Shown one piece after another: positions 1 to 64,000 of a stretch of DNA of 64,000 bases; within the stretch, counting starts at the first letter, position 1; every line of letters begins with the position of its first letter. Location: positions 26,197-90,196 of the forward strand of contig CAIUUO010000183.1 in NCBI GenBank assembly GCA_903902325.1. The letters run 5' to 3'. This DNA comes from an uncultured Bacteroidia bacterium. Lineage in GTDB: Bacteria; Bacteroidota; Bacteroidia; Bacteroidales; Prolixibacteraceae. The notes under the pieces were generated by a model, which did not search any database, was not told the origin of the DNA, and saw only the letters and a program-made list of their open reading frames with translations. Made by a program: the position numbers and the translations under genes.

Positions 1-594
1 GCCTTTTTCGTCCAGTGCGGGTTGAATTGGTATTTTGGAGAAATGTTCGGGTTCATAATTGGCAAGTTGCTCGCCATTAGTAGAAATAACCTGTTTGAAA
101 TAGCCGAAACGGTACAATAGTCCAATGGCAGTCATGTCAACCTTGGAATCGCTTGCCTCTTTCAGGTAATCGCCGGCAAGAACACCCAAACCACCTGAAT
201 AAATTTTCAAACTGGAGTGCAGTCCGAATTCCATGCTGAAATAGGCAATTTTGGGACCGCGCAGTTTTTTCCGTTCATTCAGATATCTGTTGAATTGATT
301 TTCAACGGATTTCATTCTGAGAACGAAAGATTCATTGGCTTTTAATTCCTGGAAACGATCGTGACTGGTTTGTTCAAGAAGAATGATTGGATTGTGTTCG
401 CAATTTTCCCAAATGAATGGATCGATTTCATTGAAGAGCGCTCTGGCATCTACATTCCATACCCACCAGAGATTACGCGAAATTGTGCGCAAAGTGGTCA
501 GTTCTGCTGGCAAGGCTGATTCAACAATAATTTTCTTCCAGGTTGGGTTGCTATTTTCGGGTTGTCTCAGATTTTTAAAATATGTTTCTTCCAT
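1..594 (-). CDS. glgP: Glycogen/alpha-glucan phosphorylase, N-terminal part (cut by window edge)
   Basis: This gene is the last of the glycogen operon on the minus strand and only its first 198 codons lie in the window. The enzyme removes glucose-1-phosphate from the non-reducing ends of glycogen in the cytoplasm. An N-terminal DUF3417-like segment with LWWVWN at residues 42-47 is followed by [12 protein letters not shown] (117-128) and [13 protein letters not shown] (132-144), the signature opening of the alpha-glucan phosphorylase fold. This arrangement is that of the long bacterial type (about 850 residues) rather than the E. coli MalP type. The ATG at 594 is the first start codon before the conserved block. 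About 150 bp separate it from the GH57 stop at 745. The PLP-lysine region is outside the window. Confidence 0.9.
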
Positions 595-744
595 TCTATC
601 AGTTATATTAACACAAAAGGACACTTCGATGTGTCGGTTAAATTGGGTCGCAATAATACCAATTTTGCCGTTCATTTACATATAAATACGGCCTCTTTTA
701 TGGAAAGTTACCGTATTTATAACAATTACTTCATATTACATTGG

Positions 745-2124
745 TTATTTCGAAGCCGTTTTCTTTGTTGTTTTTGGCTTTTTAACAGTTTTTGTAGCCA
801 GTTTTTCCTTTGTTTTTCCTTGAACCGGTGGAGTTTTTCTGAGTTTTTTAAGTTCCAGTTCTGCTTCCACCAATTTTATGGATTTCTCTTCAATGACCTT
901 TTTAAGTTTGGTCATTTCCTGCTCATTTTCATCGATTGGAACAAGATCGTTCAGGCGAAGGGTAAAGTCACTCAGCACGTTCATATAGTTGATAAATGCC
1001 TCATAAGGATTACCATATGGATTGAAAAACTTGTGTACTTCACCATCCGAGAAGAACTTTGTGCACATATAATAGAGATGGTCGTTGGATTGCAGATAGA
1101 TCCAATCTTTCAAAATTTGTTTATCCGTGCATTTTTTGACTCTGTCTCTTAATTCATACAGATGATGGAATGCATCTTTCTGTAGTTCATTTCCAAGCCA
1201 GGCAGAAAGGTCGCGTTCTTCATCCGCCCAGGATATTGGGTGCATTACATGAACGGCAGATACGGGTTGCAGGGCTTTGACAGCCTCACTTGGAGTGGAG
1301 AAGGTGAGTTCTTTGGTTTTCAGGATCATTTCAGGCAGGGTGTCCAGAAAATCAAAGATTCCTGTATTTTTCTTCTGAATCTCACCGAAGGTTTCGTAAT
1401 TCAGAAAAATATTAACGATTTCCTCCTGTTTGGGTAATTCCAGAAGCCACCGCGTCATTTTTGCTGCGGTAAGCGGATATTCGCTCCAGGATGAATTGGA
1501 GAAACGGAAGGAGAGGTCGTCGCTGAGCCGGTAGTTTCGCATCAATACTTTCTGTCTTGGATTTAGCGCATTGCAGTACAGGTAATTGGGACTTTTCCAG
1601 CCAAGAATGTGCTTAGCACCTTCTGTAAGGACAGTTTCAAAGCCCATCCTGTAAATCAGGTCGCCCAGTTCGTCAGAATAAATCAATTCTGAATTGCGGA
1701 AAACTTTTGGTTTTTGCTGAAAAAGCTCCTCAATCAGATCATCATGTGCTTTCACCTGCCTGGTAAATAGTTCCTCATCCACCAGTGAAACCAGTGAATT
1801 TGCGTAGGTACCCGAGAGGAATTCAACTGCTCCCGTGGCCGCAAGCTCCCTGAAAGAATCTATCACTTCGGGGGCATAGAGCCTGAACTGATCCATTGCT
1901 ACTCCGGAAATGGAAAATGAGACTTTAAATTTCCCCTTTAATTTTTTTATTTGCTTCAGAAGGATATGGTTGGCAGGAAGATAACAATTATCTGCAATCT
2001 TGCGCATGATCGTTTCATTGGCATAGTCATCGTAATAATAGGAATCATTGCCGATATCAAAAAACCGGTACTTACGGTAGCGGAATGGTTGGTGAATCTG
2101 AAAATTTAGGCAAATTGTCTTCAT
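745..2124 (-). CDS. Glycoside hydrolase family 57 (alpha-amylase / 4-alpha-glucanotransferase type)
   Basis: A 459-residue cytoplasmic enzyme predicted to act on alpha-1,4-glucans as part of glycogen turnover. GH57 landmarks are visible: HQP at 11-13 in a beta-strand start (LNFQIHQPF), GAVEFLSGTY at 98-107, RNSELIY at 143-149 holding the likely nucleophile Glu147, and LNYETFGE at 241-248. It lies between a GT4 synthase 24 bp upstream and glycogen phosphorylase downstream, the gene order known for Bacteroides glycogen clusters. No signal peptide is present. The last 30 or so residues form a Lys/Thr/Pro-rich tail that is not part of the GH57 core and may bind polysaccharide or be disordered. 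Whether it hydrolyses, transfers or branches glucan cannot be decided from sequence. Confidence 0.88.
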   Translation of the reverse strand: MKTICLNFQIHQPFRYRKYRFFDIGNDSYYYDDYANETIMRKIADNCYLPANHILLKQIKKLKGKFKVSFSISGVAMDQFRLYAPEVIDSFRELAATGAVEFLSGTYANSLVSLVDEELFTRQVKAHDDLIEELFQQKPKVFRNSELIYSDELGDLIYRMGFETVLTEGAKHILGWKSPNYLYCNALNPRQKVLMRNYRLSDDLSFRFSNSSWSEYPLTAAKMTRWLLELPKQEEIVNIFLNYETFGEIQKKNTGIFDFLDTLPEMILKTKELTFSTPSEAVKALQPVSAVHVMHPISWADEERDLSAWLGNELQKDAFHHLYELRDRVKKCTDKQILKDWIYLQSNDHLYYMCTKFFSDGEVHKFFNPYGNPYEAFINYMNVLSDFTLRLNDLVPIDENEQEMTKLKKVIEEKSIKLVEAELELKKLRKTPPVQGKTKEKLATKTVKKPKTTKKTASK

Positions 2125-2148
2125 GGTTTGAACTATTATCGATGTGAA

Positions 2149-3438
2149 TTATCTCATTGCTTTTTTATACACCTCTCGTACGTGGGCTGCCGAATGTTTC
2201 CATTGCAGGTTATCGACCTCTACCCTGCCGAATTTTCTGAACATGGCAGAAAGTGCCGGATATTTTATGATGCCGTAAATGGCATCTGCCATGGCATTGA
2301 TGTCCCAAAAATCTACTTTAATTGCATGCGTCAGGATCTCTGCTACTCCAGACTGTTTAGAAATGATTACGGGAACATCCGTCATCATGGCTTCCAGCGG
2401 AGAAATTCCAAATGGTTCAGAAACAGAAGGCATGACATAGACATCGCTCATGCGGAACATATCAAAGACATCATCCCCTTTCAGAAAACCGGTATAATGG
2501 AACCTGTCAGAGATCCCCAGGCGGGCAGTTCGCCGGATCATTTTTTCCATCATATCGCCACTTCCAGCCATCACAAAACGGACGTTTTCGGTACGTTTCA
2601 AAACCTGATAGGCGGCTTCGATGAAATATTCAGGTCCTTTTTGCATTGTAATACGCCCAAGGAAAGTAACAATCTTGTCGTTGATACCCCTTTTAAACAG
2701 CTCGGTATCCTTGTTTTCAACGGGTTCAACCGCATTGTAGACCGTGGTAATTTTTTTTGGGTTGATACCATATTTTTCGATGACAATCTTTTTGGTCAGG
2801 TTGCTGACAGTGATAATCTGATCAGCAATTTCCATTCCTTCCCGTTCGATCGCGTATACTTTTGGATTAACACTTCCACCGCTGCGGTCGAAGTCTGTGG
2901 CGTGAACATGGATTACAAGGGGTTTGCCGCTTACACGTTTGGCAGCAATGCCTGCAGGATAAGCCAACCAGTCGTGTGCATGAATTACGTCAAAAACGTA
3001 TTCACGGCCGATGTACTCGGCTACAATTGCATAATTTGCAATCTCTTCGAGAAGATTAGCCCCATATTTCCCGGAAAAAGGTATTTTGCCTTGTGCATCT
3101 GTCTGCACAAACCTGGTGGAAGCAGAGAGCCGTTGCTGGGTTAATTGCCAGAACTCTTCAGGATCGGCATAGGGAATCAGGTTGGACTGAACCTCTGTAA
3201 TATCGATCTGATGATCTGAATTGTAAACATTCACGTGCTTCCGGGTAATGGGAATCTCGTTGGCCCCGATTATTTTTTTCACGGCCGTGTCATCTTCATC
3301 GCCGTATGCCTTGGGTACAACAAAAAGCACTTCAATGTCATCAAACTGAGCCAACCCCCTGGTCAGGCCGAAACTTGCCGTCCCAAGACCACCGCTTATA
3401 TGAGGGGGAAATTCCCATCCAAACATCAATACCTTCAT
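2149..3438 (-). CDS. GT4-family glycosyltransferase, probable glycogen synthase
   Basis: A 429-residue GT-B fold glycosyltransferase. The N-terminal strand and loop MKVLMFGWEFPP...GGLG (1-19) is the sugar-nucleotide glycogen/starch synthase type of opening; HAHDW occurs at 153-157. The C-terminal half has GRITMQKGPE (261-270) and SEPFGISPLEA (340-350), the E-x7-E nucleotide-sugar binding motif of retaining GT4 enzymes. It starts 9 bp after the debranching enzyme stop and ends 24 bp before GH57, so it is in the same transcript. By position this is the chain-elongating enzyme of the operon, using UDP- or ADP-glucose. Family and place in the cluster are firm; donor choice is inference. Confidence 0.88.
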   Translation of the reverse strand: MKVLMFGWEFPPHISGGLGTASFGLTRGLAQFDDIEVLFVVPKAYGDEDDTAVKKIIGANEIPITRKHVNVYNSDHQIDITEVQSNLIPYADPEEFWQLTQQRLSASTRFVQTDAQGKIPFSGKYGANLLEEIANYAIVAEYIGREYVFDVIHAHDWLAYPAGIAAKRVSGKPLVIHVHATDFDRSGGSVNPKVYAIEREGMEIADQIITVSNLTKKIVIEKYGINPKKITTVYNAVEPVENKDTELFKRGINDKIVTFLGRITMQKGPEYFIEAAYQVLKRTENVRFVMAGSGDMMEKMIRRTARLGISDRFHYTGFLKGDDVFDMFRMSDVYVMPSVSEPFGISPLEAMMTDVPVIISKQSGVAEILTHAIKVDFWDINAMADAIYGIIKYPALSAMFRKFGRVEVDNLQWKHSAAHVREVYKKAMR

Positions 3439-3447
3439 ATCTTTGGT

Positions 3448-5409
3448 TTAGTTAGCTTTGATTTTACCTTCTTCTTCGAATTTTTCAACCAGTTTACTGG
3501 CCATAATGACTCCCGCTACATTCCATGCCTGTGAGATGGAACCCTTTGCAGTATGAGGTGGATTACCTTCGTAAGATTCAGAGAGGGTTCCTATGCAATT
3601 TTCAGACATCTCGTTTTTAAATCCTTCCAGACAATTTTTAGCAAAAGAAAGACCACCTGCTTTGTGAACTTCGAGGTAAGTCTTCACGAAAGGATAGATC
3701 AAGTATGGATAAACAGTTCCCTGGTGCGCGGCCTCGGAAAAATCATTCGCACACTCACCCGACATTCCTTTGTAGGCAGGATCGTTAGGAGTAAGTGTGC
3801 GAATTCCGACTGGTGTCAGAAGTTCGTTGCGCACAGTGCTAACGATCATTTTTTTCTGAGTTCGGGACAATGGAGATAAATCAAGGGATGCGGCCAGGAG
3901 CATATTTGGACGTATCGACCAGTCGGTGAAGATTCCATCAATATAATCAGCCAACTGATTTCGTTCCTCACTCCAGAAGAGGGAGAGAAATGATTCTGCG
4001 ATCAGGGCAGGCAAATGTTTCCATTCTTTCACAAAAGTTTTATCGCCAGAAGCTTCTGCCAACCTTAATGCAAAAGAAACTGCATTGTACCACAAGGCAT
4101 TGATTTCGACAGTCAGTCCTCCCCTTTGGGTGACAGGCTCCCCGTTAAAGTAATCGTCCATCCAGGTGAGGGCAACGCCATCTTTTTTGGCGTAGATCAA
4201 TCCGTTTTCCTGCATGTGGATATTGAAATCAGTACCTTCACGGTAGTTGACTAAAATTTCTTTCAGGTATTTGCCGTAAGTATTCCAGATTTCTTTGGCT
4301 GGCTTGAATTTTTCCAGCTCCTGCATTGCATTGAATACCAGCAAAGGGGCATCTGAAGTGTCAAAGAAACTTTCCTGACCGGCATATTTTGGTAATAATC
4401 CGTTCTTTAACCGGTTCAGATTGGTTTGCAAAACAGCTTCGAAACTTTTTACATCATCTCTGCTTAGGAAGATCCCTGCTAATGAAAGCAAAGTCTGTCG
4501 TGTGATGGATTCGTACCAGGGATAACCTGCGATGAGATCCACTCCATCGGGTCGTTCCCAAAGGAACTGCAAGCCTGAATTATAAAGACAATTGATAAAT
4601 GAGTCTCTGGGTATGCGCAGTTTTTTCTCGCTTTCGTATAGTTTCAGGAAGCCTGATGGTTTTTGTTCGGTCGTCGAAGCGGAAAAAATGATTGATTCTC
4701 CCTTTTGGATAGAAACCTCGAAATAGCCTGGTACGAAAAGATCTTCCTGAAATTCGTAGCCCCTCTCCTGCTCCTTGATGTACTCAATATTTTTGAACCA
4801 GTCGGGTACCGGAACGAAATCGCATTCTTTTGACAGCTGCATGAAAAAATCGGGATAGCTGTCATACAGTTTCATACGGATTCCATTGGCAACCGGCGTG
4901 TATTTTGAGTTGGCATAGAGGTTGGCCTTGCAGAGAGAATGGACGCTCCTGAAAGCCATAAAAGGTTTGAACCTAAGTTTGGTCGGACTATTTGCCTCTT
5001 CAAGGGTGTATTTTATCAATATCTGATTTTCATGTTCGACGAGTAACCGTGTTCGGGTCAGAATAACTCCGCCAACACGATAAGTATGTTTTTGAATGGT
5101 ATCAAATTCAAAATTTCGAATGTACTTATGACCCTTGGGTTCGTAAAAATCACCCGGAAATTTATGAATTCCAAGATTAAACTGAGCATCGTGCTGAATG
5201 ACTGTTTCATCCAAAGTGGATAGCAGCACATGTTTACCGCCATCCAACTCGTCTAATCGAACTACGAGTAAACCGTGGTATTTACGCGTATTGCATCCGG
5301 CCAGGGTGGTGGATGAATAGGCGCCTCCCCGATTGGTCCGCAAGGTTTCGCGTTCCAGTGAATAGGATAAATTGACCAGTTTATCTTTATCAAAATGCAG
5401 ATATCCCAT
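3448..5409 (-). CDS. Glycogen debranching enzyme (amylo-alpha-1,6-glucosidase type)
   Basis: A 653-residue enzyme that hydrolyses alpha-1,6 branch points. The N-terminal domain holds the family opening with NRGGAYSSTTLAGCNTRKYHG near residues 26-46. The C-terminal (alpha/alpha)6 domain contains WMDDYFNGEPVTQRGG near 420, with the aspartate expected to be catalytic, followed by VEINALWYNA, and later GMSGECANDFSEAAHQGTVYP. No signal peptide is seen. It is the first gene of the operon with GT4, GH57 and phosphorylase. The 95 bp between it and the upstream GSCFA gene (stop at 5505) should carry the operon promoter, but I see no clear TAnnTTTG box there. Length and motif order fit the bacterial GDE_C family well. 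Confidence 0.92.
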   Translation of the reverse strand: MGYLHFDKDKLVNLSYSLERETLRTNRGGAYSSTTLAGCNTRKYHGLLVVRLDELDGGKHVLLSTLDETVIQHDAQFNLGIHKFPGDFYEPKGHKYIRNFEFDTIQKHTYRVGGVILTRTRLLVEHENQILIKYTLEEANSPTKLRFKPFMAFRSVHSLCKANLYANSKYTPVANGIRMKLYDSYPDFFMQLSKECDFVPVPDWFKNIEYIKEQERGYEFQEDLFVPGYFEVSIQKGESIIFSASTTEQKPSGFLKLYESEKKLRIPRDSFINCLYNSGLQFLWERPDGVDLIAGYPWYESITRQTLLSLAGIFLSRDDVKSFEAVLQTNLNRLKNGLLPKYAGQESFFDTSDAPLLVFNAMQELEKFKPAKEIWNTYGKYLKEILVNYREGTDFNIHMQENGLIYAKKDGVALTWMDDYFNGEPVTQRGGLTVEINALWYNAVSFALRLAEASGDKTFVKEWKHLPALIAESFLSLFWSEERNQLADYIDGIFTDWSIRPNMLLAASLDLSPLSRTQKKMIVSTVRNELLTPVGIRTLTPNDPAYKGMSGECANDFSEAAHQGTVYPYLIYPFVKTYLEVHKAGGLSFAKNCLEGFKNEMSENCIGTLSESYEGNPPHTAKGSISQAWNVAGVIMASKLVEKFEEEGKIKAN

Positions 5410-5504
5410 AATTTACGAACTATTAAAAAATTGAATGGCCGTAAGGTAAGATAAATACTTGGCCAGATAGGTTAAAAATAAGCAAAGCTTTCGTTAAAAA
5501 AAAT

Positions 5505-6500
5505 TTACATCCCCTTTTTTTGAATGATATCAATTATTAATTTTTCGAAATTGACGTAAGGATAGTCGGTGGCGAGTTGAATAATTTCATTATTGAGTCT
5601 GGAAAGTAAATCATGATAAGCGGAATTATCAGCAGTAAATGGTTTGTGAGACAACGTTTTAACTATCTTTTCCACCTTTGAAACAATTTCCTTGTTTTCG
5701 TTATTCAGGAAAACGTCGTTGAATTTTTCCTGAACATAAGCTGTTGCGGTCTCACTCAGATGTAACATGTCGCTTGCATAGAACCTGTAATCGCGCAACT
5801 CGTCCATTACCAATTCATAAGAAGGGAAATAGGTGATTTTTACTGATCCATACCATGACATCAAATTATCGACAAGCAAAAAGAGCCCTGATTTGCTAAC
5901 CTGATTTTCGAAGTTGCCATCTTTTAAATGACGAATCGGACTTATGGTTAATACGATGCTCAATTCCGGTAGAATAGTGAAAAGCCGATCCAGCAAACCA
6001 ATCCATTGGCTTGTCATCTCTTCTACTGACAATCTTTTGCGGAAAAACCTTTTCGCAGGAAGTTTGTGACAATTTCCGACGATTGTGCCCAGTTCTTTTT
6101 CCCTGTAAACCCATGATGTTCCGAAGGTAAGGAACAGATGAGAGGCCGTTTTTATTTGAGCGGCAGCCAGCGAGACAGAATTGTTCATCAGGTCCAGTGC
6201 AATCTCTTTGTCGGGATGTGAATACCGACTATGGAATGAGAAATTATTCCACAAACCGTTGGCATAGAAAAGGTCTGATTCCTGAAAACATTTTTCACTT
6301 ATCAGGAATTCGACGTTTGTTGCGATGGAAGCCGGGTTGTACAATATACCGCATGGGTTGGTCAAAACGGGAAAGCAAAGATTCTGTAAATTATTCCCAA
6401 TGTTTTCAGTAAAGCAGGACCCGATCATCACGATGTTTCGCCGGTAGGAGAGTTGCCTCGGAATTTTCGGCATTGCGACTTCTGTTCGAAAAGCTATCAT
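5505..6500 (-). CDS. GSCFA domain-containing protein
   Basis: A protein of about 331 residues with the motif that names the family, IGSCFTENIG, near its N-terminus. GSCFA proteins occur mainly in Bacteroidota and Proteobacteria and resemble SGNH/GDSL-like hydrolases; their substrate is not known. Other matching segments are LTFGTSWVYR, LTISPIRHLKDG and the late ASDMLHLSE, which in SGNH-like proteins would supply the Asp-x-x-His pair. No signal peptide is evident. I chose the ATG at 6500 because it overlaps the upstream hydrolase stop as ATGA; an ATG at 6518 is also in frame. The overlap implies translational coupling with the alpha/beta hydrolase. Confidence 0.85.
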   Translation of the reverse strand: MIAFRTEVAMPKIPRQLSYRRNIVMIGSCFTENIGNNLQNLCFPVLTNPCGILYNPASIATNVEFLISEKCFQESDLFYANGLWNNFSFHSRYSHPDKEIALDLMNNSVSLAAAQIKTASHLFLTFGTSWVYREKELGTIVGNCHKLPAKRFFRKRLSVEEMTSQWIGLLDRLFTILPELSIVLTISPIRHLKDGNFENQVSKSGLFLLVDNLMSWYGSVKITYFPSYELVMDELRDYRFYASDMLHLSETATAYVQEKFNDVFLNNENKEIVSKVEKIVKTLSHKPFTADNSAYHDLLSRLNNEIIQLATDYPYVNFEKLIIDIIQKKGM

Positions 6501-7321
6501 AGTTGCTTGTTTATCCATTCGATGGTAAATTTGGTCACCTTGTCATTTTGATCCCAGGCATGCAACTGGTGAGGCCCTTCTTCCCACTCCCGGAAGGTAA
6601 CCCTGCCGGGAAGACTGTTCGCCAGCTTTTCTGCTGCTGCAGGAACAGAAACCTTGTCGTGGGTGCCATGCATGAACAGCATCGGGATTGTGTCGGGTAA
6701 ACTTTCGGAATTGATTTTTTTACTTGCCAGCTGCACCTCTCTGAAGCAGCGCGCAGAAATTCTTTTGTGCATCAGGGGGTCCCGCTCTTTTGGGGGAGTA
6801 TTTGGTGAAGGTGGGGCAAAGTCCCTGGATTTCAGTCCGGTATTGATCGTAACCTGCGGCAGGATTGAATCTGCGAGCCAGATGGCCAGACTTTTAAGTT
6901 GGCCTGGTGGCTGTGCCAGTTCCAGCCAGGATGATGCCAGGATGGCCATCTCCGGCAGGTTTTCCTTTAGTTCCAACCAGGACATGACGATGGTTGCTCC
7001 CATGCTGTGTCCATAGAGTACAATGGGAATATCCGGGAAATTTTCCCTGGCTTTCTGCATCATAAGGGTTACATCGGCCAGATACTCTGAATATCTGTGG
7101 ATCGTTCCCTGTTTTCCTCCTGAATGACCATGACCTCTGAGATCGAATGAGATGATTGCGAAGCCCTCCCTGACAAATGAACCAAACCACTCTTCGTACC
7201 TCCTGCAATGCGTCCCGTGTCCATGTACAAATGCCAGTACTGCCTTAGGTGGAACCAATGGATACTCCAGAACTGCGTATAAGTTGAGGCCATCGAAAGA
7301 GGTCCAGTTTTGTTCTTTCAT
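6497..7321 (-). CDS. Alpha/beta hydrolase (monoacylglycerol lipase / lysophospholipase-like)
   Basis: A 274-residue serine hydrolase of the Hydrolase_4 (S33-like) group. Visible parts are the oxyanion strand FVHGHGTHCRRYE, FDLRGHGHSGG, the nucleophile elbow YGHSMGA with Ser about residue 106, MHGTHDKVSVP with the probable catalytic Asp, and GPHQLHAW with the catalytic His. This set is typical of monoacylglycerol lipases. No signal peptide or membrane segment is seen, so it is cytoplasmic. The frame is open to a TTG at 7327, but the ATG at 7321 is the better start. It overlaps the GSCFA start by four bases, so the two products may act on the same lipid or ester. Substrate unknown. Confidence 0.85.
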   Translation of the reverse strand: MKEQNWTSFDGLNLYAVLEYPLVPPKAVLAFVHGHGTHCRRYEEWFGSFVREGFAIISFDLRGHGHSGGKQGTIHRYSEYLADVTLMMQKARENFPDIPIVLYGHSMGATIVMSWLELKENLPEMAILASSWLELAQPPGQLKSLAIWLADSILPQVTINTGLKSRDFAPPSPNTPPKERDPLMHKRISARCFREVQLASKKINSESLPDTIPMLFMHGTHDKVSVPAAAEKLANSLPGRVTFREWEEGPHQLHAWDQNDKVTKFTIEWINKQL

Positions 7322-7357
7322 ATTCAATCTGAAAAATTTAGATTAACACTCCGGTCC

Positions 7358-7433
7358 CTGATTCTTCGGTCCCTGAGCCTGTCGAAGGGGTCGAAGGGTG
7401 GATTTTGGATTTTGGATTTTCGATTTTGGATTG
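7358..7433. repeat. Composite intergenic repeat: CCTGAGCCTGTCGAAGGG word plus ATTTTGG/ATTTTCG heptamers
   Basis: The 157-bp gap between the hydrolase start and the queG stop holds two joined repeat types. First come the words CGGTCCCTGAGCCTGTCGAA and GGGGTCGAAGGG. Then follows a tandem run of the heptamers ATTTTGG and ATTTTCG from about 7401. The same two types occur together at 13841-14035, and a short form is at 19303-19337. No gene is seen in the gap. Confidence 0.75.
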
Positions 7434-7478
7434 ATGGACTCCGAAAATTCCATCATTACTTGAACAGCAAAGATAGTA

Positions 7479-8417
7479 TCATTTTGAGCCTGAGAGAAAT
7501 CCCAGTGTATTTTTCATGCGGTCAAACCCGGCACGTTCTACGGCGGTACCTTTGAAAAGCCTTTTGTAGGTGGGCTTTTCAAGAATTTGCCACTCCGGGA
7601 CAGTCATTTCCAGCAGTTCCTGTATTGGTTGAAATTCGGGGACCTGATGTTGCTCCGATCTGCTGTTCCATGGGCATACTTCCTGGCAGATGTCGCAACC
7701 AATAAGGCGGTTTGAGAGGCTTCCGGCCAATTGTTCAGGAATTTCATCCTTTGTCTCTATGGTGAGGTATGAAATGCATTTGGTAGCATCCAGCAACGAC
7801 GGGGAGATAATTGCTCCTGTGGGACAACTGTCCATACATCTGCTGCATGATCCGCAAAGATTGTTCCCAAATGGTTCATCGTAATCCAGTTCCAGATCGA
7901 GAACTAGTTCACCAATAAACAGGAAACTGCCAAGTTTGGGGCTGATCAACAGGGTATTTTTCCCGATCCATCCGAGTCCGGCCCTGCTGGCCAGCGCTTT
8001 TTCCAGCAAAGGCGCCGAGTCGGCAAAAACCCTGCCTTCGCATGGTGCAAGATCTGTTTGAATGTAGGAAAGGAGCCTAAAGAGTCGTTCCTTTACTGCT
8101 TGATGATAGTCTTTCCCCAAAGCATATTTAGAAATAACCGGTGCTTGAGGGTCTTCCTGCTTTTTGGAAGTGTAGTAATTGAGCAATACAGAAACTACTG
8201 ATTTTGCACCCTCAACCAATTCTGCCGGATTCACTCTTTTTTCAAAATGATTGGCCATGTAAGCCATCGTACCGTGGTACCCTGATTCTAACCATTGCAT
8301 CAATCGGTTGTCATCCTCCTTCAGCCTTTTGGCCGGAGAGATCCCGCAGGCAGAAAACCCCAGTTCAGAGGCTTTGGCTTTGATGAGTTGGCTGAAAGTG
8401 ACAGGCAAAAAAGACAT
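7479..8417 (-). CDS. queG: Epoxyqueuosine reductase QueG
   Basis: A 312-residue cobalamin and 4Fe-4S enzyme that reduces epoxyqueuosine to queuosine in tRNA, the last step of queuosine synthesis. Two ferredoxin-type cysteine clusters are present: CGSCSRCMDSCPTGA and, further on, CDICQEVCPW. The family segments YALGKDYH, FADSAPLLEK and AGLGWIGKNTLL are clear. Length is slightly shorter than E. coli QueG because the C-terminal HEAT-like region is reduced. The ATG at 8417 is the first in frame. Upstream lies a 140-bp gap with a 9-bp repeat. The protein depends on B12, as does the class II ribonucleotide reductase encoded in this window. Confidence 0.94.
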   Translation of the reverse strand: MSFLPVTFSQLIKAKASELGFSACGISPAKRLKEDDNRLMQWLESGYHGTMAYMANHFEKRVNPAELVEGAKSVVSVLLNYYTSKKQEDPQAPVISKYALGKDYHQAVKERLFRLLSYIQTDLAPCEGRVFADSAPLLEKALASRAGLGWIGKNTLLISPKLGSFLFIGELVLDLELDYDEPFGNNLCGSCSRCMDSCPTGAIISPSLLDATKCISYLTIETKDEIPEQLAGSLSNRLIGCDICQEVCPWNSRSEQHQVPEFQPIQELLEMTVPEWQILEKPTYKRLFKGTAVERAGFDRMKNTLGFLSGSK

Positions 8418-8425
8418 TAATATTT

Positions 8426-8460
8426 TTGTTTGAAAAGTTTGAAATGTTTGAAATGTTGGT
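8426..8460. repeat. Short tandem repeat GTTTGAAAT (9 bp)
   Basis: Three near-identical 9-bp units (GTTTGAAAA, GTTTGAAAT, GTTTGAAAT) sit 9 bp upstream of the queG start codon. The rest of the gap to the VOC gene (8461-8558) shows nothing I recognise. Confidence 0.65.
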
Positions 8461-8558
8461 CGTCTTAAACATTCATCAAAAAACGATTGCGAATAGAAGA
8501 ATAAATAAATTCCAGGGTCTGTTCGCAGATGTTGAATTATGTTCTTTCCTGATACTGT

Positions 8559-8954
8559 CTATTTTGGATTTGGTTCTATCATATCCCATAAATTGCCATA
8601 GGTATCCTTGAATACGAAAACGGATCCGTAGGGTTCAGTTCTCGGAGGATCTATGATTCTTACCTTATTGTCGAGCAAGGTCTGGTAGTCTCTCTGCAGG
8701 TTGTCGGAATAGAGGAACAGGAACACCCTGCCTCCTGTTTGATTGCCGATCCTGCTTTTTTGTTCCTCATCCGAGGCCTTTGCGAGCAATATGGAGCAAC
8801 CTCCAGAACTTCCAGGAGAGACGAGTACCCAGCGTTTGGTGTCAGATATCACAGTATCTTCAAGAAGTTTGAAGTTCAGGGTATGCAGGTAATACTCGAT
8901 TGCCTTATCGTAATCATCTACCAAAAGTGCTACATGGGCCAGGGATTTTATCAT
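8559..8954 (-). CDS. VOC family (glyoxalase/bleomycin-resistance-like) protein
   Basis: A 131-residue single-module vicinal oxygen chelate protein. The opening MIKSLAHVALLVDDYDKAIEYY is the typical first beta-alpha unit with a metal-binding His (residue 7), and DTYGNLWDMIEPN at the end is the usual closing strand with a Glu ligand. Such proteins are metal-dependent lyases, isomerases or dioxygenases, or drug-binding proteins; the exact reaction cannot be told. Its start overlaps the upstream methyltransferase stop as ATGA (8951-8954), so the two are translated together. This is a cytoplasmic protein without a signal peptide. Confidence 0.85.
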   Translation of the reverse strand: MIKSLAHVALLVDDYDKAIEYYLHTLNFKLLEDTVISDTKRWVLVSPGSSGGCSILLAKASDEEQKSRIGNQTGGRVFLFLYSDNLQRDYQTLLDNKVRIIDPPRTEPYGSVFVFKDTYGNLWDMIEPNPK

Positions 8955-9577
8955 GACTTTCTGAATAAGATGGTTAAAATGCGCGGTACCGACTGTTTGT
9001 TGTCATTGTCAAAATACTCTTTGATGTCCATGATTTCAAATCCATATTTTTTAGCTGATTCTGTAAAATCAGATACATGATGGTTGAAACAGTTGACGAT
9101 CTGCAGTCCTTCGGCCGTTTCAAATCTGGCTTTTGTACCGGTATATTGTTTAAACGGATGAAGTTCTCCCAGGTAAACTATTCCTCCCTGATTTAAGGAA
9201 GTGGATGCCTTTTCAAAAACCGGATCCAGATTCTCAATGTGTTCAAGCACCAGACTGAAAACAAGGAGGTCATATTTTTGGGTAATGAATGTCCATGGTT
9301 GATTCATATCGGCTTGCAGGAATTGTACTTTTCCTGATTGAATTTTCTTCTTTGCCCTTGACAGCATTTCTTCAGACAGATCGACAGCCAGTATTTCCTT
9401 CGATTTTGACAGCAGCCATCTTGTATTTTTTCCAGTACCGCAGCCGATTTCAAGACAAGAATCAAATGCCAGATCAGCCAAATTATCTTTTAAGGCCAAT
9501 GCTTCAAGATCCCTTGTCTTGTTGTCGTTGGTGTCGTACTGGTCGGCCCAGCTGTCGTATGCTTGTCTGACTTCCAT
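8951..9577 (-). CDS. Class I SAM-dependent methyltransferase
   Basis: A 208-residue Rossmann-fold methyltransferase. Motif I is LEIGCGTGKNT near 42-52, followed by ILAVDLSEEML (motif II, acidic residue for the ribose), FLQADMNQPW (motif III) and a motif IV-like DLLVFSLVLEHIEN. This pattern fits the UbiE/Methyltransf_11 group. The substrate is not evident. It precedes the VOC gene with a four-base overlap and starts 10 bp after the end of the GH106-like gene, so all three may share a transcript. There is no membrane segment. Confidence 0.88.
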   Translation of the reverse strand: MEVRQAYDSWADQYDTNDNKTRDLEALALKDNLADLAFDSCLEIGCGTGKNTRWLLSKSKEILAVDLSEEMLSRAKKKIQSGKVQFLQADMNQPWTFITQKYDLLVFSLVLEHIENLDPVFEKASTSLNQGGIVYLGELHPFKQYTGTKARFETAEGLQIVNCFNHHVSDFTESAKKYGFEIMDIKEYFDNDNKQSVPRILTILFRKS

Positions 9578-9587
9578 CTTTTGACTG

Positions 9588-11618
9588 CTATTTTTGTTGG
9601 GACCCTACTTCCCATTTCTCTTTTCCGGTTTTGAATCGGGGGATATAAACCGGAGTTTTTGGATTGAATCCAATGTCCACTGGTGATATGGTGCCATCCT
9701 TTCCGATCCGGATCAAAATTGACTGATAAGGTTGAAATATCAGGGAATAAGGAATTTCTTTTCCTTTATAATGAATTTTGATGTTGATCGTGTCTGTTTT
9801 AGTGTTGAGGGATTGCCCGTATGCAAGTGGAAACTTAAGCCACTGCGCATGCGGGTTGGCAAAGAATACTGTCAATCCTTCGCTGGTCTCCCTGCACCAG
9901 AAATCCGTTTTGTCACTTCCTTTTACAAGCGGAGAAATCAAGGGCATTGCCTGCCACGAGGTTTTCACATTTTTCATTGCTTTCAACTTATTCAAAAGTA
10001 ACCCATATTCATTGCCGGAAGGATAAAAACCGGGTTCGCAGGGTACTCGTTTCAAACAGACTGGCAGGCCCTTCCCAGCCAATTCCACTACTCTTCGTAG
10101 TGAGGATATATCCATGAATTTGACATTCATGTAAAAAGCCGAAAATGAAAGATCACCTGCTTGAAGGATGCCATCGTGAAGATCGGCCTTTTGAAGAAAT
10201 TCCCCGTTGATCCAGAGCGGACGCCAGGACCTGAGTTCAGCAGGAAGATAAGTGTAACGATGTTCATATTCACCCCAGGCCCAAATAAACTGTTTTTCGA
10301 TGGGAAGTTCTCCGGCTACCCAGGTATCTTCTGTTGGCAGGTAAACAGCCACTTTCGAAACTGCCTTCCCCTGTTTCAGGTATCCTGATACCTTTTCCAT
10401 GTATTTATTGAAAGACGGGATCTCTGGTGCAAGTGATCCGCTCTTCCCCACATGAACGGATGCATAGAATTTAAATGTATCCTGCCCAGCCGGATTAAGC
10501 GGTTTTCCATGCCAGATGATATGATTTACCCCGTTGGCGAAGACCGCATCGGCCACGAGTTTCAGGTCGGCAGTCTGTTCTTCGGAATGATGGTCGCGGG
10601 GCCATCCATACAGACAGGTAAAAGTTTCAGAGGTTACCACTTTTTTGCCGGATAGCCCAGCCGCTGAAGCTACTATGTTGGCAAAGGCAGGTTCATAGAG
10701 CAGTGCCTCGCTTTCGGGAATATCCACAGAAGCATAGGAGGAAATGATGTCGCAGGGGGCGCCGGCGCACTGAACCCGTGAATATGCCCCCAGGTCATGG
10801 CTTTTTTGCGTGAACGGCTTGTAGAATCCGTTGATCACATATTCAGACAAAAGCTTCATGTAATCGTAGCGTACAGCAGGGTAGGGCATTCTGTTTGAAT
10901 AGAGGCTGTCGCGGTAATCCATCACGGAATATCCATATCGCTCCCTGAATTTCTCCGGAAAGCCTTTTGTGTAAAGTTGCCTTGTCTCCACTTCCCAGGA
11001 GTCACAGAAGAGTCCGGAAAGAGAACCCTTCAGGGCAGGTTTCAATGCATCTCCTGTTCTTTGGGCATAATGCCAAAAAGCATTCCTGCTAAGGTGATCA
11101 ATGACATAACCCTTTTTCGGATAATCCCAGGAGGCAGTAATTTCCTGTCTCCAGGAAGGATCAGTCATGTTCATGGTCGCTTCATCAAAAGGGACTTCCT
11201 GATCGCCGAAAGGCCAAAGGGAACCGAAGGTGAAATCGCAGCCCAATCCCAGACTATCGGCGCAGTGCTTCGCGTAAGATACCATATTTGACCAGTCTTT
11301 GCTCAGCCACTTCTGGCGCGGAGTATAGTTGAGGGTGTCTTTTTTCATCCTGTTCAGGGGATAGACCCAGGCAATTTCGACACCGCCGAAACCGTTTTTC
11401 TTCAGCCAGACCAGATTATCTGAAAGATCCGCTTTTTTAATTTCGGAGGCGAACCACCACCAGCGAGTCCATGGGCGGGAATCGGTGTAGAATTTTGATT
11501 TGGAGAGATCAGGTTGTTTTAGAGTTGACCCCGTCTGAGCAATTGAAATGAGTTGAAAACTCCAGAATAGTATGAAGAGGAGCAGAATGGTCTTTGTTGA
11601 TTTGTTTAAATTATTCAT
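9588..11618 (-). CDS. Secreted GH106-like glycoside hydrolase (alpha-L-rhamnosidase related)
   Basis: About 676 residues, exported by a signal peptide (MNNLNKSTKTILLLFILFWS... ending at AQTG). The catalytic-domain opening RPWTRWWWFAS...GFGGVEIAW and the later DSWEV, KFRERYGYSVMDYR and VVTSETFTC match the GH106 family, known for alpha-L-rhamnosidases that act on plant and bacterial polysaccharides. Typical GH106 proteins exceed 1,000 residues; this one keeps the barrel and one following domain but lacks most of the C-terminal beta domains. I start at the ATG at 11618 because the longer reading to 11645 would put extra residues before the signal peptide. No SusC/D pair is near, so it is not in a recognisable polysaccharide utilisation locus. 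Confidence 0.8.
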   Translation of the reverse strand: MNNLNKSTKTILLLFILFWSFQLISIAQTGSTLKQPDLSKSKFYTDSRPWTRWWWFASEIKKADLSDNLVWLKKNGFGGVEIAWVYPLNRMKKDTLNYTPRQKWLSKDWSNMVSYAKHCADSLGLGCDFTFGSLWPFGDQEVPFDEATMNMTDPSWRQEITASWDYPKKGYVIDHLSRNAFWHYAQRTGDALKPALKGSLSGLFCDSWEVETRQLYTKGFPEKFRERYGYSVMDYRDSLYSNRMPYPAVRYDYMKLLSEYVINGFYKPFTQKSHDLGAYSRVQCAGAPCDIISSYASVDIPESEALLYEPAFANIVASAAGLSGKKVVTSETFTCLYGWPRDHHSEEQTADLKLVADAVFANGVNHIIWHGKPLNPAGQDTFKFYASVHVGKSGSLAPEIPSFNKYMEKVSGYLKQGKAVSKVAVYLPTEDTWVAGELPIEKQFIWAWGEYEHRYTYLPAELRSWRPLWINGEFLQKADLHDGILQAGDLSFSAFYMNVKFMDISSLRRVVELAGKGLPVCLKRVPCEPGFYPSGNEYGLLLNKLKAMKNVKTSWQAMPLISPLVKGSDKTDFWCRETSEGLTVFFANPHAQWLKFPLAYGQSLNTKTDTINIKIHYKGKEIPYSLIFQPYQSILIRIGKDGTISPVDIGFNPKTPVYIPRFKTGKEKWEVGSQQK

Positions 11619-11661
11619 AGACAGGAATATAAATACAAATACCATTTATGATGATATAACC

Positions 11662-11745
11662 GGAAATAAGAAATAAGAAATAAGTTGAAATAGATAGAAA
11701 TAAATGGAAATATTTCAATCAATTTCAATCAATTTCCCCTTCAAA
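11662..11745. repeat. A-rich tandem repeat (AGAAATA heptamers and AATTTCAATC units)
   Basis: The 135-bp gap between the GH106-like start and the DUF59 stop contains three AGAAATA heptamers in a row, then words of the AATAGAAATAAATGGAAATA type and two copies of AATTTCAATC. A related AATAGAAATAAATTGA array is at 22713-22790. Confidence 0.6.
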
Positions 11746-11753
11746 CCGTCTTC

Positions 11754-12056
11754 CTACATAAATCCCAGTTCGAGCCTTGCCTCTTCAGACATCATCGACT
11801 TTTCCCAGGCAGGGTCGAAGGTGATTTCAACCTTGCAATCCTCAACACCTTCAACTTTTCTGGTCATGTATTCCACATCGGCGACAATCATGTCAGCAGC
11901 AGGGCATCCGGGTGCGGTGAGTGTCATCAGCACAGTGGCCGAATTATCTACCACATCCACGTTGTATACCAGTCCAAGGTCGTAAATATTGACGGGTATT
12001 TCAGGGTCGAAAACCTCCTTGAGGTTAGCAATGATCAGATCTATTCTTGGGTCCAT
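11754..12056 (-). CDS. DUF59 / MIP18-family Fe-S assembly protein (SufT-like)
   Basis: A 100-residue protein of the MIP18/PaaD (DUF59) family that helps deliver or mature iron-sulfur clusters. DPEIPVNIYDLGLVY and the TLTAPGCPAADM segment with its conserved Cys are the family signature, followed by a WEKSMMSEEARLELG tail seen in Suf-linked members. It is the last gene of the suf operon, one base after the sufE stop. The frame runs on to 12092, but the ATG at 12056 fits both the family N-terminus and the gene spacing. It is cytoplasmic. The name SufT is used for several relatives, so I leave the symbol empty. Confidence 0.9.
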   Translation of the reverse strand: MDPRIDLIIANLKEVFDPEIPVNIYDLGLVYNVDVVDNSATVLMTLTAPGCPAADMIVADVEYMTRKVEGVEDCKVEITFDPAWEKSMMSEEARLELGFM

Positions 12057-12057
12057 G

Positions 12058-12489
12058 TTATTTTTTTTGAGATAAGATTTGTTTGTAGGCAATGGCGTAC
12101 AGTTTAATTTGCTTGACCATGGCCATCAATCCGTTTGAACGGGTAGGTGAGAGATGTTGTTTCAATCCGATTTCGTCGATGAAGTATGGTTCTGCGTCTA
12201 TTATCTCCTGCGGAGTTCTTCCCGAGAAAACCTTCATCAGCAGGGCAACCAGTCCTTTCACGATCAGGGCATCGCTTTCGGCATCAAAATAAAGCAGGTC
12301 ACCTTCCATTCTTTGTTGCAGCCAAACCCTTGATTGACATCCCCGAATCAGGTTCTGGTCGACTTTAAATGCCGGATCAATGGGTTGGAGTTCGTTACCC
12401 AGTTCGATCAGGTAGGTATATTTATCCATCCAGTCTTCATAAACTGCAAAATCGGAGATAATCTCCTTCTGTACTTCTTCGATGGTCAT
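12058..12489 (-). CDS. sufE: Cysteine desulfurase activator SufE
   Basis: A 143-residue sulfur acceptor that takes persulfide from SufS and passes it to the SufBCD scaffold. The motif LIRGCQSRVWL puts the acceptor cysteine at residue 51 when the ATG at 12489 is used, which is the same position as in E. coli SufE and supports that start over the upstream reading to 12522. The C-terminal part LMKVFSGRTPQEI...GLKQHLSPTRSNGL is typical. The gene lies between sufS, from which it is separated by 124 bp of repeat-containing DNA, and the DUF59 gene. Confidence 0.94.
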   Translation of the reverse strand: MTIEEVQKEIISDFAVYEDWMDKYTYLIELGNELQPIDPAFKVDQNLIRGCQSRVWLQQRMEGDLLYFDAESDALIVKGLVALLMKVFSGRTPQEIIDAEPYFIDEIGLKQHLSPTRSNGLMAMVKQIKLYAIAYKQILSQKK

Positions 12490-12520
12490 GTCAAATGTTT
12501 TTGCTAAAGTAGGTATTATC

Positions 12521-12556
12521 AAATTGACAATTGACAGTTGACAATTGACAATTATG
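12521..12556. repeat. Heptamer repeat ATTGACA inside the suf operon (copy 1)
   Basis: Tandem units ATTGACA, ATTGACA, GTTGACA, ATTGACA then ATTATG lie between sufS and sufE. A word of about 36 bp is identical to the copy at 16251-16286, and an inverted, less regular copy is at 16405-16437. The rest of the gap (12557-12613) shows nothing recognisable. Confidence 0.85.
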
Positions 12557-12613
12557 CAATGGATTGATTGAGTAAGTACTACGGAATGTCGGGGCCGGCA
12601 TAAATTGTGCTTT

Positions 12614-13831
12614 CTAGAACATTGAACGGATACGTGTCAAAGCCTCAATGAAACGATCAACTTCCTCCATCGTGTTGTAAAAGCTGAAGGAGGCTCGGGT
12701 CATGGCGGAAACATTGTAATGGTCCATCACGGGATCTGCGCACAATCTGCCTGTTCTCACTGCAATACCCAACTGGTCGAGCAAGGTTCCCAGGTCGAAG
12801 GGATGGATCTGATCCAATTCAAAACAAATTACGGCACTTTTTGAATCTGACTCCCCAAAAATCCGGACATTCCCCAGGGCTTTCAGTTTCCCGGTAGCAT
12901 ATTTGAGAAGTTGGTGTTCGTATTCTGCAATGGTTGGCAGACCTATATTTTGCAGGTATTGAATGGCAGTTCCCATGGCAATGGCTCCAACGTAATGGGG
13001 TGTTCCTGCTTCAAATTTAAGCGGAATTTCTGCGTAGGTAGTTTTTTCGAAGGTCACCCTGTCGATCATTTCGCCACCTCCTAAAAAAGGAGGCATGGAC
13101 TCCAGCCATTTTCTTTTGCCATACAATACTCCAATCCCGGTAGGGCCATAAATCTTGTGTCCTGAAAATGCAAAGAAATCGCAGTCGAGGTCCTGAACGT
13201 CTATTGAGATATGGGGAACACTCTGGGCGCCGTCGATTAGAACAGGCACATTGTGCAGATGAGCAATTCGGATTAATTCCTTGACAGGATTTACGGTTCC
13301 AAGCGTATTGGAAACGTGCGTCAGGGCAATGATCCTCGTATGCACTGAAATCAAAGATTCAAGCAATTCGGTCTTTAATTCTCCGTTATCTGCGAATGGC
13401 AATATTTTAAGAATAGCATGATGACGTTCGCATGCCATCTGCCAGGGTACTATATTGGCATGATGCTCCATCTCTGTGACGATAATTTCGTCACCTTCTG
13501 ACACAAATTTTTCGCAAAAAGAACGTGCCACCAGATTAATGGATTCGGTAGTTCCATGTGTGAAAATGATCTCTTCCCTTTCACCCGCATGGAGAAAATC
13601 TTTTACGATATCGCGGGCAACTTCATAGGCTTCAGTGGTTTTAATGGCATGTGTGTGCGTTCCGCGGTGGATATTGGCATTGGTCTTCACCGAAAATTCA
13701 CTGATTTTCTCTAAAACCGGAAGCGGGCGCTGTGCTGTGGCCGCATTGTCAAAATAGACCCAGGGACGGTTGTTGACAGTCTGGTCGAGTATGGGGAAAT
13801 CTTTTCTTATATCCTGATAATTAAAGCTCAT
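12614..13831 (-). CDS. sufS: Cysteine desulfurase SufS
   Basis: A 405-residue PLP enzyme that removes sulfur from cysteine for Fe-S assembly. With the ATG at 13831, the PLP lysine in SGHKIYGPTG is residue 226 and the persulfide cysteine in RTGRLCADP is residue 364, the same numbers as in E. coli SufS. GTTESINLV and EMEHHANIVPW are also standard. The frame stays open for 75 more codons to 14056, but that stretch is translated repeat DNA and has no family similarity. The gene is in the sufBCDSE order; a repeat begins only about 10 bp upstream of the start codon, which may affect translation. Confidence 0.96.
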   Translation of the reverse strand: MSFNYQDIRKDFPILDQTVNNRPWVYFDNAATAQRPLPVLEKISEFSVKTNANIHRGTHTHAIKTTEAYEVARDIVKDFLHAGEREEIIFTHGTTESINLVARSFCEKFVSEGDEIIVTEMEHHANIVPWQMACERHHAILKILPFADNGELKTELLESLISVHTRIIALTHVSNTLGTVNPVKELIRIAHLHNVPVLIDGAQSVPHISIDVQDLDCDFFAFSGHKIYGPTGIGVLYGKRKWLESMPPFLGGGEMIDRVTFEKTTYAEIPLKFEAGTPHYVGAIAMGTAIQYLQNIGLPTIAEYEHQLLKYATGKLKALGNVRIFGESDSKSAVICFELDQIHPFDLGTLLDQLGIAVRTGRLCADPVMDHYNVSAMTRASFSFYNTMEEVDRFIEALTRIRSMF

Positions 13832-13840
13832 TATGAAGAA

Positions 13841-14035
13841 ATTTTCGATTTTCGATTTTCGATTTTGGAATGCGCGTTTATCCAATATTCTGATTTGATG
13901 CTCAGAACCTTTTTGACCTTTAGGACAATTTGGGACCTTTGACCCTTCGACCTCTTCGACAGGCTCAGGGACCGAAGAATCAGGGACCGGCAAATCATAT
14001 AATATTTGTATGCCCTTCGACATGCTCAGGGAGCT
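13841..14035. repeat. Composite repeat in the sufD-sufS gap: ATTTTCG heptamers plus CTTCGACAGGCTCAGGG words
   Basis: From 13841 there are three ATTTTCG heptamers and one ATTTTGG, then about 60 bp of less regular DNA. Next come GACCCTTCGACCTCTTCGAC, AGGCTCAGGGACCGAAGAAT, a second CAGGGACCGG and a third word CCCTTCGACATGCTCAGGGA ending near 14035. The same two repeat types are paired at 7358-7433. The stretch between sufD and sufS is 258 bp and holds no gene. Confidence 0.8.
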
Positions 14036-14089
14036 GGATTTGGGAGTTGAACTCACCCCTTCTCCCAGTCGCCCCGTCTCCCCATTCTT

Positions 14090-15460
14090 CTATCGTATAC
14101 ACTCCAGCTTGCAGTCGTGGCATCTTGATACTTCTCCCCTCAGTCTTTTGTTGACCAGCCTGTCGATGCTCTGTCGAAGCTGCTCAACCCTGATATTGGT
14201 AAGAACTTCATGGGCGAAGGCGAACATCAGCATCAAACGAGCCTCTTTCTCATTGATTCCGCGGGTTTGCAGGTAAAACAAAGCCTCTTCGTTGATCTGT
14301 CCGACAGTTGCGCCATGCGAACATTTCACATCATCGTTGTCGATTACAAGCTGAGGTTTGGTATTCATCCTGGCGGCCTTGGTGAGCAAAACGCTGTTGT
14401 TTCGCTGGAATGCTTCGGTCTTTTTGGCGCCTGGCATTACATGGATCCGGCCTGTAAAAGCTCCCGTCGAATTGTCATCCAGCACGTTTTTGAAGATCTG
14501 ATTGCTCTGGCATCCGGGCTGGGCATGTTCGATCGATGTGAAAGTATCACAATGCTGATCCTTGTCTGTCAGCGCCAGACCGAATAAGGCTGCATTCGCA
14601 TGCTCACCCTGCAGGTCTGTGTGGAGATGGTTGCGGGTAAGGCCGCCATGCAGGGAGATGGTATTGGTGATCAGTTGTGAATTTTTTTCCTGGCGAACAA
14701 AAATCCCGTTCAGGTAGGCCGTACCGTTGTGCTGGTTTTGAATCCCGTAAATATCAACTACGGAATCTTCGGCCATATGCACTTCAGTCAGGTAATTGGC
14801 AATGAAGCTGTACACTGCCAAAGTATGATCGCAAAACATGAGCTTGACCTGTGAATTTTTGCCAACGATCACCAGGTTTCTCAGGGTGACGTATAGGTCT
14901 TCCTCGCTGCGCAGCAGGTTAATAATCTGAATCGGTTTTTCTATGACCACATGATCAGGGATATAGATAAAAATCCCATCCTGTGCGAAGGCACTGTTGA
15001 GTGCAACCAAAGGATCCTTCGCAGGATCTGCCATTTTTCCGTAGTATTTTTCAACCAGTTCGGTATCTTCCTTCCAGGCCCTTTCCATGCTTTTGATGAT
15101 GGTACCCTTTGGAAACTGATCCGTTTTGTTCATTCCATAATACCATCCGTTCACCTGAAAAAGGACATGGGTGTCGAATTCAGGAACGTCGCAGGTGAAC
15201 ACTTCCTGCATATCGAAATCGAAAGATGTCGGACGGAAAGCGCGGTTAAAGTTTTCCTGGGCAAACAGTTTGGTGAGGTCCGTGTATTTGTAGTTTTCGA
15301 CCCTTCTGTCGGGAATCCCCATGCGCAGGAATTCTGCCATCGCCTGCTTACGCTGATTCTTCAGAAAATCGGGTGAGCCTTCATTCAAAAGGTGCCCGTT
15401 TTCAAGAAACAGGTCAGACAGTCTCTGATCGGCAGTTTCTATAGTATTTTTCTCTGTCAT
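14090..15460 (-). CDS. sufD: Fe-S cluster assembly protein SufD
   Basis: A 456-residue beta-helix scaffold partner of SufB in the SufBC2D complex. The N-terminal helical part (MGIPDRRVENYKYTDL) and the C-terminal HGATVGQINEEALFYLQTRGI with KCSHG are the SufD signature, and the His in KCSHG is conserved among SufD proteins. The last residues, CHDCKLECIR, contain three cysteines close together, an extra not needed for the family. The gene starts 3 bp after the sufC stop. It is cytoplasmic. Confidence 0.94.
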   Translation of the reverse strand: MTEKNTIETADQRLSDLFLENGHLLNEGSPDFLKNQRKQAMAEFLRMGIPDRRVENYKYTDLTKLFAQENFNRAFRPTSFDFDMQEVFTCDVPEFDTHVLFQVNGWYYGMNKTDQFPKGTIIKSMERAWKEDTELVEKYYGKMADPAKDPLVALNSAFAQDGIFIYIPDHVVIEKPIQIINLLRSEEDLYVTLRNLVIVGKNSQVKLMFCDHTLAVYSFIANYLTEVHMAEDSVVDIYGIQNQHNGTAYLNGIFVRQEKNSQLITNTISLHGGLTRNHLHTDLQGEHANAALFGLALTDKDQHCDTFTSIEHAQPGCQSNQIFKNVLDDNSTGAFTGRIHVMPGAKKTEAFQRNNSVLLTKAARMNTKPQLVIDNDDVKCSHGATVGQINEEALFYLQTRGINEKEARLMLMFAFAHEVLTNIRVEQLRQSIDRLVNKRLRGEVSRCHDCKLECIR

Positions 15461-15463
15461 GGT

Positions 15464-16216
15464 TTACTCTCCCAACTCTTTTTTGATCCAGTCGTATCCC
15501 TTCTCTTCCAGTTCGAGGACAAGTTCCTTCCCTGCTGATTTGACGATCTGCCCCTTGTATAGCACATGCACAAAATCAGGAACAATGTAATCCAGCAGAC
15601 GCTGGTAGTGCGTTACCACGATGGTTGCGTTTTCAGGTTTCTTCAGCATGTTGACTCCGTTGGCAACAATTCTTAGCGCATCTATATCGAGACCACTGTC
15701 GGTTTCATCAAGAATGGCAAGTTTCGGCTCAAGCATGGCCATCTGGAAAATCTCGTTCTTCTTCTTTTCTCCTCCTGAGAAACCTTCGTTGACGGAACGG
15801 TTGGTCAGTTGTGAGTCAATCTGGACCATCTCTTTTTTCTCACGCATCACCTTCAGGAAATCACCTGCTGAGAGTTCTTTCAGATTGTGGTATTTGCGTG
15901 ATTCGTTCACAGCAGTTTTCAAAAAGTTGATCATGCTGACACCCGGGATCTCCACAGGATACTGGAAACTCAGGAAGAGTCCCTCCTTGGCACGAACATC
16001 GGCAGGCATGGCGAGAAGGTCTTTTCCGAAGAAAGTTACCTCTCCCTTTGTCACTTCATAACTGGTGTGGCCTGCCAGTACATTGGCAAGCGTACTTTTT
16101 CCGGATCCATTGGGTCCCATGATGGCATGTACTTCTCCGGCATTGATGGTCAGGTTGATACCGCGCAGAATTTCCTTTCCCTCTACGCTGGCATGTAAAT
16201 CTTTTATAATAAGCAT
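15464..16216 (-). CDS. sufC: Fe-S cluster assembly ATPase SufC
   Basis: A 250-residue ABC-type ATPase that drives the SufBC2D scaffold. The Walker A motif GPNGSGKS is at 34-41. The SufC-type signature FSGGEKKKNEI is followed by the Walker B region LAILDETDSGLD, and VVTHYQRLL carries the switch His. The linker SLTNRSVNEGFSGG form is characteristic of SufC and not of transport ATPases. It lies 3 bp ahead of sufD and is separated from sufB by a 221-bp gap carrying an inverted pair of ATTGACA repeats. Confidence 0.96.
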   Translation of the reverse strand: MLIIKDLHASVEGKEILRGINLTINAGEVHAIMGPNGSGKSTLANVLAGHTSYEVTKGEVTFFGKDLLAMPADVRAKEGLFLSFQYPVEIPGVSMINFLKTAVNESRKYHNLKELSAGDFLKVMREKKEMVQIDSQLTNRSVNEGFSGGEKKKNEIFQMAMLEPKLAILDETDSGLDIDALRIVANGVNMLKKPENATIVVTHYQRLLDYIVPDFVHVLYKGQIVKSAGKELVLELEEKGYDWIKKELGE

Positions 16217-16250
16217 ATTCTCGATATATTTATAACTAATAAGTTTTATT

Positions 16251-16437
16251 AAATTGACAATTGACAGTTGACAATTGACAATTATGTTGAGAGCATAATT
16301 TATTTTCTAAATGAGAAATAATTTTGATGTTAAATGTTTCGTTAACTTAAAAATAGATAGCATTTGGGTTGATATTACAAGCCCAAATACTGGATAGTTC
16401 CTAATTCATTGTCAATTGTCAATTGTCCATTTTCAAT
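16251..16437. repeat. Inverted pair of ATTGACA repeats flanking about 120 bp between sufB and sufC
   Basis: The left arm (16251-16286) is AAATTGACAATTGACAGTTG followed by ACAATTGACAATTATG. The right arm (16405-16437) is the same family in reverse, CATTGTCAATTGTCAATTGT followed by CCATTTTCAATTT. The enclosed 118 bp are AT-rich and have no open frame. The right arm touches the sufB stop codon. The layout is like a small non-autonomous inverted-repeat element, but I see no target-site duplication. Confidence 0.75.
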
Positions 16438-17883
16438 TTATCCTACGCTTCCCTCCAGGCTGATCTGCAGCAGCTTTTGAGCCTCCACCGCAAATTCCAT
16501 GGGCAGTTTGTTGATCACCTCGCGGGCGTAGCCGTTCACGATCATGCCGATGGCATCCTGCGTGGAGATTCCGCGCTGGTTGCAGTAAAATATCTGGTCT
16601 TCGCCGATTTTTGAGGTCGTCGCTTCGTGTTCCACCACAGAATTGGGGTTTCCTACCTCAATGTACGGGAAGGTATGTGCACCGCAATGATCGCCCAGCA
16701 AAAGGGAGTCACATTGCGAATAATTCCTTGCATTTTCGGCTTTTGCAGCCACCCTGACCAATCCCCGGTAGGAGTTGGAACTGTGGCCGGCTGAGATTCC
16801 CTTGGAGACGATGGTGCTTTTGGTATTTTTCCCAAGATGGATCATTTTGGTGCCTGTATCTGCCTGCTGGTAATTGTTGGTAAGAGCCACGGAATTGAAC
16901 TCAGCCACAGAATTATCACCAAAGAGTATGCAACTGGGGTATTTCCAGGTGATGGCTGAACCTGTTTCCACCTGGTTCCAGAATATTTTAGAGGATATAC
17001 CCTTGCAAAGGCCTCGTTTGGTTACGAAATTGTAAATGCCTCCTATTCCGTCCTTGTTACCCGGATACCAGTTTTGCACGGTAGAATATTTCACCTCTGC
17101 CCTGTCGAGCGCAATGATTTCCACCACGGCAGCATGCAGTTGGTTTTCGTCGCGCATCGGTGCGGTACAACCTTCGAGGTATGAAACATAGCTGTCATCG
17201 TCGGCAATAATAAGCGTCCTTTCAAATTGCCCCGTATTTTTGGCATTGATCCTGAAATAGGTCGAGAGTTCCATGGGACACCTCACTCCTTTCGGGATGT
17301 ATACAAATGAACCATCAGAAAAGACGGCGCAGTTGAGGGCAGCAAAAAAATTGTCGTTGGGAGGAACAACCATTCCAAGGTATTTCTGTACCAGGTCGGG
17401 ATGGTGTTTCACCGCTTCGCTGAAGGAGCAGAAAATGATTCCGAGTTCAGCCAGGTTTTCCTTGAAAGTAGTCTTTACAGACACACTATCCATGACCGCG
17501 TCGACTGCCACACCGGCCAGCATCTTTTGTTCCTCCAGCGGAATTCCGAGTTTGGCAAAAGTGCTCAGCAGTTCGGGATCCACCTCATCGAGGCTTTCAT
17601 ATTTGGGTTTCTGACGAGGAGCAGCATAATAAATAATATCCTGGTAATCAATTTCCGGGACTTTCAATTGTGCCCATTCAGGCATTTTCATCGTCAGCCA
17701 TTTGCGGTAGGCCTTTAGCCTGAATTCGAGCATGAATTCAGGCTCTTCCTTTTTTGCGGAGATGATTCTCACCACCTCTTCGCTCAAGCCTTTGGGGATC
17801 GTATCCGTTTCGATATCCGTTACGAAACCAAAACGATAATCCCGGCCGGCAACTTCATTGAGTAATTTATTTTGATCATCCAT
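16438..17883 (-). CDS. sufB: Fe-S cluster assembly scaffold SufB
   Basis: A 481-residue beta-helix scaffold protein and first gene of the suf operon. Clear markers are [32 protein letters not shown] with the cysteine thought to accept sulfur from Suf[13 protein letters not shown], and the C-terminal [14 protein letters not shown] and [21 protein letters not shown]. It starts right downstream of a 9-bp repeat array (17889-17933). The operon promoter should lie between 17884 and 18060 on the minus strand, but I could not find a convincing TAnnTTTG box. Confidence 0.96.
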
Positions 17884-17888
17884 TTGAA

Positions 17889-17933
17889 TAAGTGCCTAGA
17901 GTGAACTAAAGTGAACTAAAGTGCCTAAAGTAT
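17889..17933. repeat. Tandem repeat AAAGTGCCT / AAAGTGAACT upstream of sufB
   Basis: Units of 9-10 bp (AGTGCCTAG, AGTGAACTAA twice, AGTGCCTAA) start 6 bp upstream of the sufB start codon. The same family borders the other end of the neighbouring gene thiL at 19158-19209. Confidence 0.8.
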
Positions 17934-18053
17934 TTAGGGACTCCAGACTTTTGTCCTGTTAAATTTAAAAATACCGTGAACCGGAGAACTTTTTTATAAA
18001 ATTGTCTGAAGGTTCATCTCTTTGTACGAATTTTTAATAAGACTTGATACAAA

Positions 18054-18085
18054 TTGGTGCAAAGATATAAAATGCACTACTTTTG
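18054..18085 (+). promoter_or_regulatory. Candidate Bacteroidota promoter for thiL
   Basis: The -7 type box TACTTTTG (18078-18085) fits the TAnnTTTG consensus exactly. About 20 bp upstream is TTGG at 18054-18057, a partial match to the -33 TTTG element. Transcription would start about 25 bp before the thiL ATG. This is a motif match only. Confidence 0.45.
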
Positions 18086-18118
18086 AGGTGTGATTTAACA
18101 ATTAAATCTTAAAGAAAC

Positions 18119-19168
18119 ATGGCGGAGGAAAGGGCAAAGCGCGTTGAACTTGCTGAAATAGGTGAATTTGGTCTGATAAAAAGGATCACGGCAGCTGTCA
18201 AAATAAAAAATGAAAGTACCCTGAAAGGTGTTGGCGACGACTGTGCCGTTCTCAGTTATCCGAATAATAAAGTGGTTGTAACCACAGACTTGCTGATGGA
18301 AGGAGTGCACTTCAATCTGGTTTACGTACCCCTGAAGCACCTCGGTTACAAAGCTGTTTCTGTCAACATCAGCGATATCTGTGCCATGAATGCCATTCCC
18401 AGGCAAATTACTGTTTCCATCGCGATCTCTTCAAAATTTACAGTAGATGCAATCGATGAACTTTATGCGGGAATCCATCTGGCATGCGAACGATATGGCG
18501 TCGATCTGGTTGGGGGTGATACCACCTCCTCCCTCACCGGACTGACCATTTCAATTACGGCCATCGGCGAGGCGGAAGAAAATGAACTTGTTTACCGCGA
18601 TGGAGCGAAACCGACCGACCTTTTGTGTGTTACCGGCGACCTTGGTGGCGCTTACCTGGGACTTCAACTGCTCGAAAGGGAAAACGAACTGTTCCGGTTG
18701 AACCCGACTGTTCAGCCCCAGCTTTCTGGGTACGATTATATTCTTGCAAGGCAGCTAAAACCCGAAGCCCGTGTGGATATGCGGGAGATTTTCAGTACCC
18801 TGGATATCAAACCTACTTCCATGATTGATATCTCCGACGGATTATCATCCGAAATTTTGCACCTCTGTGAGGAGTCAGGCGTTGGATGCCGACTGTTTGA
18901 AGAACGCCTGAGTTTTGATCCGCAGGTTCGGAAAATGGCTGAAGAGATCCTCATTAATCCGCTGGTAGCTGCCCTGAATGGCGGCGAAGACTATGAACTC
19001 CTGTTTACCTTGCCCATAGCTGACCATGAAAAGGTCCGCAATCATCCTGATATCACGGTTATAGGTCATATGACCAAAAAGGAAGATGGCTGCAACCTGG
19101 TTACCATCGGTGGATTGCAGGAAATTCCGCTTACGGCGCAGGGGTGGAATCCTTTGAAAAGTGCCTAA
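18119..19168 (+). CDS. thiL: Thiamine-monophosphate kinase ThiL
   Basis: A 349-residue cytoplasmic enzyme that phosphorylates thiamine monophosphate to thiamine pyrophosphate. The AIRS-like fold is shown by KGVGDDCAVL, TTDLLMEGVHF, GYKAVSVNISDICAM, VGGDTTSS and, in the second half, SMIDISDGLSSE and ALNGGEDYELLFT. No other thiamine gene is nearby. The stop codon lies inside a 9-bp repeat array, so the last two residues (Ser-Ala) and the stop are written by the repeat unit AAAGTGCCT. A palindrome with a T-rich tail follows about 75 bp later. Confidence 0.95.
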   Translation: MAEERAKRVELAEIGEFGLIKRITAAVKIKNESTLKGVGDDCAVLSYPNNKVVVTTDLLMEGVHFNLVYVPLKHLGYKAVSVNISDICAMNAIPRQITVSIAISSKFTVDAIDELYAGIHLACERYGVDLVGGDTTSSLTGLTISITAIGEAEENELVYRDGAKPTDLLCVTGDLGGAYLGLQLLERENELFRLNPTVQPQLSGYDYILARQLKPEARVDMREIFSTLDIKPTSMIDISDGLSSEILHLCEESGVGCRLFEERLSFDPQVRKMAEEILINPLVAALNGGEDYELLFTLPIADHEKVRNHPDITVIGHMTKKEDGCNLVTIGGLQEIPLTAQGWNPLKSA

Positions 19169-19209
19169 AGTGCCTAAAGTGAACTAAAGTGCCTAAAGTG
19201 CCTAAAGTT
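19158..19209. repeat. Tandem repeat AAAGTGCCT overlapping the thiL stop codon
   Basis: Units are AAAGTGCCT (19158), AAAGTGCCT (19167), AAAGTGAACT (19176), AAAGTGCCT (19186), AAAGTGCCT (19195) and a partial unit. The thiL stop TAA is at 19166-19168, across the first unit boundary. Confidence 0.85.
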
Positions 19210-19242
19210 ATGTGGCACAAAATTCGCGCATTGAATTTGTAG

Positions 19243-19270
19243 AGACGTTGCATGCAACGTCTTTCTTTTT
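19243..19270 (+). terminator. Palindrome with T-rich tail after thiL
   Basis: AGACGTTGCATGCAACGTCT (19243-19262) is a perfect 20-bp palindrome followed by TTCTTTTT. It could end the thiL transcript. It also belongs to the GTAGAGACG palindrome family seen at 63898-63925, so it may be a repeat used as a terminator. Confidence 0.5.
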
Positions 19271-19302
19271 AATAGTCCTATTATTAATAAGAAAGAAATA
19301 GT

Positions 19303-19337
19303 TGGGACCGAATCGAAAATCGAAAATCCAAAATTTT
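19303..19337. repeat. Short copy of the GGGACCG plus ATTTTCG heptamer repeat
   Basis: GGGACCGAATCGAAAATCGA continues as AAATCCAAAATTTTCC. Read on the minus strand it is ATTTTGG followed by two ATTTTCG heptamers and the CGGTCCC word, as in the copies at 7358 and 13841. Confidence 0.7.
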
Positions 19338-19413
19338 CCAATTAATCTGTAACGTTTTGTACTAAGGTGCGTCTTATCTGAAGTTAGCAAGTTAAAGTCC
19401 AAAAGAACCTATC

Positions 19414-20127
19414 ATGATCAGCATCGAAAATCTTCATAAATCATATGTAACAGGGAACAACAGCCTTCATGTTTTGAAAGGCCTGAACCTGGAAATCAAG
19501 GAGGGTGAATTTGTCTCCATCATGGGTTCATCCGGATCGGGAAAATCAACCTTGTTGAATATTCTGGGTGTTCTGGATGATTACGACAAAGGTAACTATT
19601 ACCTGAGCGGCAAGCGGATCTGGGGATTGAACGAGACGCAGGCTGCCATTACGCGCAATGCAATGATCGGGTTTATCTTCCAGTCGTTCAACCTGATTTC
19701 ATTCAAAAATGCAATGGAAAATGTGGCGCTGCCCCTTTATTACCAGAAAATCAACCGCAAAAAAAGGAACCTGATAGCCATGGAGTACCTCGACAGACTT
19801 GGACTCAAAGACTGGGCGCATCATCTTCCGAGTGAAATGTCGGGTGGACAAAAACAGCGTGTTGCCATTGCCAGGGCGCTGATCTCCAATCCGAAAATTA
19901 TTTTGGCGGATGAACCTACCGGAGCGCTAGACTCACAGACATCCCTGGAGGTAATGGATATTCTGAAGGAAGTCAATGACCAGGGTATTACTGTCATCAT
20001 CGTTACCCACGAGCATGACATTGCTGCCCTGACGAAAAAAATTATTCGTCTGAAAGATGGCGTCATTGGTGAAGTCATTACCAATGGTGATCTTCAGATG
20101 TACCGCGACAGAGTTAAACATGAATAA
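19414..20127 (+). CDS. ABC transporter ATP-binding protein (MacB/LolD type)
   Basis: A 237-residue ATPase of the MacB/LolD/FtsE group. Walker A is GSSGSGKS near residue 40, the Q-loop is FIFQSFNL, the signature is EMSGGQKQRVAIARAL, and Walker B is IILADEPTGALDSQ with the D-loop, followed by VIIVTHEHDIAA with the switch His. It is the first gene of a five-gene plus-strand cluster with two FtsX/MacB-type permeases, an HlyD-type adaptor and a TolC-like protein, so its job is to power a tripartite export or lipoprotein-extraction type machine across the envelope. Substrate is unknown. The first permease starts 9 bp downstream. Confidence 0.92.
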   Translation: MISIENLHKSYVTGNNSLHVLKGLNLEIKEGEFVSIMGSSGSGKSTLLNILGVLDDYDKGNYYLSGKRIWGLNETQAAITRNAMIGFIFQSFNLISFKNAMENVALPLYYQKINRKKRNLIAMEYLDRLGLKDWAHHLPSEMSGGQKQRVAIARALISNPKIILADEPTGALDSQTSLEVMDILKEVNDQGITVIIVTHEHDIAALTKKIIRLKDGVIGEVITNGDLQMYRDRVKHE

Positions 20128-20136
20128 ATCCAAGAT

Positions 20137-21402
20137 ATGTTCGATGTAGATATTTGGCAGGAGATTTTCAGTACCATCAAGAAAAACAAGCTCAGGACTT
20201 TCCTGACAGGATTTTCTGTGGCATGGGGTATTTTCATGCTGATGGTGCTGCTTGGATCCGGGAACGGACTTTCCAACGGAGTGAAGGAACAATTTGCAGA
20301 GAATGCTGTGAATGTCATGTGGATGTGGACAGGTGAGACCTCCATTCCTTACAATGGATTAAAAGAGGGAAGACCAGTAAAGTTCAACAATCAGGATTAT
20401 GACTTTCTGACAACCAAATCCAAGGAGGTGGAGAAGGTTTCTTCCCGCTATTACCTTCCGAACGACATCTTATACGCTTACGGAAAAGAGTATGGCTCTT
20501 TTGAGACCAGTACCTGTTATCCTACACTTCAGGAAATGGAGATGATCAACATCAATTCCGGGAGGTTTATCAACGAACTTGACATGCAGGATTTCCGAAA
20601 AGTGGTGGTTATCGGCGATGAAATCCGTAAGGCGTTATTCAAGGAAGAGGAGCCAATAGGGAAATATGTCAGGATAGGTGGAGTTCCTTTTTATGTGATC
20701 GGTGTTTCAAAAGACAAAAAAAATTCAGATAAAAACAGGCAGGCTTATATGCCATTCTCGACTGCACAAAGAATTTTTAGCGGGGGAGACAGGGTGCATA
20801 CATTTACCGTGACTTCCAAAATTGTGCAAACTTCGGAAGAGGCTGAAGCAATCTCAGATAAAATAAGGGATGACATGGCCAAGAGGCATGCTTTTGATCC
20901 AAAAGATACAAGAGCGATGGGGTCATTCAATATGCTGACACAATACATTCGCACCATGAAAATCTTTCAGGCTATTAACCTATTCGTCTGGATTATTGGA
21001 ATCGGAACCCTCATTGCCGGGATTGTCGGTGTGAGCAACATCATGCTGATCCTGGTCAAGGAACGAACCCGTGAGATTGGCATCCGAAAGGCAATAGGCG
21101 CTACTCCGATGTCGGTGATCGGTTTGGTTTTGCTTGAATCCGTTTTGATTACAACTGTAGCAGGTTACATCGGACTGGTGATGGGAGTAGGATTAATGGA
21201 GTTGATAAATATGGGATTGGAAAGAGCTGCCGCAGCAGGTGGTCCGAGTAACAACACCTTCTTTTTGAATCCGACTGTGGATTTTAAGACTGCAGTTTCA
21301 GCTACGCTAATTCTGATCCTATCAGGTGCCCTGGCGGGTTACCTGCCTGCCAGAAAAGCTGCCAATGTAACACCAATTGAGGCTTTACGCGATGAAAATT
21401 AA
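20137..21402 (+). CDS. ABC transporter permease, MacB/FtsX type (first of a tandem pair)
   Basis: A 421-residue permease with one N-terminal membrane segment (LRTFLTGFSVAWGIFMLMVLLG), a large periplasmic MacB_PCD domain from about residue 45 to 280, and three C-terminal membrane segments of the FtsX type. GVSNIMLILVKERTREIGIRKAIGA is the standard coupling-helix region. The protein is a paralogue of the next gene: the two match along their whole length (MFDVDIW versus MFDLDRW at the start, VTPIEALRDEN versus IKPIEALREE at the end). They probably form a heterodimer with the upstream ATPase. Confidence 0.9.
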   Translation: MFDVDIWQEIFSTIKKNKLRTFLTGFSVAWGIFMLMVLLGSGNGLSNGVKEQFAENAVNVMWMWTGETSIPYNGLKEGRPVKFNNQDYDFLTTKSKEVEKVSSRYYLPNDILYAYGKEYGSFETSTCYPTLQEMEMININSGRFINELDMQDFRKVVVIGDEIRKALFKEEEPIGKYVRIGGVPFYVIGVSKDKKNSDKNRQAYMPFSTAQRIFSGGDRVHTFTVTSKIVQTSEEAEAISDKIRDDMAKRHAFDPKDTRAMGSFNMLTQYIRTMKIFQAINLFVWIIGIGTLIAGIVGVSNIMLILVKERTREIGIRKAIGATPMSVIGLVLLESVLITTVAGYIGLVMGVGLMELINMGLERAAAAGGPSNNTFFLNPTVDFKTAVSATLILILSGALAGYLPARKAANVTPIEALRDEN

Positions 21403-21412
21403 TGCTATCATT

Positions 21413-21437
21413 TTACTAACAGCTAATAGCTAACTGC
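21413..21437. repeat. AGCTAATAGCTAAC repeat between the two permease genes
   Basis: CTAACAGCTAATAGCTAACT lies in the 44-bp gap. It is the reverse of the TTAGCTG/TTAGCTA heptamer family seen at 38170-38225 and 38317-38342. Confidence 0.65.
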
Positions 21438-21446
21438 TTAATACAA

Positions 21447-22715
21447 ATGTTTGATCTCGACAGATGGAATGAAATATGGCACGCATTGGCCAAGAACAAG
21501 GTAAGAAGTCTTCTCACCGCCTTCGGTGTTTTCTGGGGTATCTTCATGCTGATTGTCATGGCCGGTGCCAGCAACGGATTGAAAAACGGAATCGTTGAAG
21601 GGGTAGCCAAGTTTGCCACCAATTCCTGTTTCCTCTGGACCAACCAAACAAGTGAACCATACAAGGGTTTCAAGCGTGGTCGTCAGTGGAACATGGAATC
21701 GGAAGATCTTACCTATATACTTAACAATGTACCGGAGGTGGAATACATATCCCCTAAGAATTTCGGATCCAGGATGAATGGCGGGCCAAATACCATCCAT
21801 GGACTTAAAACAGGCGCTTACAATGTGAAAGGTGATTATCCTGAATACATAAAGATTGATCCATACACCGTTATTCAGGGAAGATGGATCAATGAAATGG
21901 ATATACGAGACAAGCGAAAAGTATGTGTGATAGGCGAGAAAGTTTTCGAGCAAATGTTTGAAAAAAAGGAAAACCCGCTGGGTGAATACCTCAAGGTATC
22001 TGGCGTCTATTACCAGGTGATTGGGGTCATTAAACCGGAAACACAAATCAACATCAACGGTCGAGCAGAAGAATCAATCTTCCTGCCTTTCACTACCATG
22101 CAGCAGACTTACAACATGGGTAACATGGTTCATTTTCTTGCCTTAACAGCAAAGAAAGGAGTACCTGTCAGTGTAGTTGAGGAGAAAGTGAAAAACATCA
22201 TCAAAATGCGTCACTCCATTGCTCCGACGGATACCCAGGCATTGAACAGTGTAAACATTGAAGAGCAGTTTAAGCAGATAAGCGGTCTTTTCATTGCCAT
22301 TGGAGTTTTGACCTGGATTGTTGGTATTGGCACCCTCATGGCCGGCGTAATCGGCGTGAGCAACATCATGCTGGTAATTGTTAAGGAGCGGACCAAGGAG
22401 ATTGGAGTGCAACGGGCGTTGGGCGCCTCTCCCCGGACAATCATCACCCAGATTATGCTTGAGAGTGTTGCCCTTACAACTGTTGCCGGGTATATGGGAT
22501 TGTCGCTTGGCGTGGCGTTGCTGGAGCTCGTTAACATGGTGATTGAAAGTCAGCCTGTCACAACCGACAGGGCATTTTTCAAACACCCGGAAGTCAGCAT
22601 TACAATAGCAGTCGCTTCTCTGACCATACTTGTTCTGGCAGGACTCTTCGCCGGTTCGATTCCGGCCAAAAGGGCTCTGATGATCAAGCCGATCGAAGCA
22701 TTGAGAGAGGAATAG
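21447..22715 (+). CDS. ABC transporter permease, MacB/FtsX type (second of a tandem pair)
   Basis: A 422-residue permease with the same four-helix plan as its upstream neighbour: N-terminal helix (VRSLLTAFGVFWGIFMLIVMAG), a periplasmic MacB_PCD domain, and three C-terminal helices with GVSNIMLVIVKERTKEIGVQRALGA. It is a diverged tandem copy, not a recent duplicate. The stop codon TAG at 22713-22715 is at the edge of an AATAGAAA-type repeat array. The adaptor gene follows after 207 bp, so it may have its own promoter or be read through. Confidence 0.9.
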   Translation: MFDLDRWNEIWHALAKNKVRSLLTAFGVFWGIFMLIVMAGASNGLKNGIVEGVAKFATNSCFLWTNQTSEPYKGFKRGRQWNMESEDLTYILNNVPEVEYISPKNFGSRMNGGPNTIHGLKTGAYNVKGDYPEYIKIDPYTVIQGRWINEMDIRDKRKVCVIGEKVFEQMFEKKENPLGEYLKVSGVYYQVIGVIKPETQININGRAEESIFLPFTTMQQTYNMGNMVHFLALTAKKGVPVSVVEEKVKNIIKMRHSIAPTDTQALNSVNIEEQFKQISGLFIAIGVLTWIVGIGTLMAGVIGVSNIMLVIVKERTKEIGVQRALGASPRTIITQIMLESVALTTVAGYMGLSLGVALLELVNMVIESQPVTTDRAFFKHPEVSITIAVASLTILVLAGLFAGSIPAKRALMIKPIEALREE

Positions 22716-22790
22716 AAAGAAACTTTGAAACAAACAGAAATAAATTGAAACGAATAGAAATAAATTGATACAAATAGTAAAACGAATTGA
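22713..22790. repeat. AATAGAAATAAATTGAAAC-type array after the second permease
   Basis: Loosely repeated words (TAGAAAGAAACTTTGAAAC, AGAAATAAATTGAAAC, GAATAGAAATAAATTGATAC, AAATAGTAAAAC) begin at the permease stop codon. 22791-22922 is AT-rich DNA with no gene and should contain any promoter for the adaptor gene. Confidence 0.65.
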
Positions 22791-22922
22791 TGATCTAGCG
22801 TAGAATTCCTAACAACCTATTTCCAACAATTTCGATAAATTACAATCGTTTTTCCTTTATTTCCTGAATACATATCAAATTTTAAAATAAACATTGAATA
22901 AAAAATAAAATCAAAGGTTGCC

Positions 22923-24035
22923 ATGAAAAAATTTTTCAAGATTTTCGGACTCAGTTTAATAGCGATCCTTTTTATTGGGACACTGGTGTTTTTGTATAAA
23001 AAATCACAGAAGAAACCTGATCAGTTCGAAATAAAGAGTGCATCAGTCAATAACATCATCAAGAAAACGGTCGCGACCGGAACGGTACAGCCAAGAAAAG
23101 AGATTGAAATCAAACCTCAGGTTTCCGGTATCATCGAAAAGGTATATCTGGAGGCAGGGCAGATGGTTCATAAAGATGCTGTAATGGCGCAAATAAATAT
23201 CATTCCTGATATGGTTACGCTCAATAATGCCGAATCCAGGGTTAAGCGGGCGCAACTCAACTACGAGGATGCGAAGATTGATTACGAACGTCAATCAACC
23301 CTTGTCGAAAAAAAGGTAATCTCCAAGGAAGAGTATCAAAAAGCCAAACTTTCCTACAATTCGTCCAGGGAAGAGGTCGAAGCAGCTGAAAACAACCTCG
23401 AGTTGATTCGCAAAGGCGTGACAAAAAATTCTGCGAAAACCACCAATACCCTGATTCGTTCGACAATTGCCGGAATGGTGCTTGATGTTCCTGTCAAGGA
23501 AGGTTTTTCGGTTATTCAGGCCAATACTTTTAATGCAGGTACCACTATTGCCATCGTTGCCGACATGAACGACATGATTTTTCTCGGGAAAGTCGATGAA
23601 ACTGAAGTAGGAAAAATCAGGGAAGGAATGAACATTGAACTTACTATTGGTGCGATCGACAATCAAAAGTTCAACGCAGTTTTAAAATATATAGCCCCTA
23701 AGGGGAAAACCGAAAACGGAGCCATCCAATTTGAAATCAAGGCCGACGTGCTGCTTAAAAAGGATCAGTTTATCCGTTCAGGTTACAGTGCGAATGCAAA
23801 TATCGTACTTGATCGCCGCGACAGTGTCCTGACTATTCCGGAAGGTTTGCTTAAATTTGCCCATGACACCGCCTTTGTTGAGGTCCAGAAAGCTCCCGAT
23901 CAATTTGAAAAGAGATTTGTGAAAACTGGATTATCAGATGGTATCAATATTGAAATAGTTTCAGGAATCAAAAAAGAGGATAAAATCAAGGGAAACCTGA
24001 TTGATCCGAACAAAAAACCGGAAGAAAAGAAATAA
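22923..24035 (+). CDS. Efflux periplasmic adaptor subunit (HlyD/MacA-like membrane fusion protein)
   Basis: A 370-residue periplasmic adaptor with one N-terminal membrane anchor (FFKIFGLSLIAILFIGTLVFLY). The biotinyl-lipoyl half-motif GTVQPRKEIEIKPQVSG leads into a coiled-coil hairpin (about residues 95-165, rich in Glu, Lys, Ala) and the matching lipoyl strand after it, then beta-barrel and membrane-proximal domains. This is the MacA/HlyD plan and would connect the ABC permeases to the TolC-like channel encoded 52 bp downstream. The lysine-rich tail is common in this family in Bacteroidota. Confidence 0.9.
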   Translation: MKKFFKIFGLSLIAILFIGTLVFLYKKSQKKPDQFEIKSASVNNIIKKTVATGTVQPRKEIEIKPQVSGIIEKVYLEAGQMVHKDAVMAQINIIPDMVTLNNAESRVKRAQLNYEDAKIDYERQSTLVEKKVISKEEYQKAKLSYNSSREEVEAAENNLELIRKGVTKNSAKTTNTLIRSTIAGMVLDVPVKEGFSVIQANTFNAGTTIAIVADMNDMIFLGKVDETEVGKIREGMNIELTIGAIDNQKFNAVLKYIAPKGKTENGAIQFEIKADVLLKKDQFIRSGYSANANIVLDRRDSVLTIPEGLLKFAHDTAFVEVQKAPDQFEKRFVKTGLSDGINIEIVSGIKKEDKIKGNLIDPNKKPEEKK

Positions 24036-24087
24036 AGTACTCTGATTGACAACGAAAAGAGGTAATTTAGTACAAAAATTTAAACCC

Positions 24088-25425
24088 ATGATACGAACCA
24101 TTTTTACCCTGGCTTACCTGCTGCTGCTTTCGCTTTTTGCCACATTGCATGCTCAGGAGCTATGGACGCTGGACAAATGCATCAATTATGCCCTTGATAA
24201 CAACATCTCGATCAAACAGAGCCAGTTAAATACGCAATATCAGCAAAACAACCTTAAGGGGAAGAAGAATCTGAGATTGCCTAACCTGAATGCGCAGGTT
24301 TCGCAAAACCAAAATTATGGACGGTCTCTTACTTATTTGAATACCTACACCAATGTCAATTCAGCTGAGTCTGATTTTGGAATGAGTACGCAGACAACTG
24401 TTTTTCAGGGAATGCAGATCAACAATTCCATTAAGAAAACCGAACTGGATCTGAAGGCAAGCTTTGAAGATCTCGCCAAGGCAAAAGATGATCTTTCACT
24501 GAATATCGCTTCCACTTTTCTGGAAATACTTTTTTCGAAGGAATTGGTGAAAGTATCTGAAGACCAACTGGCAATAACCCAACAACAACTGAAGCAATCC
24601 CAGGAAAAAGTTAATGCAGGAAGTCTTGCCAGTGGCGCCTTACTTGAGATCGAAGCGCTGTCAGCCAATGAGGAATTGACCCTTACTGACGCAAAAAGCC
24701 AGCTTCAGCTTGCGAAATTGAAACTGGCCCAGATGCTTGAGCTGAATTTTACAGACAAGTTTGACGTACAGGTTCCTGTTTTGCCAGAAGTTAACAGTGC
24801 CGCAGCCGTTGCCTCTTCGCAGGATATTTACATGACGGCACTCAAGCAAAGACCTGAAATCAAAGGCGCTGAGTATCGCTACCAGAGTACCGAATTTCAA
24901 CTTAAAATGGCGCAAGGTGTTTATTATCCTACCGTCTCATTTTATGCCAACTTTTATAATCTCTACAACAACAAATACAAGGATCTGAATGGCAATAGCA
25001 TTGGTTTCAGCGATCAGCTTAGCAATAACCAGCGAAAGGGCCTCGGATTGCAGATGAATATTCCGATTTTCAACAGGTTCCAGAGTAAGGTAAATGTTGA
25101 CAACGCTAAAATACAAATGTTGAATACTCAACTTGACCTGGAAGGAACCAAAAAGGTTTTAAGACAGGAGATCGAAACTGCACAGACAACTGCACTGACC
25201 TCTTTCAACAGGTATAACTCCACGGAGAAGGCAGTAATATCTATGTCCGAGGCATTTCGTTATTCTGAAGAGAAATTCAATGTCGGTCTTGTCAATGCAG
25301 TGGAGTACAATACGGCCAAAACCAATTTGGTGAAAGCTTCCTCCGATCTGCTGCGAGCCAAATACGAATTTATTTTCAGGACCAAGATTCTTGATTTTTA
25401 CCGCGGAATACCAATCACGCTTTAA
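24088..25425 (+). CDS. TolC-family outer membrane efflux protein
   Basis: A 445-residue outer membrane channel with signal peptide (MIRTIFTLAYLLLLSLFATLHAQ) and the usual TolC start LWTLDKCINYALDNN. Two OEP repeats are visible, each with a long helical hairpin (around residues 110-215 and 325-430), and FNVGLVNAVEYNTAKTNL is a typical second-repeat motif. The longer frame back to 24046 begins at a non-ATG codon and would bury the signal peptide, so the ATG at 24088 is used. It is the last gene of the exporter cluster and ends 14 bp before the convergent rnhB stop. Confidence 0.92.
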   Translation: MIRTIFTLAYLLLLSLFATLHAQELWTLDKCINYALDNNISIKQSQLNTQYQQNNLKGKKNLRLPNLNAQVSQNQNYGRSLTYLNTYTNVNSAESDFGMSTQTTVFQGMQINNSIKKTELDLKASFEDLAKAKDDLSLNIASTFLEILFSKELVKVSEDQLAITQQQLKQSQEKVNAGSLASGALLEIEALSANEELTLTDAKSQLQLAKLKLAQMLELNFTDKFDVQVPVLPEVNSAAAVASSQDIYMTALKQRPEIKGAEYRYQSTEFQLKMAQGVYYPTVSFYANFYNLYNNKYKDLNGNSIGFSDQLSNNQRKGLGLQMNIPIFNRFQSKVNVDNAKIQMLNTQLDLEGTKKVLRQEIETAQTTALTSFNRYNSTEKAVISMSEAFRYSEEKFNVGLVNAVEYNTAKTNLVKASSDLLRAKYEFIFRTKILDFYRGIPITL

Positions 25426-25439
25426 ATCCGGCAGTTGGA

Positions 25440-26039
25440 TTAAAGATCCAGCATCAGCTGATTGTTTGTCAGTCTGAAGGTTTTCCTGTGGTGTTCGCAG
25501 ACGCCGAACCGGGATATTGCCTGACGGTGCTTTTCCGTTGGGTATCCCTTGTTTCTGTCCCAGGCGTATTGCGGGAAGTCGGTATGAATCTTCAGCATAA
25601 AATCATCGCGGCAGGTCTTTGCAAGTACCGAAGCTGCTGCAATTGACATAAAGCGCCCATCTCCTTTTACAAAGCAGGTATGCGGAATTTTCCCAAAAGC
25701 CTTGAAACGGTTTCCGTCTACCAAAATATGCTGAGGTTGTATGGCCAATTGGGCCAATGCCTTGTGCATGGCCAGGATGGAGGCATTCAGGATATTGATT
25801 GTGTCAATTTCATGCTGGTCGCAAATACCAACTGACCAGGCAAGCGCTTCATTGAGTATGACATCCCTAAGTCTATATCTCTGCAATTCAGTAAGTTGTT
25901 TAGAGTCATTCAAAATATCGGACCTGAAGTTCTCCGGCAGGATGACGGCGGCAGCAAATACCGGTCCGGCCAGGCAGCCTCTGCCTGCCTCGTCGCAACC
26001 TGCCTCGATCAATCCTTTCGTGTAACAGTTCAAGAGCAT
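25440..26039 (-). CDS. rnhB: Ribonuclease HII
   Basis: A 199-residue nuclease that cuts RNA in RNA-DNA hybrids and at single ribonucleotides in [22 protein letters not shown] near the N-terminus supplies the DE pair (residues 16-17), HILVDGN the third acidic residue and KTCRDDFM the fourth. The ATG at 26039 gives the normal length; the frame extends to 26072. It lies downstream of sprA on the same strand, separated by 246 bp that contain a repeat element. Confidence 0.94.
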
Positions 26040-26088
26040 AAAAAGAGGGTTTTCTAATTTGCACAAACACATCTTTCATCATTTCAGC

Positions 26089-26212
26089 CTTCCGTCCGAT
26101 CCTAAAATTCTGGCATTTGCAGGCACCCGAGCGCGGACGACTGACCCTTCGGTATTCTACGTCCCCCGGTCAAAACAGCGGGTTACCATCTCAGTACCGA
26201 TACGCGGTTTAA
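26089..26212 (-). repeat. Intergenic element of about 125 bp with conserved ends (copy 1)
   Basis: Read on the minus strand it begins TAAACCGCGTATCGGT and ends GTCCGCGCTCGGGTGCCTG then GGATCGGACGGAAG. The copy at 62521-62652 begins TTAACCGCGAAGCGGT and ends GTCCGCG...GCCTGG...GGGATCGGACGGAAG. The ends are alike while the middle differs. No reading frame is convincing. Confidence 0.65.
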
Positions 26213-26228
26213 TACCGGAGTCCAGTAA

Positions 26229-26262
26229 TTTTCACATTTCCACATTTTCCAATTTTCACATT
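26229..26262. repeat. TTTTCACATTTCCACATT-type octamer repeat
   Basis: TTTTCACATTTCCACATTTT followed by CCAATTTTCACATT. The same words end each unit of the 156-bp tandem repeat at 44381-44848. Confidence 0.7.
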
Positions 26263-26285
26263 AATTACACTCGTCCCAGTCGATT

Positions 26286-29200
26286 CTACGGCAATAAAGT
26301 AAACCTGAAACTGACTCCCAAATTTGAGTTGGTTGTCCGGTAGGCATTTGAAATATAGGGACTATTTACGATCCGGTCGTAGAAAAGCCTGACCAGAAAT
26401 ACTTCACTCAGGTTATAATCTGCCGAGAACTTGAACGACAAAGCATCCTGCCCGGCTGTAAGCTGCATGTTCGATTCAACCAGTTTTCGCAAGACTGTTT
26501 TATTCTTGCCGTAGGTAATATCGGCCCGCAGGTTAAGGTCGTTGTTCATCATTTTGGAAGAGGTTTTTGTTTTAATGAACAGTTTCATGTTTTCGAAACG
26601 GTAACCTACTCCCAGACTAGCCTCGTTGTTGTACATTTCGGTTGTCTGGTTGTTGGTGAGGCTCATGGTAATGTTCCTCATTTTCCTGTATTCGATGCGG
26701 GTTGTAAGGTTGTTGATCCAGGTTACGTCGATGTCAAATAAAGGATTGAAGGTTTCATTGATATTGATGGCAGCAACATCATTGAAAGGCAGGAAATTGT
26801 TCTGCGCATCCCGTACGTAGCTGTATCCGTCATTGGCTGTCTTGAAATTCATGTTGGAAAGGTAGGTACCAACATTATAGGTTGAGGTATAATCATGTGA
26901 AATATTCAACGATTTCATAATCTTCTTCAGGCCGTCGATCTTGCTAACTGCGCCGGAATAGGTGATTCGCCAGTTTGGCATCATGAATTTGGCAGAAGGG
27001 AAAGCAGTTAGTTCAACCTTATTGACGTCTCGTCCGGTGTAGGCAGAAAAGAAGGCCGGAATCAGCACTTCCTGAGAGGTTGGCCCATATCCTGACGGGA
27101 AACCGGTACTAGGATCAATCATACCCGGTTGATAATTGTTTTCGGGGTTTGCAATCCTTTCTGCATCGAGTCTTTGGGCAATCACTTGTCTGTTGTTCTG
27201 CATGTCATTCCATCCTTTCGAATCCTGCACAAAGGCCTTTCCCAGTTTCTCGAAAGAAGTGCCAAGCGTGATAACAGACATGCTGAAGTTTCCCCCAAAT
27301 GAGTTATTGTAGGAATCCCATCCTTTGCTTGAATTGTAAATTAAAAATTCCGATGCATTTCTTGCAAAAATGCGGTTCGCCCTCAGTTCAATTTTCAGGT
27401 CAGGCAGAGGAACCAGTTTAGCACGCAGGTTTAGCCTCGTATTGTGGCTCATCATGAAGGGCTTATTCACAATAGTATCCCTGGTGACCCAGTTATTACG
27501 GGCGGCATCAATCCCAAAATTTTCATTCTGCCATCCCATCACAAATGGAATTCCAGGAGCCAGGGAACTACCGTTGTTACCCGCATAGTTATTGAGGCCA
27601 AAGAACGAACTTCCGGGCATATAGCCCGCAAGGGAAGTTCCTCCCATCTCTCCGTAGGAAATATTCATGTCATACAACATCATCAAGAACCTGGCTGTAA
27701 GCTCGCCAATATGCAAGGCCACAGGAGAATCTTTTTCTTTTTTCGGAGTTATTTCGACCGATGCGGCATCACAATCTGCCTGGGCGGTAAAAATGATCCT
27801 GTTATCGTTTACAACCTTTACCTGACCCGGAATAGGTTTTCCGGTTAGATCCGAAACTTTAACAATTACCTCCGGAGTGGCTAATTTATGGAAGAATGAA
27901 TAGGGGGAATTCTTCTTCATTTTCACATTTTGCTCCTGATATTTTTTGGGGGCTGCAGGAGGAGCCTTTTCTCCCCTGTATCTTTGTCGGCTTGCCTCCT
28001 GGCTTTGAATCCTGCCTCTGCTGAACTCTCCGTATTTCTGGTTCACGTTTCGCAGGAACGGCACTTTGTTGTACAATTGCAGAAAATTCAGTTGACCGTT
28101 GAACTGGAAAGTACTCATGTTACTGATGGTATTTCCTAATACGTAATTGGGGTTTGTAATCGGCGCAAGGTTCCAGTCGTAACCAGCCTGGTAGGTAAGT
28201 GAGGCCGAAGTCCAGTCAAATAGGGGTATTTTATTGATCGGTATGCTATAGGTGATATTCCAGGTGTGGTGGTAATGGGTGTTTTTACCTCCTTCAAGGA
28301 TAGTTCTCCATATCGTGTCGCGTCTTGCCTCGTAGGTGGTTTTAGTCGAATTCAAAGTACTCGCAGGATCACCAATCCGGGAAGTATTGACCGCAGAAAA
28401 GTCAATTTTTAAAGCTCTTGTGAGATCAAACCGGAAATCATAATAACGGTTCCATATGAAATTTTTCTCCGATGAAATGGGAAGGATGAAATTAGGATTT
28501 GTAATATTTCTGTACTGCAATTCGCTTTGCATGTTGTTCAAATCCGAACGGAAGGAGATTTGAGCAGGCGTGAGGCTGAAATTGAAATCTCTGAACAGGG
28601 TTAAATATTTTGATTTCAGAAAAGGGATGCTTTTAAGCGGATCTATGGATTTTGGTTTACCTAAGAAATTGTAATTCAGCAAAGTTCTTGAATTTTGAGT
28701 TCTTTCGATCAGGGTGTTGATATCGCCGTGCTGGTACTGGTTGTAAGAATAGGACATGGAGAGGTTCGACAGGTCGTAGAACCTGGTTTCCCTGTTTCTG
28801 TTTTGTTTGTCGATCTGAACATTTGTAAAATTGATGCTCTGTCGCGAACTGTAATCCAGCGATATTTTCTTGATCGAGTCGCGTTCTGACTTTGTTGCAG
28901 CACTGTTAAGAGCGTCACTTAACTTGACATCCTTGTCGACAGGAGAGTATTCAGGTGTAGCTACGGTTTTTGAAAAACTCATGTACATTGGAATCCTGAC
29001 TCCCGATTTTGGTTTAAAAAATTTGCCCAGTTCGAGATTGGTCGAAATATCATATTCCCGGGTATCTTGTATCGCACGTGTCGACATTTTTGAGTCAATA
29101 TCGCCGAATCCGGAGGTCATCATTTTACCCGCGAAAGAGTAGCTACCCAGATCGGCCAGATTGCCCGAGACGCGCCCAATGGCCGCCCATCCGCCATTTT

Positions 29201-32200
29201 CTTCAAAATTGGTCAGCCTCAGCTCATTCACCCAAACAATGGCGGAGCGGTTCCCAGTTGTGTGCCCCTTTCGGTTGCTGATTCCTATCATCATCACGGA
29301 GACTTCAGAAAGATCCGGATTGCCCTTTATCTTAATTACATTCTGACCGTTGTTCACTCCCTGATGGATCTGGGAGTATATATCTCCCATGGTGACTGTG
29401 CCTGAATTGATCTCTTTGTTTCGAGTCAGTTTCAGTTGTGGAAGAAGGTCCAACGGTATGTACACGTGGTTTTCGGAAGGCCAGACAATATACCTGTCGC
29501 TTTCCAGGTTATTGTCGTAGAAACCCGGCGGTGTCAGTTTAAGCGGGATCTCGTACTCATAATAATTGTACTGAAAATCGGAACCAATCCGGAGGAAGAG
29601 GGATAGTTCATTGTCTCTGATCGGGGAACCATCTATTCTCTCGGCATGTACTTCCAATTTCAGATTCTTGTAACGCCGGAGATCAACAGAAGTAGTTTTA
29701 TAGGCTGCTCTGGCCTCTCCTGGTTCCAGATCATTAACGCTCAGCAACATAGACTGTTCGTTCAATTGCCGGATCTGGGCGTTGTTGGGATCGATCACAC
29801 GGTCAACGCCGGGAGGCAGCACATAGTTGACCGGTTTCCGGGTATTATTCTCTTCGATGTTAACAGCCGCAATGTCAAACTGGGAGTTTCCGGTGGGAAG
29901 TGATGTATCCGTATTTAGACTTTTTTCGTACTTTCTCCAGTTGGTCCGCACGAGGTCAAGGGTAGCAAAACGCAATACAACAGGCTTTTTCCAACCATTT
30001 ACCAACATCCTCATAAAGCGGATCGACCTGAAATCACTGATTGATCCGTATGTTTTATCGGGTTCTGAGATGGGAACCTTGAACTGATACCAGGTAATGA
30101 CGGATTTTTTACCGCTTTTCAGGGTGACCTCTGATTTCATTACATCCGTGATATAGTTTTTCCCTAGAATCATATTCGCCCTGTCGATCTTGAGGTCGTA
30201 CTGGAAATAGGATTCATTCTCGTTCAGCGTGTTGTCGTCGTTGATATCTTCAACATCCGGGATGGAGGTGGCAGCCGTTGGATAACTTTCTGTCGATTGC
30301 TCATTGGTCGGGGAGTTGCCTTCGGTATTGCTGAAAAACTTGTAGCGTTCAAGGAGGTCTTTCTTCTGCTGGTCATAATCCGAACCCCTGAAGTAATGAA
30401 AATCATCACTTGAAGGGTCTTTTGAGGCCTGTGCGAAGGCATTCGCATCAACGAGAGGACTCAGGGAAGCAAGGAACTTCTGGTAAAACGTTTGTTCATC
30501 TTTTGAACTTAGTCCATCTAATCCGACATCCTGATAGATTCTCGTTTGGGGAGAATTGTCAAAAGCCTTGACGAGTGATTGCTGCACCGGAACCCGTCCC
30601 CAGGTTGTCACATCCATGCCGCTGTAATCTCCGTTTGTCGGTAAACCCTGTTCGAAGGATTTTCTTCCATCCCGCAGGACATCCTCAGATACCGATCCAA
30701 GGTGAAATACAAGGCTGCCGCCCGGATTTTCATCTCCTACCTTATCTTCAGCGAACGGATCCATCATCCAGAACTGGATGTATTCCACATTCGTCGCCTC
30801 AAAGTCGCTGTTGTCGAGTTTACGCATGATCCCGCCCCATCTGCTCTCAGGATGGGCCAGGGTACCGTCTTTGGCAACGCCGGAAGAGTAGGATGTAGGA
30901 TTGGTGTCATAATTGTACGGACCCCTTTCCTGCGGATAAAAGGCAAGATCCAGGGTGGGGATGTTGGTTGGCTGTCCGACAGGATTCTCCTTGTTGGGAA
31001 ATATCTCTGCCTGAAAGACTTCGCGCACACGATGATCGTCGAGCATATCCTCTTGCAGCAGATAAGAAGGAGCCGTGTTCCTTTGCATGAAAGGGTCAAT
31101 CACATACCATGAAAGGCGGGCACGGTTGTAGCCATATGCCAGGTCGTTGATCAGGTTTCCTTCCGGGAAAAGTTCATTACCCTGGGGAGTACTGGCCAGA
31201 GACCATCCAATAAATGATTTCAGATTGACGGGCGTTGTGGTACCCTCAAAATCGTCCAGATAAACGGCTCCTTCCTTTGATATGGCTTTGGCGTGGCCCG
31301 GGAATAGCCTGGCCCATTCCATGTCGATGGCAATTTTGGATATCTCTTTTGTATGGAAAAACGGAAGTGAATTGACTGCCTTGGTTATAAACGGAGCAGT
31401 AGCGCTGTAAGAGCCGTTGAAGCCAAGCATGGTATTGGATATAGGATCTTCGCCATAATTTACTTTCTGTGTGAGCGGTTTCTCAAGCAGGTACATCACT
31501 GTGGATCCAATGTTGAAATTCTTACTGATTTCGTAATTCAAATGAGTGCCCAGCATGGTTTTCCTTTGCATGCTGAAAAGATCCTGGCTTTCAGTTGTGA
31601 TGGATATCGGTGTGCCGGAATCCAGTAAACCCTGATTGATTACCTTTACGCGTCCCTGGGTGTAGTCCACAATGTAATCTACATCTTCTGTCAGTTGTCT
31701 GCCTCCTGCCATCACTTTCACGGATCCTCTTGCAATGTTGAGCGCGTCGAGTGAAATTTCAGAACTGGAAAGGCCTTTATAGCTTCCCGTCATGCTATAC
31801 TTGTTCTTCTCGGCATCCTGTTCGGCGACTGTTTTTGTGTTATTGTACAGCGAAGAATAGACATACCTGGTGATTGCAGCAGCATCGCCGTTGAATTTTT
31901 TTTCGAGATTCGAACCGAACGGCTGAACTACCGGGAAGATAATCCGTCCCTTCTGCGCATCTACTGTAATCTTGTCGATGAAGTCAAAAATTCCGTCCGG
32001 ATAGGGATCAAGTTGTTTATTGAGATTATCCAGATTCATCACATTCAGGAGGTTTTTCTCCTTGAGCGGGCCATCAGGAAGATAATTCAGATTAGTTCCG
32101 GAGGCATCATTCCTGTATAGGACATCCATCTTGAATTGGTCGCTCGAAAGACGCTGTGAATTGATGTTGTAGATATTTTTCATCATCAAATCCCAGTTCT

Positions 32201-33791
32201 TGAATTTTGGATTCAGATTTGTGCCCTTCAACATCTTTAGAACCAGTGTTTTTGGGGCTTCTATCCCATCCGTTGAAAATTCGCCAACCTGGCAAGTCTG
32301 CCCGTTGGAAGTGTATTGATAGGCAATTGCAAGTATTTCGTCCGAATTGAGTGCAGCACTCAGCGAGATGTATCCCAGCTGACGGTTGATGGTATATTCA
32401 GTTGAATCGAGACGTCGGGCATTTTCAATCTTCTCAAAATCACGGCCTGCGATGAAGTCCCGTTGCGACAAGGGTTTCAGTATCTCGTTCAACCTGGCAA
32501 AATCGCGGATTCCCGAATAGGTATTTGTCATCTCCTTGTAGAGGCCGTTGATGTTGTTGTTGGGAAGCTGGTTGTAAGGATAGGCTTGACCCGGCGTATC
32601 GCCAAATTCAGGAATGGCGTGATTCTGCATGTCTTTGCTGTTCTCACCAAGGTCAAGCAGGGCAAGCACGTTGCGGGACTGGTCAAAGCGTGCGGATTTG
32701 TTGGTTACCCAAACCTCCACCTTGTTGATGGTAATGGATGATTTAATGACGGGGAGTTCAGAAAGGGCCTGGTCGTAATTGTTGTAAAAATGATGACCGA
32801 AGAAAAAATTCCTGTTGGCATCATAATTGGTAGCATTAATTGCAAACTTGGTTTGTTCGGCACCTCCCGAGGTATTGATCACTTTGGTTTCGCCTTTTTG
32901 CTGTGAAAAAAGCGTGGTAACTGATAATTTTCCGAACTGAAGGTCTGCTTTCACACCAAAAAGGTTTACCCCGCCGCGAATCAGGGTTCCTGTAAGAGGC
33001 ATTGAAACATTTCCAGCCTCCACATTTCTTACAATTTCATCTTCACCACCTGAATAATTGAGCCTGATTTTATTTTCGAAGTCAAAGGTGGCATCTGTGT
33101 TGTAGTTGAACCTCAACTTCATTCTGTCGCCTATTTCTCCATCCAGACTCACATTGATCTTATTGGTAAAGTCGAAGGTGGTATTTTTCTGCATTCTGGT
33201 CGGAATAGCCGGATTTTCAATCTTGTTACTTTTCGCTCCAAGAGTCATCTCAACGTATCCCTGCGGACGAATGTTCACGACACTGCTTCCAAAAACCTTG
33301 CTGAACGCATCTCCCCCTATCTGAAACTGAGGTACAATCTGGGAGTGTTTATCTGAAGATTGTTGTGAGATTTTTTTCCTCCAATATCTGTCTACATATT
33401 CCTTCATATCTTCCTGGAGGTACTCATGCAAACTGAGTGCCCCAGGTAAACGGTATTCTATGCTTCCTGCCTTTTCAGTAATGAGATATTGTCCGGTAAG
33501 TGCATCGTATACCACTTCGGTCTTGATGTTGGAAGGTTTTTTCAGGTACAGTGAAGTGGTGTCACTGTTGTGAAGTTGGGAAAAAGGATTTGGCTTTTTT
33601 TTGGAATGAAGGCTGTTCACGGCTGTATCTCCCGGATCAGAATCCGCGGCCAGAAAATTTTTGGGATCAAAGTGCCTGGGCATAGCATTTACTGATCCAA
33701 TGGATGGGTTGCTATGCCAAACTAATGCAAGACATGCGAAAAGCAATGTCGCAAAAATGGTATTGAAAAGTACTTTTTTCAATTTCGTCAA
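26286..33791 (-). CDS. sprA: T9SS outer membrane translocon / gliding motility protein SprA (Sov)
   Basis: At 2501 residues this is the largest gene here and encodes the giant beta-barrel pore through which T9SS cargo leaves the cell. An N-terminal signal segment (VLFNTIFATLLFACLALVW) is followed by an SprA-type beta-strand-rich body; recognisable pieces include GDAFSKVFGSSVVNIRPQGYVEMTLG, KVMAGGRQLTEDVDYIVDYTQGRVKVIN, YLDDFEGTTTPVNL and GSVSEDVLRDGRKSFEQGLP. The C-terminus ends as a barrel strand (LGVSFRFTLLP). The start codon is TTG, overlapping the ruvA stop (TTGA); no ATG is available before residue 37. ruvA upstream of sprA is common in Bacteroidota. One type-B T9SS cargo protein is encoded at 54935-55846. 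Confidence 0.95.
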   Translation of the reverse strand: MTKLKKVLFNTIFATLLFACLALVWHSNPSIGSVNAMPRHFDPKNFLAADSDPGDTAVNSLHSKKKPNPFSQLHNSDTTSLYLKKPSNIKTEVVYDALTGQYLITEKAGSIEYRLPGALSLHEYLQEDMKEYVDRYWRKKISQQSSDKHSQIVPQFQIGGDAFSKVFGSSVVNIRPQGYVEMTLGAKSNKIENPAIPTRMQKNTTFDFTNKINVSLDGEIGDRMKLRFNYNTDATFDFENKIRLNYSGGEDEIVRNVEAGNVSMPLTGTLIRGGVNLFGVKADLQFGKLSVTTLFSQQKGETKVINTSGGAEQTKFAINATNYDANRNFFFGHHFYNNYDQALSELPVIKSSITINKVEVWVTNKSARFDQSRNVLALLDLGENSKDMQNHAIPEFGDTPGQAYPYNQLPNNNINGLYKEMTNTYSGIRDFARLNEILKPLSQRDFIAGRDFEKIENARRLDSTEYTINRQLGYISLSAALNSDEILAIAYQYTSNGQTCQVGEFSTDGIEAPKTLVLKMLKGTNLNPKFKNWDLMMKNIYNINSQRLSSDQFKMDVLYRNDASGTNLNYLPDGPLKEKNLLNVMNLDNLNKQLDPYPDGIFDFIDKITVDAQKGRIIFPVVQPFGSNLEKKFNGDAAAITRYVYSSLYNNTKTVAEQDAEKNKYSMTGSYKGLSSSEISLDALNIARGSVKVMAGGRQLTEDVDYIVDYTQGRVKVINQGLLDSGTPISITTESQDLFSMQRKTMLGTHLNYEISKNFNIGSTVMYLLEKPLTQKVNYGEDPISNTMLGFNGSYSATAPFITKAVNSLPFFHTKEISKIAIDMEWARLFPGHAKAISKEGAVYLDDFEGTTTPVNLKSFIGWSLASTPQGNELFPEGNLINDLAYGYNRARLSWYVIDPFMQRNTAPSYLLQEDMLDDHRVREVFQAEIFPNKENPVGQPTNIPTLDLAFYPQERGPYNYDTNPTSYSSGVAKDGTLAHPESRWGGIMRKLDNSDFEATNVEYIQFWMMDPFAEDKVGDENPGGSLVFHLGSVSEDVLRDGRKSFEQGLPTNGDYSGMDVTTWGRVPVQQSLVKAFDNSPQTRIYQDVGLDGLSSKDEQTFYQKFLASLSPLVDANAFAQASKDPSSDDFHYFRGSDYDQQKKDLLERYKFFSNTEGNSPTNEQSTESYPTAATSIPDVEDINDDNTLNENESYFQYDLKIDRANMILGKNYITDVMKSEVTLKSGKKSVITWYQFKVPISEPDKTYGSISDFRSIRFMRMLVNGWKKPVVLRFATLDLVRTNWRKYEKSLNTDTSLPTGNSQFDIAAVNIEENNTRKPVNYVLPPGVDRVIDPNNAQIRQLNEQSMLLSVNDLEPGEARAAYKTTSVDLRRYKNLKLEVHAERIDGSPIRDNELSLFLRIGSDFQYNYYEYEIPLKLTPPGFYDNNLESDRYIVWPSENHVYIPLDLLPQLKLTRNKEINSGTVTMGDIYSQIHQGVNNGQNVIKIKGNPDLSEVSVMMIGISNRKGHTTGNRSAIVWVNELRLTNFEENGGWAAIGRVSGNLADLGSYSFAGKMMTSGFGDIDSKMSTRAIQDTREYDISTNLELGKFFKPKSGVRIPMYMSFSKTVATPEYSPVDKDVKLSDALNSAATKSERDSIKKISLDYSSRQSINFTNVQIDKQNRNRETRFYDLSNLSMSYSYNQYQHGDINTLIERTQNSRTLLNYNFLGKPKSIDPLKSIPFLKSKYLTLFRDFNFSLTPAQISFRSDLNNMQSELQYRNITNPNFILPISSEKNFIWNRYYDFRFDLTRALKIDFSAVNTSRIGDPASTLNSTKTTYEARRDTIWRTILEGGKNTHYHHTWNITYSIPINKIPLFDWTSASLTYQAGYDWNLAPITNPNYVLGNTISNMSTFQFNGQLNFLQLYNKVPFLRNVNQKYGEFSRGRIQSQEASRQRYRGEKAPPAAPKKYQEQNVKMKKNSPYSFFHKLATPEVIVKVSDLTGKPIPGQVKVVNDNRIIFTAQADCDAASVEITPKKEKDSPVALHIGELTARFLMMLYDMNISYGEMGGTSLAGYMPGSSFFGLNNYAGNNGSSLAPGIPFVMGWQNENFGIDAARNNWVTRDTIVNKPFMMSHNTRLNLRAKLVPLPDLKIELRANRIFARNASEFLIYNSSKGWDSYNNSFGGNFSMSVITLGTSFEKLGKAFVQDSKGWNDMQNNRQVIAQRLDAERIANPENNYQPGMIDPSTGFPSGYGPTSQEVLIPAFFSAYTGRDVNKVELTAFPSAKFMMPNWRITYSGAVSKIDGLKKIMKSLNISHDYTSTYNVGTYLSNMNFKTANDGYSYVRDAQNNFLPFNDVAAININETFNPLFDIDVTWINNLTTRIEYRKMRNITMSLTNNQTTEMYNNEASLGVGYRFENMKLFIKTKTSSKMMNNDLNLRADITYGKNKTVLRKLVESNMQLTAGQDALSFKFSADYNLSEVFLVRLFYDRIVNSPYISNAYRTTNSNLGVSFRFTLLP

Positions 33792-34369
33792 AAACTCTTT
33801 AACGCTAACTTGATCAGGTTTTCAACTGTTATTGCCGGTTGTTCGATGAGGACCTGATCCACTAGTTTTTCAACAGCTTTCTTGTTAAACCCGAGCATTT
33901 CCAAAGCGGCGACCGCTTCAGAGCGTACCGGACTTCCGTCTGGACGGAACAACTGATCTCCTGCGCTTGATTTACCGATTTTATCCTTCAGATCAATGAT
34001 TACCCTTTGGGCCGTCTTGATCCCGATCCCTTTTATGTTCTTCAGTAATCCAACGTTTTCGTTCAGAATGGCATGCTGCAGTTCCTCCGGCTTGTGGGAG
34101 GAGAGCATCATGATGGCCGTATTGGCGCCAATGCCGTTCACAGAGATCAACAGCCTGAAAAGTTCACGCTCTGCCTGATCAAAAAAACCATAAAGAATAT
34201 GTGCATCTTCCCGGATAACCTGATGCAGGAATAATTTCCCTTTTTCACTGCCGTGAAGCAGGGAATAGGTTGTGAGTGAAATATGAACAAAATAACCGAT
34301 TTCACCTGCTTCAATGACGACGCCGGCAGGCGACAGGCTGATCACGGATCCTTTGATGTATTCAAACAT
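33788..34369 (-). CDS. ruvA: Holliday junction DNA helicase subunit RuvA
   Basis: A 193-residue protein that binds four-way DNA junctions and guides RuvB. It has the three RuvA parts: an OB-fold domain (FEYIKGSVISLSPAGVVIEAG), a double helix-hairpin-helix (FRLLISVNGIGANTAIMML and GLLKNIKGIGIKTAQRVIIDLKDK), and a C-terminal UBA-like domain (EAVAALEMLGFNKKAVEKLV). Length is normal. It sits 21 bp after pdxA and its stop overlaps the sprA start, so pdxA-ruvA-sprA look like one operon. Confidence 0.96.
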   Translation of the reverse strand: MFEYIKGSVISLSPAGVVIEAGEIGYFVHISLTTYSLLHGSEKGKLFLHQVIREDAHILYGFFDQAERELFRLLISVNGIGANTAIMMLSSHKPEELQHAILNENVGLLKNIKGIGIKTAQRVIIDLKDKIGKSSAGDQLFRPDGSPVRSEAVAALEMLGFNKKAVEKLVDQVLIEQPAITVENLIKLALKSF

Positions 34370-34390
34370 AAACAGCGTTCTTAATTGTGG

Positions 34391-35452
34391 TTATTCTCCT
34401 CCTGTCCGGTCTATCTCGTGGTGCTTCAATGGATTTTTTGACATCTCCTTGTAAAGTTTTCGTGATTCAAAAACATCGATGGCCAGATAGATGGCATTTC
34501 TGAATGAATCCTCCGAGGCAACGCCAGTTCCGGCAATGTCATAAGCCGTACCATGACCGGGACTGGTTCTGACCACAGGTAAACCGGCCGTAAAGTTCAC
34601 ACCGGATTCAAAAGCGATTACTTTGAAGGGAATCAGACCCTGATCGTGATACATGGCAAGAACTGCGTCAAATTTCCTGAAATCGCCTGATCCGAAAAAT
34701 CCGTCAGCAGGGAAGGGGCCCAGCGCGATAATGCCTTCCTCATTGGCTTGTTTGATGGCGGGTTTGACGATATCCTGATCTTCCATTCCGATCACTCCAT
34801 TATCACCGGCATGAGGGTTTAGCCCCAAAACGGCAATCCTTGGCTTATGGAGCGAAAAGTCTTCCATCAGCGTCTTGTGCAGAATTCGAATGTTGGATAG
34901 AATCTTCTCCTTCGTGAGGCTTGGAGAGACTTGCTGTAGCGGAATATGGCCAGTAACTACCCCAATTTTCAGCTGGTCGCTCACCATAAGCATCATGTAG
35001 TTTTTGGATGCAAACTCACTGGCAAAATACTCTGTATGACCCGGAAATTTGAAATTCTCAGACTGTATATTTTCCTTGTTGATGGGAGCAGTCACAACCA
35101 CATCGATTTCGCCGGCTTTCAGGTCTCGCACAGCGGCCTGAAGTGAAAGTAAGGCGGCTTCACCTGCTTCGGGAGTGGATTTGCCCAATTCAACCCTGAT
35201 CTCCTCATCCACACAATTGATGATGTTGACCCTCTTTGAATTTGCCTCCCTCGCGTGGGCAATCTGGTTAAAGCTGAATAACTCAACATCCAGGGCCTTC
35301 CGGTGATAGGCGGCAACCTTGGGAGAGCCATAAACGATAGGGGTGCATGTTTCCAGCAATCTGCTATCGGACAAAGTTTTAATTATAACTTCATATCCTA
35401 TGCCATTGATATCGCCATGCGTGATTCCTACTCTCAATTTATGTTGTTCCAT
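34391..35452 (-). CDS. pdxA: 4-hydroxythreonine-4-phosphate dehydrogenase PdxA
   Basis: A 353-residue NAD-dependent, metal-binding enzyme of pyridoxal 5'-phosphate synthesis (DXP-dependent route). GITHGDINGIGYEV opens the protein; the three metal-binding histidines are in FPGHTEYFA, NPHAGDNGVIG and MYHDQGLIPFK. VVRTSPGHGTAYDIAG near the end is also diagnostic. It heads the pdxA-ruvA-sprA group. No signal peptide is present. Confidence 0.95.
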   Translation of the reverse strand: MEQHKLRVGITHGDINGIGYEVIIKTLSDSRLLETCTPIVYGSPKVAAYHRKALDVELFSFNQIAHAREANSKRVNIINCVDEEIRVELGKSTPEAGEAALLSLQAAVRDLKAGEIDVVVTAPINKENIQSENFKFPGHTEYFASEFASKNYMMLMVSDQLKIGVVTGHIPLQQVSPSLTKEKILSNIRILHKTLMEDFSLHKPRIAVLGLNPHAGDNGVIGMEDQDIVKPAIKQANEEGIIALGPFPADGFFGSGDFRKFDAVLAMYHDQGLIPFKVIAFESGVNFTAGLPVVRTSPGHGTAYDIAGTGVASEDSFRNAIYLAIDVFESRKLYKEMSKNPLKHHEIDRTGGE

Positions 35453-35539
35453 ACGTACATTTTATTGGTTTGAACGTCTGTTTACGTTCTCTTTATTTGT
35501 CAAATTTAAACTTTTATTCAAACAATCAGGGAAGTAAGC

Positions 35540-36997
35540 TTATGAATTCGGCCCCGTTCCCATTCCATCAGCCAAAAGCCTTAAAAAATCAGTCAAAAGC
35601 CTTACTCCTGTTGCAGTTCCGCCAACTGTCCGGTAATGATCCGCCGCATGAAGAAAGGCCGGACCGGCGATGTCCAGATGAATCCAGGGATAATCTGTAA
35701 ACCGTTGCAGGAACTTCCCTGCTGAAATGGCCCCGGCCTCGCCTCCTCCTATGTTCTTCATGTCGGCGATGCTCGATTTAATCATTTCATCGTACTCTTC
35801 CCAGAGTGGCAACTCCACAATTCTTTCGTTTACCCTTTCGCCTGCTTTTTTCAGCAGATCAAATAAGTCTCCCCACTGGTTGGACATGGCTGCTATGCCA
35901 TGTATTCCGAGAGTCATGGCAGCTGAACCGGTTAATGTTGCCAGGTCAATCACCAGCATCGGATTGTACTTTTTGGCATAACACAAAGCATCGGCCAGAA
36001 TAAGCCTGCCTTCCGCATCCGTGTTCAGCACTTCGACTGTTGCCCCATTTGATATCGTGATGACATCTCCGGGAGTGATGGCATTGCCTCCGGGCCTGTT
36101 ATCGGTTGCAGGAACCAGCGTCACCAGGTGTAGCGGCAGCTTATAGCTCGCAGCGACAAAAATGGCAGCAGCAACGGCAGCACCTCCGGCCATGTCACAC
36201 TTCATGTAATCCATCGACTTGGCCGTGGGTTTCAGGCTAAGACCTCCCGTATCGAAAACGACCCCTTTCCCAACCAACACAATCGGCTGACGGTTAAGCG
36301 GTTTCTCGGGTTTCCACTCCATGATGGTGAAAGTGGGAGGATCCACGCTGCCCTTGTTGACGGCCAGCAATCCACCCATCCCAAGCGCTTCAATCTGGTC
36401 TTTGCCCAATACCTCACTGTGAATACCAACTTCGAGGCTCATTTGTTCAAGGATGGAGCTAAATTTTTCTGCATTGAGGCTGATAACGGGTTCATTCACC
36501 AGGTCGCGGGCTCTGAAAACTGCGTTGGTAAGGATGGAAAGCTGCTCTAAATCCTTGTCGGAGACGGATTTTCCGTTTATGATAATTTCACTGAGTGAAG
36601 TCCTCATTTTATCAGCTTTTGAATTGTATTTCAAAAACTGGTAGTTTCCCAAAATAGCCCCTTCGGCAAAAGCAAGAATAATTTCAGGGTTTTCGGGGAA
36701 GGCAGTTATTTCTATGGATTCAAATTTATTCTCCCTTGCCCATAGTGCCGCCTCATTGCCTTTTCTTCTCCATGCTTCCAGGGCATGGTTCGGTACTTCG
36801 AATGAAGGGATGGTCGCAATAAGCAACTTGCTTGTAAATCTGTTGATCTCAACCAGCCTTTGTTCGTTTTTCAGTTTATCGAGAAGGTAAATATGTTCTT
36901 CCTGACCAAGAGACAATTCAGGTAGGTCTGCTATTTCTTTCAAGAGAAAGATTTGGTTCCGCTGCGGGATTTCCGATGTGCTTTTAGTTAATATCAT
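35540..36997 (-). CDS. pepA: M17 leucyl aminopeptidase
   Basis: A 485-residue cytoplasmic di-zinc aminopeptidase that releases N-terminal residues from peptides. The M17 signature NTDAEGRLILADAL is present. The catalytic region VLVGKGVVFDTGGLSLKPT with Lys and Asp ligands, KCDMAGGAAVA, and IDLATLTGSAAMTLG are all intact. The N-terminal domain is the usual less conserved half. A TAnnTTTG box lies about 45 bp upstream. The gene is divergent from mqnC. Confidence 0.93.
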   Translation of the reverse strand: MILTKSTSEIPQRNQIFLLKEIADLPELSLGQEEHIYLLDKLKNEQRLVEINRFTSKLLIATIPSFEVPNHALEAWRRKGNEAALWARENKFESIEITAFPENPEIILAFAEGAILGNYQFLKYNSKADKMRTSLSEIIINGKSVSDKDLEQLSILTNAVFRARDLVNEPVISLNAEKFSSILEQMSLEVGIHSEVLGKDQIEALGMGGLLAVNKGSVDPPTFTIMEWKPEKPLNRQPIVLVGKGVVFDTGGLSLKPTAKSMDYMKCDMAGGAAVAAAIFVAASYKLPLHLVTLVPATDNRPGGNAITPGDVITISNGATVEVLNTDAEGRLILADALCYAKKYNPMLVIDLATLTGSAAMTLGIHGIAAMSNQWGDLFDLLKKAGERVNERIVELPLWEEYDEMIKSSIADMKNIGGGEAGAISAGKFLQRFTDYPWIHLDIAGPAFLHAADHYRTVGGTATGVRLLTDFLRLLADGMGTGPNS

Positions 36998-37019
36998 GGT
37001 TTTGAATCTGATGTTAATG

Positions 37020-37049
37020 AGCCATTCAAATGGCTTTGGCTCAAAATTA
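37020..37049 (-). promoter_or_regulatory. Candidate pepA promoter with an overlapping inverted repeat
   Basis: On the minus strand TAATTTTG (37042-37049) matches the TAnnTTTG box; transcription would start near 37035. The inverted repeat AGCCATTCAAATGGCT (37020-37035, 7-bp arms) lies at that start point, where a repressor could bind. I find no clear -33 TTTG. Motif evidence only. Confidence 0.4.
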
Positions 37050-37085
37050 CTACCTTTAGCCCAATATTAGCAGTGAAAATTTGAA

Positions 37086-38180
37086 ATGAGAGATAAAAGT
37101 GAAAATTTGCTGTTTGAAAGGGCCCTTCGCCTCGAACATTTATCCCCCTCTGAAGGGTTGGAGCTTTTTAACGATGCCTCTACTCCTGATTTGATCTGGG
37201 TAGCCGATGCACTGAGGCAGATACATAAACCAGGGAAAGTCGTCACCTGGATGATCGACAGGAATGTAAATATCACCAACATATGTATATCGGGATGCAC
37301 CTTCTGTAATTTCCACAGGAAAATCAACCAGGAAGGGACTTATACCACTACCATGGATGAATACCACCAGAAAATCGACCAGATGATCCAGCTGGGCGGA
37401 TCTCAGCTTTTGCTGCAGGGTGGAATGCATCCCCGATATGGTTTGAAATTCTATACGGATCTTTTCAGCAAACTTAAACAGAAGTACCCCGGGGTGAAAC
37501 TCCATGCACTTGGACCACCGGAAGTAGTTCATATTGCCCGAAAAGAGCGGTTACCCTACCGGGAAGTACTTATTAAATTGATGGAGTCCGGCCTCGACAG
37601 CCTTCCGGGCGCCGGGGCAGAAATTCTTTGCGACCGTGTCAGGAAACAGATATCCCCCGGAAAAGCATCTGCCCAGGAATGGCTGGATGTCATGAAGGAA
37701 GCACATCAACTGAACATGCTCACATCGGCTACCATGATGTTCGGCCACATCGAGACACCCATGGAAAGGATGGAACACCTGGTCAGGCTGAGGGAATTGC
37801 AGGAAAAGAAGCCGGCCGGAAGTCCGGGATTCAAGGCATTCATCCCGTGGCCGTTCATGTCGGAAGGGACCCTTCTGGGGAAAAGCGCTGAATTCAAATC
37901 CATACTTCCCATCGATTACATCCGAATGATTGCCTTAAGCAGGATCATGCTCCCAAACATTGAAAATATTCAGGCATCCTGGCTGACTGTCGGCAGGGAA
38001 ACCGGACAGGTTGCCTTGCATGCCGGCGCCAACGACCTGGGTTCAATCATGATCGAAGAAAACGTCGTTTCTGCTGCCGGCGCCTCTTTTTCGATGGATG
38101 CACAGCAGATGCAAAAATGCATTACGGATGCCGGATTCACTCCGCAGCTCAGGAATCAGGCGTACGAATTTAGCTATTAG
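37086..38180 (+). CDS. mqnC: Cyclic dehypoxanthinyl futalosine synthase MqnC (radical SAM)
   Basis: A 364-residue radical SAM enzyme of the futalosine route to menaquinone. The iron-sulfur motif is C67-x3-C71-x2-C74 (CISGCTFCNF). MqnC rather than MqnE is shown by LLLQGGMHPRYGL, DSLPGAGAEILCDRVR, TSATMMFGHIETPMER, NIQASWLTVGRETGQ and the late GSIMIEENVVSAAG. No other mqn gene is nearby. The final residues FSY and the stop codon are encoded by the start of a TTAGCTA heptamer array. It is divergent from pepA with an 88-bp gap. Confidence 0.93.
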   Translation: MRDKSENLLFERALRLEHLSPSEGLELFNDASTPDLIWVADALRQIHKPGKVVTWMIDRNVNITNICISGCTFCNFHRKINQEGTYTTTMDEYHQKIDQMIQLGGSQLLLQGGMHPRYGLKFYTDLFSKLKQKYPGVKLHALGPPEVVHIARKERLPYREVLIKLMESGLDSLPGAGAEILCDRVRKQISPGKASAQEWLDVMKEAHQLNMLTSATMMFGHIETPMERMEHLVRLRELQEKKPAGSPGFKAFIPWPFMSEGTLLGKSAEFKSILPIDYIRMIALSRIMLPNIENIQASWLTVGRETGQVALHAGANDLGSIMIEENVVSAAGASFSMDAQQMQKCITDAGFTPQLRNQAYEFSY

Positions 38181-38225
38181 CTGTTAGCTTTTAGCGATTA
38201 GCTGTTAGCTTTTAGCGATTAGCTT
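38170..38225. repeat. TTAGCTG/TTAGCTT heptamer array overlapping the mqnC stop codon
   Basis: Eight in-phase heptamers: TTAGCTA, TTAGCTG, TTAGCTT, TTAGCGA, TTAGCTG, TTAGCTT, TTAGCGA, TTAGCTT. The mqnC stop TAG (38178-38180) is inside the second unit. 38226-38316 shows nothing recognisable. Confidence 0.88.
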
Positions 38226-38316
38226 ATAGTCGTGCGCAAATATAGATTTGAACGTTCTTTAATTTAGTCATTAGCCATTGTCCTTTTGCCTTATCGAAAT
38301 AATGCCGTGCTTTTGC

Positions 38317-38342
38317 TAACAGCTAACAGCTAATAGCTAACA
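38317..38342. repeat. Inverted copy of the AGCTAAC heptamer repeat
   Basis: GCTAACAGCTAACAGCTAAT followed by AGCTAAC. It is the reverse orientation of the array at 38170-38225, so the two could pair as a long stem around about 90 bp. Confidence 0.75.
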
Positions 38343-38366
38343 GACTTTTTAAATAAACATATTTTG

Positions 38367-38374
38367 TACATTTG
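38367..38374 (+). promoter_or_regulatory. Candidate -7 box for speA
   Basis: TACATTTG matches TAnnTTTG. Transcription would start about 30 bp before the speA ATG. The upstream -33 position has TTTT rather than TTTG. Confidence 0.4.
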
Positions 38375-38411
38375 CACCGAATTTATAACCGCGTAAAAAG
38401 AAGTCACCGAA

Positions 38412-40301
38412 ATGAGAAAATGGCGTATTGAAGATTCTGCTGAACTCTATAACATCAATGGATGGGGCATCAATTATTTCTCCATCAACGAGAAAGGTCA
38501 TGTGATCGTTAAACCACGTAAGGACAGTGTGGAGGTCGACCTGATGGACTTGGTTGAAGAGTTGCAGCTGAGGGATGTTTCTACACCTGTTTTGCTTCGT
38601 TTTCCTGATATCCTGGACAGCAGGATCGAGAAAATGGCCAGTTGCTTTAAAATTGCGGCCGAAGAATATGGTTACAAGGCGCAGAATTATATTATATATC
38701 CGATTAAGGTCAACCAGATGAGACCGGTCGTGGAGGAAATTGTCACGCATGGGAAAAAATTCAACATCGGACTGGAGGCAGGTTCCAAACCTGAACTTCA
38801 CGCGGTGATCGCCATCAATACCGACAACGATTCACTGATCATCTGCAATGGTTACAAGGACGAAGATTACATCGAATTGGCTCTTCTTGCGCAGAAAATG
38901 GGACGTCAGATCTATCTCGTCATCGAAAAGTTGAGCGAGATGAAACTAATTGTCAAAATTGCGAAGCAGTTCAAAATAAAGCCGAACCTGGGAATTCGCA
39001 TCAAACTTTCAAGTACCGGAAGCGGGAAGTGGGAAGATTCGGGCGGCGATGGCAGCAAGTTCGGACTGACTTCCAGCGAACTGCTCGAGGCGCTTGATTA
39101 TCTCGATAAAAACAAGATGAAGGATTGTCTTCGTCTGGTTCATTTTCATATCGGAAGCCAGGTCAACAAGATCCGCCGCATCAAACTGGCCATGCGCGAA
39201 GCTTCCCAGTTTTATGTCCAGATGCACAAGAATGGCTTCCACATTGATTTTGTAGATATTGGCGGTGGATTGGGCGTCGATTACGACGGAACCCGGTCTT
39301 CCAGCGAAAGCAGTGTCAATTACAGCATCCAGGAGTATGTCAACGACGTGGTTTCCACCCTCGTGGATGTGAGCGAAAAAAACGGGCTCCCGCATCCCAA
39401 TATCATTACAGAATCGGGTCGCTCCTTAACGGCGCACCACTCCGTTCTCGTTTTTGAAGTGCTGGAATCCACTTCACTTCCAACATGGGAAGAGGAGGAA
39501 GTAGTGAGCCCTGATGACCATGAATTGCTGCGGGAATTGTATTCACTCTGGGATACATTGAATCAGCCAAGAATGCTGGAAACATGGCACGACGCGCAGC
39601 AAATCCGCGAAGAAGCTTTGGATCGTTTCAGTCTCGGACTTTTGGATATCTCCACCAGGGCAAAAATCGAAAGATTATTCTGGTCCATCGCTAAAGAAAC
39701 CATTCAGATGATTGCCGGACTTAAACATGTACCGGAAGAGTTTTTATCATTGCCTAAATTATTGTCAGATAAATATTTCTGTAATTTTTCACTCTTCCAG
39801 TCATTGCCCGATTCATGGGCGATCGACCAGATCTTTCCGATCATCCCGCTGGATCGCCTGGATGAGAAACCCGACAGGAATGCAACTATTCAGGATATCA
39901 CCTGCGACTCGGACGGGAAAATTGAAAATTTCATCTCTGCACGCAGCCAGTCCTATAACCTGCCTGTACACTCACTCAAACCGAAGGAACCCTATTACAT
40001 TGGGGTCTTCCTGGTAGGCGCTTACCAGGAGATCCTGGGCGACCTGCATAACCTCTTCGGGGATACCAATGCTGTCCACGTTTCTGTAGATGAAAAGGGG
40101 TATAGCATCGATCAGGTCATTGATGGCGAAACTGTTGCCGAGGTTTTGGAATATGTGCAGTACAATCCCAAAAAATTGGTGCGGACTGTGGAAACGTGGG
40201 TAACCTCCTCCGTAAAATCGGGCATCATCTCGGCCGAGGAAGGGAAAGAATTTTTATCCAATTATCGATCAGGCTTATACGGATATACATACCTGGAGTA
40301 G
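38412..40301 (+). CDS. speA: Biosynthetic arginine decarboxylase SpeA
   Basis: A 629-residue PLP enzyme that turns arginine into agmatine for polyamine synthesis. The PLP lysine is Lys99 in IIYPIKVNQM. GLEAGSKPEL, LRLVHFHIGSQV, VDIGGGLGVDYDGT and TESGRSLTAHHSV follow in the order known for the long SpeA family. The C-terminal part with YYIGVFLVGAYQEILGDLHNLFGDTNAVH and VRTVETWV is standard. Full length is close to that of E. coli SpeA. The TonB receptor gene begins 12 bp downstream but is probably unrelated in function. Confidence 0.96.
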   Translation: MRKWRIEDSAELYNINGWGINYFSINEKGHVIVKPRKDSVEVDLMDLVEELQLRDVSTPVLLRFPDILDSRIEKMASCFKIAAEEYGYKAQNYIIYPIKVNQMRPVVEEIVTHGKKFNIGLEAGSKPELHAVIAINTDNDSLIICNGYKDEDYIELALLAQKMGRQIYLVIEKLSEMKLIVKIAKQFKIKPNLGIRIKLSSTGSGKWEDSGGDGSKFGLTSSELLEALDYLDKNKMKDCLRLVHFHIGSQVNKIRRIKLAMREASQFYVQMHKNGFHIDFVDIGGGLGVDYDGTRSSSESSVNYSIQEYVNDVVSTLVDVSEKNGLPHPNIITESGRSLTAHHSVLVFEVLESTSLPTWEEEEVVSPDDHELLRELYSLWDTLNQPRMLETWHDAQQIREEALDRFSLGLLDISTRAKIERLFWSIAKETIQMIAGLKHVPEEFLSLPKLLSDKYFCNFSLFQSLPDSWAIDQIFPIIPLDRLDEKPDRNATIQDITCDSDGKIENFISARSQSYNLPVHSLKPKEPYYIGVFLVGAYQEILGDLHNLFGDTNAVHVSVDEKGYSIDQVIDGETVAEVLEYVQYNPKKLVRTVETWVTSSVKSGIISAEEGKEFLSNYRSGLYGYTYLE

Positions 40302-40313
40302 TTCTTCTAAATC

Positions 40314-42713
40314 ATGGTAAAAACAGATTTTTCAAGGCCGGTAAGACTTTTTCAGAAGTTGGCCGGCCTTTGTTTTTTTGTGTTGATGTTGGGTTTTCCT
40401 TTGCAAGCCCAGCTTTACCTTCAAACGGTGAAAGGGACCCTCCGTGATCAGGAGACTCGTCAGCCTGTTGTTGGCGCGACCCTTCAGCTTGTGAATCAAT
40501 CGGGAAGTTATACTGCATTTTCGGATACCGACGGAAATTTCAAAATCAGGATACCTTCGGGCCGGTGGGACATCCTGATTTCGATGATCGGCTACGGACC
40601 AAAGAGCGTTCAAAACCTTCAGGTTGGAACAGGGAAGGAGGTGGTACTTGAGATTCCCCTGGAAGCAAAAGTTTACGAAACCGCTGAAGTTCAGGTTTCA
40701 GCAGCGAGGCAGACCTGGCTTAAGCCGGCGAGCGGAGCGAGTGTCAGAACCCTGCAGAGTCAGGATGCCTCCAGGTTTGCAGGGGGTTATTATGACCCGC
40801 TGAGGATGGTGGCCAATTTTGCCGGAATTACCAGCGGAAACAGCGATGATAGCAATGAGATTGTCGTCAGAGGGAATTCGCCCCTGGGCATGCTATGGCG
40901 TCTGGAGGGACTTGAAATTCCAAATCCCAACCACTTGTCAGACGGTGTCGGGAGTAACGGTGGGGCTTATTCAATGATTTCTACAAATGTTTTGGCTGAT
41001 TTTGATTTTTATACTGGTGCGTTCCCTGCAGAATTTGGGAATGCAACTTCGGGAGTGATGGATTTAAGGCTCAGGAAAGGAAATTCAGACAAGCATGAAT
41101 TCGGATTGCAGCTGAGTGTGGTAGGCGCAGAGGCCGCTGCCGAGGGTCCGCTTGGAAAATCCACAGGAAACTCCTATCTCTTTGACATGAGATATGCTAA
41201 TTTCAATATCCTCCAAAAATATGGTATCATCAATATTCAGGATTTGAGCATCATTCCTGCTTCAATGGACTGGACCTTCAAAATGAACTTCCACGGGGCC
41301 AAAATGGGAGAACTTGAGTTTTTTACAGTTGGAGGGAAAAGCAAAACCGGGAATGAAGCCTCGCAAAATAAATCGGATATTCTCAAGGGGTTTGACAATG
41401 ATGAATTTCTGATGGAAGAATCACTCGCGGTTTTTGGCCTAAAACACCTTAAAAACTTCAAAGACGGCAAAACCTACCTGCGGACGATTATAGGATTCAC
41501 CAACTCCGATCAAAACTACCAGCAGGGAGTTGTCGATACAAATATGGTTCATTTGATCAACAAGCAGGATTGGTTTATCTCTCCGGTTCTGCGGGTGACA
41601 GAAATGGTCAACAGAAAAATCGACACCAAAAATTCCATCAGGGCAGGCTTTGAATATCACCGCACTTTTGCTAACATGTTCAGTATACGGCGGCAAACGA
41701 CCCAGTTGTTTGACACGCTGGTCGACCAAAGGGCGCAAAGTTTTTACACCCAATCTTATTTTCAGTGGAAATTCAAGCCAAGCGATGTTTTTGAGCTGGT
41801 TCCTGCCATCCATTCCACCTATACCAGTGTCAACAAGGAAATGACATTCGAACCACGGCTGGGGATGGTTCTGAACCTACCGGGAAACCAGTCGATCAAT
41901 TTTGGCACAGGAATCTATTCGAGAATGGAAGCTCTGCCCCTTTACTATTTCAGGGTGAAAGTTGGGAAAACCCGAGTACCGCTCAACAGTGACCTGAAGA
42001 CGACCAAGGCTTATCACCTGGTAGCCGGATACCGGAAATCTTTTTCCGGTGATCTGAAGGTATCGCTGGAGGCATATTACCAGCACCTGTATGATGTTCC
42101 GGTTGCCGTGAGTCCTTCCAATACCTTTTCGATGGTGAATATTTCGCAGGGGATGCCGGATGTCGACCTCAACAACGTCGGGCTCTCAGACAACAAGGGT
42201 ATTGAACTCACCATTGACAAATCATTTTCACACAGCTATTATATTTTGGCGACGGTATCGCTTTTCGATTCCAAATACATGGCCTCCAATCAGATTTGGT
42301 ATAACACCTACTACAACTCCAATTTTGTTTTCAATTTTGTATGCGGGAAGGAGTTCAAGGTGGGGAAATACAACCAGAACACGCTTGGATTTAATCTCCG
42401 AAACATGGCCAGGGGAGGCTATCGCTATACTCCTCCGGACTATGCACAAAGTATCAAGAAGAAGTACATTGTGTATGATGTGCCGAATACCTATGGAGAG
42501 CATCTTCCGTTTTTTGACAGGATGGATTTTGGGATCATGTACCGCATCAACAAGAAGAGTTCGGCATTCAGCTTTTCGATGGATATCCAGAATGTGCTGA
42601 ACAGGAACAATGTTTACCAGCGTACATTCAGTTATTCAAGCGGGGCAGTGGTTGCCCGGGACAGGAAGTTGATCGGGTTGGTGCCGATTGCGGGGATAAG
42701 GTTTGATTTCTGA
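40314..42713 (+). CDS. TonB-dependent receptor with N-terminal carboxypeptidase-like domain
   Basis: A 799-residue outer membrane receptor. A signal peptide (about residues 1-33, ending LQAQ) is followed by a carboxypeptidase-regulatory-like domain (VKGTLRDQETRQPVVGATLQL to about 115), then a plug domain (GITSGNSDDSNEIVVRGNS, FYTGAFPAEFGNATSGVMDL) and a 22-strand-type barrel ending in IAGIRFDF with the terminal Phe of outer membrane proteins. No TonB box-like lead or SusD partner is seen, so it is not an obvious Sus-type importer. Ligand unknown. It ends 10 bp before the convergent DUF2007 gene. Confidence 0.9.
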   Translation: MVKTDFSRPVRLFQKLAGLCFFVLMLGFPLQAQLYLQTVKGTLRDQETRQPVVGATLQLVNQSGSYTAFSDTDGNFKIRIPSGRWDILISMIGYGPKSVQNLQVGTGKEVVLEIPLEAKVYETAEVQVSAARQTWLKPASGASVRTLQSQDASRFAGGYYDPLRMVANFAGITSGNSDDSNEIVVRGNSPLGMLWRLEGLEIPNPNHLSDGVGSNGGAYSMISTNVLADFDFYTGAFPAEFGNATSGVMDLRLRKGNSDKHEFGLQLSVVGAEAAAEGPLGKSTGNSYLFDMRYANFNILQKYGIINIQDLSIIPASMDWTFKMNFHGAKMGELEFFTVGGKSKTGNEASQNKSDILKGFDNDEFLMEESLAVFGLKHLKNFKDGKTYLRTIIGFTNSDQNYQQGVVDTNMVHLINKQDWFISPVLRVTEMVNRKIDTKNSIRAGFEYHRTFANMFSIRRQTTQLFDTLVDQRAQSFYTQSYFQWKFKPSDVFELVPAIHSTYTSVNKEMTFEPRLGMVLNLPGNQSINFGTGIYSRMEALPLYYFRVKVGKTRVPLNSDLKTTKAYHLVAGYRKSFSGDLKVSLEAYYQHLYDVPVAVSPSNTFSMVNISQGMPDVDLNNVGLSDNKGIELTIDKSFSHSYYILATVSLFDSKYMASNQIWYNTYYNSNFVFNFVCGKEFKVGKYNQNTLGFNLRNMARGGYRYTPPDYAQSIKKKYIVYDVPNTYGEHLPFFDRMDFGIMYRINKKSSAFSFSMDIQNVLNRNNVYQRTFSYSSGAVVARDRKLIGLVPIAGIRFDF

Positions 42714-42723
42714 GATTAAATGC

Positions 42724-42966
42724 TCATCCCACATTCGTGAAAGCAGCAAGCAATTCTTGTGCCTGAGTATAATCCGAACCGAAAATTTTGACGTTTACGG
42801 GTGCAATCCCTCCAGGGCTGACGATCCACGGTTCAATTACCGACATCAGCTTATTTTCAATAAATACCATTATACCATTGGCTTCAAGCAAACCCTTGAC
42901 CATGGTGGCTTGGTACAAATCTCCTGAGAATACTTCAACAATTTCGTTTTTGTTGTTCATCGGCAT
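42724..42966 (-). CDS. DUF2007 small protein (putative signal-transducing protein)
   Basis: An 80-residue protein of the DUF2007 family: IVEVFSGDLYQATMVKGLLEANGI is the ferredoxin-like opening, followed by a short loop region and VKIFGSDYTQAQELLAAF. The family is named as putative signal transducing but its function is unknown. It lies downstream of the CPBP gene on the same strand after a 96-bp gap. Its link to the peptide locus is uncertain; such genes also stand alone in Bacteroidota. Confidence 0.8.
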   Translation of the reverse strand: MPMNNKNEIVEVFSGDLYQATMVKGLLEANGIMVFIENKLMSVIEPWIVSPGGIAPVNVKIFGSDYTQAQELLAAFTNVG

Positions 42967-43062
42967 TTTTACTGATTAACAAAAATAGTTTAAATTCAAT
43001 TTGAATTTACTCTCCCTTTTCTTTATAGTTTTACTATGACCGTTTCATTCAATGGGAGGAAC

Positions 43063-43548
43063 TCATTGATTTCCAATCAGGGCAAAAAATATTGCAATCA
43101 TATTTCTTAGTCCATGAATAAGGACAACTGCGATATATGCATCACTCCAATTGTTTTTTCGCTTATAAAGAATAAAAGCGGTAGATAGAACTATTCCAAA
43201 AAAAATTCCGAAGAAAATGTATGTAATGTTATAGTTGTGTAACAATCCAAAAAGGATTGAAGATATTGCTATTTGAAAGGTAATCTTTTTTGTAATGAAT
43301 CGGTCAACAAGAAAGATTACACCTGCCTGAAATATAATTGTCTCAATAACAGGAGCAATAATTACTGCTTCAATGATTTTAAAAAATTGAATTTCCCCTG
43401 ATGAAGACCTTGGAGGAAGAAATAAGGCAATAGGAATATAAAATACAAATATTAGATAGGATAATAATAGTGAAACACCTACGAATGGAGCAAATCTAAG
43501 GTTCCTCCACCAAATTAATAAGCGTGCAAATTTCTTTGAGATTTTCAT
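43063..43548 (-). CDS. CPBP (Abi/CAAX protease-like) family membrane protein
   Basis: A 161-residue integral membrane protein with about five hydrophobic segments. It carries CPBP motifs: APVIETIIFQ in place of the usual EExxxR, FGLLHN (second motif, with His) and VVLIHGLRN (third motif, His and Asn). Motif 1 has Thr for the second Glu and Gln for Arg, so it is either a subfamily variant or a non-catalytic member. CPBP proteins are often encoded beside bacteriocins, where they act in immunity or peptide processing. This one follows a double-glycine leader peptide gene by 60 bp, with a stable hairpin between. The ATG at 43548 is preferred; the longer frame to 43575 would begin inside that hairpin. 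Confidence 0.78.
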   Translation of the reverse strand: MKISKKFARLLIWWRNLRFAPFVGVSLLLSYLIFVFYIPIALFLPPRSSSGEIQFFKIIEAVIIAPVIETIIFQAGVIFLVDRFITKKITFQIAISSILFGLLHNYNITYIFFGIFFGIVLSTAFILYKRKNNWSDAYIAVVLIHGLRNMIAIFFALIGNQ

Positions 43549-43563
43549 GAATGAAATAGTGAG

Positions 43564-43603
43564 AATGCTAGCCAAATTTGATTTTTTTTATCTGGCTAGC
43601 ATT
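43564..43603 (-). promoter_or_regulatory. Hairpin between the peptide gene and the CPBP gene
   Basis: AATGCTAGCCA (43564-43574) and TGGCTAGCATT (43593-43603) form a perfect 11-bp stem with an 18-nt loop. It starts 5 nt after the peptide stop codon on the minus strand. There is no T-run after the stem, so it may act as a partial terminator, an RNA-stabilising end or a processing site that favours the peptide message over the membrane protein. Confidence 0.6.
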
Positions 43604-43608
43604 TATCT

Positions 43609-43785
43609 TTAATAACCATGTCCAGTCCAGTTCGCTGGCATTTGTGATCTGTAATAGCTCGTATAGGTTGCGATGTGTCCAATCAGCCCGTCTCCAGTCA
43701 TGACTTCATATACTACTTCAGCTATTTTCAAAAAAATATTTCCGCCTTCAACTTTTTCTAAGTCACTTTTTTCCAACTCTTTCAT
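43609..43785 (-). CDS. Double-glycine leader peptide (bacteriocin- or pheromone-like precursor)
   Basis: A 58-residue open frame with a classic leader: MKELEKSDLEKVEGG at residues 1-15, ending in Gly-Gly, the site cut by C39-type peptidases or peptidase-containing ABC exporters. The predicted core is 43 residues without Cys. It has a hydrophobic, helix-prone first half (NIFLKIAEVVYEV), a Gly-rich turn (MTGDGLIG), a Tyr-rich stretch (TYTSYY) and the end PANWTGHGY. The leader matches, without gaps, the motif at the C-terminus of the upstream helix-turn-helix protein. A CPBP protein follows. Cysteine-free core and lack of modification enzymes nearby argue against lanthipeptides. Bacteroidetocins of gut Bacteroidales are a known precedent for GG-leader toxins in this phylum, but I see no specific core similarity. 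No exporter is in the window. Confidence 0.72.
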   Translation of the reverse strand: MKELEKSDLEKVEGGNIFLKIAEVVYEVMTGDGLIGHIATYTSYYRSQMPANWTGHGY

Positions 43786-43856
43786 AACTCAAATTTATTA
43801 AATTTTAATTTAAAAATCTCCCCACTTTCTTTCCCGTGCAGCAGGTTTTGGCACGC

Positions 43857-43866
43857 GTAACGTTAC
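43857..43866. promoter_or_regulatory. Palindrome GTAACGTTAC upstream of the peptide gene
   Basis: A perfect 10-bp palindrome lies 72 bp upstream of the peptide start codon and 27 bp after the end of the helix-turn-helix gene. It is a candidate operator for that regulator. A 10-bp palindrome can occur by chance, so confidence is low. Confidence 0.3.
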
Positions 43867-43892
43867 AAAACCAAAGGAAAGGAAAGCCACTC

Positions 43893-44228
43893 TCAAATTT
43901 TGACAGTGCGGAAATTTGTTTTGTTAAAATCCAATAAAAATGCAAGATTATAAAAACCACCGTTTACAATTTGAATCTCTTTATTTGACAACTCCTTCAG
44001 GAAAAACCCGCAAATGAATTTTACCTCGCTCGAGTAAATGTAACTTTGGTAACAGAAACTGAACTCAATGGGGGCTCCCATCTCCCGGAGGGTATCAATC
44101 AACCGGTAAAGTGATGCCTCAGAAATTGCAAGTCTTCTGGCAAGGTCATGTGGGGATCCCGTTGCCTTTAAACGGATCAATTGGTCGACCCTCTCAATTA
44201 ATTGGATATGCTGAAGTAGTTTGTTCAT
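43893..44228 (-). CDS. Helix-turn-helix protein with a C-terminal double-glycine leader-like motif
   Basis: A 111-residue protein. Residues 1-60 look like a winged or DeoR/HTH_11-type helix-turn-helix: IERVDQLIRLKATGSPHDLA then RRLAISEASLYRLIDTLREM, followed by GAPIEFSFCYQSYIYS. After a short FICGFF link, residues 78-91 read KELSNKEIQIVNGG, a double-glycine leader motif, and then a 20-residue tail (FYNLAFLLDF...) to the stop. The motif aligns with the leader of the downstream peptide (KELEKSDLEKVEGG). The frame is continuous, with no sign of frameshift. The start is the ATG at 44228; a TTG at 44237 is also in frame. It may be a regulator that is also a peptide precursor, or the leader-like end may be a binding surface for the same peptidase. 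Function is inference. Confidence 0.72.
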   Translation of the reverse strand: MNKLLQHIQLIERVDQLIRLKATGSPHDLARRLAISEASLYRLIDTLREMGAPIEFSFCYQSYIYSSEVKFICGFFLKELSNKEIQIVNGGFYNLAFLLDFNKTNFRTVKI

Positions 44229-44380
44229 AGATTTCAAATACCCATACCCATAAAGTTACCGCAAAAAATTGGCAAAAGAGAATTATTTGCGTTCAAATTT
44301 GGGAAAAGAAGGATAAACGTTGATTGCATTGGACGAATATGTCGACGCTCTTCGGCAAAACCCCGGAGTCGATCCATTTT

Positions 44381-44848
44381 CCACATTCTTCATCATCCTG
44401 CCTCAATCAAAATCGGCGATTCAGAAAATGCCGCACCCGCACGCTACTATCGGCAAATCCCCGGGGTCGAATTCATTAGCACATTAGCACATCAGCACAT
44501 TAGCACATTCATGTACCCATTCACATTTTCACATTTCCACATTCTTCATCATCCTGCCTCAATCAAAATCGGCGATTCAGAAATCGCCGCACCCGCACGC
44601 TACTATGGGCAAATCCCCGGGGTCGAATTCATTAGCACATTAGCACATCAGCACATTAGCACATTCATCTACCCATTCACATTTCCACATTTCCACATTC
44701 TTCATCATCCTGCCTCAATCAAAATCGGCGATTCAGAAATCGCCGCACCCGCACGCTACTATCGGCAAATCCCCGGGGTCGAATTCATTAGCACATTAGC
44801 ACATCAGCACATTAGCACATTCATGTACCCATTCACATTTCCACATTC
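44381..44848 (+). repeat. Tandem repeat of a 156-bp composite unit (three copies)
   Basis: Units start at 44381, 44537 and 44693; the last is about 148 bp. Each holds, in order, CCACATTCTTCATCATCCTG, a hairpin CGGCGATT-CAGA-AATCGCCG (stem damaged in unit 1), CGCACCCGCACGCTACTAT, TCCCCGGGGTCGAATTC, four octamers AGCACATT/AGCACATC, and TTCACATTT words. The first unit is preceded at 44364-44375 by a similar CCCCGGAGTCGA edge. Open frames through it are just translated repeat. 44229-44380 and 44849-44892 show no gene. Confidence 0.9.
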
Positions 44849-44892
44849 TCCCCGCCAGAGTTTCAGCCTCTCCGTCATCCACACCCCACACC

Positions 44893-44983
44893 CCATGCCC
44901 CATGCTCCATGCCCCATGCTCCATGCTCCATGCTCCATGCTCCATGCTCCATGCCCTCTGCCGTCTGCCCTCTGCCCTCTGCA
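44893..44983. repeat. Heptamer minisatellite CCATGCT / CTCTGCC (13 units)
   Basis: Nine in-phase CCATGCC/CCATGCT units (44893-44955) run directly into four CTCTGCC-type units (44956-44983), keeping the 7-bp phase. The array ends in a run of A residues next to the nrdJ 3' end. 44984-45043 may hold the nrdJ terminator but I see no clear hairpin. Confidence 0.9.
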
Positions 44984-45043
44984 AAAAAAAAGGAAGGCCA
45001 TTCAGCCTTCCCCCAGAGATAATTATCATAATTATGAAAACAC

Positions 45044-47590
45044 TCAACCACATTTGGAAGAACCACAATCTGTGCAGATAAGGCATCCTTCCTGATAAAT
45101 CACATTGTCTGAACCGCAACCCTCGCATTTGGCATCTTCGGCGGTAGTACCATTTGGAATGAATTTCTTCAGCGCGCGGGCAACCCCGTTTTTCCAGGTG
45201 TTGATCGATTCCGTATCGAATTGCAGACTGGTGATCAGTTCCACAATTTTCTGAATTGGCATGCTGTGCCTGAGAACGCTGGAGATGAACTTGGCGTAGT
45301 TCCAGAAAGTAGGATTGAATTTGAATGACAATCCCTCGATGGTCGTCTTGTAGCCACGGTTGTTGCGGTACTGGAAATCGTAGCGGGATACGCCGTTTTC
45401 ATCCCTGTTCTTGATGATCCAGCCGTCTGTTACGGAGCGGGGAAGGAGAATACCATCCTCATCATCTGCAAGTCCGGTAAAGATTTCGTACGGCTTTCCA
45501 TCTATCAAACCGATGAAGGCGATCCATTTTTCCTTGTTGTTTTGGAAGCGAACGATATCGGCTTCCAGTATTTCCGGACGTTTGGTCGGGAATACACCCT
45601 CTTTTTTCTTGTCTTTGGTGGAAATCAGAACGCCAGATCTGGAGCCTTCGCGGTAGACGGTTACACCCTTGCAGCCACTTTCCCAGGCCGAAAAGAAGAG
45701 TTTTCCTACCAGTTCCTCCGTGGCCTCTTCGGGCAGGTTGATGGTGACGGAAATGGAGTGATCCACCCATTTCTGGATCTGTCCCTGCATTTTTACCTTG
45801 GCCATCCAGTCGATGTCGTTGGAGGTTGCCTTGGCATACGGAGATTTGCTGACCAGTTCGTCAATCTCATCACTTGAGTATTTCTTGTTGGATTTATACC
45901 CGTTGATTTCCATCCAAAGTTTGAATTTATGGTGGAAGATCAGGTATTCTTCCCAGGAGTCGCCCATCTCATCCACGAAATCGATCCTGGCCTCCTTGTC
46001 GTTCGGATTTACCTTTCTTCTGCGCTTGTAAACAGGCATGAAGACCGGCTCAATACCCGAGGTGGTCTGTGTCATCAGACTGGTTGTCCCGGTAGGTGCG
46101 ATGGTTAGCAGAGCGATATTCCGGCGGCCGTTTTTGGCCATATCCTCATACAAATCGGGATCTGCCAGTGCAAGCCTTTTGATGTAAGGATTGTTGGCCT
46201 CTTTTTTGGTATCGTAAATGGGGAAAGCGCCGCGCTCCTTGGCCAGCATGACTGAGCCGCGGTATGCTTCAATGGCAACTATTTTGTGTACTTCTACCGA
46301 GAAGTCGATGGCATTCTCAGATCCGTACTGCAAACCAAGGGCGGCCAGCATGTCTCCTTCCGCCGTGATCCCGATGCCTGTTCTTCTTCCGTTGATTGCT
46401 TTTTCCTTGATTTTAGCCCACAAATTTAGTTCGACCTGCTTGATCTCTTCGATCTCAGGATCTGCAACGATTTTATCGTAGATGGCATCGATTTTCTCCA
46501 GCTCAAGGTCGATGATATCGTCCATGATGCGCTGTGAAAGCCTGACATGCTGCCTGAAAAGGGCGAAATTGAATTTGGAATGCTCCGTGAAGGGTTGATC
46601 CACATAGGAGTAGAGGTTGATGGCGATCAAGCGGCAACTGTCGTAGGGGCAAAGCGGAATTTCACCGCATGGATTGGTGGAAACCGTGCCGTATCCAAGG
46701 TCCGCATAACAATCAGGGACTGATTCGCGGATCACGGTATCCCAGAATAGAATTCCCGGTTCAGCTGATTTCCAGGCATTGAAGACAATTTTCTGCCAGA
46801 GTTTGGCAGCGTCCGTCTCTTTGGAGTAAACAGGTTCGTTGCTGTTGATGGGGTATTTCTGGTGATAATTGATGCCGTTTCGAACTGCCTTCATGAATTC
46901 ATCATCAATCTTGACAGAGACGTTTGCACCCGTTACTTTACCTTCGTCCATTTTGGCATCAATGAACTGCTCTGAATCAGGGTGTTTGATGGATACAGAA
47001 AGCATCAATGCTCCCCTTCTGCCATCCTGGGCGACTTCCCTCGTAGAATTGGAAAAACGCTCCATGAATGGAACGATACCCGTTGAGGTGAGGGCCGAGT
47101 TTTTAACAGGCGATCCTTTTGGCCTGATGTGTGAGAGGTCATGACCTACTCCACCGCGTCTTTTCATCAATTGGACCTGCTCCTGGTCTACCATCATGAT
47201 ACCACCATACGAATCGGCACCATTTCCAACCACAAAACAGTTCGAAAGAGATCCTGTCTGAAAGTCATTTCCGATACCTGTCATGGGGCCACCTTGTGGT
47301 ACGATGTATTTGAACTGTTCAAATAATTCAAACAGCTCTTTTTCTGTCATCGGATTGGGATATTTTTTTTCCACCCGGGCAATCTCAGACGCCAACCTGT
47401 GGTGCAGATCGTCTGGGGTTAGCTCGAAAAGATTGCCGTAGGAATCTTTCAAGGCATATTTATTGACCCAAACCCTGGCAGCCAACTCATCTCCTTGAAA
47501 ATACTTTAAGGAAGCTTCATAAGCCTCCTCGTTGGAATATGTTTTGAGGTGAGTGTTTTTTTTCATAGTTGAAACGTCATGTGATTCCAT
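45044..47590 (-). CDS. nrdJ: Adenosylcobalamin-dependent (class II) ribonucleotide reductase
   Basis: An 848-residue enzyme that makes deoxyribonucleotides with vitamin B12 as radical source, so it works with or without oxygen. Key segments are GSLSNCFVVGNG (active-site cysteine), MMVDQEQVQLMKRRGGVGHDLS, NPCGEIPLCPYDSCR (radical cysteine) and LLTIAPTGTTSLMTQTTSGIEP. The C-terminus has a zinc-ribbon tail, CEGCGSDNVIYQEG then CLICTDCG, ending in a redox-type Cys-Gly. No class I subunit is seen nearby. An alternative start is the ATG at 47566. I see no cobalamin riboswitch in the 275-bp upstream gap, which holds only AT-rich DNA and a weak NrdR-box-like word. Confidence 0.94.
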   Translation of the reverse strand: MESHDVSTMKKNTHLKTYSNEEAYEASLKYFQGDELAARVWVNKYALKDSYGNLFELTPDDLHHRLASEIARVEKKYPNPMTEKELFELFEQFKYIVPQGGPMTGIGNDFQTGSLSNCFVVGNGADSYGGIMMVDQEQVQLMKRRGGVGHDLSHIRPKGSPVKNSALTSTGIVPFMERFSNSTREVAQDGRRGALMLSVSIKHPDSEQFIDAKMDEGKVTGANVSVKIDDEFMKAVRNGINYHQKYPINSNEPVYSKETDAAKLWQKIVFNAWKSAEPGILFWDTVIRESVPDCYADLGYGTVSTNPCGEIPLCPYDSCRLIAINLYSYVDQPFTEHSKFNFALFRQHVRLSQRIMDDIIDLELEKIDAIYDKIVADPEIEEIKQVELNLWAKIKEKAINGRRTGIGITAEGDMLAALGLQYGSENAIDFSVEVHKIVAIEAYRGSVMLAKERGAFPIYDTKKEANNPYIKRLALADPDLYEDMAKNGRRNIALLTIAPTGTTSLMTQTTSGIEPVFMPVYKRRRKVNPNDKEARIDFVDEMGDSWEEYLIFHHKFKLWMEINGYKSNKKYSSDEIDELVSKSPYAKATSNDIDWMAKVKMQGQIQKWVDHSISVTINLPEEATEELVGKLFFSAWESGCKGVTVYREGSRSGVLISTKDKKKEGVFPTKRPEILEADIVRFQNNKEKWIAFIGLIDGKPYEIFTGLADDEDGILLPRSVTDGWIIKNRDENGVSRYDFQYRNNRGYKTTIEGLSFKFNPTFWNYAKFISSVLRHSMPIQKIVELITSLQFDTESINTWKNGVARALKKFIPNGTTAEDAKCEGCGSDNVIYQEGCLICTDCGSSKCG

Positions 47591-47865
47591 AATTTTAGTT
47601 TTCGTCAGATAAGTAAAAAAATCAAGGTCTTACGAGTTAGATTATAACTATGAGGGGGTCGATCTTTCTGTGGGTAAATATAGTCACAAAGACATTTTTT
47701 CGGACAGTCGAATCTTGTCAAAAAAAATAAAGTTATCAACTTGCAAGTGTTAATATACAGATAAACAATGAGATAAAAATAAATTCGTCTCAAAAAGTTG
47801 ACAAAAAAATAAATTTGTGTGATTATTGCCGAATAAAAATTTCTTCTTCTTGGTGCAGGAAAACC

Positions 47866-49104
47866 CTATTTTTTGAAAAAATAACGGACGATTTGTTCGG
47901 TGGCTCCGCGGTTATTCTCAACGTATTGGGAAGCAAAATTACTTTCAGCGGCCAACCTTTTCGGGTCTGTCAGGTAACTTTCAAACAAGTCGCACAATTC
48001 TTCGTAGCCAATGATGGAATGAGCCGCTCCCAGTTGGATCATCTCGATTGCTTCATGAAATTTCTGGTAATACGGTCCAAAAACAACAGGCATTCCATAT
48101 ACTGCCGGTTCAAGAATGCTATGAATACCTGTTGTGAACCCTCCGCCGATGTATGCAATTTTTGAATAGCGATAAACAGAAACAAGGTAACCATAACCAT
48201 CGGCGATCAATACATCGGCCTCTTCAAGTTCCATGGTTGTTGAATCTGATGAGTAAAAAACAAATCTTCTTTGCAGTTGAGCAGTAATCCGTCCAATTGA
48301 GTCGGGATTCACTTCATGCGGCGCGATGACAAATTTGACGGGATGTTTGCATTCGTTGACATAACGGAGAAAGAGTAGTTCGTCCTCTGGCCATGTACTT
48401 CCTGCAACAATCACTTTTTTGCCGGCACAAAATTTTTCAAGTTTTGGAAGGTTTGCCGATGCCTTTGCAATCTCTGCAACACGATCGAGGCGCGTATCCC
48501 CGCTGAGTGAGACATTGTCGAATCCAAATTTTCCCAGCAGATCGTAGGAACTCTGGTTTTGAACAAAAATGTGGGTGTAGGCCTTCAGGGCTTTCCTATA
48601 CCATTTACCCCATGGTCGGAAAAAAATCTGTGATGGACGGAAAAGAGCAGAAAAAATATAGGTGGGGATCTCTCTTTTTTTCAACTCCATTAAAAAATTG
48701 TACCAGAATTCGTACTTGACAAAAAAGACTTTGTCGGGCTTGACGATGTCCAGAAACCTGCAAGCATTCCGTGGCGTGTCCAGCGGAAGATAGAAAACAT
48801 AATCTGCAAGCGGATAGTCCTTTTTCAGTTCGTAGCCTGAAGGAGAATAAAAGGTGAGCAGGATTTTGTAGCCCGGGAAATCTTTCCTGACTCCTTCGAT
48901 AACCGGCCTTGCCTGCTCAAATTCACCCAGGGAAGAGACATGGAACCAAAGTAAAGGCTCGCCGGGAATAACTACCTTCTGAATCTTTTCAAAAATATTT
49001 TTCCTGCCGGACAACCATTTCCTTGCCTTGGGGTTCCTGAAAGAAACCAACCAAATCAAAAAATGGTAAAAACGAATGCCTGTATTGTAAAGTAATTGCA
49101 TCAT
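47866..49104 (-). CDS. waaA: 3-deoxy-D-manno-octulosonic acid (Kdo) transferase
   Basis: A 412-residue GT-B glycosyltransferase (GT30) that attaches Kdo to lipid A precursor on the inner face of the cytoplasmic membrane. The N-terminal hydrophobic helix (IRFYHFLIWLVSF) is the usual anchor. VSSLGEFEQARPVIEG carries the conserved Glu, and YEFWYNFLMELKKREIP, SLSGDTRLDRV, VAGSTWPEDE and GGGFTTGIHSILEPAVYGMPVVFGP follow as in KdtA proteins. Two adjacent ATG codons (49104, 49101) can serve as start. It implies a Kdo-containing lipopolysaccharide. Confidence 0.93.
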   Translation of the reverse strand: MMQLLYNTGIRFYHFLIWLVSFRNPKARKWLSGRKNIFEKIQKVVIPGEPLLWFHVSSLGEFEQARPVIEGVRKDFPGYKILLTFYSPSGYELKKDYPLADYVFYLPLDTPRNACRFLDIVKPDKVFFVKYEFWYNFLMELKKREIPTYIFSALFRPSQIFFRPWGKWYRKALKAYTHIFVQNQSSYDLLGKFGFDNVSLSGDTRLDRVAEIAKASANLPKLEKFCAGKKVIVAGSTWPEDELLFLRYVNECKHPVKFVIAPHEVNPDSIGRITAQLQRRFVFYSSDSTTMELEEADVLIADGYGYLVSVYRYSKIAYIGGGFTTGIHSILEPAVYGMPVVFGPYYQKFHEAIEMIQLGAAHSIIGYEELCDLFESYLTDPKRLAAESNFASQYVENNRGATEQIVRYFFKK

Positions 49105-49223
49105 TTTAATTTCCGGATAAAAACAGGAGTGATACCCAAAATGTATTTAGAGACGTTTTTAAATTTTTTATCTCCTTTTCAAATAGAATTCTTTAATACC
49201 TTATGTTTTTGTGGAAAAAAAAT

Positions 49224-49268
49224 AAAAGCCACAAAGTATCGAAGGCACTAAGGTATCACAAAGAAAAC
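49224..49268. repeat. Single arm of the CCACAAAGGACAC-type repeat
   Basis: AGCCACAAAGTATCGAAGGC continues as ACTAAGGTATCACAAAG in the 190-bp gap between waaA and rnhA. It is one degraded arm of the family that forms hairpins at 58661 and 61016. Confidence 0.55.
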
Positions 49269-49293
49269 ACCAAACAAGATTGAATATTCAAAT

Positions 49294-49815
49294 TTATTCA
49301 GCTTCCTGGTTCAGCGTCTTTTGTTCCCTGAGATAACCTATATCTTCCAAAAGATCAGTCCCATTGGCGGCAGCTACGGCAAGGCGGTCACATTTTTCAT
49401 TGCCCAGAATGTCGGCATGACCTTTTACCCATACAAAATTCACCCTGTGAAGTTGATAAATTTCGTAAAAGCGCATCCAGAGGTCACTGTTTTTCTTTCC
49501 CTTGAATCTGGTCTTGATCCATTTCAAAAGCCATCCTTTTTCCACTGCATCTACCACATACCTGGAATCCGTATAGATTGTCACCTCCGCATTTTTGAGC
49601 TTCAGTGCTTCAAGTCCTGCAATGACTGCCATCAATTCCATACGGTTGTTGGTGGTCAGCCGGAAACCGGCGGATAACTCTTTCTTATATTGTCCGTGCA
49701 ACAACAGCGTTCCGAAACCTCCGGGTCCGGGATTGCCAAGTGAGGAACCGTCCGTGTACATGATGATTTTGGGAGACGGTTCTTTACCCGTATTTTGTTT
49801 GCTGCTGTTCATCAT
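49294..49815 (-). CDS. rnhA: Ribonuclease HI
   Basis: A 173-residue nuclease that degrades the RNA strand of RNA-DNA hybrids. The D-E-D-D catalytic set is seen in YTDGSSLGNPGPGG, NNRMELMAVIAGL, YTDSRYVVDAVEKGWL and GNEKCDRLAV. FVWVKGHADILGN gives the flexible His loop. The ATG pair at 49815/49812 is the likely start; the longer frame to 49863 reads through an inverted repeat. It follows the S46 peptidase on the same strand. Confidence 0.94.
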   Translation of the reverse strand: MMNSSKQNTGKEPSPKIIMYTDGSSLGNPGPGGFGTLLLHGQYKKELSAGFRLTTNNRMELMAVIAGLEALKLKNAEVTIYTDSRYVVDAVEKGWLLKWIKTRFKGKKNSDLWMRFYEIYQLHRVNFVWVKGHADILGNEKCDRLAVAAANGTDLLEDIGYLREQKTLNQEAE

Positions 49816-49821
49816 GGTAAG

Positions 49822-49929
49822 AATTTCACGCAAAGAATGCGAAGGATACCGCAGAGGTTGCAAAGCGTAGCCTTATGGTTTTTTTCTTTGCGATCTTCGC
49901 GCTGACTTTGCGTTCTTTGCGTGAAATTT
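49822..49929. repeat. Long inverted repeat TTTCACGCAAAGAAxGC upstream of rnhA
   Basis: The left arm AATTTCACGCAAAGAATGC (49822-49840) pairs with the right arm GCGTTCTTTGCGTGAAATTT (49910-49929) with one mismatch. The loop of about 70 bp has more GCAAAG/CTTTGCG words. It fills the gap between the S46 peptidase end and the rnhA start. Confidence 0.75.
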
Positions 49930-49960
49930 TGCATTTTCAAAAATGTGGATATAAAAGAAC

Positions 49961-52111
49961 CTATTGGACAATCGTCATTTCATTGACGATGTTTTTTGCA
50001 CCGGCATATTTGTCGATGATCCACAAGACAAAACGAATATCCACGTTGATACATTTCTGCAGGTCGTTTTCATAGGCGATGTTGCCGCTCATTGCTTCCC
50101 AATTGCCATCGAAAGCGATCCCGATGAGTTCACCGTTGGCATTCATAACAGGGCTTCCTGAGTTTCCACCCGTGATATCGTTGTTGGTGGTGAAGCAGGT
50201 ATGAAGCGATCCGTCCTTGTCGGCATATCTTCCATAATCGGCCGCATGGAACATATCAACCAATTTTTGAGGAAAATCAAAATCCGCATCCCCTGCTTTG
50301 CCTTTTTCGGCGTAGCCTTTCAGGGTGGTGAAATAATTGTAGTGCACACCATCCCTTGGGTTATAATCTCCCACAATACCGTATGTCAGCCTCATGGTTG
50401 AGTTTGCATCGGGATAACTGATTTTGTCCTTGTTCATTTCGTTCAGTCCGGCTACGAAAAGTTTCCTGCCGCTTTCAAGATCGGCTGTCGATTTGCGCAC
50501 ATCTTCGCCGATGACCTTCATGGTTTCCATCATGGACAACATGACCGTGTAAACCGGATCCTTGTCCAAAACCTTTTTTGTTGGATTCTTCAGGAAGGCT
50601 TCCATCTTCTGCTGGTCGGGGAAAATGCTCTTTTTGTAAAGTTTTTCGCAATAGGCAGCAAAATTGCCCTTGAATTTTTTATTGGCTTCCGCGAAGACAC
50701 TTGGCTGATATTTTGCAACTACATTGTCGGCATACATTTTGAACAGTACAGCGGCAATTTTCTGGTCGGTAGCGGCATCAAAGTCCTTATAGAAACCATC
50801 TACGGAAGTTTTGAATCTCTCCGTGGCAGTTTTAATTTTTTCTTTGTCACTTCCCCTCAGGGCATCATAAAGCGAACTGATTCCCATGGAGAAACGGAAG
50901 ACTTCGGGGCCTCCTAAAAGCGCTTCCCTGGCGTAATTCGATGCAAATTTTTCATCAACAGTCTGGTAGGATTTCGCAATTTTGTTGAGGCAATCACCAT
51001 ATTTTGCTTTTCTGGCGGCATCTGCATTTGCCCATTTCGTAAAATCCTTCTCGATGGCCAGTTTCTGATCCATCACCTTCAATGCCGTAAGACCCATGTT
51101 CTCACCGATAGAATATTTGTAGTAGTTGGAGCTACCTGCAAATTTCGATGCATACTGGATCCGGTTTTTTTCACCTTTGGCCATGTAATCCTTGATGATG
51201 TCGAGTTTGGCCTCCCTGGCCTTGATGCGGACGACATTTACCACTTCCATGGTGCTTTTCAGTCCGAAAGAGGTCAGGTAGCGGTTTGTGGTTCCCGGAT
51301 AGCCCATGACCATGGCATAATCGTTCATCTGAACACCTTTCAGCGAAACAGGAAGGTGATGTTTGGGATGGTAGGGAACATTTTCCTTGGCGTAATCGGC
51401 TGGTTTCCCATCGGGCGAACAATAAATCCGGAACATGGAAAAGTCGCCGGTATGGCGCGGCCACATCCAATTGTCTTCCTCTCCTCCGAATTTTCCGATC
51501 GACTGCGGGGGTGCTCCTACAAGCCGGATGTCGCGGAATGTCTCAGTCACAAAAAGATAAAAAACATTGTTTTCAAAAAGAGGTCTGATTCTTGTTTCAT
51601 ATTTTGTATCACCCTTGGCTTCTTTTTCGATTTCCGACATGGCCTTCATCATCTTTTCCTGACGTGAAGAAGCCGACATGGTATCTGAAATGCCTTTCAT
51701 CACCTTGTCTGTAACATCCTCCATTCTGATCAGGAAGGTAACGCTCTTGCCGGGATTGGGCAATTCCTGGTCCTTGCTCAGGGCCCAGAATCCGTCCTTG
51801 AGGTAATCATGCTCAACAGAACTGTGTTTCTGGATCTCTCCAAAGCCGCAGTGGTGGTTGGTAAGCAAAAGACCATCGGCGGATACAATCTCGGCGGTGC
51901 ATGACCCGTGGTCCAGCGCAACGACGGCATCTTTCAGGCTTGAGCTGTTGATGCTGTAAATCTGTTCAGCGCTCAGTTTCAGTCCAAGAGAATGCATCTT
52001 GTCGATGTTGAGTTTCCCAATCAGGGAGGGTAACCACATCCCTTCATCCGCTTTTACCTGAATGGAGAGGAAAAGTACAAAGGCCATTAGGCCTGCTAAA
52101 CTTTTTTTCAT
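49961..52111 (-). CDS. S46-family dipeptidyl-peptidase (DPP7-like)
   Basis: A 716-residue periplasmic or surface serine peptidase with a signal peptide (MKKSLAGLMAFVLFLSIQVKA). It trims dipeptides from peptide N-termini for amino-acid nutrition. LLLTNHHCGFGEIQ holds the catalytic His (residues 86-87), and GGNSGSPVMNANGELIG the catalytic Ser. At 18 residues after that Ser, the sequence FDGNWE has Gly, the DPP7-type residue, where DPP11 has Arg; this suggests a broad hydrophobic rather than Asp/Glu P1 preference. The ATG at 52111 gives a clean signal peptide; the frame extends further to 52174. Confidence 0.92.
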   Translation of the reverse strand: MKKSLAGLMAFVLFLSIQVKADEGMWLPSLIGKLNIDKMHSLGLKLSAEQIYSINSSSLKDAVVALDHGSCTAEIVSADGLLLTNHHCGFGEIQKHSSVEHDYLKDGFWALSKDQELPNPGKSVTFLIRMEDVTDKVMKGISDTMSASSRQEKMMKAMSEIEKEAKGDTKYETRIRPLFENNVFYLFVTETFRDIRLVGAPPQSIGKFGGEEDNWMWPRHTGDFSMFRIYCSPDGKPADYAKENVPYHPKHHLPVSLKGVQMNDYAMVMGYPGTTNRYLTSFGLKSTMEVVNVVRIKAREAKLDIIKDYMAKGEKNRIQYASKFAGSSNYYKYSIGENMGLTALKVMDQKLAIEKDFTKWANADAARKAKYGDCLNKIAKSYQTVDEKFASNYAREALLGGPEVFRFSMGISSLYDALRGSDKEKIKTATERFKTSVDGFYKDFDAATDQKIAAVLFKMYADNVVAKYQPSVFAEANKKFKGNFAAYCEKLYKKSIFPDQQKMEAFLKNPTKKVLDKDPVYTVMLSMMETMKVIGEDVRKSTADLESGRKLFVAGLNEMNKDKISYPDANSTMRLTYGIVGDYNPRDGVHYNYFTTLKGYAEKGKAGDADFDFPQKLVDMFHAADYGRYADKDGSLHTCFTTNNDITGGNSGSPVMNANGELIGIAFDGNWEAMSGNIAYENDLQKCINVDIRFVLWIIDKYAGAKNIVNEMTIVQ

Positions 52112-52267
52112 TTTTAATTTACTTGTTTTTATGAGCCATATAAAATAAAGGTATATAAAATCCATCAAGGACAAATTACCTTTGAAAAATTGGAGCAGTA
52201 AAATTAATTTTATTTAAACACAAAAACCGGACGATCAGCGCGTAAAAGAAGGTAAGGAATTCATTTA

Positions 52268-53455
52268 TTAAATTACTCCCAGTGACTTCCCGACACGGAT
52301 AAAAGCTGAAACCGCCTTTTCCAAATGAACCTGCTGATGCGCTGCTGATAATTGTACCCTGATGCGGGCCTGTCCCTGCGGCACGACGGGATAATAGAAC
52401 CCAATGACATAAATCCCCTCTTCCAGTAGTCTGGCCGCAAAATCCTGCGAAAGTTTGGCATCGTAAAGCATCACCGCACAGATGGCAGATTTTCCGGGTT
52501 TGATATCAAACCCGGCTTCGATCATTTTTGACCTGAAATAATCCGTGTTTTTATGAAGCTTATCCTGCATTTCTGAAGTTACAGCCATCATCTCAAACAT
52601 TTGTATTCCTGCATTCACGATAGCCGGCGGAAGAGAATTGGAAAACAGATAAGGCCTTGACCTCTGCCTGAGCAGTTCGATCACTTCTTTCCTGCCTGTG
52701 GTGAATCCGCCCAGCGCTCCGCCAAAAGCTTTTCCTAGAGTTCCGGTTATGATGTCGACCTCTCCGCGTATGTCGAACAATTCGGTTACTCCTCGGCCGG
52801 TTTTCCCAACTACCCCTGCTGAATGACATTCGTCGACCATGATCAGCGCATCGTATTTTTTTGCCAGCAGATTGATCTGATCCAGGGGAGCCACATTGCC
52901 GTCCATTGAAAACACCCCGTCCGTGACGATAATCCTGAAACGGCAATCTTTTGCCTCAATCAGACGTGCCTCCAGATCCTTCATATCGGCATTGTTGTAC
53001 CTGAACCTTTTCGCCTTGCACAGCCGAACTCCGTCAATAATGGATGCATGGTTCAATGAATCGGAGATGATGGCATCCTCTTCGGAAAACAATGGTTCAA
53101 AGATTCCGCCGTTGGCATCAAAACAGGCAGCATAAAGGATGGTATCCTCCGTTCCGAAGAACGAGGCAATTTTTTGCTCGAGGGTTTTATGCAAATCCGT
53201 CGTACCGCAGATAAACCTTACGGAAGACATTCCGTAACCGTGAGACTTCAATGCTTCCGTTGCTGCCTGAATTAGGGCAGGATGATTCGAGAGCCCCAGG
53301 TAGTTGTTGGCACAAAAGTTCAGGACTTCCTGCCCTGAAGCCAGACGAATAACGGCATCCTGAGGTGATACAATCAGCCGTTCATTTTTATAAAGTCCGG
53401 CTTCACGGATGGACTGAAGCTCGGATTGAAGGTGTTCTTTGATCTTTCCGTACAT
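52268..53455 (-). CDS. kbl: Glycine C-acetyltransferase (2-amino-3-ketobutyrate CoA ligase)
   Basis: A 395-residue PLP enzyme of the alpha-oxoamine synthase family that cleaves 2-amino-3-ketobutyrate with CoA to glycine and acetyl-CoA in threonine breakdown. NFCANNYLGLSNHP, FGTEDTILYAACFDANGG, VDECHSAGVVG and the PLP-lysine motif GTLGKAFGGALGG are visible, and LLEEGIYVIGFYYPVVPQGQARIRVQ fits Kbl better than KBL-like BioF. The ATG at 53455 gives the standard N-terminus MYGKIKEHLQ; a promoter box just upstream of it argues against the longer frame to 53512. No tdh gene is adjacent. Confidence 0.92.
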   Translation of the reverse strand: MYGKIKEHLQSELQSIREAGLYKNERLIVSPQDAVIRLASGQEVLNFCANNYLGLSNHPALIQAATEALKSHGYGMSSVRFICGTTDLHKTLEQKIASFFGTEDTILYAACFDANGGIFEPLFSEEDAIISDSLNHASIIDGVRLCKAKRFRYNNADMKDLEARLIEAKDCRFRIIVTDGVFSMDGNVAPLDQINLLAKKYDALIMVDECHSAGVVGKTGRGVTELFDIRGEVDIITGTLGKAFGGALGGFTTGRKEVIELLRQRSRPYLFSNSLPPAIVNAGIQMFEMMAVTSEMQDKLHKNTDYFRSKMIEAGFDIKPGKSAICAVMLYDAKLSQDFAARLLEEGIYVIGFYYPVVPQGQARIRVQLSAAHQQVHLEKAVSAFIRVGKSLGVI

Positions 53456-53513
53456 AACTGAATGTTTTTTAATGAATTCGGGAATTTGATCCTGAAACAG
53501 AGTGATCATCATA

Positions 53514-53547
53514 CAAAATTATGCTATTTTTATGATCGCTTTTCAAA
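53514..53547 (-). promoter_or_regulatory. Candidate promoter for kbl
   Basis: On the minus strand TAATTTTG (53514-53521) matches TAnnTTTG, and TTTG at 53544-53547 could be the -33 element with a slightly long 22-bp spacer. Transcription would start near 53507, inside the longer reading frame and about 50 bp before the ATG at 53455. Confidence 0.5.
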
Positions 53548-53609
53548 CTTTCCTCATGTTTTGAAACAAAGTGGAATAAATGAAAAATTAAAAGGAAAAT
53601 TTTAAACTG

Positions 53610-54932
53610 ATGAAGAAGAAAAAAAGTAGTTTCCCGTTGATAATCGGACTGGTTGTTGTCGTGATTATTTTGCTCCTTATTGGGAAAAAATTGGGTTGGT
53701 TCGGAAAAGAACTTACCCTGAAAGTGTCAACAGAAAAAGTGGACATCCGTGATATCACCGAAATTATTACCGCCAATGGGAAACTTAAGCCCCAGATAGA
53801 GGTGAAAATTAGTCCCGAAGTGCCGGGAGAGATCATAGAACTTCCCGTGAAGGAGGGGAACAGGGTGAAAAAAGGCGATTTGCTGGTAGTAATCAAACCA
53901 GATATTTATCAATCCAGCCTAAGCAGGATTGAGGCCTCCCTCAGCACACAAAAGGCCAGGCTGGCTCAGGCAGAGGCCCAGTTGATACAGAAAGAGCTTA
54001 ATTATAATCGCTCGAAACAACTGCTTGAAAAGAAAACGATCCCCAAATCTGAATTTGAGACGATGGAGGCAGACTATAAAGTTGCTGTCTCAGAGGTTCA
54101 GGCAGCACGCTATTCGGTTAAAAGCGCTGAATCAAGTGTGAAGGAAGCTTCTGAAAATCTGACCAAGACAAAAATTTTCTCTCCGATCGACGGGACTGTT
54201 TCTAAGCTGAATGTAGAAAAAGGGGAAAAAGTAGTAGGAACCAATCAGTTTGCAGGAACGGAACTCATGACAGTTGCCGATTTGGCCACCATGGAAGTCA
54301 GGGTGGAAGTAAACGAGAATGATATCGTCAAAGTACAAAAGAATGATACGGCCAACATCGAAATTGATGCCTACCTGAAACGCAAATTCAAGGGAGTTGT
54401 GACCGAAATTGCAAGTTCAGCCAATGTGGTTGGCACAACAGTGGATCAAGTTACCAATTTCAATGTCAAAATTTTATTGCTTGCCTCTTCCTACAAGGAT
54501 CTGCTTGCCAAAGATTCCCTTAAATATCCGTTCCTGCCGGGGATGTCTGCAACAGTCGAGATTCTGACGGATACGCGCAAAGGCATCATCTCTGTTCCTA
54601 TCCAGGCAGTAACAACAAGGGGTGACGATGGAACCATCAAAAAAGCAAATGACCAACTGGAAAAAGAAGGAGCCAGTGATACCTCTGCCAAGGAAGTTAC
54701 ACCAAAAGAGCCTGAGCAACACGAGGTCGTTTTTTTAATCAGAAACAAGCAAGCCTGGAAAGCCAGGGTCAAGACCGGTATTCAGGACAATACAAGGATT
54801 GAAATAAAAGACGGACTGAAGGTGGGGGATGAAGTAATCGTCGCTCCCTATGGTCTGATCTCCAAAACGCTGAAAGATTCCACTGCCGTCGAGGTCGTGA
54901 AAATTGAAGAACTTTACCAGGTGAAAAAATAG
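53610..54932 (+). CDS. Efflux periplasmic adaptor (HlyD-type), without adjacent pump genes
   Basis: A 440-residue membrane fusion protein with one N-terminal transmembrane helix (FPLIIGLVVVVIILLLIG). ITANGKLKPQIEVKISPEVPGEI and VKEGNRVKKGDLLVVI form the first lipoyl half; a coiled-coil hairpin of about 90 residues follows (rich in Ala, Glu, Gln, Lys), then TKIFSPIDGTVSKLNVEKGEKV closes the lipoyl domain. An inserted charged loop near residue 350 is unusual. It is divergent from kbl and convergent with the next gene (2-bp gap), so no permease or TolC gene is linked. It must work with a pump encoded elsewhere. Confidence 0.88.
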   Translation: MKKKKSSFPLIIGLVVVVIILLLIGKKLGWFGKELTLKVSTEKVDIRDITEIITANGKLKPQIEVKISPEVPGEIIELPVKEGNRVKKGDLLVVIKPDIYQSSLSRIEASLSTQKARLAQAEAQLIQKELNYNRSKQLLEKKTIPKSEFETMEADYKVAVSEVQAARYSVKSAESSVKEASENLTKTKIFSPIDGTVSKLNVEKGEKVVGTNQFAGTELMTVADLATMEVRVEVNENDIVKVQKNDTANIEIDAYLKRKFKGVVTEIASSANVVGTTVDQVTNFNVKILLLASSYKDLLAKDSLKYPFLPGMSATVEILTDTRKGIISVPIQAVTTRGDDGTIKKANDQLEKEGASDTSAKEVTPKEPEQHEVVFLIRNKQAWKARVKTGIQDNTRIEIKDGLKVGDEVIVAPYGLISKTLKDSTAVEVVKIEELYQVKK

Positions 54933-54934
54933 GC

Positions 54935-55846
54935 CTATCTCGCTATATAAATAAATCCTTTGATGATCCGGGCGGTTCCACCCGGGTGGAACAAATAATA
55001 ATAGATTCCTGCTGGAACAAGGCAATGGGTATTTGTGCCCCGGTTTTGGATGCCGGCCCATTCGTTCTGATAATCATCACTCTGGAAAATGATTTCCCCG
55101 CTGCGGCTGTAAATTGTCAGCGACGACTGTGGGTAGACAGATAATCCTGTTATTACGAACTGGTCGTTTATTCCATCTCCATTGGGTGATATCATTTGGG
55201 GTAATCCAATTGACGGGTCTTTCAGGTCGACGGAAACCATGGCCGAATCGCACTGGTTATTCAGATCACAAATTTTATAGTAAAACCTCTCCCTCACGAT
55301 GCGGCGGACCTGCGGCTGATAGGTTACGACCCCCTTCGGAGATTTAGTAATCCGACCGTATTGTGGTTCTGATATTATTTTCAGGCTGGAAGTGTCCAAA
55401 TCGTTCCCGGCATCGTGATCGTTTTTCAATAGATCAATACGGATGCCTTGCAGCCAGTTGGTGGAAACATAGTCATCAACCGCAACAGGAATATGGGATT
55501 CCACTACTACGACAGGATAGACCTTGTTGTTGGTGCATCCTTTTAAATCCGAAACCTCGACTGCAACATAATAAAACCCGGGATACTTCCAGGAAAGCCT
55601 TGCCTCATTTTCTGTCTTTCCTGATAGCCAGGTTACCATTTCCGTTTCGGTACCTTTTTTCAGATCCTGGTTTTCCATCACTTTCCAGCTGTATGTGTTT
55701 CCCTGCATCGGTTTCACCCCAAACTTTACAGGTACCCCAACTGCAAATTTGCTGGCAGTCTGGGCAGTTCCCTGCAATACGATCAATAACAGCAATAAAA
55801 ATTCAGGGATGCGAAGCGGCGACCCGGTGATTTTCGGGAAAGTCAT
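54935..55846 (-). CDS. Secreted cadherin-like protein with type-B T9SS sorting domain
   Basis: A 303-residue surface protein. A signal peptide (about residues 10-30, FLLLLLIVLQGTAQ) is followed by a PKD-like region (FYYVAVEVSDLKGC), a cadherin/VCBS-like repeat (VAVDDYVSTNWLQGIRIDLL, ISEPQYGRITKSPKGVVTY) and the gliding-motility C-terminal (CHU_C) domain: MISPNGDGINDQFVI, LTIYSRSGEIIF and AGIYYYLFHPGGT. The last is the type-B signal for T9SS export, matching the SprA translocon encoded in the window. It is the final gene of a three-gene group on the minus strand. Confidence 0.88.
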   Translation of the reverse strand: MTFPKITGSPLRIPEFLLLLLIVLQGTAQTASKFAVGVPVKFGVKPMQGNTYSWKVMENQDLKKGTETEMVTWLSGKTENEARLSWKYPGFYYVAVEVSDLKGCTNNKVYPVVVVESHIPVAVDDYVSTNWLQGIRIDLLKNDHDAGNDLDTSSLKIISEPQYGRITKSPKGVVTYQPQVRRIVRERFYYKICDLNNQCDSAMVSVDLKDPSIGLPQMISPNGDGINDQFVITGLSVYPQSSLTIYSRSGEIIFQSDDYQNEWAGIQNRGTNTHCLVPAGIYYYLFHPGGTARIIKGFIYIAR

Positions 55847-55895
55847 TTAAGTTCTTTCAGATTTGATTGTTGAGGGTTTTGATTTAAGTCAATTT

Positions 55896-55996
55896 TACCA
55901 CTATGGACACTAAGGATGCTCAAAGGACACCAAGTTACGAGGTTGTTAATATATACTTTGCGCCCTTTGTATTTGACTTCGTGTCCTTTGTGGTGA
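55896..55996. repeat. Imperfect inverted repeat of the CCACAAAGGACAC family
   Basis: ACCACTATGGACACTAAGG (left) and CTTCGTGTCCTTTGTGGT (right, ending near 55994) form an imperfect hairpin with about 60 bp between arms, in the 155-bp gap between two secreted-protein genes. Confidence 0.65.
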
Positions 55997-56001
55997 TATC
56001 T

Positions 56002-57078
56002 TCAGGGCAGAAATCCCTGCACCGGAGTTCCGGTGCTACTTGTGATAACCGGGCGAGCAAGAATAATCTGGGTTGCTACATCATTGGCATAGCCATCCGG
56101 CTGCCCATCTGCATAGTGAACATCCTCATCCCCATCATCCGTAACTCCGTTGATGGCTAGTGTGACGGGAGTGTCTGCAACACCTTCATAATTGTTGTTT
56201 TTTATTTTAACCAGGATGTAGGTGCTAATTCCCCCATCTGTCTGGCCGTTGGCAGGTGCAGGGATTTTATTGGCTGGCTTCCATTCGTCGCCGGATTTAG
56301 TCATTGAATTGGTTCCTGAAAAGGTGGTGGTTTCCGACCATTCCACGGAACCAATGGTCTGGGCTCCGGCAAGTCCGGAAATTTTGACGGATGGTTTCCA
56401 TCCTCCCGAGAAGTTGGCGGCAACCACTTTAAAAATCAATTCATTGACACCGTAATCGTAAATCATTTTTGTACCGTCAAAACTGACGGAGGCAATATCC
56501 TTTGCACAAAGAGAATTTGTTACTGCCATATTCGAACCATCCAGTCCCAAATCTGATGTGACTTTCACGTTGGTCAGGTCGAGGGTGAATGCGCTGAAAG
56601 GATTGACTTTGTACGCCTTCAGGTTCATCGCTTCACAGGCAGTTCCGTTGGTTCCCTTGTAACTGATCACCAGGAAATAGGGTTTGGTCTTTGCTGCAGT
56701 CACAGATTTACTGCTCCATTTGATGGTGATCGACGAGGTACCCGTCGCCGGATTGTGATACCCGTCGCCCGCATCGATGTATTCCTTGTTGTTCGGGATG
56801 ATACCCAGCAGAACCGTGAGGGATCCTGCAATAAATCCCGGATTATCGGTTACGTACCAGTCAAAACTCTGCGGGTTGGTGTAGGGAGCTGGGATGTTCA
56901 CTGAATAGTTGTAAATTTTCCCGGCCATAGGATGCAAAGGTGTATCACCTGTACCGGCAGGCCGGGGAATAGTCTGACCGAAAACAGTCATGTCAAATCC
57001 AAAACTCAGGATGACAAAAAGAAGGGTGCGGAATATTCTTCCAAAGAATCTCCGCTGACGATAAAATGCACTCTTCAT
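56002..57078 (-). CDS. Secreted protein of unknown function
   Basis: A 358-residue protein with an N-terminal export signal (RIFRTLLFVILSFGFDMTVFG, cleaved before QTIPRP). I recognise no catalytic domain. The body is rich in Thr, Ser, Asn and Gly with beta-strand patterns. YNYSVNIPAPYTNPQSFDWYV and SVTAAKTKPYFLVISYKGTNG look like PKD or immunoglobulin-like modules. It ends ARPVITSSTGTPVQGFLP without the conserved type-A or type-B T9SS tail, so its export beyond the periplasm is uncertain. It sits between a type-B cargo gene and an Ig-like protein gene and probably belongs to the same surface structure. Confidence 0.75.
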   Translation of the reverse strand: MKSAFYRQRRFFGRIFRTLLFVILSFGFDMTVFGQTIPRPAGTGDTPLHPMAGKIYNYSVNIPAPYTNPQSFDWYVTDNPGFIAGSLTVLLGIIPNNKEYIDAGDGYHNPATGTSSITIKWSSKSVTAAKTKPYFLVISYKGTNGTACEAMNLKAYKVNPFSAFTLDLTNVKVTSDLGLDGSNMAVTNSLCAKDIASVSFDGTKMIYDYGVNELIFKVVAANFSGGWKPSVKISGLAGAQTIGSVEWSETTTFSGTNSMTKSGDEWKPANKIPAPANGQTDGGISTYILVKIKNNNYEGVADTPVTLAINGVTDDGDEDVHYADGQPDGYANDVATQIILARPVITSSTGTPVQGFLP

Positions 57079-57185
57079 GGTAAATAATTTATTGGTTTAT
57101 ACTTCTGATCCGTTTTGTTATTCAAGCAATAAGTTCATGCTCCTATTCCTCTTTTCATTTTTCATTTTTAACTTTTCATTTTTAG

Positions 57186-58367
57186 TTAAAACTTGCTCAG
57201 GATTTGTGGACGAAGGGCTACAATCACCTCAATCTGCTGTCGAAGCAATTCCGGTGTCAGGTTTCCGGCTTTGTCTTCCAGCCAGAAAATAATCCTGTAG
57301 TTCTTGCTTTCACTGATTGCGCTCCCGAGATCAATACTAACTGGGTGGAGCGAAATCTGGCCGGTCATGTCCTCCAGAACGGTACCGGTCTCATCGGCGA
57401 CCGGATTGAAAGGCGCCGTTGCAGACCAGATGCCCCAATGGAGAATCAGATCGGAAGGAGGTGTAACATTGTCGTGGAAATTGGTTTCGGGAAGATCGAA
57501 GAGGCTACTGTTTTTTTGCAACCTGAAAAAATTGGTACGGGTTGGAAAGATGTCCCCGGAAGTTTCATCCCATACTGCCTGTTCAAAATGGTCTGGGCAC
57601 AAAGTAAGGTTGCGGTTGTTCAGACTAAGAAAACTTGGCGGCACAGTATCGGCGACCTGTTTCACATGAATAGTCCTAGTAATGGATGATGTTTCGGAAC
57701 ACTGATTTCCGTTCACGGTAGGGAAGGAGACCCTTACCTTGTATATGCCTGAATCTGCAAGGGATAGCCTGGTGAAATTGAGTTGTACACTCTGGCTTCC
57801 TGAAATTATCTGGTTATCAACAACATTCCGCCAGTCGTTGTTCCCGAATTTTTTGATCCACTGGTAAGACAAAGGGACATTTCCGGAGGTGAGGACGCTG
57901 AATTGGAGATTGGTTCCTTCGTTCACGGTGTAACTGGCCACACCCGACGGGGCTATCGCGGTAATCTCGTTGACTGTCAATAAAGCGGATTCCGAAATGA
58001 CCTGATCGGTCTGATCACTCACGGTAACCTGATACATCGTTCCGTCGGGTGCCTCCTGACCTACCCCGATGTTGTAAACGGGCAGTTTCACGGAATCTGC
58101 CACCCCGAAAGGTGAAAATGCTGCATCTGTGGGTCTTTTCCTTTTCCAGAGATAGTGTATTTTGCCGGCCGCTCCTTCCACCACAACAGAAAATGTAACC
58201 TTGTTCCCCTTGCAATCTGTCAGGTCAGCCGGCTGGACTTTGATTTTCAGTTCGCCACTCAAGTTTGACTGACTGCCATCCCGGCAGGAAACCGATGGCA
58301 GATCCCTTCCTGAAACAGATTTCTGAGTCAGTATCAGCAGGAGGATCATTAGGGTGATTTTGTACAT
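57186..58367 (-). CDS. Secreted protein with immunoglobulin-like domains
   Basis: A 393-residue secreted protein with a signal peptide (MYKITLMILLLILTQKSVSG). Two Ig-like modules are seen: one with DCKGNKVTFSVVVEGAAGKIHYLWKR near residues 52-77 and one with NEGTNLQFSVLTSGNVPLSYQWIKK near 155-180, each with the Cys or Trp of an Ig core. The rest, with FFRLQKNSSLFDLPETNF and RIIFWLEDKAGNLTP, resembles surface adhesion repeats. There is no T9SS C-terminal domain. The ATG at 58367 is used; the longer frame starts with TTG at 58388. It appears to be first in the three-gene secreted-protein group. Confidence 0.78.
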   Translation of the reverse strand: MYKITLMILLLILTQKSVSGRDLPSVSCRDGSQSNLSGELKIKVQPADLTDCKGNKVTFSVVVEGAAGKIHYLWKRKRPTDAAFSPFGVADSVKLPVYNIGVGQEAPDGTMYQVTVSDQTDQVISESALLTVNEITAIAPSGVASYTVNEGTNLQFSVLTSGNVPLSYQWIKKFGNNDWRNVVDNQIISGSQSVQLNFTRLSLADSGIYKVRVSFPTVNGNQCSETSSITRTIHVKQVADTVPPSFLSLNNRNLTLCPDHFEQAVWDETSGDIFPTRTNFFRLQKNSSLFDLPETNFHDNVTPPSDLILHWGIWSATAPFNPVADETGTVLEDMTGQISLHPVSIDLGSAISESKNYRIIFWLEDKAGNLTPELLRQQIEVIVALRPQILSKF

Positions 58368-58660
58368 GGCCGCATCCTCTTTGGACAAAGATTTATCTGC
58401 CGGCTGAAAAATGAATTTTCGGCAACCAGAGTTTTTAACGAGAGATTAACTGGAGATTATGGTGTTAGGCCCGGTGGCTTTCCTTCATCAAAATGATGAG
58501 ACAAGGCTATTGGAAGGTAATTCTGTCTTTTGTAATCAAGGGAATGCTACTTCCGGACCATCCTGAATGTTTACTACAAGTTACACCGTTTTGGGGAGAA
58601 AAAAGAAAAATTGCAGAAGAAAATTGCAGGATTGAACAATTGCCACTTCGAGTCCTTCGT

Positions 58661-58740
58661 GCAAACCTTTGTGTCCTTCGTGGTAAAGTATTTTAAATTT
58701 TACCACGAAGGACACAAAGGTTTGCTCAAAGGAACACAAA
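58661..58740. repeat. Perfect 27-bp inverted repeat of the ACCACGAAGGACACAAAGG family
   Basis: The left arm at 58661-58687 and right arm at 58698-58724 are perfect reverse complements (27 bp), with a 10-nt loop GTATTTTAAA. A further copy of the GGAACACAAAGG word follows to 58740. It lies after the 3' end of tadA and upstream of the Ig-like gene, so it could end tadA transcription. 58388-58660 has no gene. Confidence 0.85.
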
Positions 58741-58758
58741 GGCTAAAAACTCCGAATT

Positions 58759-59202
58759 TTACCTTCTTGCTTCGAAAAAGCTTTTGAGCAGCGCTTCGCT
58801 CTCATTGGCAAGAACACCTGCTGTTACCTGCGTTTTGGGATGGAGTGCCTTGGGCGCAAATTTCATGAATCCTCTTTTAATGTCGGAGGCTCCCCATACG
58901 ATCCGGTCGAGTTGTGCCCAGGCAAGCGCTCCGGCGCACATGACGCATGGCTCCAGCGTAACATAGAGCGTGCAGCCAGTAAGATATTTTCCGCCAAGCC
59001 GCCCGGTGGCAGAGGTGATGGCCAGCATTTCAGCGTGAGCTGTCACATCCGAAAGCGTTTCGGTCTGGTTGTAGGCACGGGCGATGATTTGGTCCTGGCA
59101 GACGATGACGGCCCCTACCGGGATTTCGCCCTCCCGGGAAGCCTGTTCGGCCTCTGCCAGTGCCCTTTTCATGAAATATTCGTCGTCGAAAGGATGAATC
59201 AT
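58759..59202 (-). CDS. tadA: tRNA-specific adenosine deaminase TadA
   Basis: A 147-residue zinc deaminase that converts adenosine to inosine at the wobble position of tRNA-Arg. HAEML gives His56 (zinc ligand) and Glu58 (proton shuttle), and [13 protein letters not shown] gives Cys86 and Cys89. [20 protein letters not shown] is the substrate-binding region. Length is close to E. coli TadA. It is divergent from aspS with about 46 bp between the starts. Confidence 0.92.
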
Positions 59203-59248
59203 CTTTTTGTTTTGTAATTTAGCGACCTTAAAAATAAATCGCTCACAA

Positions 59249-61000
59249 ATGTACAGAAATCATACTTGCGGCGAAATACGCATGGAAAATTCCGGCAGTG
59301 AAGTACTCCTCGCCGGATGGGTTCAACGGGTCAGGAATCTGGGTGGCATGACCTTCATCGATCTGCGCGATCGCTACGGTTTGACTCAACTGGTAGTGGA
59401 TGATCAATCATCTGAGCAGGTTAAAAATGTTGCTTCCACCCTTGGCCGTGAGTTTGTGGTTCAGGCACGTGGGATCGTCAGGGAACGCTCCAGCAAGAAT
59501 CCCAAAATGGCTACCGGCGATGTTGAACTGCATATCTCAGAACTGAATGTGCTTAACGCCGCCGCCACTCCACCTTTTACAATCCAGGATGATACCGATG
59601 GCGGCGACGAGCTCCGCATGAAATACCGTTACCTGGATCTTCGTCGCGAAGCGGTACGAAAAAATCTTGAACTTCGGGCAAGAATGGCCCATGTGGTCAG
59701 AAGTTACCTGGCCGCAGAAAATTTCATTGAGACGGAAACCCCGGTACTGATCGGATCAACTCCCGAAGGCGCCAGGGACTTTGTGGTACCTTCCAGGATG
59801 AACCCTAACCAGTTTTATGCGTTGCCGCAATCCCCGCAGCTTTTCAAGCAACTGCTGATGGTGGCCGGATTTGACAGATACTACCAGATCGTCAAATGCT
59901 TCAGGGACGAGGACTTAAGGGCTGACCGTCAGCCCGAATTTACGCAGATCGACTGCGAGATGTCGTATGTACACCAGGAGGATGTGCTGAACATGTTCGA
60001 GGGTCTGACCAAGAATATTTTCAAGGAGATCAAGGGAATCGATATAGTTGATTTCCCAAGGATGCCTTTTTCGGAAGCCTTCGAAAAATACGGGAACGAC
60101 AAGCCGGACCTCCGCTTTGGCATGATGATCCACGAACTCACCGACCTGGTCAAAGGGAAAGAATTCAAAATTTTTGAAGATGCTGATTATATAGGTGGCA
60201 TCTGCGCCACTGGTTGCGGCGAATACACCCGCAAACAACTCGACGGATTGACCGATTTCATCAAAAAACCACAGATTGGAGGAACCGGACTGGTTTATGC
60301 AAAAGTTAACAGTGATGGTACAATCAAATCCTCTGTCGATAAATATTATTCAGCCGAAGATTTGCAGAAATGGGCCGAAAAGCTGGATGCACAACCCGGC
60401 GACCTGTTGCTGATTATGTGCGGAACCAGGGAAAAAACCCTGCCTGTTATTTCATCCTTGCGTCTCGAGATGGGCCGCCAATGCGGACTTCTTGACAAGG
60501 AAATATTCAAGCCACTCTGGGTGGTCGACTTCCCTTTGCTGGAATGGAACGAAGAGACGCAGCGCTTCTTTGCGATGCACCATCCATTTACTTCACCGAA
60601 GCCTGAAGATATTGCCTTGCTGGAAACCGATCCCGGAAAGGTGAGGGCGAATGCCTACGATCTTGTTATCAATGGTGTTGAAATTGGCGGTGGTTCTGTC
60701 CGTATTTTCGACAGCGCCCTTCAGGCGAAAATGTTCAGCATCCTCGGTTTTACCAAAGAGGCTGCCGAAGATCAGTTTGGCTTTTTGATGAACGCCTTCA
60801 AATTCGGCGCACCGCCGCATGCCGGCATTGCGTTCGGTTTCGACCGTCTGGTCTCCATGTTTGCGGGTCTCGATTCAATCCGTGATACCATTGCTTTCCC
60901 GAAAAACAACTCGGGCAGGGATGTGATGAACAATGCTCCATCACCGATTGCACAGGCACAACTGGATGAGTTGTATCTGAAACTGGTAAAACCAGAATAA
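59249..61000 (+). CDS. aspS: Aspartyl-tRNA synthetase
   Basis: A 583-residue class II synthetase that charges tRNA-Asp. The anticodon-binding OB fold ([23 protein letters not shown]) is followed by the catalytic core with motif 2 [20 protein letters not shown]-type residues ([16 protein letters not shown]) and motif 3 [10 protein letters not shown]. The bacterial GAD insertion domain is present between motifs 2 and 3. The ATG at 59249 gives the family N-terminus; the frame runs back to 59207. A strong 19-bp hairpin follows the stop codon. Confidence 0.96.
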
Positions 61001-61015
61001 GCGAAATACCATTTT

Positions 61016-61060
61016 AACCACAAAGGTCACTAAGGAATTCTTAGTGACCTTTGTGGTTTT
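61016..61060 (+). terminator. 19-bp perfect hairpin after aspS
   Basis: AACCACAAAGGTCACTAAG (61016-61034) pairs with CTTAGTGACCTTTGTGGTT (61040-61058), loop GAATT, followed by TT. It probably ends aspS transcription. The stem is also made of the CCACAAAGG repeat family, with a further CCTTTGTG word at 61071-61078. Confidence 0.7.
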
Positions 61061-61116
61061 ACCTTCGGGTCCTTTGTGTTTAATTTTTTTTATAATGCCT
61101 ATTGGAGCCTGCGATC

Positions 61117-62148
61117 TCAGAGCTCAATCTCACCCTTCAAATTATTCCTGAGGTAATATTTGGTCTCCTCGGGGGTGAGATTTTGCCCCAGCAGAAACAT
61201 CAGTTTGGTTACCGCGGCCTCCACGGTGCTGTCAGCTCCGCTGATCACTCCGGCTTTCTGAAGTTCCATGCTTGTTTCGTAATGTCCCATCACCACTTTC
61301 CCGCCCGGGCACTGGGATACATTCATCAGGATGATGCCTTTTTTGGAGGCCTTTTTGATGGCATTGATCAGCCAGGCAGAAGTTGGCATATTCCCGGAGC
61401 CATATGATTCCAGAACAACACCTTTTATATTGGGTAATTGCAGGATCGATTCAAAATATTGACGGTTGAGGCCCGGAAAGATCTTGATGATCATCACCTG
61501 GTCGTCTATAGCTGTATTAATTTTCAGTACCCCCTTATTTTTGGGATAATTGATCTTGTCGAAGTTGAATACAATATTCACACCAGCCTTGGCTAATGCC
61601 GGATAGTTGTGCGAGGCAAAGGCGCTGAACTGAGCAGAATCCTTTTTGGTGGTACGGTTCCCACGAAAAAGCTGCGAATCAAAATAGACGCACACTTCCG
61701 GGACAATGGATCTGCCATCTTTTTTTGCGGCTGCAAGTTGAACAGCCGTGATCAGGTTTTCCTTTCCATCTGTTCGCAAGACCCCTATCGGAAGCTGGGA
61801 ACCCGTCATGATCACTGCCTTGTCGAGGTTTTCGAACATGTAGCTAAGGGCAGACGCGGTGTACGACATGGTATCTGTACCGTGCAGGATCACGAATCCA
61901 TCGTATTTTGTATAATTTTTCTGAATGGTACGAGCCAGTTGGGCCCAGATGGCAGGCGTCATATTGGAGCTATCGATGGGCGGGTTGAAGGTGATGGAAG
62001 AGATGTCGTATCCCAGTTTATTCAGTTCGGGAATCTCGTCCATCAGCATTCCAAACTTCATGGGGGCCAGCGTTTTAGTAACAGGGTCTTCCCGCATTCC
62101 AATGGTTCCGCCGGTATAGATAATCAGTATGGCTGCTTTTTCGCTCAT
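61117..62148 (-). CDS. ansA: Type I L-asparaginase
   Basis: A 343-residue cytoplasmic enzyme that hydrolyses asparagine to aspartate and ammonia. The two catalytic threonine regions are IIYTGGTIGMRED near residue 11 and VILHGTDTMSYTA near 97. IMTGSQLPIGVLRTDGKEN and AGVISGADSTVEAAVTKL also fit. No signal peptide is present. The ATG at 62148 is used; the frame extends one codon to a TTG. It is convergent with aspS; tatD lies upstream on the same strand but 655 bp of repeat-containing DNA separates them. Confidence 0.93.
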   Translation of the reverse strand: MSEKAAILIIYTGGTIGMREDPVTKTLAPMKFGMLMDEIPELNKLGYDISSITFNPPIDSSNMTPAIWAQLARTIQKNYTKYDGFVILHGTDTMSYTASALSYMFENLDKAVIMTGSQLPIGVLRTDGKENLITAVQLAAAKKDGRSIVPEVCVYFDSQLFRGNRTTKKDSAQFSAFASHNYPALAKAGVNIVFNFDKINYPKNKGVLKINTAIDDQVMIIKIFPGLNRQYFESILQLPNIKGVVLESYGSGNMPTSAWLINAIKKASKKGIILMNVSQCPGGKVVMGHYETSMELQKAGVISGADSTVEAAVTKLMFLLGQNLTPEETKYYLRNNLKGEIEL

Positions 62149-62228
62149 CAACTTCAGGATTTATTCAGGTGAGGATGCTTTGTACAAATGTAGGAAAATA
62201 AGGACAGGAGATATATGATTTGAGACAT

Positions 62229-62302
62229 GAAAATGTGGCTTCCGGACGACACAGATCGGGTGCGGCGAATTCCGATTCGTCGATTTGATTAAGTTGATTC
62301 AG
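62229..62302 (-). repeat. Partial, reversed copy of the 156-bp composite repeat
   Basis: Read on the minus strand it has AATCAAATCGACGAATCGG, AATTCGCCGCACCCG and a CCACATTTT word. These are the hairpin and flank of the unit at 44381-44848, without the octamer run. Confidence 0.65.
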
Positions 62303-62375
62303 ATAAGAAGGCCACCTCTCATTCAGTTCAATGTATTGGCTTTATGTCGGATCTCCCTGTCTTTTGATTCTTGTC

Positions 62376-62396
62376 ACTTTTTGTCGTCACAAAAAG
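62376..62396. repeat. Small hairpin CTTTTTGT-CGTC-ACAAAAAG
   Basis: A perfect 8-bp stem with a 4-nt loop. The stretch 62149-62805 between asparaginase and tatD has no convincing gene. It holds three repeat pieces (62229-62302, this hairpin, 62521-62652) and degenerate DNA rich in GC words such as CGCCTGGCGGCTTCGC. Confidence 0.55.
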
Positions 62397-62520
62397 GTTC
62401 CAAAAAAGACTTGACACTCCGCCTGGCGGCTTCGCTCAGACAGCCTTTTGTCTCAATGGAAGGGTTTGGTTGACGCTTCGCGCTCTTTGATTAAAAATAT
62501 GTGATGAAATTGGCGTGTGT

Positions 62521-62652
62521 TTAACCGCGAAGCGGTGGCATTTTTGTAGCCAGGGGTGGAGCATAGCGGAACTCCTGGGCAGGGAACGCCCGGAGATCCG
62601 CCGTCCGCGTGCCAATGCAGATGGCGCCTGGCATGCCGGGATCGGACGGAAG
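62521..62652 (+). repeat. Intergenic element of about 130 bp with conserved ends (copy 2)
   Basis: It begins TTAACCGCGAAGCGGT and ends GGGATCGGACGGAAG, as does the copy at 26089-26212 on the other strand. The inner part contains CCGTCCGCGTGCCAATGCAG and GGCGCCTGGCATGCC. A 75-codon frame across it is repeat DNA. Confidence 0.65.
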
Positions 62653-62805
62653 AATAGAATATTGAAAGATGTATTTCCCGAATAAGGGATCCGGGAAGGT
62701 TGAATTAGAAAAATGGTTGATTTGTAAATCTATTTCAGGATTAGACACTCATCCAAGTCGTCCTCTTCGTCCCGGTCATCCGGGTCGTTTTTCTCCCCTC
62801 CTTTT

Positions 62806-63570
62806 CTAGAGTCCGAACAGCTCCTTCGCATTTTGCGAAGTTACTTCAGCGATTTTCTCGACTGATGTTTGGTGAAGTTCTGCAATTTTATTGGCCACAA
62901 TCACTACATAGGAACATTCGTTGCGTTTGCCCCTGTAGGGAACAGGAGCCAGCCAGGGGGAATCGGTTTCGATCAGCAAATGTCGTGGGTCGATTTGCTT
63001 TACAGTTTCGCCAAGATCCGAATTCTTAAAGGTAATGATACCATTGATCCCGATTTTAAAACCTAGCTCGATGATTTGTTCGGCTTGCTCCAGGTTTCCT
63101 GTGAAACTGTGGAAAACACCGCGTAATTCAGGGGTATATACTTTCCGGAGTTGTTCCATCGTTTCATCGAAAGAGTCCCTCACATGAATGACGATTGGAA
63201 AATTTCTGCTTTTGGCCCAGCCAATCTGTGTGGTAAAAGCCTCGATTTGCTCCTCCAAAAAAGATTTGTCCCAGAATAGATCAATGCCGATTTCCCCGAT
63301 GCCATAAAATTTTCTTTTGCCTAGCCAGTATTCCAGGATCAGCAACTCTTTGCGAAAATCTTCCTTTACGGAAGTCGGATGCAATCCAAGTAGCGGAAAA
63401 AATAGACCGGGTAGGGTATCCGTCAGATCCAGCAACGGTTTGACAGACGAACTGTCTATGTTTGGCAGCACAATACGCTCAACACCTGCTTCCAGAGCCC
63501 TGGTAATAACTTCATCCCTGTCCAGGCTGAAATCAGATGAATAGATATGCGAATGACTGTCAACAAACAT
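62806..63570 (-). CDS. tatD: TatD family metal-dependent hydrolase
   Basis: A 254-residue TIM-barrel hydrolase, a DNase-type member of the amidohydrolase superfamily. Metal-binding residues are in MFVDSHSHIYS (HxH), GIGEIGIDLFWD (Glu), IVIHVRDSFDE (His), RGVFHSFTGN (His) and LIETDSPWLAP (Asp). Family members have 3'-5' exonuclease activity on DNA or RNA and may help in DNA repair or turnover. It is cytoplasmic and full length. Confidence 0.93.
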   Translation of the reverse strand: MFVDSHSHIYSSDFSLDRDEVITRALEAGVERIVLPNIDSSSVKPLLDLTDTLPGLFFPLLGLHPTSVKEDFRKELLILEYWLGKRKFYGIGEIGIDLFWDKSFLEEQIEAFTTQIGWAKSRNFPIVIHVRDSFDETMEQLRKVYTPELRGVFHSFTGNLEQAEQIIELGFKIGINGIITFKNSDLGETVKQIDPRHLLIETDSPWLAPVPYRGKRNECSYVVIVANKIAELHQTSVEKIAEVTSQNAKELFGL

Positions 63571-63695
63571 ATGACCAAATTTTGAACAAAGGTAAGCAAG
63601 CTGACAATCAGTTAGGTTAAGGGAATGTTATATCTGTGGAGTTAAAAGTTACGAGATAGTGAAAAGGAGGGGAGGACTTATATGACTAGGACGAT

Positions 63696-63810
63696 TGAAT
63701 GTGCTAATTTGCTGATGTGCTAATGTGCTAATGAATTCGACTGCGGGGTGTTGTTGCGTAATGGTGAACGGGTGTGGTGAATTCCGAATCGCCGTTTTTA
63801 ATTCAGACAG
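63696..63810 (-). repeat. Reversed full copy of the composite octamer/hairpin repeat
   Basis: Read on the minus strand the order is TGTCTGAATTAAAAACGGCGA, TTCGGAATTCACCACACCCG, CCCCGCAGTCGAATTCATT, then four AGCACATT-type octamers. This is the same order as the 156-bp units at 44381-44848, in a shorter form. Confidence 0.75.
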
Positions 63811-63897
63811 AATGAAGATAAATCTGGTAAAACATCAACCTTCAAAAGGATTGAAATTAAGCCAAACGAATCCGTAGGGATGTTGCCAATTGCACCC

Positions 63898-63925
63898 GTA
63901 GAGACGCAAGGCCTTGCGTCTCTAC
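63898..63925. repeat. Perfect 28-bp palindrome of the GTAGAGACG family
   Basis: GTAGAGACGCAAGG and its reverse complement CCTTGCGTCTCTAC meet without a loop. 63571-64000 contains this palindrome and the copy at 63696-63810 but no gene that I can support. Confidence 0.75.
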
Positions 63926-64000
63926 ACCGCACCCATCCAATATTGCCGGTATATTTTTTGGAATTTGAATAGATCGTAATTGGGCGGCCACACAGGGTCC

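What the first reader, a model, noticed from the sequence alone, without database searches (positions are those of the whole stretch)
43063..43785. Small cysteine-free GG-leader peptide with a CPBP membrane protein: a possible new peptide toxin or signal locus
Seen: a 58-codon gene with leader MKELEKSDLEKVEGG and a 43-residue core without cysteine, followed 60 bp later by a membrane protein with CPBP motifs. Known: CPBP proteins act as immunity or processing factors beside bacteriocins in other bacteria, and GG-leader toxins (bacteroidetocins) exist in this phylum. Inference: precursor plus self-protection protein, controlled by the upstream HTH protein. The core shows no family I know.
Basis: partly seen in the sequence, partly recalled or inferred. 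Interest (0 to 1): 0.75.

Follow-up and report, generated by a model that had tools for sequence, protein, structure and literature searches.

The report
GG-peptide bacteriocin-like cassette with leader-tailed regulator
This stretch of a Bacteroidota genome carries a small exported-peptide gene with its own matching membrane protein, very probably an antibacterial peptide and its protector, next to a gene switch that, unusually, ends in a copy of the same export tag the peptide carries.

Summary
The 58-codon gene (43609-43785, minus strand) has a canonical double-glycine (GG) leader; about 0.02 such frames are expected per 64 kb by chance. The CPBP protein 60 bp downstream passes Pfam's cut-off. 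The order HTH - noncoding element - peptide - CPBP recurs in another genus of the same family, with a shared peptide C-terminus (YYR.Q..PA.W.GHGY). Across ten loci CPBP similarity tracks peptide similarity (r = 0.92, 0/5000 permutations), as expected of cognate pairs. The genome has two C39 exporters (in trans), and two further GG-peptide cassettes, one passing the curated class IIb bacteriocin cut-off. I read the locus as a bacteriocin-like peptide cassette with a cognate CPBP immunity or processing protein. The upstream winged-helix regulator itself ends in a GG-leader-like tail (LSNKEIQIVNGG). Its homologues carry this tail in 33 of 34 cases when a C39 exporter and a GG peptide are adjacent, and lack it in 52 of 56 when neither is. 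A conserved noncoding element absent from Rfam lies between regulator and peptide. No activity, immunity, regulation or cleavage has been shown.

The parts
43893..44228 (-). Winged-helix (HTH_11) protein, 111 aa from the ATG, residues 1-65 the DNA-binding domain
   Evidence: Pfam HTH_11 26.3 bits, cut-off 25; AlphaFold2 winged helix 1-65, pLDDT about 90; Foldseek's nearest solved folds CggR, NiaR, BirA, weak E-values
43956..43997 (-). GG-leader-like tail of the HTH protein, residues 78-91 KELSNKEIQIVNGG (L-12, E-8, I-7, V-4, G-2, G-1)
   Evidence: Leader PWM score 16.6, above all 1486 background GG sites; GG invariant in 18 exporter-type homologues; predicted helix 82-88; amino-acid changes fewer than silent ones
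43872..43895 (-). Conserved promoter-like stretch TGAGAGTG-N8-TTCCTTTG overlapping the HTH stop codon
   Evidence: Same spacing in the related loci seen; kept in an orphan cassette on C247. Function inferred
43821..43866 (-). Conserved noncoding element GTAACGTTACGCGTGCCAAAACCTGCTGCACG...GTGGG, candidate H-type pseudoknot
   Evidence: 9 hits in 140 family genomes, 0 with the pattern reversed, all 9 upstream of GG peptides; helix 43841-43845/43821-43825 pairs in 9 of 9; no Rfam match
43609..43785 (-). GG-leader precursor peptide, 58 codons; leader 43741-43785, 43-aa cysteine-free core 43612-43740
43564..43603 (-). Strong hairpin between peptide and CPBP (-18.8 kcal/mol, z -5.6); a hairpin lies at the same place in the G484 locus
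43063..43548 (-). CPBP (Rce1-like) membrane protein, 161 aa, probable cognate immunity or processing protein
   Evidence: Pfam PF02517 E 3.9e-8; helical model, pLDDT 86; motif set; co-variation with the peptide

Best explanation
The locus is a cassette of a modular, bacteriocin-like GG-peptide system of Bacteroidota. The peptide is made with a GG leader, and a C39 ABC exporter (HlyD plus ABC, here encoded elsewhere in the genome) cleaves the leader and exports the 43-residue core, which most likely acts on the membrane or envelope of related bacteria. The CPBP protein is the matched partner of this peptide, most likely its immunity protein. The winged-helix protein is the system's local regulator; its GG-leader-like tail most likely docks on the exporter's C39 domain and so couples exporter state to peptide expression. 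Shown here: sequences, synteny, co-variation, presence of the exporters, and association of the tail with exporter and peptide. Inferred: export, toxicity, immunity, regulation and docking.
For: HTH homologues sit in a recurrent operon HlyD - C39 ABC - HTH - GG peptide(s) - membrane protein in Prolixibacteraceae and Aquimarina. The same HTH/element/peptide/CPBP set occurs in G484. CPBP and peptide similarities correlate at r = 0.92 over 10 loci, with 0 of 5000 permutations as high, although window and G484 have HTHs of different subfamilies (30% identity). Membrane proteins in other operons of the system are also Rce1-like. Two C39 exporters are in the genome, one with an HTH paralogue behind it. 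Both paralogous peptides on C140 pass the TIGR03949 class IIb bacteriocin cut-off (26.0 and 24.6 against 21.5). For the tail: 33 of 34 HTHs with both exporter and peptide nearby have it, 52 of 56 with neither lack it; PWM test; helix 82-88 matches the leader helix -11 to -4 that docks in the C39 groove of LahT (PMC6363468). Abi/CAAX proteins as bacteriocin immunity proteins are known (cited in PMC4467070).
Against: No exporter lies beside the window locus. The peptide passes no curated bacteriocin model itself, and its core has only one homologue in 140 family genomes. Most related cassettes carry two peptides, this one only one. Counts are not corrected for relatedness and most genomes are MAGs. 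HTH_B tails fit the leader profile less well than HTH_A tails. The CPBP keeps residues expected for catalysis, so processing is not excluded.
Confidence: 0.65

Rival explanations
1. The peptide is a signal (pheromone), and the CPBP protein helps to process or sense it; the HTH is the response regulator.
For: Single peptide in the window cassette; the CPBP keeps E, H, H and N; C39 exporters also export pheromones (PMC10986499); the regulator is in the same cassette.
Against: Cores are long (about 20-46 aa, 43 here) and differ strongly between loci, paralogues score as class IIb bacteriocins, most cassettes carry two peptides, and the partner co-varies with the peptide as immunity does. No histidine kinase is seen nearby.
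Confidence: 0.15
2. The HTH protein is itself an exporter substrate: an HTH domain used as leader, from which the short peptide after GG (FYNLAFLLDFNKTNFRTVKI) is cut and exported.
For: The GG motif is leader-like, the residues after GG are predicted with low confidence, likely disordered, and some post-GG residues recur (SLLFYESGR in HTH_B).
Against: Post-GG length and sequence vary widely. The recurring SLLFYESGR codons overlap the conserved promoter-like DNA and are kept even in orphan cassettes without the HTH, so DNA may be what is conserved there.
Confidence: 0.15
3. The cassette is a decaying remnant without function, split from its exporter operon.
For: The exporter is not adjacent, and tandem repeats fill the upstream region. 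Orphan cassettes elsewhere keep only the 3' end of an HTH gene.
Against: All three frames are open, the tail shows purifying selection, leader and partner motifs are intact, and two C39 exporters exist elsewhere in the genome.
Confidence: 0.1
4. The GG tail of the HTH is coincidental or is a by-product of promoter DNA under selection.
For: The 3' end of the gene overlaps conserved promoter-like DNA.
Against: The tail's GG lies 20 codons before that DNA, silent sites there are near saturation while amino acids are kept, and tail presence follows exporter and peptide context.
Confidence: 0.1

Closest known systems
Class IIb (two-peptide) bacteriocins, lactobin A/cerein 7B type (TIGR03949), with Abi/CAAX immunity as in plantaricin loci
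   Same: GG leader, small Gly/Ala-rich cysteine-poor cores, C39 exporter, CPBP/Abi partner; own-genome paralogues on C140 pass the model
   Different: Window peptide does not pass the model and stands alone; Gram-negative host with HlyD; different type of regulator (no kinase/response regulator seen)
Bacteroidetocins (PMC6671954)
   Same: GG-leader peptide toxins of Bacteroidota, cleaved at the double glycine, with a peptidase/exporter gene
   Different: Bacteroidetocins have at least two cysteines, a thiol oxidoreductase gene and no immunity protein; here no cysteine in the core, a CPBP partner and an HTH gene
LahT-type C39 peptidase/exporter and its leaders (PMC6363468)
   Same: L-12, E-8, L-7, V-4 and GG positions, helix before GG
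   Different: Here the same motif also sits near the C-terminus of a DNA-binding protein
HetC of Nostoc (PMC10986499)
   Same: A C39 exporter tied to a regulatory output
   Different: HetC's substrate is unknown and no GG leader was found near it; here the candidate regulator carries the motif
DUF805b RNA (Rfam RF02914)
   Same: Same position (5' UTR of GG-peptide operons) in sister cassettes, including C140 of this genome; similar hairpin plus 3' G-rich strand
   Different: The window element has another sequence, does not match RF02914, and was found in two genera only; DUF805b also precedes many other genes

Membership tests
Double-glycine leader precursors of C39 exporters | Leader with hydrophobic -12, -7, -4, acidic -8 and GG at -2/-1 | tested here: met
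   LEKSDLEKVEGG: L-12, D-8, L-7, V-4, GG
Double-glycine leader precursors of C39 exporters | C39 exporter in the genome | tested here: met
   Two, 118 bits each, over the cut-off; neither adjacent
Double-glycine leader precursors of C39 exporters | Cleavage after GG | not testable with these tools
   Needs biochemistry
Class IIb bacteriocin TIGR03949 / Bacteriocin_IIc PF10439 | Score over the curated cut-off | tested here: not met
   Window peptide: PF10439 13 bits against 27.1 and no TIGR03949 hit. Paralogues on C140 meet TIGR03949
Class IIb bacteriocin TIGR03949 / Bacteriocin_IIc PF10439 | Two complementary peptides | tested here: not met
   One GG peptide in this cassette; two each on C140 and C247
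Bacteroidetocins | At least two cysteines in the core | tested here: not met
   No cysteine in the core; definition from PMC6671954
CPBP / Rce1-like (PF02517) | Profile match | tested here: met
   33.9 bits against 22.4
CPBP / Rce1-like (PF02517) | EExxxR, FxxxH and HxxxN motifs | tested here: inconclusive
   ETIIFQ in place of EExxxR; FGLLH and HGLRN present
CPBP / Rce1-like (PF02517) | Fold like solved Rce1 | tested here: inconclusive
   Confident helical model but no significant Foldseek hit
Bacteriocin immunity protein | Protects against the cognate peptide | not testable with these tools
   Only co-variation with the peptide was shown
DUF805b RNA RF02914 | Match over the gathering score | tested here: not met
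   Window element: no hit; C140 element: 43.3 bits against 35.6

The most novel reading that the evidence does not exclude
A family of winged-helix transcription regulators of Bacteroidota carries a C-terminal mimic of the double-glycine leader, so that the C39 peptidase of the peptide exporter binds (or cuts) the regulator itself: an export-coupled switch in which exporter occupancy sets bacteriocin expression, comparable in logic to FlgM and the flagellar exporter.
Probability: 0.45. Interest if true: 0.88.

Novelty: new variant of a known kind. Interest (0 to 1): 0.68.

Why it matters
Cysteine-free GG-peptide systems with a cognate membrane partner appear to be common and highly variable in environmental Bacteroidota, where few peptide bacteriocins are characterised. 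That makes a source of narrow-spectrum antibacterials and a set of testable toxin-immunity pairs. The leader-tailed regulator, if its tail binds the C39 domain, would be a simple way to link secretion capacity to toxin production. I found no description of it in the papers searched. The association also gives a context for RNA elements of the DUF805b kind.

Tried and rejected
Direct search of the peptide in genome contigs and in 393 genomes of the order found nothing outside the own genome; the homologue appeared only through the HTH neighbourhoods. 'The noncoding element is the operator of this HTH' was rejected as the simple reading: element type follows the host lineage or cassette rather than the HTH subfamily. 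'Known Rfam riboswitch' was rejected for the window element, while its counterpart on C140 is DUF805b. 'DUF805b is specific to GG peptides' was rejected: it precedes many other small membrane or secreted proteins. A well-supported pseudoknot was not reached: helix 2 pairs in 9 of 9 sequences, but the column-shuffle control is weak (33/500) and helix 1 has a C.A mismatch in 4 of 9; MFE folding is no better than shuffles. Foldseek did not place the CPBP model. No solved relative of the HTH was found by sequence. No exporter remnant lies beside the window HTH.

Full report
What is there. On the minus strand of 43063-44228 lie, in order of transcription, an HTH protein (43893-44228), a 107-bp gap, a 58-codon GG-leader gene (43609-43785), 60 bp, and a CPBP protein (43063-43548). 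The peptide reads MKELEKSDLEKVEGG|NIFLKIAEVVYEVMTGDGLIGHIATYTSYYRSQMPANWTGHGY. A strict GG-leader pattern is met once in the window and 0.02 times on average in resampled sequence. The CPBP protein passes Pfam's cut-off; a strong hairpin (z -5.6) separates it from the peptide.

The genome. The assembly (4.79 Mb, 304 contigs) has two C39 exporters: one on C248 with HlyD upstream and an HTH paralogue downstream, one on C285. There are two more peptide cassettes: C140 with two GG peptides and a small membrane protein, and C247 with two GG peptides and a 47-aa membrane protein. Both C140 peptides pass the class IIb bacteriocin model TIGR03949; the window peptide does not.

The system. Searching the HTH protein in 140 genomes of the family gave matches in 53. 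The neighbourhoods show a recurrent operon HlyD - C39 ABC - HTH - one to three variable GG peptides - membrane protein, often CPBP. A scan of GTDB genomes gave 79 named loci, among them Maribellus, Sunxiuqinia and many Aquimarina. In G420, of the same genus, the close HTH homologue (79% identity) lies directly behind HlyD and C39 ABC, at a contig end. The window HTH has no exporter beside it. So the window cassette most likely uses an exporter in trans; this is inference.

The cognate pair. G484, of another genus in the family, has HTH, the same noncoding element, a peptide ending GYYRDQAGIPASWSGHGY, and the closest full-length CPBP homologue (40% identity). The shared C-terminus scores 64, reached by none of 20000 shuffles. 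Over ten loci with a GG peptide and a CPBP, CPBP similarity and peptide-core similarity correlate (Pearson 0.92, Spearman 0.60, 0 of 5000 permutations as high), and the close pairs agree. Window and G484 have HTHs of different subfamilies (30% identity), so peptide and CPBP appear to move together across exporter operons. Orphan cassettes on C247, C140 and in G473 begin with what reads as the last codons of an HTH_B gene, a trace of such exchange.

The CPBP motif. All full-length members near GG peptides read P..ET...Q, F...H, H...N (one member is cut short before the last motif). The first E, both H and N, expected from Rce1 to be the catalytic set (my knowledge), are kept; the second E and R of EExxxR are replaced. 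Activity is therefore possible but untested.

The regulator's tail. The HTH protein folds as a winged helix up to residue 65; residues 82-88 are predicted helical and the stretch after the double glycine (90, 91) is of low confidence, likely disordered. The tail KELSNKEIQIVNGG fits the leader rules. A matrix built from 73 peptide leaders, with the GG columns left out, scores it at 16.6, higher than all 1486 GG sites in other proteins of these loci; the HTH tails as a group exceed the background (p = 6e-31, not corrected for relatedness). NCBIfam independently aligns a bacteriocin model to residues 78-97 of the HTH, below its cut-off. Among 113 distinct HTH homologues, 33 of 34 with a C39 exporter within 1.5 kb and a GG peptide within 600 bp have the tail; 52 of 56 with neither lack it. 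Aquimarina shows both states within one genome, and tandem HTH pairs in which one copy has SS in place of GG. Silent sites in the tail are near saturation while amino-acid changes are few. [quoted passage not shown] the tail has V, I and L there. I infer that the tail docks on the exporter. Whether it is cut is open.

The noncoding element. Between HTH and peptide lies GTAACGTTACGCGTGCCAAAACCTGCTGCACG...GTGGG. The pattern, with three mismatches allowed, hits nine times in 140 genomes, never when read backwards, and each time upstream of GG peptides. It resembles a hairpin whose loop pairs with a 3' strand; that second helix is kept in 9 of 9 sequences with one compensatory change, but the controls do not settle it. 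Rfam has no match. Sister cassettes, including C140 of this genome, have DUF805b RNA at this place, an element found in 102 of 140 genomes upstream of various genes.

Judgement. The most notable point is the leader-tailed regulator. Limits: many genomes are MAGs, counts are not corrected for relatedness, and everything about activity, immunity and regulation is inference.

Noticed in passing
L007 918-1573 (own genome C140) and L170 1499-2154 (own genome C247): Two further GG-peptide cassettes of the same genome, each with two peptides and a small membrane protein; each starts with what looks like the 3' end of a lost HTH gene.
   Followed up: partly
L004/L007 861-897; L092 1132-1169: DUF805b RNA (RF02914) in the 5' UTR of GG-peptide operons; in the family it also precedes many other small secreted or membrane proteins.
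   Followed up: partly
L100, L101, L105, L106 (Aquimarina): Tandem HTH pairs behind the exporter: the downstream copy has a GG tail, the upstream copy reads GEEVLEVSS or alike, as if a leader with GG changed to SS.
   Followed up: no
L122-L149 (Aquimarina): Tail-less HTH paralogues of the same family stand directly upstream of very large (about 1100-1600 aa) proteins or other genes.
   Followed up: no
window 44378-44847: Three copies of a 156-bp tandem repeat (97% matches) upstream of the HTH gene, followed by short 7-bp repeats.
   Followed up: no
window 42724-42966: DUF2007-type protein (Pfam 40 bits) directly downstream of the CPBP gene on the same strand; a similar protein also lies beside a GG-peptide locus in L043 (1840-2097).
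   Followed up: no
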